DNA of 36,469 nucleotides from Bacillota bacterium (GTDB lineage: Bacteria > Bacillota > Dethiobacteria > DTU022). Positions within the stretch are counted from its first letter, which is position 1, and each line of letters begins with the position of its first letter. Made by a program: the position numbers and the translations under genes. Positions 1 to 36,469 of the stretch are shown here, piece after piece. The notes beneath the pieces are model-generated. The model searched no databases, was not told where the DNA came from, and was given only the letters and a program-made list of their open reading frames with translations. The stretch covers positions 1 through 36,469 of the forward strand of contig JAWSUE010000018.1 in the NCBI GenBank assembly GCA_033549065.1, read 5' to 3'.

Positions 1-23
1 CTCACTCTTTCTAAGGAGCTAAA

Positions 24-42
24 TGGGAACACTTTGGGAACA
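24..42. repeat. Tandem GGGAACA motif at the island's left end
   Basis: TGGGAACA occurs at 24-31 and again at 35-42, just beyond the integrase stop. A similar pair (GGGAACA at 8964-8970 and 8973-8979) lies near the other end of the island. Short direct repeats flanking an integrase gene are often arm-type integrase binding sites, which is how I read them here. The repeat is seen in the sequence; the function is inferred. Confidence 0.4.
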
Positions 43-58
43 TGTGAAAAAATGGCAG

Positions 59-840
59 CTACTTGAGGGCTGATTTATCGAAGGCGGTATTCATTCGTTG
101 GGCCGCTATTTTCTCCACTGATTGAAGGCTTTTTGCGTAAATATCCTGGGTGGTGCTCGTGCGGGCATGACCTAATATATTCGATACAGATCGGGTTGGA
201 ATCCCCCAGGCAATATATAAGGTGGCAGCAGTATGTCAAAGGGCATGGAATTTGATTCTTGGCAGGCCGTGACGGGATAAAAACTTTGGGAACCACTTTG
301 AGATAGTGTTTACATTCATCGGCCAGCCGTCCCATGTTGTAAAAAGCAGCTCTCTGTCTTTCCATGTGTCAAGGTAATCCTTGGAAAGCCCGTTATCAGC
401 TTGCCTACTGTCACCCAATTTAAGCTTATTTGTGAGCCATTCTTTACGATAAATCCTCAACAGATCCACCATAAATGCAGGAAGGGAAACTACCCTATCC
501 GAATATTCGGTTTTGGTATTACTTAAAAAAGTGCCTATTCCCTTCAAGTATTGAGCTGTTTTGTTAATCGCAATGGTTCCATTTTCGAAATCAACATCAG
601 ACCATTCGAGTGCGGCAAGCTCTCCCCTTCTCGCACCCGTGACCACAGCGAGGGATACGATAACACGGTAATTTATCGGTTCATGCTCAAGAGCTTTTAG
701 AAGTTTACCCACTTGTTCTTCATTTTATTATAGAACTCGCCACGTTCGACTTCAGCCAAAAAAATAGCCAGCTCTTTTTCTGCCTTCCTTCTGCGAGAAC
801 TTTCTGTTTTCCCTTCAATGTACACGGTTTTGCGGTGCAT
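59..840 (-). pseudogene. Tyrosine recombinase/phage-type integrase, inactivated
   Basis: Remnant of a site-specific tyrosine recombinase, the family that integrates phages and conjugative elements at tRNA genes. The N-terminal arm is readable from ATG at 840 (MHRKTVYIEGKTE...AEVERGEF). The reading frame then shifts, and the core-binding domain expected next is missing. The catalytic domain resumes near 712 with the first catalytic arginine (TGARRGEL) and the beta-strand lysine (NTKTEYSDR). At 236-238 a TGA stop replaces the arginine of the HxxR motif (HAL-stop-H). The same frame then continues to the natural end with LGHARTSTT and the tyrosine nucleophile in DIYAKSL, stopping at 59-61. A CGA-to-TGA change is the simplest explanation. 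With the domain loss, the shift and the stop, the protein cannot be active. Confidence 0.9.
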
Positions 841-845
841 AATTC

Positions 846-1030
846 TTTTTCCAGCCGAATCATGGCCACCAGATTAATGATGCTATGAAAGCTATCGAAG
901 TGGAGAATGAGGATCTGAAAGATGTCATGCCCAAGACTTACAACTGTTTAGAAAACGATACATTGTTTGCCCTGCTTAAACTATTCTCCGAGATACCATT
1001 GGATATTGAAGGCGATGTTTTCGGGGGGCA
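846..1030 (+). pseudogene. hsdM: Type I restriction-modification methylase (HsdM) fragment
   Basis: The + frame reads [19 protein letters not shown] followed by [12 protein letters not shown] and [11 protein letters not shown]. This matches my recollection of the N-terminal helical part of type I N6-adenine methylase subunits (typical EDLKDVLPKTYN... and DIEGDxFGxIYEYFL). It breaks off at DVFG, before the SAM-binding and NPPF catalytic motifs, and runs into unrelated sequence. No specificity (HsdS) or restriction (HsdR) subunit is recognisable nearby. This is a truncated leftover, probably cargo of the decayed island. The family call is from motif memory, not a search. Confidence 0.6.
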
Positions 1031-1037
1031 GGTAAGC

Positions 1038-1268
1038 CTATGGCCTTGCGATTCGTATTCTCCAAAAGACCCAAAGGCCGTTAAAGAACAAAAAGACCAC
1101 TAACAGTAGCGATAGAACAATTAGCCTGCCCTGATCTTCCTGCAGCACAGATATAAGCAATCCGGCGATAGCCGCGGTTGACCATATGATTTTTAGGTTT
1201 AACATGCTTCTGTAAGTTTCAGCCGATGCCTTATGGCAAAGTTCAGTTAATTTAGAAGCTGTACTCAA
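1038..1268 (-). CDS. Small two-helix membrane ORF, uncertain
   Basis: A 76-codon frame with two hydrophobic stretches ([16 protein letters not shown] and [20 protein letters not shown]) and a charged N-terminus. The composition looks like a small membrane protein. However, it overlaps the start of the reductase remnant on the other strand, has no convincing ribosome binding site and lies among broken genes. I do not recognise a family. It may be a fragment of a larger membrane protein. Confidence 0.3.
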
Positions 1269-1893
1269 TCGGAAACGGGATATTGTTGAAAGTTTTAGAA
1301 GCGGAAGCCGGCAGAGAATTCTTTCAACCGATGGACTAAGCCTTTTTGAGGGTTTTGGACGTTTTACAGGCGAAAAAAAGTTGAAGTATCGATGAATGAA
1401 GGTCCTTCAAAGCGCCTGCAAGCAGATACGTTTATTATTAACACTGGCACCAGACCGGCTGTTCCCTCAGGATTAGGTCTCGATCAGGTGCCGGCACTTA
1501 ACTCAACCACGATTATGGAAATTGATCAGCTGCCAAAACACCTGGTTATCATTGGTGGTGGCTATGTCGGCCTGGAGTTCGGACAGATGTTTAAGCGCTT
1601 TGGCAGCAAGATCGCTTGGCTATAAGATTAAAGTAGGAACAATGCCAATGAACTGGGTGGCACGTGCCCTGGAAACAGATGAAACAAGAGGTTTTATAAA
1701 AGCAGTAGTCGATGCCGAAATTGGTCAAATTTTAGGTGCGGCCGTCCTTGGCATTGAAGGCGGAGAGGTAATGGCGGTGCTTCAGGTGGCAATGCTCGGC
1801 AAGTTGCTTTACACTGCCATTCGTGAAGGGGTTTTTGCACACCCTACGCTGGCTGAATCACTGAACAACCTTTTCATGACTCTCGAAAGTTAA
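1256..1893 (+). pseudogene. Mercuric-reductase/dihydrolipoamide-dehydrogenase-like flavoprotein, broken
   Basis: Remnant of a class I pyridine nucleotide-disulfide oxidoreductase. The N-terminal FAD domain and redox cysteine pair are missing. What remains begins near [13 protein letters not shown], continues through FEGFGRFTGE, and meets a frameshift in the A7 run at 1373-1379, where one more A would restore the frame. It then reads LQADTFIINTGTRPAVP and the NAD-binding motif LVIIGGGYVGLEFGQMF. After FGSKI an internal deletion joins it, in a different frame, to the dimerisation domain (GAAVLGIEGGEVMAVLQVAM, FAHPTLAESLNNLF). A second remnant of this family is at 6745-7323 on the other strand and retains different parts. 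Confidence 0.8.
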
Positions 1894-1920
1894 AACTGGT
1901 CATAGTAAAGGCGATTGACC

Positions 1921-2109
1921 ATGTCTCTACAGGTAAGGTGCAGTAATATAAAGCTAACTCCGAAATCGAACCGGGTTATTGCCCGCTACTTTGATCCAGG
2001 CGACGATATTCGGAAAAAGGGATAATCGAAAGAATCTTAACTTTAACGGATGATGAAGCGCGGCTGACTCTGAACCGCACCTTAACCGACTATTCACTTC
2101 TTCAGTAGT
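1921..2109 (+). pseudogene. N-terminal remnant resembling GH130-type glycosidase/phosphorylase
   Basis: Starts at ATG 1921. It reads MSLQVRCSNIKLTPKSN, then RVIARYFDPGDDIRKKG and a stop. A one-base shift restores GIIERILTLTDDEARLTLNR and TLTDYSLL. The pattern (RVIxRxFxPGDExR, then IIxRILxLxxxE) is how I remember the N-terminus of large GH130-like glycoside phosphorylases. The rest of that enzyme, about 350 residues, is absent, and the frame runs into an unrelated ORF. The family assignment is tentative. Confidence 0.45.
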
Positions 2110-2143
2110 CTTCAGAATCGTCGTCATTGATAAAAATAATGAT

Positions 2144-2455
2144 TTGCAATTCAAACCTTCCGGAGATCTTTTGGAGATTCCTGAAATTGTAAAAAAACAT
2201 ATTTACCAGAAAGAAGACTTCGTGCAAAAACTAGCTGAGATGGACGTTCAGATGGAGTTATTAAGAATTGTTACAGATCGGCTAGAGAGCAGTTTCACCT
2301 ATGAAGAGCTGCAGGAACATATTAATGCTGTGCTTAAAAAAGAAGATTTAAGTACTATTCAAAAGAAAGTAATCAAGGATTGCAACTGGCTGGCAAATTC
2401 ATATTATGAGATTACTTTTTCGCTGGATGATCTTTTTGAAAAGCTAACCAGCTAA
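2144..2455 (+). CDS. Hypothetical protein or C-terminal fragment
   Basis: A 103-codon frame, predicted helical and rich in Glu/Lys/Leu, with no membrane segment or signal. The nominal start is TTG at 2144, but the frame stays open upstream (VFRIVVIDKNNDLQF), with no ribosome binding site before the TTG. It may therefore be the tail of a longer protein whose front was lost at the junction with the GH130-like remnant. No family recognised. Confidence 0.45.
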   Translation: MQFKPSGDLLEIPEIVKKHIYQKEDFVQKLAEMDVQMELLRIVTDRLESSFTYEELQEHINAVLKKEDLSTIQKKVIKDCNWLANSYYEITFSLDDLFEKLTS

Positions 2456-2504
2456 GCATAGTCTTGCAAAACAGGTTAATTCTGTTAAGGTTGTAGCACA
2501 GATG

Positions 2505-3248
2505 TCAGGTTGCCGCTATTTCAGCTATTAGCTGCAGGAATTGTTGCTTAAGCCTGGAAGGCTCGTCGACAATCCACTTTTCGTCAATATATTTATCTGC
2601 ATGCAACCTGTCCCGGGTAAATTCTGTGCTGACTGCAAGATAAGCCATGCCCGCTTCTCTGGCTGCGGTTACACCGGCAGGTGAATCTTCAATCACAATA
2701 CATTCTGCCGGTAAAACCCCCAAACCGGATGCAACTAACTGGTAAATTTCAGGATCCGGTTTATTATGCTCAACGTCATCATTGGTAGCAATATAATCAA
2801 AAGATGCCTCCAGATCAAGTGCTTTTAAAACATGACGAGCAGCCAGGCACGAGGAAGCTGTGGCCAACCCGGTCAGATATCCTTCCGAGCGTGCCCATTT
2901 TAACAGTTCTAGATTGTATGGCCATATGTTTTTGCGCAGCAAATCAGCATCTTTTATCATTCTCTCATATATCTGCAGCCTGATTTGGATCAGTGCCTGC
3001 CAGGCTTCGCAAACCATAAATTCTTTACAACGCCGGGCTGCTGCTTCTTCAATATTTAGTATCTGCAGTATATATTGAGCCACCTCGTGTCTGGGCCGGC
3101 CTACTACTTCGGCAAAAGCGAGCAGCGCCTGATCCTGGTGGTCTCTTTCCAGATCAAGCTCGTTTGCTGCCAACCCATAGGAAATTGCTTTCAATCTTTC
3201 AGTTTTTACAAGGGTGCCATCAAGATCAAATATTACCGCCTTAATCAT
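2505..3248 (-). CDS. HAD-superfamily hydrolase, beta-phosphoglucomutase/phosphatase type
   Basis: Predicted cytoplasmic phosphatase or phosphomutase of the HAD superfamily, 247 residues. All four motifs are present: DLDGT near residues 8-12 (nucleophile Asp and acid/base Asp), the Thr/Ser motif in LATASS, the lysine in HNKPDPEIY, and VIEDSPAG for the metal. A helical cap sits between motifs I and II, as in the PgmB/GPH-like subfamily. I chose ATG 3248 because a GGAAGGTG ribosome binding site sits just upstream; an in-frame start at 3302 would overlap rpiA. It follows rpiA by 7 nt, so the two are probably co-transcribed. A sugar-phosphate substrate fits that context but is not proven. Confidence 0.85.
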   Translation of the reverse strand: MIKAVIFDLDGTLVKTERLKAISYGLAANELDLERDHQDQALLAFAEVVGRPRHEVAQYILQILNIEEAAARRCKEFMVCEAWQALIQIRLQIYERMIKDADLLRKNIWPYNLELLKWARSEGYLTGLATASSCLAARHVLKALDLEASFDYIATNDDVEHNKPDPEIYQLVASGLGVLPAECIVIEDSPAGVTAAREAGMAYLAVSTEFTRDRLHADKYIDEKWIVDEPSRLKQQFLQLIAEIAAT

Positions 3249-3255
3249 AATTTGT

Positions 3256-3936
3256 TCACCTTCCAGGTTCAATAGGTATAACAGTTCCGTCAGAACTGCC
3301 AACCAGTATTATATCGGCCTTTCTTTTGGCAAAAATACCACAGGCAGCTACACCTGGTATTCTTTCTATTTCTATTTCGAGTTTTTTAAGATCTCCGGTC
3401 AGATCGATCCCATGAATATCTGCCAGCAGATTGCCCGAATCAGCTTTTATGCTGAAACGGCGGACCAATCGGCCGTCCATCGCCTTGACCTGCGCAGCGA
3501 CCTGATCATATTCAGTAGGGATAATCTCCAGCGGCAAGGGGAATGGTTCTCGCCATTGATCAATTAATTTGCTTTCATCAATGATGCAAACCCAGGTTTG
3601 CGATAAAGAGGCAACCTTTTTTTCAATTCTGTGTGCGCCGCCGCCACCTTTTATGGCCTGCCCGTAATAATCAACCACATCCGCGCTGTCTATATATATT
3701 GGAACTGGTTGATTAAGTTGATCATGACGAATACATTTTATACCGGCCTCCTGGAGCAGTTTTTCTGTTTTCAATGATGTTGGAATTGCCGCTACCGGAA
3801 ATAACTTGCTTAAAACCATCTCCTCAATAAAGCAGGAAACTGTACTGCCCGTTCCGATCCCAAGCAACTGGTCAGGATCTATATAGCTGAGGGCAGCTTC
3901 GGCCACTTTTCTTTTTGCAAACTCCATTTCGGCCAT
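3256..3936 (-). CDS. rpiA: Ribose-5-phosphate isomerase A
   Basis: Interconverts ribose 5-phosphate and ribulose 5-phosphate in the pentose phosphate pathway, in the cytoplasm. The 226-residue length is typical. The phosphate-binding GIGTGST lies at residues 26-32. The active-site residues align with the E. coli enzyme at a two-residue offset: Asp83, Asp86, Lys96 and catalytic Glu105 in IKGGGGAHRIEK. The usual DGADE segment reads DSADVVD here, an atypical Gly-to-Ser change and loss of the Glu, but the key acids are kept, so activity is plausible. It overlaps nothing and is followed by the HAD gene. It is one of the few intact genes inside the decayed island. Confidence 0.93.
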   Translation of the reverse strand: MAEMEFAKRKVAEAALSYIDPDQLLGIGTGSTVSCFIEEMVLSKLFPVAAIPTSLKTEKLLQEAGIKCIRHDQLNQPVPIYIDSADVVDYYGQAIKGGGGAHRIEKKVASLSQTWVCIIDESKLIDQWREPFPLPLEIIPTEYDQVAAQVKAMDGRLVRRFSIKADSGNLLADIHGIDLTGDLKKLEIEIERIPGVAACGIFAKRKADIILVGSSDGTVIPIEPGR

Positions 3937-3974
3937 AGTATTATTAGCTCCTTCAGTGCCGGTAGCCGGAAAAT

Positions 3975-4655
3975 CTATTGTTTGCCTCGCCTTATGACCT
4001 TCTCTGCCAGCAGCAAGCCCAAGCCATGGGCCTTGCCTCTGATATCCCTTAAAGAATCCGGCAAGTCAGCTACATTCGGTAACTGGTTGCAGATAGACGG
4101 AGTTATTTCCGGGGTAATAGGTGTTCCGAGAGGATATAGATCGGCGAACCCACCCACCGGACACGTGCTGCCAAACCCGCAATTAAAACAGGCGAATTCA
4201 CCTTGAGCTACAATAGAATCCAGCAAATTAATACGAGCATCTTCAAAATACCGCTTAAGATCAGCTAAAACATGCTCACCCGTACTATCATATCCACCAA
4301 TACCCACTGCAACAGCTATTTTCCCCTTTAAGGGGAATAATGCATTATGTCGTCCGGAAAAACACGCTCTTTCCCAAAAAGCCTGCCCCTTAGAATTCAT
4401 ATGTTCCCAGTATGTTGGAGCGCCAAAAACAAATCCGTCGGCCTGCTGAAGGCTTTCATACACTTTTTGAAAGTCGTCTTTAATTATACAGCGGTTTGTT
4501 TTTACGCAACCATTGCAGGCTTCACAGGGCTGAATTAACTTGCCGGAGAGGCTGATTAGGTCATACTGTGTACCGGTTCCGGCAAGAATCGCACGGATTA
4601 GAGACTCGGTGGCTTTTCCTTTTCTGCCAGCGCTGATACCAATTAATTTATTCAA
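3975..4655 (-). CDS. Iron-sulfur flavoprotein (Isf-type NADPH-dependent FMN reductase family)
   Basis: Flavodoxin-fold redox protein, 226 residues. The compact cysteine motif CEACNGCVKTNRC (Cys44, 47, 50, 56) matches the CX2CX2CX5C cluster site of archaeal/clostridial iron-sulfur flavoproteins. FMN-binding features include GISAGRKGKATESLI and FGAPTYWEHMNSKGQAF. A second cysteine group (CFNCGFGSTC, about residues 155-165) lies near the C-terminus. Isf proteins carry electrons between ferredoxin and small acceptors and help detoxify O2 or H2O2 in anaerobes; that role is transferred from the family. The start is TTG at 4655 with a GGGGGG ribosome site about 6 nt upstream. A damaged flavodoxin-family relative lies just upstream on the same strand. 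Confidence 0.85.
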   Translation of the reverse strand: MNKLIGISAGRKGKATESLIRAILAGTGTQYDLISLSGKLIQPCEACNGCVKTNRCIIKDDFQKVYESLQQADGFVFGAPTYWEHMNSKGQAFWERACFSGRHNALFPLKGKIAVAVGIGGYDSTGEHVLADLKRYFEDARINLLDSIVAQGEFACFNCGFGSTCPVGGFADLYPLGTPITPEITPSICNQLPNVADLPDSLRDIRGKAHGLGLLLAEKVIRRGKQ

Positions 4656-4675
4656 GTCAAACCCCCCTTTAAGGG

Positions 4676-4906
4676 TTATGCGTGCTTCAGTAATTCTTCC
4701 AGCATTTCGCGGTTCAGGTCGTAGAGTCTCTGTGCTTCGCCTAAAAGATTTCCAGCCTCCTGCCGGTATGAGGCAGCTAATGCTTGATCAGAATATTGTT
4801 CCAGATAGCTGTTTAAGCTGTGGCAGGTGCCAACAGCGCCGGAATAACTTTGCAGGTTCGCAACGCCCAAATCTACAGTAAGCTGTTTATTGCCCTTGTT
4901 TGCCAC
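4676..4906 (-). CDS. Small hypothetical protein
   Basis: A 76-codon, mostly helical frame between two flavodoxin-family genes on the same strand, 20 nt before the Isf gene. No signal peptide, membrane segment or known motif is visible. The GTG start at 4906 lacks a clear ribosome site, and the frame stays open upstream to the stop of the flavodoxin pseudogene, so the true start is uncertain. It could be a small partner of the flavoproteins or a remnant. Confidence 0.45.
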   Translation of the reverse strand: MANKGNKQLTVDLGVANLQSYSGAVGTCHSLNSYLEQYSDQALAASYRQEAGNLLGEAQRLYDLNREMLEELLKHA

Positions 4907-4951
4907 TTCATAAATCAGATATAGAATTCTGAAGCAGCCCCGGATCGCACT

Positions 4952-5715
4952 TTAACGATACTCTGGATTGGGATGATCAAAACGACAGCCTGCTACCCAC
5001 TTGCTGCGCTGGTTGCCGTGCGCCGGGATACCGCCCCTGTCTTTAATCATTCTGGCCAGATGTAGAAGATTCCAGGTCATAAAAGTAGTATTACGGTTGG
5101 TAAAATCATTTTCAGGGCCGCCTGAATCAGGATCCAGGTAGGATGGTCCGGGGCCAATCGGACCAAGCCAGCCGGCATCGGCCTGAGGCGGAACGACAAA
5201 ACCAAGGTGCTGCAGAGAATATAAAATGCCCATTCCGCAGTGTTTTACCCCGTCTTCATTACCGGTAATCAGGCAACCGCCAACCCGTCCATAGTAGGCA
5301 TACTGACCATCTTTATTCAACTCACCCGATTGGCCATAAAGCCGTTCAATCACCTTTTGACAAATTGAGGTTTTTTCGCCGAGCCAGATAGCCGAACCAA
5401 GAACCAAAATATCGGCATCAATAACTTTTTAAAGATCTGCGGCCAATCATCTTTTTCCCAGCCGTGTTCGGTCATATCCGCATAAACGCCACAGGCGATC
5501 TCGTAATCCACCGCGCGAATCAATTCTACAGCTACTTTATTTTTCTCCATGATCGCCTGAGAAATTTTAATTAAACCTTCAGTATGCGACATTTCAGGGC
5601 TTTTTTTCAGGGTACAGTTGATAAATAGCGCTTTAAGGTCGGAGAAATCCCACCTGCGGGTGCTGCAAAGCTCTTCCTGCTGTGCATTAAGTATCTTCTT
5701 TGTCACCAAAATCAT
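4952..5715 (-). pseudogene. Flavodoxin-family NAD(P)H reductase, frameshifted
   Basis: Two overlapping frames together make one flavodoxin-fold protein. The first covers the N-terminus through DDWPQIFKK. The second begins at VIDADILVLGSAIWLGEK and continues through GRVGGCLITGNEDGVKHC to PNPEYR. The join is at a short homopolymer (5426-5430, A5 on the coding strand): one extra A restores a continuous reading frame of about 250 codons. Either the gene has recently died or this is a consensus error. The sequence after the shift keeps its conserved motifs (SAIWLG, CLITGNEDG), which suggests the break is recent. It is a paralogue of the intact Isf protein downstream but lacks that compact cysteine motif. 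Confidence 0.8.
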
Positions 5716-5742
5716 CCTTTCTTCTCAGTATCTAAATTCACA

Positions 5743-6399
5743 CTAAATAAAGATCCAGAAGTATTCGAGGAAAGCCGGGGAATTTATAACCCTGATATCC
5801 GAGGGGATATGGTTATGGTAACCTTTAAAAAAGCAGAACAGTTCATCCACGGCCTCGTAAACAGATCTACACCGCCCTGCGCTTTGATCTATATTGATCC
5901 GCTCTACCCAGTAGCTCTTCACCAGACCGGCAGTACCAATAGATTCGTACCACTGTAAATCATAACTGAGCAAGTCGGCTTCGCCAAGGCTGAGGATGGT
6001 ATCGATAGCGATAATGACGCCCGGTTGGAACATTTCAGATCATAGATCAAAACACATACTATCATCAATATAATAATCCAGTTCGATTTCGCCTCTAATA
6101 GAAAGGTGAGCCAGCACGTCGAAAAGGGAAAAATAGCCCGGTTTAAAGTTATCTGGCCGGGTTGTTTCAACCTCATTAGGATTAAAACTGAAACTGCCTG
6201 CGTCTTCAATATTTACTACTGCAATTTCCTTTACTGTCGTATCGGCGACCTGACCAAATACCTGGTTATTATCCGTGCTCACATTAGGTGGCTAAACAGA
6301 TTCTGTAACCGGGCTTGCCGGAACAGCCTCGCCGCACTCCGCTATAAGGGCAGTTGATATTAATGCAACAGCCAGCATTCTAAAGTCGCTCAAGTTCAT
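5743..6399 (-). pseudogene. Secreted protein pseudogene with two in-frame stops
   Basis: Translation would begin at ATG 6399, preceded by GGGAGC. It opens with a signal-like segment (LAVALISTALIAECG). The residue before the cysteine is Glu, so a lipobox, if it existed, is damaged. The same frame is cut by TAG at 6292-6294 and TGA at 6040-6042, yet continues cleanly to 5743. Readable blocks include YFSLFDVLAHLSIRGEIELD and LSYDLQWYESIGTAGLVKSY, with HIPSDIRVINSPAFLEYFW near the end. I associate this layout with secreted clostridial proteins having DUF4430-like segments, but only tentatively. The middle seems shortened where the second stop falls. Confidence 0.7.
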
Positions 6400-6474
6400 C
6401 TTGCTCCCTCTAGAATAATGCTATATTAACTATTGCAATTATAGCATTGTTAAGAATCAATTTAAACATTATTA

Positions 6475-6723
6475 CTAATTATACAATATGTCATTTTGCG
6501 AAGCAGCTTTACCTGCCGTAATATTTTTCTCTGATTTTTTCCAGAGGGTATCCCAGGCGATAGGCCAGCAGAGCCCACAATGCGCTATAGCCAAAGTGCT
6601 ACCTTCGCTGCCCCCATCAGAGACTATGATCTCTGCCGGGAAGGTCTGGGCACGAACTGATTCAATACAGCGGGCGAGATAGTTTTCTTCGTTGTATGTT
6701 GGTATAATGACTGATATTTTCAC
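6475..6723 (-). pseudogene. Family 2 glycosyltransferase N-terminal fragment
   Basis: Begins GTG at 6723 with the classic GT2 start [20 protein letters not shown] and [17 protein letters not shown], the UDP-sugar-binding strand-loop-strand with DGGS. After about 48 residues the sequence no longer fits a glycosyltransferase. In the next frame the DNA instead encodes [19 protein letters not shown] and IREKYYGR, then TAA at 6509-6511, which looks like the genuine C-terminus of a different protein. The ORF is therefore a deletion chimera. A full GT2 protein would be about 220-300 residues. Confidence 0.7.
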
Positions 6724-6744
6724 AGTGGTATTATTCCTGTTCCC

Positions 6745-7323
6745 CTACATTCTGTTGCTAAATAGCTTTGCCAAAACAGCAACAAGAGGCCGACCGGCCA
6801 GCTCGGCAAACCACTCATCTACAGCCCGCTGAACAGCCAACCCGAGCGTTGGATAAACATGAACTGACTGTCCAAGCGTAAATAAGCCGATTCTTTTATA
6901 CCGGGCAAAAACTAACTCATTGGTCTACATGTAATCATTAACTGTAGTACCCTTGGTGTTATAATGAACACCGGCTGCTTTAAGGTTAAAGTCGCCCTGA
7001 TCCAGGTTAATTGTGTTGTTATTAACAAATGACAGGCTGCCGATGATAACTTCCACTGAATAACGCTTTAGAAGGGCTGCAGCCTTTGAAACTTTAGCCG
7101 CAGACACAACTGTCGAGCGCACGTGCTCCATTACACCGTGTTCCAAAAGGTTTTTGCTTTCCTTTGAAAAATCAGATTCTAACCATGGGCTTTGCTGTAT
7201 TTTATGGGCTAGCTCTGCAGCAGCTAGCAGGGTCTTGGAAGGGATACAACCTGTCCAGGAACACTCACCACCAAGTGAAAGAGGTGCTTTGGCAAATACC
7301 AAGAGTTTGCTGTTAGAAGTCAT
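6745..7323 (-). pseudogene. Second mercuric-reductase-like flavoprotein remnant
   Basis: Keeps a ribosome site (AGAGG) and an ATG at 7323, but the FAD-binding GxGxxG strand is missing. It joins MTSNSKLLVFAKAPLS directly to the redox motif LGGECSWTGCIPSKTLL. It continues to IIGSLSFVNNNTINL, then jumps over the whole NAD-binding domain to LKAAGVHYNTKGTTVNDYM. A TAG at 6925-6927 interrupts the same frame, which then reads RIGLFTLGQSVHVYPTLG (dimerisation domain) to a final TAG at 6745. Thus it has two deletions plus a nonsense codon. It sits 15 nt after the aminotransferase gene and would have been its operon partner. Confidence 0.82.
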
Positions 7324-7338
7324 TTGAATTTCCTCTGG

Positions 7339-8652
7339 TCAGCTATTTAAAAATTTTTCCAACGCATCTGCGCCTTTTAACATTCTTGAGGCATGTTTGT
7401 TAAAGAATTTCTCTTTCCCCTGTTCACCTGAAGGTGGGTTTTGTAAGTAATCTTCATAAGCAGCAGGACCGTCATAATCGACGAAAGCAATGCGGGCACA
7501 ATAGTTGTCCGGTTTTACAACCAGAGAATCCCCGGTAACTACAGCAATATGGTGAGGGTGAGCTATAAGTGCTTTACTCAGTTCATTAGCACAGTCTATC
7601 CCTTTTTCATGAATTACTTCGCCGAGTTGATTGAAGTCAGCCAGAAAATAAAAGCCACCCTTAGGCTCAGTTACATTAAGCCCGGGAATACGGGCGAATC
7701 GTTCACTCAGTTTTTGACCGATTAAGGCATGAATCGAACGTGTAACCTGCAAATATTCATCCATTTCACTGCTTGAGGTGTATGCTTTAACTGCTGCATA
7801 CTGTACTGGGGTCGTAACGTTGGTATAGATGGTGGCTGCAATTTTTTCGAGACCAAAGTGCAGTTCTTCAGGGCATTTTTCAGGCAGAACAACTACGCCC
7901 AGACGGTATCCTCCGGAAGAACGATCTTTTGAAAGGCCACCTGTCAAGAGAGTACCTTCCGGATAGACGGCGGCCATACTTGCGTAGCTTTTTATGTCAT
8001 AGGTGGTCAAAGAGTAAATTTCATCAGAAAGCACAATTACTTCATGGCGTCGGCAAACTGCAGCAAGAGCCTCTAACTCAAACTTGTCATAAACCTGACC
8101 AGTAGGGTTGTGGGGGCTGTTTAGGATTAAAGTGAAGGCTTTATCAGGATGCTTGGCTAAAAAATGTTCTAACTGCTCAGGCTGAAGCTTGTAATTATTG
8201 TCTGGTAATAAGTCAATGGTGTGCCATTTTCTGCTTAAGAGATCGAGCTGTGGGGTGTAGCCGATCCAGGAAGGCACTGGGATAATGTAGTCTAAAGCAA
8301 GCATAGAAAAAATCATGTAGAAAAGTGATTTTGTGCCCGGGCCGATAATCACTCTATTTGATTCAATATTTAGGTCGAAATGTCTGTTATAGAAGTCAGC
8401 AGTTACGCTTTTTAACTGCTCAATACCTCCGGGCTCGGTATAACCGCCTACAGCAGAGTTTTCCGCCAGAGCATGGCTTAACTCCTTAGGCACCTGAAAT
8501 GGTGATTCGCCAAAAGCAAAGGCAAAATAATCAAAAGGACACTGTAAATCTTGGCATCTATTACGTTGGTCGCGAACCATCATGCCTACCGCCAGATTCT
8601 CAGGCATATTAACATGTTGAACGCGCTTGTCAATGCTTTCCTTTAAACTCAT
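7339..8652 (-). CDS. PLP-dependent class I/II aminotransferase
   Basis: Fold-type I aminotransferase, 437 residues and apparently complete, so functional on sequence grounds. Visible PLP-site motifs are NSPHNPTG (substrate/PLP Asn), VLSDEIYS (Asp pairing with the pyridine nitrogen) and GGLSKDRSSGGYRLG, with the Schiff-base lysine and the phosphate-binding arginine. It has a good ribosome site (AAAGGAGC) before ATG 8652 and its own promoter. Length and motifs are like aspartate or aromatic aminotransferases, but the amino-acid substrate cannot be read from motifs. The following gene on the strand is the broken flavoprotein. It is intact inside an otherwise decayed region, so it may be under selection. 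Confidence 0.88.
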   Translation of the reverse strand: MSLKESIDKRVQHVNMPENLAVGMMVRDQRNRCQDLQCPFDYFAFAFGESPFQVPKELSHALAENSAVGGYTEPGGIEQLKSVTADFYNRHFDLNIESNRVIIGPGTKSLFYMIFSMLALDYIIPVPSWIGYTPQLDLLSRKWHTIDLLPDNNYKLQPEQLEHFLAKHPDKAFTLILNSPHNPTGQVYDKFELEALAAVCRRHEVIVLSDEIYSLTTYDIKSYASMAAVYPEGTLLTGGLSKDRSSGGYRLGVVVLPEKCPEELHFGLEKIAATIYTNVTTPVQYAAVKAYTSSSEMDEYLQVTRSIHALIGQKLSERFARIPGLNVTEPKGGFYFLADFNQLGEVIHEKGIDCANELSKALIAHPHHIAVVTGDSLVVKPDNYCARIAFVDYDGPAAYEDYLQNPPSGEQGKEKFFNKHASRMLKGADALEKFLNS

Positions 8653-8686
8653 ATTAAAGCTCCTTTTCGCAGATATTTACGCTTTA

Positions 8687-8715
8687 AGTATACATTATCG
8701 TGACGGTTATGTCCT
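8687..8715 (-). promoter_or_regulatory. Promoter of the aminotransferase gene
   Basis: On the minus strand AGGACA (-35, 8710-8715) is followed after 17 nt by TATACT (-10, 8687-8692), about 35 nt before the ATG. The -10 is good and the -35 fair. Called by eye. Confidence 0.45.
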
Positions 8716-8852
8716 TAATTAACTGTTAAGCCCATTTGTCAAAATAATAATGGCCTATCCTTTAAGCACAGACGCTACAGGTTCAAGTTAAGGCTGCCGA
8801 GTTGCTCCAACATCTCTGTTATAAGATAGTCCAGCCATCACAACTGATATAT

Positions 8853-8881
8853 TTGACAATTTCTTTCAATAGTATTAATAT
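8853..8881 (+). promoter_or_regulatory. Promoter-like sequence facing the tRNA fragment
   Basis: TTGACA (8853-8858), a 17-nt spacer, then TAATAT (8876-8881). No ORF lies downstream before the terminator at 9127-9170, so any transcript (about 280 nt) would be noncoding and would contain the tRNA-Arg 3' fragment. Apart from this and the GGGAACA pair, I see nothing in 8716-9070. Confidence 0.4.
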
Positions 8882-8962
8882 TTTTCTTGCATCTTGCCTT
8901 CTATGTGGGATATAGTTGCCGTGTGTTGTAATTGTAATTTTTAAAGCCGATTGGGATTAATT

Positions 8963-8979
8963 TGGGAACAACGGGAACA
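8963..8979. repeat. Tandem GGGAACA motif at the island's right end
   Basis: TGGGAACA at 8963-8970 and GGGAACA at 8973-8979. It mirrors the pair at 24-42 beside the integrase remnant and lies about 100 nt inside the tRNA-Arg fragment, where an attachment-site arm would be expected. Function inferred. Confidence 0.4.
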
Positions 8980-9070
8980 GGAAACGCCCCTAAATGACCT
9001 GAAATAAATAGAAGCAAAAAGTCGCAAACCACTATAACCAAAGGGTTGCAAGATTTCACCTGAAGTGCTT

Positions 9071-9122
9071 TAACGCACTTCTAATCCGTTAGTCGAGGGT
9101 TCAAATCCTTCCAGGCGCACCA
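9071..9122 (+). other. 3' fragment of tRNA-Arg(UCU), probable attachment site
   Basis: Contains the anticodon loop CTTCTAA (anticodon TCT) with its 3' stem TCCGTT, the T arm GAGGG-TTCAAAT-CCTTC, the acceptor 3' strand CAGGCGC, the discriminator A and an encoded CCA. The 5' anticodon-stem strand has one mismatch (AACGCA instead of AACGGA). No D arm or GCGCCTG acceptor 5' strand exists in the preceding 80 nt, so it cannot be a working tRNA. Elements that integrate into tRNA genes leave exactly such a 3' copy at their far end. The intact tRNA should lie left of position 1. Confidence 0.75.
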
Positions 9123-9126
9123 GTGA

Positions 9127-9170
9127 AATAAGGCTTCAGGACATAAACCACCTGAAGCCTTATTATTTTT
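9127..9170 (+). terminator. Intrinsic terminator after the tRNA-Arg fragment
   Basis: Perfect 14-bp stem AATAAGGCTTCAGG / CCTGAAGCCTTATT (9127-9140 with 9151-9164), a 10-nt loop, then ATTTTTG. It was probably the tRNA gene's own terminator, left behind with the 3' fragment. Confidence 0.85.
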
Positions 9171-9223
9171 GTTAAATTGCTATATCCTATATCATAAATT
9201 GTTGAGTATTATTGAACATTTGC

Positions 9224-9264
9224 TGTTTAAATATAAAAGAGAAGGGAGAAATTTTCCCTTCTCT
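9224..9264 (-). terminator. Intrinsic terminator of the small secreted protein gene
   Basis: Read on the minus strand, AGAGAAGGGA pairs with TCCCTTCTCT (9255-9264 with 9238-9247), followed by TTTTATATTT. It lies about 40 nt after the stop of the 9302-9718 gene. Confidence 0.75.
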
Positions 9265-9301
9265 GCAAGCTTAATGAATATCATAAATATTGTTATACTG
9301 C

Positions 9302-9718
9302 TTAAAAAAGATCCCACCAGCTAACTGTTGCGGCTGAACCTGCCGGAAAATTCTCCATTGAAAAAGATTCCCGAATTGAGGCCATTCCGATAACAGTCAT
9401 GTCTTCACTAAGGTAGGCGTGAGAATATGGGCTGCTGATATCGATATAGCGCTTGGTTTCACCGGATGAAACGTAGGACTGCTGTTCAATGTTAAAGTAA
9501 TCGCCTACATAATCCTCATCATCCACATTTTCATATGATCCGTGAGCTGCCTGGAAATTCGTAGTTAAAGAACCTACTTCTCCGGGATCTGCAGAAACAC
9601 TGACTGCCCAAATCTGACTGGTCAGGGGCTCAGAACCAGATGTGCTTACAGTAAAACCTGTTGTGACGAAAGCAAAGCCTATAATTAAAACAATCATCAA
9701 TCCAATATTTTTTTTCAT
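9302..9718 (-). CDS. Small secreted protein of unknown function
   Basis: 138 residues. MKKNIGLMIVLIIGFAFVTT is a typical signal peptide (Lys-Lys, then a hydrophobic core), with likely cleavage shortly after TGFTVS. The mature part is acidic, has no cysteines and ends in the aromatic-rich tail AATVSWWDLF. I recognise no domain. It is monocistronic: it has its own strong promoter (9764-9792), an AGAGG ribosome site before ATG 9718 and its own terminator. It lies just outside the island boundary. Confidence 0.7.
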   Translation of the reverse strand: MKKNIGLMIVLIIGFAFVTTGFTVSTSGSEPLTSQIWAVSVSADPGEVGSLTTNFQAAHGSYENVDDEDYVGDYFNIEQQSYVSSGETKRYIDISSPYSHAYLSEDMTVIGMASIRESFSMENFPAGSAATVSWWDLF

Positions 9719-9763
9719 AACATTTTCCTCTTCTCATTTTCAAACCTTAAGTACATCATTTAC

Positions 9764-9792
9764 ATTCTATCATCAAATAATGATTATGTCAA
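9764..9792 (-). promoter_or_regulatory. Strong sigma-A type promoter
   Basis: Minus strand: perfect TTGACA (9787-9792), 17-nt spacer, TAGAAT (9764-9769, 5 of 6). Predicted start about 9757 gives a leader of roughly 40 nt to the secreted protein gene. The rest of 9793-10050 shows no gene on either strand. Confidence 0.75.
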
Positions 9793-10050
9793 CTTCTTTC
9801 ATGATGTCTCAAAGCGCTGTCTTATTCAATAGATCTAAAATGACAAAGTATTGTCAGATATTATAAAGTATCCACTATTTTCAGTTATCGCAATCAATCA
9901 GGGGCTGAATATCGTTATGTTAACAATTTCCTGATTTGCTATTTCAATGATAAAATAACGCTGTTCGATAGCTGTCTGAGGAATCCACTCCAATTGCTTA
10001 TGGTTATAAGCGATTTTGAATGCTTATGAACATCAGCAGTAATCAATATT

Positions 10051-10059
10051 TGATATAAT
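10051..10059 (+). promoter_or_regulatory. Extended -10 promoter of the GH13 gene
   Basis: TGATATAAT: a perfect TATAAT at 10054-10059 with the TGn extension. The -35 region is weak, as is common with an extended -10. It leaves a leader of about 105 nt before the GH13 gene, in which I see no clear terminator or known riboswitch. Confidence 0.5.
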
Positions 10060-10164
10060 GATTTTATGTATTAAGATATCAACTGAAGGATCTATCTGAT
10101 TTCTTCCGGCAGCTATACCTGAAGGCGCTACCAGGCTAAGCTATTGAAGTTCTACTGACCATTT

Positions 10165-10182
10165 AGGAAGGTGACAATAATT
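10165..10182 (+). promoter_or_regulatory. Ribosome site implying a non-standard start for GH13
   Basis: AGGAAGGTGA (10165-10174) is a good Shine-Dalgarno sequence. The only standard start, GTG 10171, lies inside it and would be unusable with it. At proper spacing stand ATA (10177) and ATT (10180), both in frame. Confidence 0.5.
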
Positions 10183-11904
10183 AAAACAACCGAAGAAATA
10201 TTTAACCGATCGGTAGATAATCTTGAGTGGTGGAAAAGGGGAGTATTTTACCAAATCTACCCTCGCAGCTTTCTTGATACGATGGGGAATGGTATCGGTG
10301 ATCTAAACGGTATTATTGAAAAGCTTGATTATCTAAATGATGGAACTGCGAACTCTCTCGGGATAGATGCGATCTGGTTCAGCCCTTTTTTTGTAAGCCC
10401 CGACCTGGATTTCGGTTATGATGTGGCCGATTACTGTGATATTGCCACATGTTACGGCTCCCTGGATGACTTTGACCGGCTGCTGAAGGAAGCGCATAAA
10501 CGTAATATCCGGATAATGATCGATCTGGTGCTAAACCATACATCTGATCAGCATAGATGGTTCAAGGAGTCAAGATCTTCGCGGGATAATCCAAAACGGG
10601 ACTGGTATATCTGGCGTGACGGACGCGGTCCGCGTAATGCCCCGCCGAATAACTGGAAGAATAACTTTTTTGGCTCGGCATGGGCATGGGATGAAATTAC
10701 AGGACAATATTATCTGCACTCATTTCTAAAGGAACAGCCTGATCTGAACTGGTTTAACCCTGAAGTTCGTCAGGCAATCCATAAGGTGATCCGTTTCTGG
10801 CTGGAGCGGGGAGTAGATGGTTTCCGCTTGGATGTGGCTCACTGCTATTGCCAGGATGAAGAATTTCGGGACAACCCTTCAGTATTTCACCGAATTAAAC
10901 GATTCAGGCATAGCCCTTTCTGGGATCGGCCGCTGATTGTAAATATCTTTCAACTTCTTGAGCTGCCCGAACTGCAGGATAAAGTATACAGCAGACACCA
11001 TCCGGAAACTCATAATATCCTGAAAGAATTTCGAAAAATATTTGATGAATATCCCGGTACAACCAGTGTGGGGGAAATAAACAGTGAAAATCCTGCGCTT
11101 GTTGCTTCTTATTATGGTGATAATAACGATGAACTTCATATGAATTTTTATTTTTCCCTGGCTCAGAACCGCTGGAAAGCCAGTGCTTTCAGGCGCAGTG
11201 TTGAAAGATGGGAGAATAATTTACCGTCAAAAGCCTGGCCGGCTTATACATTCAGTAATCATGATATTATGAGGGCCATTAGCCGTTATGCCCGGAAGGG
11301 TCAGGAGGACAAACGGGCCCGCCTTTTGGCGATGATGCTGCTCACCTTAAGGGGCACACCTTTTATCTATTACGGAGAAGAGATTGGCATGAAGGAAGCC
11401 AAATTACCCCGTCAAGCGTTAAAAGATCCTGTCGGGATCAAGTGGTTTCCAATTTATCGCGGTCGTGACGGAGCGAGAACGCCGATGCAGTGGACAGCAG
11501 AAAGGCATGCAGGTTTTACATCGGCTGAACCCTGGTTGCCTGCTGGGCCGGAAGTGGAAAGCCGAAATGTTGCCTACCAGGAAAAAGATCCGGCTTCATT
11601 GCTAAATCTCTACAAAAAACTTATCCATCTAGGGAAGAGGTCACCAGCTTTACAGGAAGGTTTGTATTCCAGTATTACTTCAGGAGTGGCCGGGGATTGT
11701 TATTTTTACTTAAGAGAATCGAACGGGGAAAGATTACTGGTAGCCCTTAATTTTTCCAATGGGAAACGCAAATACGATACAAGTTTACTGGCAGACCAGA
11801 GCCGTATTCTACTGTCAACCGACCCTAACAGGGGTGAAGAAGTTATCCAGGACGAACTTGTTCTCAAACCACTTGAGGGTTGTATAGTGCTGTTAAAGGA
11901 TTAG
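10171..11904 (+). CDS. GH13 alpha-glucosidase (alpha-amylase family)
   Basis: Cytoplasmic glycoside hydrolase family 13 enzyme, up to 577 residues and without a signal peptide. It likely hydrolyses alpha-glucosidic bonds in maltose-type oligosaccharides, or interconverts such sugars. The four GH13 regions are clear: DLVLNHTSD (about 118-126), GFRLDVAH with nucleophile Asp221, VGEIN with acid/base Glu302, and FSNHD with Asp365. The opening WWKRGVFYQIYPRSFLD is typical of the oligo-1,6-glucosidase/alpha-glucosidase group. GARTPMQWT also fits that group. Exact bond specificity, or trehalose synthase activity, cannot be settled here. The start is uncertain: GTG at 10171 overlaps the ribosome site, so ATA 10177 or ATT 10180 may be used. 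The next gene follows after 42 nt. Confidence 0.9.
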   Translation: MTIIKTTEEIFNRSVDNLEWWKRGVFYQIYPRSFLDTMGNGIGDLNGIIEKLDYLNDGTANSLGIDAIWFSPFFVSPDLDFGYDVADYCDIATCYGSLDDFDRLLKEAHKRNIRIMIDLVLNHTSDQHRWFKESRSSRDNPKRDWYIWRDGRGPRNAPPNNWKNNFFGSAWAWDEITGQYYLHSFLKEQPDLNWFNPEVRQAIHKVIRFWLERGVDGFRLDVAHCYCQDEEFRDNPSVFHRIKRFRHSPFWDRPLIVNIFQLLELPELQDKVYSRHHPETHNILKEFRKIFDEYPGTTSVGEINSENPALVASYYGDNNDELHMNFYFSLAQNRWKASAFRRSVERWENNLPSKAWPAYTFSNHDIMRAISRYARKGQEDKRARLLAMMLLTLRGTPFIYYGEEIGMKEAKLPRQALKDPVGIKWFPIYRGRDGARTPMQWTAERHAGFTSAEPWLPAGPEVESRNVAYQEKDPASLLNLYKKLIHLGKRSPALQEGLYSSITSGVAGDCYFYLRESNGERLLVALNFSNGKRKYDTSLLADQSRILLSTDPNRGEEVIQDELVLKPLEGCIVLLKD

Positions 11905-11946
11905 TAGAGATATTATTATTCCATAATATTTAAAAGGGGTAGGATA

Positions 11947-13104
11947 GTGAAACGGGATTGGGAAGTCATTGTCGTCGGCGCTGGTCCTTCGGGGTCGATA
12001 ACTGCATCACTTCTAGCCCGATTGGGACATGAAGTTCTCCTTGTAGATAAAGATGATTTCCCCCGTGATAAAATTTGTGGTGATGCTTTACCTTCGGGAG
12101 TATTTAATATCCTGGCCGATGCAGGTATGAAAGAGATCGTAGATCAGGCTATTGCTGAAGGACATTTCTATCCCCTCATGTCAATGCGTCTTGTAGCGCC
12201 CTCGGGGCAACATCTGATCGCTCCTCTTAAGCAAGGCAGTAGTAGTTATTATCCTCATATAACTTCACGTTTATTCTTTGATGATCTGCTTGTCCGGCAT
12301 GCGATCAGATTGGGTGTTGAGTTCAGAAGCTTAAAAGTGACCGGACCGTTGATCGAAAACGGGCAGGTTATCGGTATAACAGCTGAGGGTGATAACTCCG
12401 AGATTTTATATGCAAAAGTTACAGTCGGCGCCGACGGAGTTTCATCGGTAATTTCAAGGCATTTAAGAGATCGCAAAAGGCATGTTTCTAAGCACCGGGC
12501 CATGGCTATCCGGGGGTATATTGAGGGTATTGAAGTAAATCACAATGAAGCTGAATTTATTTTGTATCACGATATTTTACCCGGTTATGCCTGGATTTTT
12601 CCGACCGGTGAGAACCGGGCAAACCTGGGACTGGGTATGAGGCTTGATTATTATCGGCGCAATCACAGCAACCTGAAGAAAATGCTTGAAGATTTCATGA
12701 CTCTGCCTGCAATTAGAAGGCGGCTAAAGCAAGGTGCGGAGATCGGGAGTATCGCTGCCTGGCCGCTCAATTTTGGCTCACAAAAATATTTGCAATATGC
12801 CTTTAACGGAGCTCTGCTGGTTGGTGATGCAGCCGGCTTTATCAGCCCGCTGACCGGCGGAGGTATACACCGAAGCATGATTTCGGGTCAACTTGCAGCT
12901 ATGGTCATTCACGAGGCATTACAGCAAAAGAATAATGGGGTGAAATTGATCCGGTACGAAGAATTATGCGAGAGTGTTCTTCTAAAAGAATTGAGGAGTT
13001 CTTATTATTTGCAGGAACTGTTACTCCGTTTCCCATTCCTGGTTGACATTGCTGTTCGCTTTTTTAAAGGAATTCTCTCCAGGAATATGGTAAAATATAA
13101 ATAG
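11947..13104 (+). CDS. Geranylgeranyl-reductase-family FAD oxidoreductase
   Basis: FAD-dependent reductase, 385 residues, of the family that saturates isoprenoid chains of lipids, quinones or chlorophyll. Evidence: the N-terminal dinucleotide motif VVGAGPSGS (residues 10-17), the family motif PRDKICGDALPSG with a conserved Cys-Gly, VGADGVSS in the middle, and GDAAGFISPLTGGGIHRSM for FAD ribityl binding. In bacteria such genes often reduce menaquinone side chains or polyprenols; the substrate here is unknown. Start GTG 11947 with AAAGGGG about 8 nt upstream. Likely co-transcribed with the GH13 gene 42 nt before, although no functional link is obvious. Confidence 0.87.
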   Translation: MKRDWEVIVVGAGPSGSITASLLARLGHEVLLVDKDDFPRDKICGDALPSGVFNILADAGMKEIVDQAIAEGHFYPLMSMRLVAPSGQHLIAPLKQGSSSYYPHITSRLFFDDLLVRHAIRLGVEFRSLKVTGPLIENGQVIGITAEGDNSEILYAKVTVGADGVSSVISRHLRDRKRHVSKHRAMAIRGYIEGIEVNHNEAEFILYHDILPGYAWIFPTGENRANLGLGMRLDYYRRNHSNLKKMLEDFMTLPAIRRRLKQGAEIGSIAAWPLNFGSQKYLQYAFNGALLVGDAAGFISPLTGGGIHRSMISGQLAAMVIHEALQQKNNGVKLIRYEELCESVLLKELRSSYYLQELLLRFPFLVDIAVRFFKGILSRNMVKYK

Positions 13105-13186
13105 AAAATGATCAATTTTCAGATTGTCTGGATAATATGTAGCAATTGATTTATACGAGCTCATTGTTATCAAAGGGGGATTTGGA

Positions 13187-13660
13187 ATGAAGGTTTTAGC
13201 TTGCACGGATGGTTCTGAACACAGTAAGAAGGCTTTGGAAAAAGCGGCGCTGATTGCCGGAGGATGCAAGGCTGATGATGTGGCAGTAATTCATGTATAC
13301 GAGGAAAAAGTTGATTTTGCCGCCCTACCGCTATTTGAAGTTGGAGCAACAACCAGGGATACATTCTCCAAAGAAGATGTCGATCGGTTCAGGAAAATAC
13401 AGGAAGAGCACGAAAAGGCAAGAGAAAAAGTTATTGCAGATGCCCTGGCCATTTTTGAAAAAGAGGGTATAAAAGCGCGGGCTATTTTAAAACAGGGCCA
13501 CCCGGCAGAAACAATTTTGGAAACTGCCGCGAAAGAAGGATTTGATATAATCGTTATCGGCAGCAGGGGCCTGGGAGGTTTGAAAAAACTGCTGCTCGGA
13601 AGTGTCAGCAACGCAGTAATTCAGGAAGCAAAGAGTGGAAGCGTTCTGATGGTCAAGTAG
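13187..13660 (+). CDS. Universal stress protein, UspA family
   Basis: 157-residue single Usp domain, presumably a cytoplasmic dimer. The N-terminus MKVLACTDGSEHSKKALEKA supplies the conserved Asp. The C-terminal nucleotide-binding motif G-2x-G-9x-G-S is complete in GSRGLGGLKKLLLGSVSNAV, so it belongs to the ATP-binding class. Usp proteins support survival under starvation or stress; no more precise role can be read here. A clear AAGGGGG ribosome site precedes ATG 13187. A strong terminator lies 32 nt after the stop. Confidence 0.92.
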   Translation: MKVLACTDGSEHSKKALEKAALIAGGCKADDVAVIHVYEEKVDFAALPLFEVGATTRDTFSKEDVDRFRKIQEEHEKAREKVIADALAIFEKEGIKARAILKQGHPAETILETAAKEGFDIIVIGSRGLGGLKKLLLGSVSNAVIQEAKSGSVLMVK

Positions 13661-13692
13661 CATATAATAGCAATTTAAATATTCTAAATACC

Positions 13693-13739
13693 AAATAAGT
13701 GTACGAAAAGTGGACAGGCTTTAAATCGTACACTTATTT
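13693..13739. terminator. Bidirectional terminator between usp and the MFS gene
   Basis: Perfect 14-bp stem AAATAAGTGTACGA / TCGTACACTTATTT (13693-13706 with 13726-13739), then TTGTT on the plus strand. The stop codon of the convergent MFS gene (13734-13736) is part of the stem. Confidence 0.8.
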
Positions 13740-14960
13740 TTGTTCGCGGACGTGGATGTAGATGACGGCAAGTGAAATCAGCAGAAGAATGACTTGGACC
13801 CAGGCGCCGGCGGTGAAGAGGCCGCCGGAAGAGTCGATTACCTTTGCTACAAGTAGTGGAATTGTTGCTGAGCCGATACCGATGCTGGTCAGGAATAACC
13901 CGGATAGAATCGATGCGTTGGCTGGAGTGATTTCTTCCTGGATCATGCAGAACCCGAGAGCCATACCGAGGACAGGAACGTTGAAGAATCCGAAGAAGAA
14001 AGCGGTAAGAGCGATCATCCAGGCAGTTTGGGGGCTCGAGGGCAGGTAAAATATTGAGATAAAGAGCAAAGGTGACAGTATGGAGCATTTTAGCATGGTT
14101 GACCTGACCTTTTTACCCCTGAATGCCCGGGTGGGGATGATCAGGGTGCCGATCACCCCGCCGGCCAGTGAGAAACCGCTGATTAATCCGGCAATATTTG
14201 GTGCAACACCGCCGTTATAGAGGACGGGGTACACAAGACCGGGTGTAATTACGATTGCCCCGATTGTAGCCAGGGCAGTATACTGCATGGGTATTGTAAA
14301 GCAGGTCATAACCTGCCTGATCCCCTTCCCGATTTTGATTTTGGAAGCGTTTACCTGTGGGTTCGGGGGCAGCGGAGGTTTTTCTTTCAGGGCAAAGAGG
14401 GCAACTATCGCTACAAAGAGTGCGATGAAAGAATAAATCCTCCATCCCATATTCCAGCCCAGGGTGGTGGTAAAATAGACACTGGTCAGTGAGCCCAGGG
14501 CCATGCCGGCGTTGATGCCGGCCGGAAAATAGCTGTTAGCCTGACCTCTTTCGTGCAGGGGAAACCAGTTGGCCACTATCTTTCCCATGGGTCCGAGAAT
14601 CAGCCCCCAGCCGAAGCCGGCGATTATCGTAAAGTAGAGAAAGGGCATGAATGCGTCAACCGTGCTGCGCAGATATAACCCGAGGATTACGAAGGAAATT
14701 CCGGTGATGATTACCGGTTTAAAACCGATTCGGCTGACCAGTATTCCGGAAGGCAGGGATAAAAGCACCTGCCAGATGGTGAAAACGGTGATCAGCAGGG
14801 CAACGGTTCCCAGGGCGGTGTCCCAACGTTGGGCCATTGTAGACAGCAGGGTTGACTTGGAAGAAAAACCTGCTGCGGCTGATATGCAAACAAATAGGTA
14901 AACGAAATAGTTTATCCAGCGATAAGGGTAGACTTTGTATTCCTGCTGCGTATTGTACAG
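13734..14960 (-). CDS. MFS transporter
   Basis: Major facilitator superfamily permease, about 408 residues with roughly twelve hydrophobic helices. The loop between helices 2 and 3 reads GILVSRIGFKPVI, matching the G-x-x-x-D/S-R-x-G-x-K/R signature. ANWFPLHERGQANS resembles the nitrate/oxalate-type and anion-symporter branches, but the substrate is not predictable. The frame is open up to TTG 15020, which overlaps the stop of the protease gene and has no ribosome site. A strong site, GGGGAGG (14968-14974), sits much further in. At normal spacing after it there is only CTG (14960) or ATC (14963), so initiation is probably at a rare codon. I give CTG 14960 as the start. Confidence 0.85.
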   Translation of the reverse strand: MYNTQQEYKVYPYRWINYFVYLFVCISAAAGFSSKSTLLSTMAQRWDTALGTVALLITVFTIWQVLLSLPSGILVSRIGFKPVIITGISFVILGLYLRSTVDAFMPFLYFTIIAGFGWGLILGPMGKIVANWFPLHERGQANSYFPAGINAGMALGSLTSVYFTTTLGWNMGWRIYSFIALFVAIVALFALKEKPPLPPNPQVNASKIKIGKGIRQVMTCFTIPMQYTALATIGAIVITPGLVYPVLYNGGVAPNIAGLISGFSLAGGVIGTLIIPTRAFRGKKVRSTMLKCSILSPLLFISIFYLPSSPQTAWMIALTAFFFGFFNVPVLGMALGFCMIQEEITPANASILSGLFLTSIGIGSATIPLLVAKVIDSSGGLFTAGAWVQVILLLISLAVIYIHVREQK

Positions 14961-14974
14961 GATGATACCTCCCC
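14958..14974 (-). promoter_or_regulatory. Ribosome site implying a CUG/AUC start for the MFS gene
   Basis: On the minus strand GGGGAGG (14974-14968) is followed by TATCATCCTG. CTG is 7 nt and ATC 4 nt from GGAGG. No ATG, GTG or TTG is at usable distance. Confidence 0.6.
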
Positions 14975-15020
14975 GGAGTGTTTGATTATAAATATTAATG
15001 TTTTCGCAGGTAAGTGTCAA

Positions 15021-16277
15021 TCATAAAGTGTCAATCAGCTTCAAGGAGTACTGCATAGCCAGGGTAACATCCTGGACATTGATTGTTCCGTCCCGGTTGA
15101 TATCGGCTCTGTCCAGCATATCTTTGTCAAGCTCTGTTAGCCAAAGGGCATGCTGCAGGATCAAGGTGACATCAATAATATTGATCACCTGATCATCATT
15201 GACGTCTCCCAGTCCGGGTGGTTTTTCTTTGGCCTGCTCAAGCTGTTCGGGGGTCCATTTAAGCCATCTTTCGATAATCAGCTGGTTCCGGCTGTTCAGT
15301 TGAGGGCCTCCGCTGATTAAATCCGGGATGTTAAAGGTGTGAATGGCCACTACCCGGTATGTATCAGCCTGCTGGTTATAGACGATAACCGGACTGCCAC
15401 TGTTTCCCGGGCTGGTGAATGCATCGTAGAAGAGGCAATAACGATCCTGTTCAACCAGTTTTCCTTCGGATCGCCATTGTCCGAGAGAGTTGCTGCCCCG
15501 GATCACGCCGGGATAACCGATTACGATCAGCTCTTCGGGAATATGGTTGAATTCAAGGGGGATGAAGGTATTGATCCCGCTAAATGGTGTTCTGAAAAAT
15601 AGAGCTGCATAATCATGGTTTACCGAATTATCACGATCTCCTTCATTTTCGTAGCGTATGTAGCTGTCATTTGTCTCAACGCTAACCGGGCTTAAAGTGG
15701 AATAGGGCTGGACCGTTTCCGGCCATTGAGTTTCATATTGCCCGGGAGAGAAGCGTAGAGTAACAAACCAGCCGCCCAGGGGATCTGAATAAACATTATG
15801 GCCGTTAGTCAATGCTGTATGCGGGCTGACCAGGAAAGCGGTGCCGCGCATGTAGGATTCCGGAAAAATGATACTTAAAAAACCGATGGTATTGTTGGGA
15901 TAAGCTGTTGCCAGGCTGCTGTCAACTGCTGTGCGGTTGTCCGTAATTCCTTCCTGATTCAGGGTGAAGGAACTACTGTAAATGTCCAGGTTTTCTCTTT
16001 CCCACTGCCTGGATTTATAGAGCAGTTGGATCACTTCTTCAGATGTGAGTTCCCTGCTGTCGGGCTCAAGCAGGGTTATTGAAAGGCTGTTATCAAGGGG
16101 ATCATAGTATTCAAGCCACTTGTGAAAACGATTATCAATAATCTGCATTACCAGGCGGTGGTTGTAAATATTTTGGTCTGCCCTGGTTGAAGCAAATACA
16201 GGAGTTGTAAATATCAATATCAAGAGCATGAATGAGGCAAGTGTTAAGAAGCAGAAACCTGATCTGGACAGCTTCAT
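15021..16277 (-). CDS. Secreted V8-like serine protease with C-terminal dockerin
   Basis: 418 residues. It has a signal peptide (MKLSRSGFCFL, hydrophobic core, cut near VFAS), a pro-region, then a trypsin-fold S1B/glutamyl-endopeptidase-like domain. The catalytic triad is His160 in ALTNGHNVYS, Asp222 in NHDYAALFF and Ser293 in TSPGNSGSPV. Residues 357-418 form a type I dockerin with two calcium-binding repeats, GDVNDDQVINIIDVTLILQ and ADINRDGTINVQDVTLAMQ. Dockerins plug into cohesin modules of extracellular complexes. No cohesin gene is in this window. Start ATG 16277 chosen over GTG 16289 because AAGGTGG lies 8 nt before it. It has its own promoter (16332-16361), divergent from the symporter operon. 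Confidence 0.9.
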   Translation of the reverse strand: MKLSRSGFCFLTLASFMLLILIFTTPVFASTRADQNIYNHRLVMQIIDNRFHKWLEYYDPLDNSLSITLLEPDSRELTSEEVIQLLYKSRQWERENLDIYSSSFTLNQEGITDNRTAVDSSLATAYPNNTIGFLSIIFPESYMRGTAFLVSPHTALTNGHNVYSDPLGGWFVTLRFSPGQYETQWPETVQPYSTLSPVSVETNDSYIRYENEGDRDNSVNHDYAALFFRTPFSGINTFIPLEFNHIPEELIVIGYPGVIRGSNSLGQWRSEGKLVEQDRYCLFYDAFTSPGNSGSPVIVYNQQADTYRVVAIHTFNIPDLISGGPQLNSRNQLIIERWLKWTPEQLEQAKEKPPGLGDVNDDQVINIIDVTLILQHALWLTELDKDMLDRADINRDGTINVQDVTLAMQYSLKLIDTL

Positions 16278-16331
16278 CTTAAATACCACCTTAGGAGGGT
16301 GATCAAGAAGCCCTGGTTATCAGTCAGGGGC

Positions 16332-16361
16332 ATTATAGCAAAATATTTACATGAAAGTCAA
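16332..16361 (-). promoter_or_regulatory. Promoter of the dockerin protease
   Basis: Minus strand: TTGACT (16356-16361), 18-nt spacer, perfect TATAAT (16332-16337), about 55 nt before the ATG. Confidence 0.7.
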
Positions 16362-16390
16362 GTTGTGCTTTTTTATTCAGTAAGTGCCTG

Positions 16391-16399
16391 TGTTATAAT
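16391..16399 (+). promoter_or_regulatory. Extended -10 promoter of the symporter operon
   Basis: TGTTATAAT with TATAAT at 16394-16399. The -35 is weak. It is divergent from the protease promoter; the two -10 boxes are about 60 nt apart, so one regulator could affect both. Confidence 0.6.
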
Positions 16400-16434
16400 G
16401 CATATATCACAGCCGTTGAAAAGAGGTTGACCAC

Positions 16435-16638
16435 ATGTCCCTTAATCAACAGAGAATCTTCTGGGTAGTGATTTTTCTGATCATGGTTTTATCCGCTTTC
16501 ATTATCCCTTATACACCCCTGCTGACCAACCTGGCCAAACCGTACGGTTCTTTTTTGTTCTGGAGCCTCTTTGCCCTGATTGTTATCTTCTGCCTGGGTA
16601 TCATCACGGCCAGATGGAGGGATGACAATGAGCGCTAG
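16435..16638 (+). CDS. Small membrane partner of a sodium:solute symporter (DUF3311-like)
   Basis: 67 residues with two transmembrane helices (FWVVIFLIMVLSAFIIPY and SFLFWSLFALIVIFCLGI) and a charged C-terminus ARWRDDNER. Short proteins of this size and layout are commonly encoded directly before SSS-family symporters (DUF3311-type). The position here fits: its end overlaps the symporter start by 11 nt, implying translational coupling. AGAGG ribosome site before ATG 16435. Confidence 0.75.
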   Translation: MSLNQQRIFWVVIFLIMVLSAFIIPYTPLLTNLAKPYGSFLFWSLFALIVIFCLGIITARWRDDNER

Positions 16639-18106
16639 TACAATCTATATAGCACTCTTCCTCTACTTCATTATTGGCAGCTTGCTGGCCCGGAGAGCAG
16701 GTAAAGGGATGAGCAGAGGGGTCGGTGAGTTTTTTCTGGCCGGACGTTCACTGGGAGGAATAATAGCGGCGCTTACTTACAGTGCGACCACCTACAGCGC
16801 ATTCATGTTGGTCGGCCTGGCCGGTTTTACCTATATTGGTGGCGTCGGTGCCCTCGGTTTTGAGTTGATCTATCTGTCTGGTTTGATCCTGGTAGCTTTT
16901 TTCGGCCCCCGCTTCTGGTTGGTTGGCAATAAATATAATTATCTCACTCCGACCGAGATGTTGGGCGACCGCTATGGAAGTAAGGCGGTTTCGGCGGTAT
17001 CAGCAGTGGCAGCTGTAATTTTTTTAATCCCTTACAGCGCTGTACAGCTAATCGGGATCGGCGCTTTGCTGGAAGGTATCTCGGGAGGAACTATACCTTA
17101 CCTGGCCGGGGTAGCTATCGCAGCCTTTATTGCAGTTTACTGGACCTGGAGTGGTGGCTTGAAAGCCGTTGCCTGGACTGATTCGCTGCAGGCGGCGGTG
17201 ATGATTACCGTGGCAGTTTTATCCGTGATCTTTATTGCTTATCGCGGTTTCGGAGGTTTCGGGGGGATGTTTACACAGCTGGAGGCTGAATATCCCGCCT
17301 GGCTGACAGTGCCGGGTCCCGGATTTTTCAACATTAATGCATTTGTCGGATTAACCCTGCCCTGGTTTTTCTTCTCGCTTTCCAATCCCCAGGTCAGTCA
17401 GCGCCTCTTTGTGCCCCGTTCACTGTCACAGATGAGAATCATGGTTATGGGTTTCCTCGTATTTGGTTTTATTTATACCCTGGTTTCAATCTTGTGGGGT
17501 TTTTCCGCACGACTGCTGCTTCCGGATCTTCCTCTCGCCGACAGCGCGACTCCCGCACTTCTCGGGTTGAGTATTGTTCCGGCCTTTGTTGCCCTCCTGG
17601 TGATGTTGGGGATCAGTGCCGCGGCAATTTCCACGGTTAATTCAATAATTCTTACTCTCTCATCGATGGTCTGCCGCGATGTTTTTAAAATGGCCAGAGC
17701 TGATGCAGATGAGAGCAGGGAACTGCTGATCGGGAAAATTTTTGTTCCGCTTTTTACGCTTGTCATTGTTGCATTTGCCACAATGCGTCTCGATTTGATT
17801 GCCGCCCTTTCGGTTGCCTCTTCGGCGGGGTTGCTGGTCATGGTTCCGGCTTTGGTCGGGGCTTTCTTCTGGAAAAGGGGAACTGCTGCCGCTGTTTTAA
17901 CCAGTGTAGTAGCCGGTGGACTGATTGCGACTTTTTTGCAATACAGTGGATTGCGTCCGCTGGGGCAGTGGCCGGGGGTTTGGAGTGGCCTGGTTGCCAC
18001 AGTGTTATTTATTGGTGTCAGCTTAATTACCAAGCCTCCCTACAAGAAAGCTGATGAATTTATCGGCTATCTGCAGGAACAGCTTAATGGAAAACAGATA
18101 ATATAA
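16628..18106 (+). CDS. Sodium:solute symporter (SSS family)
   Basis: 492-residue inner-membrane transporter with about 13 hydrophobic helices, presumed to couple Na+ entry to uptake of a small organic solute. Family marks include GVGEFFLAGRSLGGIIAALT near the N-terminus, YTYSATTYSAF-type unwound helix 1 (here TYSATTYSAFMLVGLAGF), WTWSGGLKAVAWTDSLQA, and NPQVSQRLFVPRS. ISAAAISTVNSIILTLSSM is the helix-8 motif that carries sodium-ligand Ser/Thr residues. Its substrate could be a carboxylate, amino acid or sugar; it is not determined. ATG 16628 was chosen because GGAGG is 7 nt upstream; the in-frame ATG 16622 is too close to it. Confidence 0.9.
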   Translation: MSASTIYIALFLYFIIGSLLARRAGKGMSRGVGEFFLAGRSLGGIIAALTYSATTYSAFMLVGLAGFTYIGGVGALGFELIYLSGLILVAFFGPRFWLVGNKYNYLTPTEMLGDRYGSKAVSAVSAVAAVIFLIPYSAVQLIGIGALLEGISGGTIPYLAGVAIAAFIAVYWTWSGGLKAVAWTDSLQAAVMITVAVLSVIFIAYRGFGGFGGMFTQLEAEYPAWLTVPGPGFFNINAFVGLTLPWFFFSLSNPQVSQRLFVPRSLSQMRIMVMGFLVFGFIYTLVSILWGFSARLLLPDLPLADSATPALLGLSIVPAFVALLVMLGISAAAISTVNSIILTLSSMVCRDVFKMARADADESRELLIGKIFVPLFTLVIVAFATMRLDLIAALSVASSAGLLVMVPALVGAFFWKRGTAAAVLTSVVAGGLIATFLQYSGLRPLGQWPGVWSGLVATVLFIGVSLITKPPYKKADEFIGYLQEQLNGKQII

Positions 18107-18134
18107 GGGCATCTTTTTGAATTAAGATGCCCTT
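18105..18134 (+). terminator. Hairpin after the symporter gene
   Basis: Perfect 11-bp stem AAGGGCATCTT / AAGATGCCCTT with an 8-nt loop, beginning at the stop codon. There is no U-run after it (CATACT), so it may be a weak or factor-assisted terminator or a 3'-end stabiliser. Confidence 0.55.
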
Positions 18135-18164
18135 CATACTCCACTTGATTATTATATAACCTGC

Positions 18165-18470
18165 TTAATCAAATTTATACCATTCTTCACCTGTGTTTTC
18201 CTGAACTTCACCATCTATCTTCATTTCAACCTCATGCTTGAAGCTTGAACCGGGAAATGGTTTTTCTTCCGGTTCTTCTTCTGTTTCTGGATCTGACAAA
18301 TCTCCGTTTTCATCTAAGATAGCATCATCTTCATCAATTTCTTCTTCCACTATTCCCTCTTCCGGTTCTTCCTCGATAATCTCTTCCGGCAACGCCTGAT
18401 CGGAACAGCCTGTTATCATCAAGAGAAGAAGAAAGAACACAATCAGGGGTCTCGTTATAACCCCGGTCAT
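18165..18470 (-). CDS. Small acidic lipoprotein
   Basis: 101 residues. The signal peptide ends in the lipobox MITGC (Cys22), so it should be anchored outside the membrane. The mature part is extremely acidic (runs of Glu/Asp from about 30 to 70), then a short basic-acidic tail ending EEWYKFD. Start ATG 18470 has a GGAGGTGA ribosome site 8 nt upstream; ATG 18485 overlaps that site. It sits right after a second acidic lipoprotein whose tail also has a Trp-Tyr pair (DGDWYNLP). Function unknown; calcium or cation binding, or a cell-wall spacer, would be guesses. Confidence 0.75.
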   Translation of the reverse strand: MTGVITRPLIVFFLLLLMITGCSDQALPEEIIEEEPEEGIVEEEIDEDDAILDENGDLSDPETEEEPEEKPFPGSSFKHEVEMKIDGEVQENTGEEWYKFD

Positions 18471-18503
18471 ATAGATCACCTCCATGGAGAATACTGGACA
18501 AAA

Positions 18504-18983
18504 TTAAGGCAGGTTATACCAATCTCCATCTTCGTCGTCATCATCAATGGGAACTCCCCAGTCAGTTGTATCATCAACAGTTGTAATCAAAACGTCGCCG
18601 GGTGCAGGTAGATCGCTTGCGGAATCTGTAGTTACACTGCTCTGACCCGATGGTGTTGTTTCCTGTTCCGGTAAGGCTGTTTTAAGTTCTGCTTCAGGAT
18701 TTCGGAAAAAATCAAGTCCGGCGGCATAAAGATCCACACTGTCCCATTTAAGACTGCCGGGCAGGCGATCCTGCTTGCCGGGGGGAACAGCCACTTCAGT
18801 GGTTACATCTTCGGCCTCATCTTCAAAGAGCAGTTCTGAAGTTTCAGCCGGACCTTCCGAGGTAATAATCTCACGTACGGTTGCTTCACTATCTGAAGAA
18901 GAATTGATCAGGCTACAGCCTGAAAGTAAAAGACCTGCAGAGAATATAATGATGATCAACGATAGATGCCTGTTCTTGCGCAT
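18504..18983 (-). CDS. Acidic lipoprotein, partner of the downstream one
   Basis: 159 residues. MRKNRHLSLIIIIFSAGLLL then the lipobox LSGC (Cys23). The mature part is Ser/Thr/Glu-rich and probably disordered, with the segment LPGSLKWDSVDLYAAGLDFF as its only likely folded stretch. It ends in an Asp-rich tail, GVPIDDDDEDGDWYNLP. It shares layout and the final Trp-Tyr motif with the 101-residue lipoprotein 33 nt downstream, so the two may be diverged duplicates in one operon. No known domain recognised. Confidence 0.75.
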   Translation of the reverse strand: MRKNRHLSLIIIIFSAGLLLSGCSLINSSSDSEATVREIITSEGPAETSELLFEDEAEDVTTEVAVPPGKQDRLPGSLKWDSVDLYAAGLDFFRNPEAELKTALPEQETTPSGQSSVTTDSASDLPAPGDVLITTVDDTTDWGVPIDDDDEDGDWYNLP

Positions 18984-19037
18984 TTCTTAAGTCAACCTGC
19001 CTTTCAGTCCTGTACTGGTCTGATTGAATTTGACAAT

Positions 19038-19046
19038 ATTATATCA
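19038..19046 (-). promoter_or_regulatory. Extended -10 promoter of the lipoprotein pair
   Basis: Minus strand TGATATAAT (TATAAT at 19038-19043). The -35 (TAACCG at 17 nt) is weak. It gives a leader of about 50 nt before the 159-residue lipoprotein. Confidence 0.5.
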
Positions 19047-19160
19047 CACAAAGTATTTACCGGTTATATGGCTTTATTATGAAATATTAGAAGCTGTGAA
19101 GAATAATAAGTAACTTAAGACTGATATTTCTGAAGGATACTATAGTTTGTCAGACAGATA

Positions 19161-19169
19161 TGTTATACT
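19161..19169 (+). promoter_or_regulatory. Candidate promoter of the corrinoid/ABC cluster
   Basis: TGTTATACT: an extended -10 with TATACT at 19164-19169, about 45 nt before the first gene. No good -35 box is visible, so an activator may be needed. No cobalamin riboswitch is evident in the short leader. Confidence 0.4.
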
Positions 19170-19217
19170 TGCAATATATAAAAGTATCAATATTGCCAAC
19201 AATCAGGAGGAAAAGTC

Positions 19218-19868
19218 TTGAAGGATATTCTGAATAAAATTGGCACAGCTATTTTGGAAGGTGACAAAGAAAATACCCTGCTGGCTGTCCGGGAAGGCCT
19301 GGATCGCGGAATCGGCCCTCTTGAAATGATTTCAAAAGGCTTGACCGTGGGGTTAGGGCAGGTGGGTGAAAAGTTTGAAGATGGTGAGTATTTCCTGCCC
19401 GATATGATGCTTGCAGCCGAAGCGATGAGCGCTGCCCTGGATCTACTTGAACCGCATATGGAAAAAGAAAGAGCACTGGGGAAAAGTGAGTCTGTCAGGG
19501 TGGTTATCGGGACTGTAAAGGGTGATCTGCATTCCATCGGTAAGGATATAGTGATCATGATGATGAAAGCAGCCGGGATGGAGGTATATGATCTGGGAGT
19601 GGATGTACCTAATGCGAAATTTATTGATGCAGTTGAAGATAGAAACGCCGATATTCTTGGCATATCAGCCCTGATGACTACAACTATCCAAGAGCAGAAA
19701 AATGTTATTGATCTTTTATCGGAAAAGGGGCTGCGTGAAAAGGTAAAGGTCATTGTCGGTGGAGCACCGCTTTCTGAAGAATGGGCGGTTAAAGTCGGGG
19801 CTGATGCTTACGCGGCCGACGCCATATCTGGAATTAAGAAGATCAATACGCTGTTGAATCGTTCCTGA
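19218..19868 (+). CDS. Corrinoid protein, methyltransferase subunit (MtbC/MttC-like)
   Basis: 216-residue methyl-carrying corrinoid protein. Residues 1-90 form the helical cap (B12-binding N-terminal domain; EKFEDGEYFLPDMMLAAEAM is typical). Residues 92-216 form the Rossmann-like B12 domain, with the cobalt-ligand motif DLHSIG (Asp103, His105, Gly108) and later SALMTTT and VGGAPLS. It would accept a methyl group from the MttB-like protein encoded 16 nt downstream and pass it to tetrahydrofolate via another enzyme. Neither that enzyme nor a RamA-type activase is in the window. Start TTG 19218 has AGGAGG 7 nt upstream. Confidence 0.92.
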   Translation: MKDILNKIGTAILEGDKENTLLAVREGLDRGIGPLEMISKGLTVGLGQVGEKFEDGEYFLPDMMLAAEAMSAALDLLEPHMEKERALGKSESVRVVIGTVKGDLHSIGKDIVIMMMKAAGMEVYDLGVDVPNAKFIDAVEDRNADILGISALMTTTIQEQKNVIDLLSEKGLREKVKVIVGGAPLSEEWAVKVGADAYAADAISGIKKINTLLNRS

Positions 19869-19884
19869 GAAAAGGAGTGTTTCC

Positions 19885-21318
19885 ATGATAACTTACGAAC
19901 CACTTACTGCCGCAGATTTGTCCCTGATTCATGAGCTTACTTTAAAAATCCTGCATGAAACCGGAGTTGTAATTGAAGGAAAAGAAGCCCGGGAAATTCT
20001 CCTTGAGGCAGGTTGCCTGGAGAAGAATGGAAGGCTTCTTTTTTTATCAAATACTGTTGAAGAGTGTTTGGCCAAACCTATACCGGTAACTATTTACGGT
20101 ACTGATGAGAAAGTGGTCTTGCCGTTAACCGAAGCTCCCCGGACATACGCTCATAATTTCGGGTCTGTTTCTTTTTTGCTTGACCATGAAACCGATGCTA
20201 TTCGTGAAGCTACGGTTGCCGACCTCGAAGCATTTATCCGGCTCAGTGATTCACTGCCCCATCTTGATATGGTAGTTCCCAGCCTCAGGCCGACCGATCT
20301 TCCCGAAGAAATAGCCTCACTGGCCATGACCGCATATGCCCTGCAGAATACTTCAAAGCCGGTTGATATCGGCACTGCATCAGATTCCTGGGAAGTTCGT
20401 TACCTGATCCGGCTTGCTGCGGCAGTCAGGGGTGGAATTGAAAAACTTTTAGAAAAACCGATGGGGACCATCTCCATATCACCTCTAAGCCCCCTGAATT
20501 TTCCCGCAGATATTACCGATGCAATAATTGTCGGAGCCCGTTCAGGACTGCCGCTGACTATGCTGCCCTGTCCCACCCGTGGATTAACAGCACCGTTGAC
20601 CCTGGCCGGTGGTTTGGTTCAGCAAAATGCCGAACAACTGGCTTTTCTGACTTTGGCCCGTTTGGTAAATTGGGATACACCACTGGTGTACACCTGCCGC
20701 CTGGCTGCTGCAAATATGCGAACCGGTTTTGTCGGGGGCAAAGATCCCGATCTTGGTTTTTCCGGTGCCTGTGTAGCCCAGATTGCCCGCTATTATGGGC
20801 TTCCTTCGGGCGTATACGGACTTGATACCGGTTCTGCTCTTCCGGATATTCAGTCGGGTTATGAACGGGCAATAAACTGCCTTCCCCCGGTTATGGCCAG
20901 GGCAACCTTTGTATCCGGAATGGGTTTGCTCAATGGAGGGTTGCTGGCAAGCGCTGAACAGCTGGTTATTGATGATGAGATCCTGGGGATGATTACCCAC
21001 CGTAAAAAGGGTATCGAGGTTAGCAGGGATTCAATTGGTGCTGAAGTGATTGAGTCTGTTATGAACGGAGGTAATTTTTTAGCCCAGGAGCATACACGGG
21101 ATTACCTGCGCCGGGGAGAGCTGTACATGGGCAAACTTGGCAATGATGCACCTTTTGAGGAATGGAAAGTTTCAGGAAGTAAGACTGTTCGCGATGGAGC
21201 CAAATTGCGATTGAATAAAATTTTATCCGAACATCCGGGGAGAATCCTGGACAAAGTAATCTGCAACAAGTTGGAATCGATCCTGGAAGAAGCCAGGGCT
21301 GAAAAAAAAGGGCTGTAA
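19885..21318 (+). CDS. MttB-family methylamine/betaine:corrinoid methyltransferase, non-pyrrolysine
   Basis: 477-residue TIM-barrel protein of the trimethylamine methyltransferase (MttB) superfamily. Typical segments are LILHETGV-like LKILHETGVVIEGKEAREIL near the start and the barrel portion GTISISPLSPLNF, with the C-terminal HTRDYLRRGELYMGKL (normally HTLxxFRxxxxxP). There is no in-frame UAG, so it belongs to the pyrrolysine-free branch, which demethylates glycine betaine, proline betaine, carnitine and similar quaternary amines (MtgB, MtpB, MtcB). Its substrate is unknown. It pairs with the corrinoid protein and is followed by an oligopeptide-type importer rather than a betaine transporter, which is unusual. 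AAAGGAG ribosome site before ATG 19885. Confidence 0.9.
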   Translation: MITYEPLTAADLSLIHELTLKILHETGVVIEGKEAREILLEAGCLEKNGRLLFLSNTVEECLAKPIPVTIYGTDEKVVLPLTEAPRTYAHNFGSVSFLLDHETDAIREATVADLEAFIRLSDSLPHLDMVVPSLRPTDLPEEIASLAMTAYALQNTSKPVDIGTASDSWEVRYLIRLAAAVRGGIEKLLEKPMGTISISPLSPLNFPADITDAIIVGARSGLPLTMLPCPTRGLTAPLTLAGGLVQQNAEQLAFLTLARLVNWDTPLVYTCRLAAANMRTGFVGGKDPDLGFSGACVAQIARYYGLPSGVYGLDTGSALPDIQSGYERAINCLPPVMARATFVSGMGLLNGGLLASAEQLVIDDEILGMITHRKKGIEVSRDSIGAEVIESVMNGGNFLAQEHTRDYLRRGELYMGKLGNDAPFEEWKVSGSKTVRDGAKLRLNKILSEHPGRILDKVICNKLESILEEARAEKKGL

Positions 21319-21405
21319 GGGAGGTATGCTTATTTCTGGAGATTCAATCAAAAAGCTTCATATAACTGAAGGGGTAAACAATTAATTTCAAAGGAGGCTG
21401 CTGAA

Positions 21406-23031
21406 TTGCGTAAACTAAAGATAATTACCTTGTTTTTGATTTTGGTTTTTATGCTTGGTTTGCTTCTGACAGGATGTGGAGAAACAGAGGATGAGAGGCA
21501 TATACTGAGGGTCGGGTTTTTAAGAGAAATAGAGAGCCTCAATCCAATGCTTATCTGGTCTTACCAGGCCTATGAAATTATGTACCTTAACTATAACATG
21601 CTGATCGGCTGGGATGAGGATATGAATGTTGTCCCGAACCTGGCCAGTGACTGGGAAGTAGATGATGAAGGGTTGACCTGGACTTTTTACCTGCAGGAAG
21701 GCGTAACCTGGCATGATGGTGAACCTTTCAGCGCAGATGACGTTAAATTTACTTTTGAATATATCCGTGACAATGAACTGGGTTATTTTTATGATTATGT
21801 TGCCGCCATGGAAGAGATCGAGGTTATTGATGAAAACACTTTGGCGATAACTACCGATGAGCCGATAGCCTGGATGCCCCAGATTCTTGTTCCCATCTTT
21901 CCCGAGCATATCTGGTCGGAAGTTGATCCCGAAGATGCCGAAGGAGAATATGCCAATGATGATCCGGTCGGGACCGGACCATTCCAGGTTATAGAACATC
22001 GTAAGGGTGAATTTACCAGGATGGCGGCCAATCCCGATTACTTTAAAGGCGCTCCAGCCCTGGATGAAGTTATTTTTATCGTCTATTCCAATACCGACCT
22101 GATGGTTGAGGCTTTGAAACAGGGTGAACTCGATGTGATCACCTCCGTTCCCGGGGCGCAGTTCAAAGCGCTGGAGGAGGCCGGAGATCCCAATATAGTT
22201 GCCCTGGCTGCCGATTCACCTTCATTCTCCGAGCTTTCATTTAATGTCTGGGAAGATCCTGAATCCCTGGGGAACCCGCTGCTGTTGGATAAGAATATCC
22301 GGGTGGCTATCGAATATGCCATCGACCGGCAGGAGATAATTGATGTCGGTTACCTCGGTTATGGAGAAATCGGTTCAACCCTGGTTCCGCCCCTCTTTGA
22401 ATTCTGGCACCTTGATATGGGGAACGATTTCCGCAGTTACAATCCGGTAACTGCCAACCAGATTCTTGATGAAGCCGGGTATGCCATGGGAGCTGACGGA
22501 ATACGCGTCAGCCCTGAAGGTGAGCCTCTATCTTTCACAATGCTTATTCGCCAGGAATCTCCGGATAACCAGAAAGCGGCAACCCTGATCAAAGATATGC
22601 TGGAAGATGTGGGTATTTCGATCACGATCTCCGTTATCGATGAAGGGACTCTCACAGACCGTATTTTTGACAGCGATTTTGACATGTTTATCTGGGGCTG
22701 GTTTGTCGATGTTGATCCCACCTCGATTCTGAAGGTTGTTACAACCGATGAAATAATGTCCTGGAGCGACTGTTTCTATTCAAATCCTGTATATGATGAA
22801 ATGCACCTGCGCCAGCAGAGGACAATGGACTGGGATGAACGGCAGGCGATCATTCATGAAATGCAGCGTATTTTCTATGATGATGCCGCTTATATCATTC
22901 TTTCTTATGATCCGGAACTGCAGGCGTACCGGACCGATAGCTATGAAGGGTGGATTCGTAACCCGCGTACCGGACCGGTTATCTTTACCAACGTGGTTGA
23001 TACCTATGAGCAGCTGCGCCCGATTGAATAA
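21406..23031 (+). CDS. ABC transporter substrate-binding lipoprotein (Opp/Dpp, SBP family 5)
   Basis: 541-residue extracytoplasmic binding protein. The lipobox LLTGC (Cys24) anchors it to the membrane. Features of SBP_bac_5 are LRVGFLREIESLNPMLIWSY, PNLASDWEVDDEGLTWTF, LQEGVTWHDGEPFSADDVKF and NIRVAIEYAIDRQEI. Family members bind di- and oligopeptides, nickel chelates, sugars and other amides. Start TTG 21406 has AAAGGAGG 8 nt upstream. It is separated from mttB by 87 nt and from the permeases by a stable hairpin, as expected for the most abundant component. Confidence 0.93.
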   Translation: MRKLKIITLFLILVFMLGLLLTGCGETEDERHILRVGFLREIESLNPMLIWSYQAYEIMYLNYNMLIGWDEDMNVVPNLASDWEVDDEGLTWTFYLQEGVTWHDGEPFSADDVKFTFEYIRDNELGYFYDYVAAMEEIEVIDENTLAITTDEPIAWMPQILVPIFPEHIWSEVDPEDAEGEYANDDPVGTGPFQVIEHRKGEFTRMAANPDYFKGAPALDEVIFIVYSNTDLMVEALKQGELDVITSVPGAQFKALEEAGDPNIVALAADSPSFSELSFNVWEDPESLGNPLLLDKNIRVAIEYAIDRQEIIDVGYLGYGEIGSTLVPPLFEFWHLDMGNDFRSYNPVTANQILDEAGYAMGADGIRVSPEGEPLSFTMLIRQESPDNQKAATLIKDMLEDVGISITISVIDEGTLTDRIFDSDFDMFIWGWFVDVDPTSILKVVTTDEIMSWSDCFYSNPVYDEMHLRQQRTMDWDERQAIIHEMQRIFYDDAAYIILSYDPELQAYRTDSYEGWIRNPRTGPVIFTNVVDTYEQLRPIE

Positions 23032-23064
23032 CTGAAAAGAAACACTTTTATTCTGTACCGGGAC

Positions 23065-23091
23065 AGGGCCGGTCATTTGCAGACCGGCCCT
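23065..23091 (+). promoter_or_regulatory. Intercistronic hairpin between binding protein and permease genes
   Basis: AGGGCCGGTC / GACCGGCCCT, a perfect 10-bp GC-rich stem with a 7-nt loop, followed by TCACGG and not a U-run. It is therefore more likely a 3'-end stabiliser or partial attenuator that raises binding-protein mRNA relative to permease mRNA. This is common in Opp operons; the role here is inferred. Confidence 0.6.
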
Positions 23092-23124
23092 TCACGGTGA
23101 CGGTATTCCGGGAGGTAAAGTGGT

Positions 23125-24096
23125 TTGAATATGCGAGGTTATCTGCTGAAAAAATTTGTCCAGGCATTGATTACTGTCTTTATTGTAATTATTATGAACT
23201 TCTTTCTATTCAGAATTATGCCCGGTGATCCGATCCGGGTTCTGATCCGCAACCCAAGAATTTCTTCCGAAGCCCTTGAACGGGTCAGGGAGCAGTTTGG
23301 TTTAAATGAAAACAGGTTGGTGCAGTTCTGGATCTATCTCCGCGATCTCTTTTCCGGTGATCTGGGTGTTTCTTTTAACTATCGACAGCCTGTGCTTGAT
23401 GTAATCATGGAAAGGGTTCCGGCGACTCTGTTGCTTATAGGCACAGCCACCGTTTTATCAATTATCATCGGAGTAATATTGGGTGTAATTCTGGCCTGGA
23501 AACGGGGAACCAGACTTGATATTACCGGCTTAAGTATTTCGCTCATCCTCTATTCCATGCCTACTTTCTGGGTGGCCATAATAATGGTCATGATCTTTGC
23601 CGTTTACTGGCAGATATTTCCTCTTGGTGGAATGGGGATGCCCGGTGTCTTTCATACAACTCTCTGGAGCGAGCTGTTATCCCGGTTGCGTTATCTTTTT
23701 CTGCCTACGGTTACTTTTGCCCTGATCCTGATCGGGGAATATGTGCTGATCATGCGCAGTTCCCTGCTCGAAGTTATGCGGGAAGATTATATGCTCACTG
23801 CACGGGCAAAGGGAGTTAGCAACCGTAATCTGCTCCGCAAACATGCCCTGCCCAATGCAATGCTCCCCGTTGTGACACTGATTGCCATTAACCTGGGATT
23901 TATTGTCGGCGGGGCAATTCAGATAGAAACTGTATTTTCCTGGCCTGGTTTGGGAAGGTTGATGTATTCAGCGCTGACAAATCGCGACTATCCAGTTTTG
24001 CAGGGCCTCTTTCTCTTTGTGACTGTTGCCGTTGTCGGAGCAAATTTTTGTGCAGATATACTTTACCGTTACCTGGATCCCCGGGTTAAATCTTAG
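23125..24096 (+). CDS. ABC permease, DppB/OppB type
   Basis: 323 residues and six predicted helices. The N-terminus reads YLLKKFVQALITVFIVIIMN and FRIMPGDP, the hallmark of DppB/OppB. The cytoplasmic EAA loop is DYMLTARAKGVSNRNLLRKH, which contacts the ATPase. It forms the import channel together with the next gene. Start TTG 23125 with GGGAGG 9 nt upstream; ATG 23131 is an alternative. Confidence 0.92.
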   Translation: MNMRGYLLKKFVQALITVFIVIIMNFFLFRIMPGDPIRVLIRNPRISSEALERVREQFGLNENRLVQFWIYLRDLFSGDLGVSFNYRQPVLDVIMERVPATLLLIGTATVLSIIIGVILGVILAWKRGTRLDITGLSISLILYSMPTFWVAIIMVMIFAVYWQIFPLGGMGMPGVFHTTLWSELLSRLRYLFLPTVTFALILIGEYVLIMRSSLLEVMREDYMLTARAKGVSNRNLLRKHALPNAMLPVVTLIAINLGFIVGGAIQIETVFSWPGLGRLMYSALTNRDYPVLQGLFLFVTVAVVGANFCADILYRYLDPRVKS

Positions 24097-24107
24097 GGGG
24101 TGTTAAG

Positions 24108-25007
24108 ATGAACACTAATTTGGCAAAAAGTGACACCCTGGTTTTATGGAGAAAGAATATTACTTCATTCTGGTCTGTTTACAGCCAGAACAAAATGGGT
24201 TTGATCGGCCTGATTATTTTAATTTTCTTTGCCTTGATGGCTATACTGGGTCCATACCTGGTAAATATAACAACCTATGCGGTTGATGGAATAACCCAGG
24301 TTTTGCATCCGCCCACTTCAGATTACTGGTTGGGAACGGATGATCTCGGAAAAGATATTTTTGCGGGAGTGATTATCGGGTCAAGGGTTTCACTGCTGGT
24401 TGGCGTAGCTGCCACGGCTATCTCGATGGTAATCGGGACTGTTATCGGCATCGTCTCCGGCTTTTATGGCAAAACAATTGATACACTTTTAATGAGATTT
24501 ACAGATGTTTTTCTCGTCATACCCTGGCTGCCCCTGATGCTGGTGATGGCTGCACTGTTGGGACCAAGTCTTGGCAATATAATATTTGTTATCGGTATAA
24601 CGAGTTGGGCCGGAACGGCCAGGATAATCCGTTCACAGACACTAAGTGTGAAGGAAAGACCTTATGTTGAAAGAGCCAGGGCCATTGGCAGTGGCGATAC
24701 GCATATCATGTTCTATCATATTTTGCCCAATGTATTTCCACTAATCTTTGCCAACACAGTTTTGGTTGCTGCTGTTGCCATTCTTTCTGAGACTACCCTT
24801 AGTTTTCTGGGAATGGGTGACCCAACCCAGGTAACCTGGGGCATGATGCTTCATTTTGCCTTCTCTATGGGCGCCGTGTCCTTTGGTGCCTGGTGGTGGC
24901 TGCTGCCTCCGGGAATTTGTGTTGTTCTGGTAGTGTTAAGCTTCACATTTATCGGCTATGCCCTCGACGAAGTTTTGAATCCGAAGTTAAGGAGGCGCGA
25001 TCAATGA
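24108..25007 (+). CDS. ABC permease, DppC/OppC type
   Basis: 299 residues. The long N-terminal cytoplasmic segment, helix 1 (MGLIGLIILIFFALMAILGP) and the motif WLGTDDLGKDIFAGVIIGSR are diagnostic of DppC/OppC. The EAA loop is YVERARAIGSGDTHIMFYHI, and ETTLSFLGMGDP follows. It partners the preceding permease. Its stop overlaps the ATG of the next gene (ATGA), giving translational coupling. Confidence 0.93.
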   Translation: MNTNLAKSDTLVLWRKNITSFWSVYSQNKMGLIGLIILIFFALMAILGPYLVNITTYAVDGITQVLHPPTSDYWLGTDDLGKDIFAGVIIGSRVSLLVGVAATAISMVIGTVIGIVSGFYGKTIDTLLMRFTDVFLVIPWLPLMLVMAALLGPSLGNIIFVIGITSWAGTARIIRSQTLSVKERPYVERARAIGSGDTHIMFYHILPNVFPLIFANTVLVAAVAILSETTLSFLGMGDPTQVTWGMMLHFAFSMGAVSFGAWWWLLPPGICVVLVVLSFTFIGYALDEVLNPKLRRRDQ

Positions 25008-25972
25008 CACTGCTCAAGGTTGAAAATCTTACAACCTACTACAAGTTAAAGGAAGGATATGTCCGCGCCTGTGAAAATATTTCTCTGCAGCTTGAACAGG
25101 GAGAAGCTCTTGGTTTGGTCGGTGAATCTGCTTCCGGGAAGACAACGGCTGCCCTCTCTCTGATAAAACTGCTGCCGGATAATGCGCATATCATGAAAGG
25201 AAGTATCAGGCTCGACGGCAGAGAGATCGTCAATACTACCGAAGAAGAACTGCGTGCTATTCGCTGGAAGGAGATCTCCATCATTTTCCAGGGAGCGATG
25301 AATGCCTTGAACCCGGTCCGCAGGGTTGGTGAACAGATAGCTGAAGCGCTTAGAATTCATGAAAAACTGAGTGATAAGGAAGCGACCAGGCGGACTGTTG
25401 AACTGTTTGACCAGGTTGAAATTGATCCCGACCGGATCCGGGAGTACCCCCATGAATTCAGCGGGGGGATGCGGCAGAGGGTAATGATTGCCATGGCGAT
25501 AGCCTGCAATCCAAAAGTGGTGATCGGTGATGAACCGACAACCGCCCTTGATGTAATGGTCCAGGCCCAGGTTTTACAGCTGCTTGAAGGGCTGCGCCGG
25601 GAGAGGAAAATGGGGATGATACTGATCACCCACGACCTTTCTGTTGTCGGAGAAACCTGTGATCGAGTGGCCGTCATGTATGCAGGACAGATTGTTGAAT
25701 CCGGGTCTACCGAGAAAATATTTGATAACCCGGCACACCCCTACACCCGGGCCCTGATTAAAGCATTTCCCAATATTGAAGGTGAACGCCATATGGCATC
25801 ATCAATCCCCGGTAACCCACCCAACTTGCTTAATCCACCTCCCGGGTGCCGCTTCCATCAGCGCTGTGATCATGCTGCTCCCAGGTGCAGCGAAGAAGAG
25901 CCGAACATGTTGGAAATATCAACAGGGCAGTGGGCATCCTGTCACCTGCTTGAAAGGCGGGTGAAGATATAA
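25004..25972 (+). CDS. ABC transporter ATPase, OppD/DppD type
   Basis: 322 residues. Walker A GESASGKT (40-47), Q-loop IIFQGAMNALNPVRRVGEQI, signature FSGGMRQR, Walker B VVIGDEPTTALD and switch His in ITHDLSVV are all intact. The C-terminal oligopeptide-transporter extension carries FHQRCDHAAPRC, with cysteines that in relatives form an iron-sulfur-like site. ATG 25004 was chosen because AAGGAGG lies 8 nt upstream and it overlaps the oppC-type stop. Confidence 0.93.
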   Translation: MTLLKVENLTTYYKLKEGYVRACENISLQLEQGEALGLVGESASGKTTAALSLIKLLPDNAHIMKGSIRLDGREIVNTTEEELRAIRWKEISIIFQGAMNALNPVRRVGEQIAEALRIHEKLSDKEATRRTVELFDQVEIDPDRIREYPHEFSGGMRQRVMIAMAIACNPKVVIGDEPTTALDVMVQAQVLQLLEGLRRERKMGMILITHDLSVVGETCDRVAVMYAGQIVESGSTEKIFDNPAHPYTRALIKAFPNIEGERHMASSIPGNPPNLLNPPPGCRFHQRCDHAAPRCSEEEPNMLEISTGQWASCHLLERRVKI

Positions 25973-26979
25973 TGCCCATGGTGACGAATCGAGATCAAAA
26001 TTTATTGCTTGCAGTGGAAAATCTGGAGGTTCACTTCACTGCCCGGGCCGGTTTTTTCACATCCCTGCTTCGCAAAGAACCCTGCCTGGTCAGGGCTGTT
26101 GACGGCATTGATTTTGAACTGGGTCAGGGTGAAATTCTATGTCTGGCCGGTGAATCCGGTAGTGGTAAAACGACAACAGGCAAAGCTATACTTCGTTTAC
26201 TCGAACCGACAGGTGGAGATATCCATTTCAGGGGCGAGGATTTACGCTCATTTAGCCGCAGCCGACTGCGCCGATTCAGGCAGGAAGCACAGATTATTTT
26301 TCAGGATCCCTATGAATCGCTAAATCCCCGACAGACAGTTTTCGCCACTGTTGCTGAGCCCTTGGAAGTAAACGGGTTGTGCCACACCTACCGGGAAAAA
26401 GAAGAACGGGTAATTGAAGCACTCTGTGATGCCGGTTTAAGTAATCCCGGTGAGCTTTTTATACGCTACCCGCATGAATTAAGCGGAGGGCAGCGGCAGA
26501 GACTGGCCATAGCCAGCGCCCTGGTATTGAAACCCAATTTTATCGTGGCCGATGAGCCCGTATCCATGCTTGACCTCTCGATCAGGGCTGGGATTTTAAA
26601 GTTGATGGTGGAACTGCGCGATAGTAAAGGGATCAGTTATCTTTTTATAACTCACGATCTTTCTTTGGCCTGGCTTGTTTCCGATAGAATAGCGGTTATG
26701 TATCTGGGCAAGATTGTTGAACTGGGCACAGCTGATGCCATCATTAAGTCGCCGCTGCATCCCTATACAAAAGCCCTGGTATCTGTTATTCCAGTTCCGA
26801 AAAGGGTTTCGCTAACCGGTAAAACCCTGCTGCAGGGAGAGACGCCGGATCCGATCAATATACCTTCGGGCTGCAGGTTTCATCCAAGATGTCCCGAAGC
26901 CCGTCCCCGCTGCAGTGAAGAGGAACCGGTATACCGTGAGGTTTTCCGTGGACACTTCGGAGCCTGCCACTTTATATAG
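25972..26979 (+). CDS. ABC transporter ATPase, OppF/DppF type
   Basis: 335 residues; heterodimer partner of the preceding ATPase. Walker A GESGSGKT, Q-loop IIFQDPYESLNPRQTV, signature LSGGQRQR, Walker B FIVADEPVSMLD and ITHDLSLA. The C-terminal motif FHPRCPEARPRC repeats the cysteine pattern of its partner. ATG 25972 overlaps the previous stop by one base (TAATG). It completes a full importer: one binding protein, two permeases and two ATPases. Confidence 0.93.
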   Translation: MPMVTNRDQNLLLAVENLEVHFTARAGFFTSLLRKEPCLVRAVDGIDFELGQGEILCLAGESGSGKTTTGKAILRLLEPTGGDIHFRGEDLRSFSRSRLRRFRQEAQIIFQDPYESLNPRQTVFATVAEPLEVNGLCHTYREKEERVIEALCDAGLSNPGELFIRYPHELSGGQRQRLAIASALVLKPNFIVADEPVSMLDLSIRAGILKLMVELRDSKGISYLFITHDLSLAWLVSDRIAVMYLGKIVELGTADAIIKSPLHPYTKALVSVIPVPKRVSLTGKTLLQGETPDPINIPSGCRFHPRCPEARPRCSEEEPVYREVFRGHFGACHFI

Positions 26980-26994
26980 AAATGAGATGAGAAA

Positions 26995-29900
26995 ATGACT
27001 CAAATTTACCTGCTGCCGGTTGATCGCTGGTTGACTGGTTTGATCCTAGCTTCTGCTGTGTTGTCTGGATCGGATCGCCAGGTATGTTTTGTTGATCTGA
27101 AATTGGTTGATTATGAACTCGAATCTCTGGATATTCTTCTGTCAAGGCTTTATCCGGAGGTGGTCGATCTTACCGGTGATCGAAAAATTAAGGAAGCTAT
27201 GAAAAATAAAGCCCTGTCTTTTCAGGACTCGGTAATGCCTGACCAACTTAGCTGGGAGGATCTGGTTGAGCAATTTGGAAAACCTGATGGTATAGTTATT
27301 GCTCCGGCAGGTTCTCCTTCAAAATGCCTGAAAGCGGCTGCACTGGCAGTAAGGCTTGGTTACTTTTTCTATCCTCTTCAAGGTGAGGACAATCACGGTT
27401 TGCCGCTTACTGGTGATTTATACCGTATATGGTTGGGTAATAGCGGCGAATTGGAAAAATTTAGTTGGCATAAAGAAAAACAGGGAATAACATGTTTGGA
27501 AAATGACCGGGCTATAATCGATTTTCTCGTTAAAGAGGGATATCCTGTCGATTACCTGGTGATTCTGAATAGTGCAGATCTTATAAAAAATACTGAATCG
27601 GGCAATTGTCTGAGAGAGTTGTGGGTCAGGGGTTTGAGTCTTCATGCACTGCTCTTGGCATCATACAGAAATATTTTTATCTATGATGTCGACAATTCCA
27701 ACCCCATACCATGGATTATAGAAAAAGAAGTGAATGAAATGGTGCGGGAAACAGGGCTACAGCCAAGTTTCCAGGCTGTTCTGGCTTCACCGGCGGTAAT
27801 TCCCTTTTTCTACGAAGAGAAAAAAGGGATCGGTGCTGTTACCGAAGAGATGGTCAGGGATATTCATGTTCGCCTGAACAATGACCTATTTTTCGACCTG
27901 GCAGAAGGAAGATTGATGCAGAACAACCCGGCCGGGTTATCTGTTCAATTGATCTGCACCAAGCTTTACCGGGAGATTCAGAAACAGAGCAGCAGGAGAG
28001 GAAAGAATGTTCTGATAGTTGATACCCCACATGTTGAAACCGGTATCATTTTTTCTACAGATGTTGCCCTCATCGATACCCAGTTAATTCCGCTGGTTGA
28101 AGAAGCCGGTTACGAAGTTAACCAGCTGAGAGATCGGGAGGCGCACTTTCGGAAAGTCAGTCAGGCGCTAACGGAATCTGATTATTTTCTCTTTACCGGG
28201 CATGGGGGGCCGGAAGCCCTGCACACTCACGGCCGTTCGCTCAACCGTGAGGATCTTCCCCTCCTTCCCCCGTTGATTGCCTATGCATCGGCCTGCTCCA
28301 CAGTTGCACTTGTCCCTCACTGGTATTCTGCCAATGAAGGTCTGGATTGGCAGGGTATTCCCGTCGATTCCAGGCAGGTAATAGGACTATCTTTTGTTGA
28401 GAAGGGTGCGCTCTGCTTTATCGGTGGGGCAACCATCGAGGATCTGCAGTATACAACTTCAACCTACAGTGTTTTTCTGGAAGCACTTCTTTTGAAAGGG
28501 TTGAGTGTGGGAGAAGCAGTCAGGGAGATGAGGCATGTAATTTCTCTTTATGCTTCAACCCTGATGCAGAAGAATCCGGAAGGATACAGAAAATACCGCT
28601 GGGGAACAGCTAACGCCATTCACCAACAGATCTTGTTGGGAGATCCCGCCTTTGTTCCTGCCGAATCAAGTTATACTAAAGCAGCTTTGCCCAGGTTTAT
28701 CGAAGGAGAGACGCCGGTTCAGAAAATTACCATTGACATCCCGGATGATCGGTGGCGTCGCAATGAGGCTCCGATCAACCCCAAAGATGCTTCCAAATAC
28801 TATTACCGGTGCAGGAATGTAGAGGTGATCACACCCTACGGAGAAGATATATTCAGTTGGGGCGATTACTACCGCATTGCTCCTGATGCGAAAAATATAA
28901 GTGAGTATGCTGTTAAATCAAGTTTCCTTCACCTCAGTTTTGATCTTCCACCGGGCTTGGTACCGAAGAAGCTGGCCCTCGTTGATGCTGAACTGGGCGA
29001 AAGCGAGTGTTTGCTCTGCGGTGAAGCAGTCGAGCATGATGATTCACCGACTGCGGCAATGAAAAAATTTAAACTACCTTACCTTCTGCAGCCGCCGATT
29101 GAACTAAATATGGAAGAAGGCTGGGCATATAGCACGGAACTCGCCGATGGTTTTATCAGGATTCGTTGGCTTGCCCCACTTTTACTGATCGATGAAAACA
29201 GCCGCAGCGCCTATCCTTTAAAAAACTTTACTTTTCAGATCGAGTCCGAACCGGGAGTATGGCGAAGCGGCAGGATCGTAAATCCCAACGATGGTTACCG
29301 GTACCTGATCAGCGCCGGAAAAGCAAGGGATGAAAAACGGCTGCTTTTGCAAAAAGAACCGCTCATTAACAGCTGTACTGCCGCAATCACTGATGAACAG
29401 GGCTGTTTTGAAATTTTTTCGCCACCGGAGACGGTAATTGAAGCACAGGAACAGTTCCCCTTATATAACCTGCTTGAAAAGTACCAGACTTTCCGGAAAA
29501 GAATTTATGAACTTTCAGGAGATGGAAATAACCTGATTGAATTGGAACCGGTTAATAAACTTAGGCTTTCAGGTTTTCTCTTCGATTCCAAAACCGGAAA
29601 ACCGATTAACGGAGCGTTGATCAGGGTATTTCGCGGGGAGCCTGACCCGGTTGGTGATCCCCTGATTGAAGCGTATGTGGGTGAAGTATTTACCACGGCT
29701 GAAGGATCATTTACTTTTAATCTGCCTGCTGGAAGGTATATGATTTACGGTGCTGCTGAAATTGATGGCACACGATATAAATCTGCGGAATGGATAATTC
29801 GTTTAAGGGAAGGGGAAGAAGTAACCAGAATCTTTTCCCTGGACCAGGCTGCGGTAGTCAGAGGCAAAGTATCCTTTGAAGGGTATATTCCCCCTGATCC

Positions 29901-30147
29901 ACCGGTAATAGCACTTAAAAGGTTTCCAAAGGTTGAAGGCGAGGGCCCTCTGGCCAAAGTGCCGATTTTAAGAGACGGCAGCTATGAGTGTCTGGTCAAT
30001 TATCAGGACCGGTTTCAGATAGTTTTGGAAGAAGAAGGCTGGGAATATATTTATGACACAAACGGGGAAAAAGGTTATAAACTGGAACCGCAGGAAATTT
30101 TGGAGCGCAGCTACCGGTTAGTCCCGGGCAGCGAACAGGAGGAATAA
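26995..30147 (+). CDS. Large gingipain-like (peptidase C25, clan CD) protein with C-terminal beta domains
   Basis: 1050 residues, unusually large for its operon. The central part has the clan CD dyad: His403 in FLFTGHGGPE and Cys434 in AYASACSTVALV, each at the end of a predicted hydrophobic strand. VIGLSFVEKGALCFIGGAT and LLKGLSVGEAVREM follow, as in gingipain-type C25 peptidases. HQQILLGDPAFVP closes that domain. Residues about 620-850 are an unrecognised beta-rich region. From about 855, LRLSGFLFDSKTGKPINGAL and GSFTFNLPAGRYMIYG look like carboxypeptidase-regulatory/Ig-type sandwiches. There is no convincing signal peptide, so it is probably cytoplasmic or exported by another route. It starts 15 nt after the ATPase gene and overlaps the next gene, so it belongs to the import/cleavage pathway. 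Peptidase activity is inferred. Confidence 0.78.
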   Translation: MTQIYLLPVDRWLTGLILASAVLSGSDRQVCFVDLKLVDYELESLDILLSRLYPEVVDLTGDRKIKEAMKNKALSFQDSVMPDQLSWEDLVEQFGKPDGIVIAPAGSPSKCLKAAALAVRLGYFFYPLQGEDNHGLPLTGDLYRIWLGNSGELEKFSWHKEKQGITCLENDRAIIDFLVKEGYPVDYLVILNSADLIKNTESGNCLRELWVRGLSLHALLLASYRNIFIYDVDNSNPIPWIIEKEVNEMVRETGLQPSFQAVLASPAVIPFFYEEKKGIGAVTEEMVRDIHVRLNNDLFFDLAEGRLMQNNPAGLSVQLICTKLYREIQKQSSRRGKNVLIVDTPHVETGIIFSTDVALIDTQLIPLVEEAGYEVNQLRDREAHFRKVSQALTESDYFLFTGHGGPEALHTHGRSLNREDLPLLPPLIAYASACSTVALVPHWYSANEGLDWQGIPVDSRQVIGLSFVEKGALCFIGGATIEDLQYTTSTYSVFLEALLLKGLSVGEAVREMRHVISLYASTLMQKNPEGYRKYRWGTANAIHQQILLGDPAFVPAESSYTKAALPRFIEGETPVQKITIDIPDDRWRRNEAPINPKDASKYYYRCRNVEVITPYGEDIFSWGDYYRIAPDAKNISEYAVKSSFLHLSFDLPPGLVPKKLALVDAELGESECLLCGEAVEHDDSPTAAMKKFKLPYLLQPPIELNMEEGWAYSTELADGFIRIRWLAPLLLIDENSRSAYPLKNFTFQIESEPGVWRSGRIVNPNDGYRYLISAGKARDEKRLLLQKEPLINSCTAAITDEQGCFEIFSPPETVIEAQEQFPLYNLLEKYQTFRKRIYELSGDGNNLIELEPVNKLRLSGFLFDSKTGKPINGALIRVFRGEPDPVGDPLIEAYVGEVFTTAEGSFTFNLPAGRYMIYGAAEIDGTRYKSAEWIIRLREGEEVTRIFSLDQAAVVRGKVSFEGYIPPDPPVIALKRFPKVEGEGPLAKVPILRDGSYECLVNYQDRFQIVLEEEGWEYIYDTNGEKGYKLEPQEILERSYRLVPGSEQEE

Positions 30148-31172
30148 TGCCGGCCGAACCGTTAATTATCCGTGCTTCCGGTAACCATTATGATCTCGGC
30201 TTTGCAGTTGGTAGAAATGCCTCTATCCTGCTCCGAAATTCTCTTGATTACTACCGTGATATACTTCGCCGGGAAGGTTGGATCGGACCCTGGAAATTGC
30301 CCGAAGGTTATATTGAGGCTGCCAGGGATATATATCCCCATTATCTGGAAGAACTGCAGGGCATGGCAGCAGGTTCCAGCGTTAAGTTTGAGGATCTTTT
30401 TTTCCTGAATGCTCTGGAAGAAGCGCTTGAAACAAGTTCTCATGCAGCCTGCACTGCTATAGGTGTTTATAAAAATAATCAGGCCTGGTTGGGGCACAAT
30501 GAAGATTGGTATGCTGAAGACAGCAGATCGGTCATAATAATTGAGGGCAGGCCTAAGGGGAAACCGGCATTTATTAGCGTAACAGCAGCTCCTTTTCTTC
30601 CGGCAGTGGGTATGAATGAAGCCGGTATTGCCCAGGGAGTAAACAGTCTAACTCCGGAAGATTACCGGATTGGAATACCCCGGATGTTTGCGGCAAGAGC
30701 GGTTCTTGAGGCAGAATCGATTGAAGAAGCGGTGACATATGCAACCCCTGAACGGCGTGCCGGAGGATATAATCACCTGCTTGTTCATAAGAATGGCCTA
30801 TTGGCTAACCTGGAGACGTCGGCCGAAAAAAATGAATTTATAACAGCCAATGATTTAATTTACCACACCAACCATTATACAGGTCAGTTAATGAAAGAAT
30901 TGGAAAAAGGGACATGGGAAAGTTCAAAAAGTCGCTACAGCCGACTTGAAGAACTACACAACCTGATGGCCGAAAATGATGATTCTTTCCAGATGCTGGC
31001 CGGAGTCTTAGGTGACCATCGGAATAGGCCGGCTTCCATCTGCCGCCATTCTGAAGAAAATAGTGGCGATGCGACAATTTTTTCTGTAATATTTAATGTA
31101 ACAACAAACCGAGCGTGGGTTGCAGTTGGCAATCCCTGTATAAACCGGTATTGTGAGTTAAAAATATTATAG
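30147..31172 (+). CDS. C45-family acyltransferase/amidohydrolase (penicillin-acyltransferase-like)
   Basis: 341 residues. This is an N-terminal-nucleophile hydrolase of the acyl-CoA:6-APA acyltransferase family. The predicted self-cleavage site lies before Cys102 in SSHAACTAIGVY; the nucleophile is followed by LGHNEDWYA, the usual G-(H/R)-N-x-D-W block. ITVTAAPFLPAVGMNEAGIA-like sequence (ISVTAAPFLPAVGMNEAGIA) and NHLLVHKNG also fit. Members cleave or form amide bonds of N-acyl amino acids, bile salts or penicillins. No signal peptide is visible, so it would act on imported amides. ATG 30147 overlaps the preceding stop (TAATG), with AGGAGG in front. Confidence 0.87.
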   Translation: MPAEPLIIRASGNHYDLGFAVGRNASILLRNSLDYYRDILRREGWIGPWKLPEGYIEAARDIYPHYLEELQGMAAGSSVKFEDLFFLNALEEALETSSHAACTAIGVYKNNQAWLGHNEDWYAEDSRSVIIIEGRPKGKPAFISVTAAPFLPAVGMNEAGIAQGVNSLTPEDYRIGIPRMFAARAVLEAESIEEAVTYATPERRAGGYNHLLVHKNGLLANLETSAEKNEFITANDLIYHTNHYTGQLMKELEKGTWESSKSRYSRLEELHNLMAENDDSFQMLAGVLGDHRNRPASICRHSEENSGDATIFSVIFNVTTNRAWVAVGNPCINRYCELKIL

Positions 31173-31189
31173 TAATGGAGACAATAGCT

Positions 31190-32362
31190 ATGAAAAATTC
31201 TGAATTGATCCAAGAGGCATTTGAACAGGAGAAAAAGAGATTGATTGAGATGGCCCGGGCAATTCACAGACAACCGGAAACAGGCGGAAACGAAGTGTTT
31301 GCTGTTGAGTTAATTACCGGTTATCTGGAAAATAAAGGATTCAAAGTATGGCGTAGGGTGGGTGGCCTGAAAACCGCATTTATGGCCAGCTACGGTGGTG
31401 AAGGTTTTCATGTGGGATTCTGTTCTGAATACGATGCCCTTCCCGAGATCGGACACGGCTGTGGGCATAATCTGATCGGGATAGCCGGTGTAGCAGCCGG
31501 TGTAGCTCTGGCGGCCGGTTTGGATGGAATAAACGGCCGTGTATCAATTATCGGCACGCCGGATGAAGAAGATCATGGAGGAAAGGTAGATCTGGTCAGA
31601 ACAGGGGTTTTCGATGATGTTGATGCAGCCCTGATGTTTCATCCCGGTTGCTCAACCCGGATCCATGTCCAGTCTCTGGCCTGCTGTGATTATCAGTTTA
31701 TCTTCCATGGTAAAAATGCTCATGCTGCCTGTGAACCCTGGGAAGGGCGTAATGCATTAGATGGTGTAATCCAGACATTCAATGGTATCAACGCCCTGCG
31801 GCAGCATTTAAAGGACGACGTGCGGATTCATGGGATTATTTCGGAGGGCGGTCTCGCTTCAAATGTTATACCGGATAGGGCTGTAGCCGATTTCTGTATT
31901 CGGGCAATCGATAACAGGAGTCTCGGTGAGGTAGTCCAGAGAGTGATTGCCTGTGCGAGGGGAGCAGCAATCGCTACCGGTACTGAACTGGAAGTAAAAG
32001 AGTCTGACTATCCTTATGATGCCATGCTCAGTAACAGGGTTCTGGCCGATGTTTTTGCCGAAAGCCTTGAGGAGGCAGGCTATAATTTGAAATCGCCTAA
32101 TATAGAAGGTTTTGGTTCGATTGATATGGGAAATGTGAGCAGGGTTACCCCTTCGATTCACCCTCTGGTGGCCATCACCGAGGAGTGGGTTCCCGGACAT
32201 ACGAAGGAATTTTCTGCTCTTTGTGATACGGATGAAGCCTATGAAATAATGCTCACAGCTGCCAGAGCAATGGCTCTAACCGGTCTGAAAGTAATGCAGG
32301 ATCCCGACCTCCAGAAGAAAATCAAAGATGAATTTAACGCTCAGATTAGAGAATATTGCTAG
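31190..32362 (+). CDS. M20-family amidohydrolase (AbgB/PM20D2-like)
   Basis: 390-residue metal-dependent hydrolase that removes acyl or aminobenzoyl groups from amino acids, or splits unusual dipeptides. Metal-site motifs: EYDALPEIGHGCGHNLIG, GTPDEEDHGGK with the general-base Glu, MFHPGCSTR, and PGHTKEF near the end. NAHAACEPWEGRNALDG belongs to the dimerisation domain. Cytoplasmic, no signal. ATG 31190 is preferred (GGAGA 9 nt upstream) over ATG 31175, which has no ribosome site. Placed between an NTN-amidase and an MBL enzyme, it fits a stepwise amide-degradation route. Confidence 0.9.
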   Translation: MKNSELIQEAFEQEKKRLIEMARAIHRQPETGGNEVFAVELITGYLENKGFKVWRRVGGLKTAFMASYGGEGFHVGFCSEYDALPEIGHGCGHNLIGIAGVAAGVALAAGLDGINGRVSIIGTPDEEDHGGKVDLVRTGVFDDVDAALMFHPGCSTRIHVQSLACCDYQFIFHGKNAHAACEPWEGRNALDGVIQTFNGINALRQHLKDDVRIHGIISEGGLASNVIPDRAVADFCIRAIDNRSLGEVVQRVIACARGAAIATGTELEVKESDYPYDAMLSNRVLADVFAESLEEAGYNLKSPNIEGFGSIDMGNVSRVTPSIHPLVAITEEWVPGHTKEFSALCDTDEAYEIMLTAARAMALTGLKVMQDPDLQKKIKDEFNAQIREYC

Positions 32363-32387
32363 TTCATGATAAGGATGTGAAATAATT

Positions 32388-33368
32388 ATGCCAACGATTG
32401 TTGAAGAGATCAGGCCTGATCTTTACCGTGCTGAAATTCCCTTGCCCCGCAATCCCCTGAAAGCAACAAACTCCTATATTATACGCAGCCCGGAGAGGAA
32501 CCTGGTGATTGACACCGGCATGAACAGGGAAGAGTGCAGGTCGGCATTGCTGAATGCCTTTGATCAACTCGGTATTGATCTTACTCGAACCGACTTTTTT
32601 GTAACCCACCTGCATGCTGATCATGTGGGATTGGCCGGAGAGATTTCGGATAAGAAAGCAACTATTTACTTTAACGAGCCCGATGCGGAAATTTTATTGC
32701 ATGATAACCTCTGGGCTCTGGTTTGCCGGCTAACCGGAAGGCATGGATTCCCCGCTGAGCTCGTTGATAAAGCTATCGACTCGCATCCCGGGCAGCGTTA
32801 CAGTCCAAAAAAAGAGATTAACTTTACCATGGTTGCTGAAGGAGATTTGATCAATTATGGTGATTATGAATTTTATTGTGTCCATACACCGGGTCATACC
32901 GACGGGCATACTTGTCTGTACGAGCCACGCAAAAAAATATTTTTTTCCGGAGATCATATTCTGGGTGATATAACTCCAAATATTTCCTCCTGGCTTGATG
33001 AAGACAATCCTCTGGAGAAGTATTTTATGAGTCTTCAAAAGGTTAGAGAGATGGATATTGATCTGGTCCTTCCAGGCCACCGTTCTTTGCTCCATGATTG
33101 CAAAAGCAGGATCGATCAGTTGATGGAACATCATCAGGAACGGTTGGTCGAAGTAATCGGAATTCTCAAAGCCTATGGCAAAAACAGCGCTTTTGAAGTA
33201 GCTTCAAAAATGACCTGGGAACTTGTAGCGGAATGCTGGGATGATTTTCCTCTTATGCAGAAGTGGTTTGCCACCGGTGAGGCTCTGGCTCACCTGCACT
33301 ACCTGGAGGGCGAGGGGAAAGTAGCCAGGGAAGAAATCGAAGGGATCCAGGTATTTGCCTTGAACTGA
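32388..33368 (+). CDS. Metallo-beta-lactamase-fold hydrolase
   Basis: 326 residues. Zn-binding motif THLHADHVG (about 73-81), then HTPGHTDGHTCLYEP, FFSGDHILGD and VLPGHRSLL: all five MBL motifs are in order. The C-terminal helical extension (about residues 235-326) resembles the winged-helix tail of LACTB2/glyoxalase II-like MBL proteins. Substrates in this group are thioesters, lactones or esters. Gaps of 25 nt before and 29 nt after indicate operon membership. It might hydrolyse a thioester or lactone intermediate; specificity is not shown. Confidence 0.88.
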   Translation: MPTIVEEIRPDLYRAEIPLPRNPLKATNSYIIRSPERNLVIDTGMNREECRSALLNAFDQLGIDLTRTDFFVTHLHADHVGLAGEISDKKATIYFNEPDAEILLHDNLWALVCRLTGRHGFPAELVDKAIDSHPGQRYSPKKEINFTMVAEGDLINYGDYEFYCVHTPGHTDGHTCLYEPRKKIFFSGDHILGDITPNISSWLDEDNPLEKYFMSLQKVREMDIDLVLPGHRSLLHDCKSRIDQLMEHHQERLVEVIGILKAYGKNSAFEVASKMTWELVAECWDDFPLMQKWFATGEALAHLHYLEGEGKVAREEIEGIQVFALN

Positions 33369-33385
33369 ACCGACTTATTAGAACT

Positions 33386-33400
33386 GGAGGGTTTATTATC
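33386..33400 (+). promoter_or_regulatory. Ribosome site implying an AUC/AUU start for glpK
   Basis: GGAGG at 33386-33390 is followed by GTTTATT and then ATC (33398-33400, spacing 7). ATT 33395 is at spacing 4. There is no ATG, GTG or TTG within the conserved N-terminal coding region. Confidence 0.7.
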
Positions 33401-34900
33401 GGCAGCTATATACTCTCGATAGATCAGGGAACCACCGGAACTACAGCTATCCTCTGGGACAGGGAAGGGACGGCAAGAGCAAGAACCAACCGTGAGCATA
33501 AGCAGTATTATCCACAACCCGGATGGGTCGAACATGATGTCGGTGAGATATGGGAAAATGTTTTAATGGTTACCGCAGATCTTTTGAAAGAGGCAGATGT
33601 TTCTCCGGTTGATATAAAGTCAGTCGGAATAACCAACCAGCGGGAGACGCTGGTTTTTTGGGATAAGCGCAGCGGTGAACCGCTCTATCGTGCTATCGTC
33701 TGGCAGTGCCGCAGAACAGCAGAACTCTGCAGCAGGCTTAAGGAAGAGGGATGCGAGGATATTATTCGCCGGAAAACAGGACTCCTTCTGGACCCGTATT
33801 TTTCTGGTTCAAAACTCCGCTGGGCATTTGAAAACATAGTAGATATTCAGCAGGCAGCAGAGAAAGGACACCTGGCCTGCGGAACAATCGACAGCTACCT
33901 GCTTTTTCGCCTGACCGGCGGGAGAGTTTTTGCCACAGATTATTCCAATGCCTCACGGACACTGCTCTTTAATATTCATTCTCTGCAGTGGGATGAAGAA
34001 CTGCTAGAGCTTTTCAAAACACCTTCCGAAGTTCTCCCGGAAGTTAAACCAAGCAGTTATCTTTTTGGAGTTACCGACAAAGCCGCCTTCTTTAATGTGG
34101 CTGTGCCCATCGGGGGAATCGCCGGTGATCAGCAGGCTGCGCTATTCGGACAGGCCTGTTTTATCCCGGGAATGAGCAAGAATACTTATGGTACAGGTTC
34201 ATTCTTGCTGATGAATACGGGAGAAAAGGCAGTGGCTTCGAAACAGGGTTTGCTGACAACAATCGCCTGGGGTTTAAACAATAAAGTGGAATACGCCCTC
34301 GAGGGCAGCATATTTATAACAGGCGCCGCTGTACAGTGGCTGCGGGATGGTCTGGGTGTGATTGCGAAGTCTTCAGACCTGGAAAAGCTGGCTGCGGAGG
34401 TTGAAGGTAATGAAGGCGTGTATCTGGTTCCGGCCTTTGCCGGATTGGGCGCTCCATACTGGGATCCCTATGCCCGGGGATTGCTGATCGGCATCACCGG
34501 CGGAACCTCAAGGGCACATCTGGCCCGGGCAGTTATGGAAGCTATGGCTTACCAGACCAGGGATGTGCTGGAAGTGATGCAGCGTGATGCTGAATTGCCA
34601 TTGAGAGAATTAAGGGTTGATGGCGGGGCCAGTGTAATGGATTTACTACTGCAATTTCAGGCAGACATAACCGGGATAACAGTCCGCAGGGCTGCGACAT
34701 ATGATACAACGGCATTGGGGGCGGCTTACCTGGCCGGTTTGTCAACGGGATTTTGGGAAAGTACTGAAGATTTATCCCGCTACTGGAAAGAAAGTGCGGT
34801 GTTTAACCCCCGAATGAATGTTGATCGACGTAACAAACTTTATAACGGCTGGCTGAAGGCGGCACAGCGATCACTCAACTGGGCGGATCGGGAACAATAG
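33398..34900 (+). CDS. glpK: Glycerol kinase
   Basis: Phosphorylates glycerol to sn-glycerol 3-phosphate with ATP. FGGY family, 500 residues when read from ATC 33398, which is the normal length. N-terminal ATP-binding strand YILSIDQGTTGTTAILWDRE; SVGITNQRETLVFWDK and IVWQCRRTAELC for glycerol binding; DYSNASRTLLFNI; TYGTGSFLLMNTG; and the C-terminal LRVDGGASVMD. The first ATG/GTG/TTG start (33566) would remove 56 residues including the phosphate-binding loop, so it cannot be right. The true start is therefore AUC 33398 or AUU 33395 behind a good GGAGG site. It is the last gene of the cluster. The convergent DUF502 gene ends 3 nt away with no visible terminator between. Confidence 0.93.
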   Translation: MGSYILSIDQGTTGTTAILWDREGTARARTNREHKQYYPQPGWVEHDVGEIWENVLMVTADLLKEADVSPVDIKSVGITNQRETLVFWDKRSGEPLYRAIVWQCRRTAELCSRLKEEGCEDIIRRKTGLLLDPYFSGSKLRWAFENIVDIQQAAEKGHLACGTIDSYLLFRLTGGRVFATDYSNASRTLLFNIHSLQWDEELLELFKTPSEVLPEVKPSSYLFGVTDKAAFFNVAVPIGGIAGDQQAALFGQACFIPGMSKNTYGTGSFLLMNTGEKAVASKQGLLTTIAWGLNNKVEYALEGSIFITGAAVQWLRDGLGVIAKSSDLEKLAAEVEGNEGVYLVPAFAGLGAPYWDPYARGLLIGITGGTSRAHLARAVMEAMAYQTRDVLEVMQRDAELPLRELRVDGGASVMDLLLQFQADITGITVRRAATYDTTALGAAYLAGLSTGFWESTEDLSRYWKESAVFNPRMNVDRRNKLYNGWLKAAQRSLNWADREQ

Positions 34901-34903
34901 AAC

Positions 34904-35536
34904 TTATTCTTTTTCAGGAACAGTTTCTTTTTTACCCGGTAGTTGTTTGCATTTGTTATCGTCCGGCGAGAAAAGGCCACCTGAAACGATCACCTTCAGG
35001 CCTTCTTCAACTGTCATCTCCAGTTCAATGACTTCCTGGCGAGGGGCAAGGATAAGCATGCCGGATGTTGGGTTCGGGGTGGTTGGGATAAATATATTTA
35101 AAGTTTCTTCATGCGTTTTATTCTGGATTTCGCCTTTAGAAGATCCGGTAACGAAACCGAGAACATACAGACCCTTGCGGGGATATTCTATAAGAACAAC
35201 CTTCTGAAAAGCATTTTTGCCCTGGACGGTAAAAGCGTCAATGATCTGTTTGGCGCTGGTGTATATGCCCTTGGCCAGGGGAAGGCGTTGAAGTATTCGA
35301 TCGCTGAAACTTATCAGGCGGCTGCCGATTATGTTGGAAGCAACGAAACCGATGAATAGGATAAGAATAATGCCGGCAGCAAAACCGATTCCAGGGATTC
35401 GGTAGTTAAAAAGCGCTTCAATCAAACCGCCGATCAGGTTGTCAAGAAAGGTAAAAACCAGGTAGAATACATAAATAGTAACTGCCAGTGGCAGTATAGT
35501 CAGCAGTCCGGTGGTAAAGATTGTTTTAAGTCTCAA
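34904..35536 (-). CDS. DUF502 integral membrane protein
   Basis: 210 residues. Two N-terminal transmembrane helices (FTTGLLTILPLAVTIYVFYL, GFAAGIILILFIGFVAS) flank the family motif region DNLIGGLIEALF. Then LPLAKGIYTSAKQIIDAF and VVLIEYPRKGLYVLGFVTG, both characteristic of DUF502. TTPNPTSGMLILAPRQEVIE and the SGG near the end also fit. The function of the family is unknown. Start TTG 35536 with GGGGG 7 nt upstream. Confidence 0.9.
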   Translation of the reverse strand: MRLKTIFTTGLLTILPLAVTIYVFYLVFTFLDNLIGGLIEALFNYRIPGIGFAAGIILILFIGFVASNIIGSRLISFSDRILQRLPLAKGIYTSAKQIIDAFTVQGKNAFQKVVLIEYPRKGLYVLGFVTGSSKGEIQNKTHEETLNIFIPTTPNPTSGMLILAPRQEVIELEMTVEEGLKVIVSGGLFSPDDNKCKQLPGKKETVPEKE

Positions 35537-35652
35537 GTATTGTCCCCCTTGTTTTTAAATAGCATCTCATATATTTTATCAGCAGGGCAGATTATTACAA
35601 GCAGAAAATTGGAATTTGCTAAAATACTCTTTTTTGAAAGGATTGAGGGCAT

Positions 35653-36201
35653 ATGCGGTCACCGGCTACAACCGCCTATAAAGCTATTATAATAATAATG
35701 CTGTTATTTGTTCTTATTCTTTTGATTAATGGATGCAGTCCAGATCTGCAAGATGCAGCTTCGGAAGAACCTGAAGACTCCGGGATTTCGGAATCGGAGG
35801 CGGTAATCCTGAATGGTGTCGAATTTACACTTGAACTGGCCCTAACCCCTGAACAAAGATCGACCGGGTTAATGTGGCGGGAGTCAATTGGAGAGAGTGA
35901 AGGCATGCTCTTTGTGTTTCCCGATGAAGAACCTTTTCCCACGGAGGTCAGTTTCTGGATGAAAAATTGCCTGGTGCCCATCGATGTGATTTTTATCAAC
36001 CGGAAGGGGATCATCACGGCAATACATGAAATGGAACCACCGTTACCCGGCACTCCCGACGAAGAACTTGCCACCTACCCGAGCCGCGGCCCGATTCAGT
36101 ATGCCATCGAAATTCGCGGCGGCATGGCAGCCGAACTCGGCCTCAGGGTTGGAAACGCAATCGAATTAAGAAAAGATTTCCTCCTGCCCCAAGCCAAATA
36201 A
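35653..36201 (+). CDS. DUF192 lipoprotein
   Basis: 182 residues. The signal peptide ends in the lipobox LINGC (Cys28). The rest is one DUF192 domain: LALTPEQRSTGLMWRESIGE, GMLFVFPDEEPFPTEVSFWM, KNCLVPIDVIFI and the C-terminal YAIEIRGGMAAELGLRVG. Small secreted proteins of this family have no established biochemical role. Ribosome site AAGGATTGAGGG before ATG 35653. It is divergent from the DUF502 gene across 116 nt. Confidence 0.9.
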   Translation: MRSPATTAYKAIIIIMLLFVLILLINGCSPDLQDAASEEPEDSGISESEAVILNGVEFTLELALTPEQRSTGLMWRESIGESEGMLFVFPDEEPFPTEVSFWMKNCLVPIDVIFINRKGIITAIHEMEPPLPGTPDEELATYPSRGPIQYAIEIRGGMAAELGLRVGNAIELRKDFLLPQAK

Positions 36202-36204
36202 CCG

Positions 36205-36409
36205 CACACGGGGACGGTTCTCCTGTGTTGTTATTTAGACCAGAGTCGGATCTATTTTCACTGATCTTTATATGTCTAATAATATTAACCCCATATCCTG
36301 TTATATCCGGCACTGTTATTTCATATGTATATGTTAATTAAGCGCAAGTGAAGGATGAAAATCGGCAGATTAGAAATAATAAATGACACAGGAGAACCGT
36401 CCCCGTGTG
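36205..36409. mobile_element. MITE/REP-type element with perfect 24-bp inverted ends
   Basis: The 24 bases at 36205-36228 (starting CACACGGGGACGGTTC) occur as an exact inverted copy at 36386-36409. The 157-bp interior is AT-rich and encodes nothing. Each end can also fold on itself (ACAC...GTGT with G-T pairs). Ends of this kind flank REP-associated IS200-like transposase genes in several clostridial genomes, as I recall; here no transposase remains, so it would be a non-autonomous or deleted copy. It starts 3 nt after the DUF192 stop codon and ends 24 nt before the tRNA-Gln. Confidence 0.75.
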
Positions 36410-36433
36410 TTGTTTTTGAAATGGGTATAGAAA

Positions 36434-36469
36434 TGGCTGGGGCGGTAGGATTCGAACCTACGCATGCGG
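36434..36469 (-). tRNA. tRNA-Gln, 3' part, cut by the window edge
   Basis: On the minus strand the last 36 bases give the T arm GTAGG-TTCGAAT-CCTAC, the acceptor 3' strand CGCCCCA, discriminator G and an encoded CCA. The acceptor CGCCCCAG and the preceding CGCATGCG fit bacterial tRNA-Gln, whose 5' end would be TGGGGCG beyond the window. The anticodon is outside the window, so the identity is inferred from the acceptor end. Confidence 0.8.

Follow-up and report, generated by a model that had tools for sequence, protein, structure and literature searches.

A transposase-free unit with inverted GGGGAC hairpin ends beside tRNA-Gln in a Bacillota bacterium, and a candidate Y1 transposase in the same genome

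Described systems and the window unit

The TIRtron/TIRYT system is described as a Y1 tyrosine transposase gene with terminal inverted repeats, which carry the motif GGGGWSAS in some cases; in some genomes the ends are reported to be repeated also as singles, dimers or groups (PMC3733652, BMC Genomics 2013). In the open-licence collection that was searched, these names were found only in PMC3733652 and PMC6006769, and the latter reports that TnpA-REP subclass 2.1 takes in 20 of the 26 published TIRYTs. REPINs, which are mobilised by RAYTs, are described as two inverted palindromic ends with no gene inside and with the enzyme encoded elsewhere in the genome, and 71 bp are given as the distance between the ends of the GI doublet (PMC3116915, PLoS Genet 2011).

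The window, that is, the whole stretch of 36,469 nucleotides that was analysed, holds a 205-bp unit between a DUF192 gene and tRNA-Gln (Table 1). Judged by its sequence, the unit resembles the published TIRtron/TIRYT system. Its core, GGGGACGG, fits seven of the eight positions of the GGGGWSAS consensus as given in PMC3733652. Inverted ends of the same type flank a Y1 HUH transposase gene on contig C6 of the same genome, and window-type ends are repeated away from that gene. The arrangement is already known, and the odd feature of the window unit is its long single-copy interior, in which, as in the one core position outside the consensus, it differs from the TIRtron/TIRYT system. With REPINs it shares the two inverted palindromic ends, the absence of a gene inside and an enzyme encoded elsewhere in the genome. 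It is, however, 205 bp long with an interior that other copies do not share, whereas the short pairs of the relative G039, described below, do share their spacer. The REPIN tag GT[AG]G is absent from both strands of 36190-36245 and 36370-36420. Identity with CGTC REPs was considered and rejected, because these are described as a short palindrome ending in CGTC with no associated, flanking transposase (PMC3733652), whereas the present ends flank a transposase gene and carry CCGTCCCC inside the hairpin.

Table 1. The unit and its neighbouring genes in window coordinates
Feature	Position	Strand	Basis and remarks
DUF192 protein, 182 aa	35653-36201	+	Pfam PF02643, 102.9 bits; left host gene, outside the element
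Left terminal hairpin with stem CACA...TGTG around core GGGGAC	36205-36228	+	Repeat search, genome copies
Interior	36229-36385	.	157 bp; one copy in 99 genomes; no trace of a transposase detected
Right terminal hairpin, matching the left end exactly in reverse complement	36386-36409	-	Sequence and repeat search
tRNA-Gln 3' end, cut by the contig end	36434-36469	-	Identity with L054; right host gene

The two terminal hairpins form an exact 24-nt inverted repeat, as found by a repeat search and by sequence reading, so the initial annotation, which had placed perfect 24-bp inverted ends at 36205-36409, was right to the base. The repeat search also gave a larger, imperfect inverted pair around the core, 41 nt long and 83% complementary (36197-36237 and 36377-36417), and this was the sole pair found. 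The left end reads CCGCACACGGGGACGGTTCTCCTGTG. It is preceded by CCG at 36202-36204 and, with this CCG included, begins directly after the DUF192 stop codon, which ends at 36201. The C6 ends also have the outer CCG, and the right window end is without it.

Folded as RNA, positions 36202-36420 reached -75.8 kcal/mol, while shuffled sequences averaged -46.4 kcal/mol (z = -6.9), and none of 200 shuffles was as good. As single-stranded DNA the window ends showed no or weak gain over shuffles, with z between +0.4 and -1.7 for the four strands. Positions 36202-36231 on the + strand folded at -4.3 kcal/mol (z -0.5), not clearly better than shuffles, and positions 36383-36412 on the - strand at -4.9 kcal/mol (z -1.7). 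Two Rfam matches were discarded. That to the miRNA family MIR5998 (E 1.2e-05) reached 35 bits where the gathering score is 180 and was put down to the long hairpin; that to SNORD19, with a score of 21 where 35 is the gathering score, was put down to chance.

The interior has a G+C content of 31%. Six open reading frames of 21-56 codons overlap the unit, which is too short for a transposase gene, and there is no reason to take any of them as genes. Translated comparison of the unit with the C6 transposase yielded a 9-residue match (E 2.7) that was taken as chance, with the locus L109 as the positive control of the comparison (E 4e-11). The earlier description of the interior as AT-rich and transposase-free was borne out. 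Searched against 99 genomes, including its own, the interior was found at a single place in one genome with no second copy, and it had no match in phages or in the other fetched loci (best E 0.45). When the whole 205 bp were used as the query against 39 other relatives, the ends were matched in nine and the interior in none of these.

Both flanking genes were confirmed as previously annotated, the unit being bordered by the DUF192 stop codon on one side and the tRNA-Gln 3' end on the other. The DUF192 protein has, by eye, a likely lipoprotein start. In the relative locus L054, where ARAGORN predicts tRNA-Gln(ttg), the window's final 36 nt recur without a difference over the 35 compared (all but the first). 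ARAGORN found no tRNA on the window, the contig ending inside the tRNA gene, and Rfam matched 36437-36469 weakly to tRNA, the 18.7 bits falling short of the gathering score of 29. Elsewhere in the window, 15021-16289 was seen by eye to encode a predicted secreted serine-protease-like protein with a C-terminus resembling a dockerin repeat pair. A run made up of a corrinoid-protein-like open reading frame, an MttB-like methyltransferase open reading frame and a peptide-type ABC transport cluster was seen, again by eye, at 19218-26979.

The spacer between the two flanking genes was compared across ten DUF192 loci, namely the window and nine relatives. A tRNA-Gln gene lies downstream of DUF192 in the window and in five of the nine relatives; the available stretches of the remaining four showed none, and one of these stops at the DUF192 gene. 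The spacers of the five relatives measure 33, 36, 65, 130 and 842 bp and are all without GGGGAC. That of the window measures 232 bp with GGGGAC and is reduced to 27 bp when the unit is removed. Because the motif is missing from the five spacers and a short spacer remains without the unit, the comparison supports insertion of the unit at this site, as far as sequences of such distant relatives can indicate (their DUF192 proteins are 57-64% identical in aligned parts). The window's genome is the sole one of its genus in the comparison set, which holds no empty site from a close strain.

Copies of the ends and Y1 transposase genes

Across the 2.39-Mb genome there are 26 copies of the core GGGGACGGTTCT and none of its reversed control. 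The 23-mer was found within three mismatches at 13 genome sites, with none for the controls. Since the core and near-copies recur in the genome, the 24-mer is not confined to this locus, in agreement with the mobile-element character first proposed for it. Two main stem types surround the core among the copies read, CACA...TGTG, often with an outer CCG, and GTGTCA...TGACAC; the window ends are of the former type. Exact copies of the 23-mer number three in the genome, namely both window ends and a single site on C14. The C14 copy (C14:7949-7971) is a single window-type end that lies, by eye, just after an apparent stop codon and beside a partial second copy.

The genome has seven IS200-like Y1_Tnp genes. 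The gene at C6 encodes a protein of 265 aa with a Pfam Y1_Tnp score of 48.2 bits (cut-off 23), an HIH motif and a tyrosine within YIHQNP. Against NCBIfam NF047646 (REP-associated tyrosine transposase) the protein scored 62.4 bits, below the cut-off of 80, with E 4e-17, and a search of solved structures gave no match. On one side of the gene stands AAACCGCACACGGGGACGGTTCTTCTGTGCGG and on the other a nearly identical copy in inverted orientation, both of the CACA...TGTG stem type, as in the window; these two ends differ at two positions within the 23-mer. The search proposed earlier for an IS200-like REP transposase with the same flanks thus led to the C6 gene. Among the other six Y1 genes, L017, L019 and L020 combine the GGGGAC core with different stems, L018 has ends with GAGGGAC, and L022 and L023 have unrelated repeats.

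The relation of stem to core was assessed in 34 transposase genes from this genome and its family, gathered by transposase domain alone, without regard to the motif. GGGGAC was found within 245 nt upstream of 22 of the 34 genes, the corresponding figure for random stretches being 155 of 1700. The 25 core-bearing genes of this set had a mean stem of 6.3 nt, against 4.0 nt when the halves were swapped between genes and a maximum of 4.9 nt in 2000 shuffles. Because the two sides of the core pair over this greater length than swapped halves, each end is read from its sequence as a hairpin in which the stem varies and the GGGGAC core is fixed.

A wider set of 44 genes behaved similarly, with GGGGAC in 29 of 44 against 211 of 2200 random stretches, and with 34 core-bearing genes having a mean stem of 6.0 nt against 4.0 nt (maximum 4.8 nt in 2000 shuffles). 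Ten of the 44 (nine from L065-L184, plus L027) had been fetched through the motif or the window ends, and the stem test was therefore redone without them, on the 34 genes described above. An initial stem test had used 23 hand-picked ends and left out L082, L198 and L117, which also bear the core; it was then redone by rule. Under this rule the core nearest upstream of the gene is scored, which in L117, L167, L203 and L209 was a place other than the repeat found there; these four were kept, and the core picked in L203 is probably a chance one. The family locus L191, which was unmatched by the C6 protein, stands outside the stem and core counts. An inverted repeat holding GGGAC was found around 26 of the 42 genes with a whole reading frame, two further genes being cut. 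No convincing inverted pair was found around several of the remaining genes, for example L122, L204, L196, L218 and L210, and none at all around L208.

Pair orientation, alternative readings and arm concordance

Close neighbours in this genome (n = 7) comprise six inward pairs, one tandem pair and no outward pair, and one of the six inward pairs joins two different stem types. A scan of public genomes gave at least 120 stretches with the motif, and all 120 entered an analysis of neighbours, taken as copies within 400 bp. Among the matches listed, 43 neighbouring pairs were found, of which 29 are inward, 13 tandem (eight '++' and five '--') and one outward, a fixed mutual orientation of inverted palindromes like that in REPINs. 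A second likeness to REPINs is in spacing, most of these inward pairs spanning 54-79 bp. Among the matches listed, 24 of the 29 inward pairs are shorter than 100 bp and the remaining five cover 127-357 bp, and the window unit falls in the long class.

At the level of sequence, the repeated ends, the C6 Y1 gene with ends of the same type and the inward pairs all support the initial annotation's proposal of a REP pair mobilised in trans. The window unit is probably a transposase-free, non-autonomous unit with two inward recognition hairpins of a TIRYT/REP-associated Y1 HUH transposase, the enzyme most likely being that of C6. Against movement of the unit as a whole, the interior is single-copy, so no second copy shows movement of the 205 bp.

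It is rather unlikely that the two ends are separate insertions which face each other by chance across an old spacer. Tandem neighbours do occur, as counted above among the public matches listed, and so do single ends, such as C14:7949. The inward bias of the same matches is nevertheless strong, with 29 inward pairs to a single outward one. Moreover, the 27-bp spacer that remains without the unit resembles those of two relatives (33 and 36 bp), and both window ends are the same variant, of which the exact 23-mer exists elsewhere in the genome only on C14.

MITEs of IS200/IS605-type elements have recognisable ends and no transposase. A conventional MITE, meaning a transposon copy with an internal deletion that is mobile as a single unit and present at other places too, is unlikely here. 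The window's inverted ends are common to a transposase gene, and a long pair in Desulfosporosinus sp. (L109:3469-3756, 288 bp) encloses a degraded, 62-codon piece of a transposase gene with 40% identity, as such a deletion predicts. This L109 pair is likely a step from the full element to a transposase-free unit. Several copies of the whole unit would be expected of a MITE, but the window interior is unmatched in the other fetched loci and in 98 other genomes, has no second place in its own and retains no detected transposase remnant. Because the interior occurs once in 99 genomes, the unit is not a multi-copy MITE; the earlier suggestion of a MITE holds for the inverted ends shared with a transposase gene and fails for the interior.

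An immobile bidirectional terminator is very improbable, for although DUF192 and tRNA-Gln converge and 35900-36469 has six terminator-like sites against 0.6 expected, five of them within the hairpin ends, the T-runs are poor, and a terminator leaves unexplained both the variable stem with its fixed core and the recurrence of the motif next to transposase genes and in at least 120 public stretches.

The perfect match of the ends had also been taken to suggest recent mobility, which does not follow. G039, a relative of the same order, holds 20 short doublets (for example L224 and L226-L234) that form an apparent REPIN population on the GGGGAC core, 19 of them with an identical 51-bp layout and a similar spacer. 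The arms of these doublets co-vary, including an inner-stem T/C change matched on both sides. At three variable positions the arms agree in 19 of 19 doublets, one of the 20 pairs (C114:19742, a triple) having been left out; when the arms were shuffled within G039 the mean was 6.9, and none of 10,000 shuffles reached 19. Since the search pattern admits only short gaps and exact cores, it would pass over pairs in G039 that have diverged further. Among the public matches listed, 22 of the 29 inward pairs are concordant at three letters, against a mean of 4.7 and a maximum of 15 in shuffles that mix genomes. The concordant pairs are 20 of the 24 short and two of the five long ones.

The arms of short doublets thus tend, by their sequences, to change together. 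Because the arms co-vary within one genome, perfect ends need not mean recent movement, and the agreement in all 19 doublets suggests that arms stay matched through a process other than, or besides, recent insertion. One published process is template switching between the arms, which is reported to homogenise inverted repeats (PMC8604942); selection for pairing and descent from different master copies are alternatives. Perfect inverted ends are weak evidence of recent movement.

Proposed mechanism and meaning

The most likely candidate enzyme for the window unit is the C6 protein, which is encoded in the same genome by a gene lying between ends of the same stem type. By analogy with IS200/IS605 elements and REPINs, it would bind each end as a single-stranded hairpin and cut with its tyrosine. 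The doublet would move, or would formerly have moved, through a single-stranded intermediate without target duplication. For the origin of the 205-bp unit, a jump of the whole, a longer element and two separate ends are alternatives. The window hairpins may also serve as weak terminators for the two converging transcripts.

More tentatively, the Y1 transposases of this family and its relatives may read a modular hairpin, in which the GGGGAC core is fixed for the enzyme family and the stem is exchangeable and specific to the enzyme. The ends of doublets might then be kept identical by compensatory change, through template switching or selection for pairing, and perfect ends would measure homogenisation and not recent movement.

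An orphan-looking inverted repeat is here linked with a probable enzyme of its own genome, and repeats of this kind in the group are identified as ends of a known single-strand transposase system. The concordance of the arms warns that perfect inverted ends are not proof of recent movement. The rule of a variable stem on a fixed core may offer a direct way to match each transposase to its repeats.
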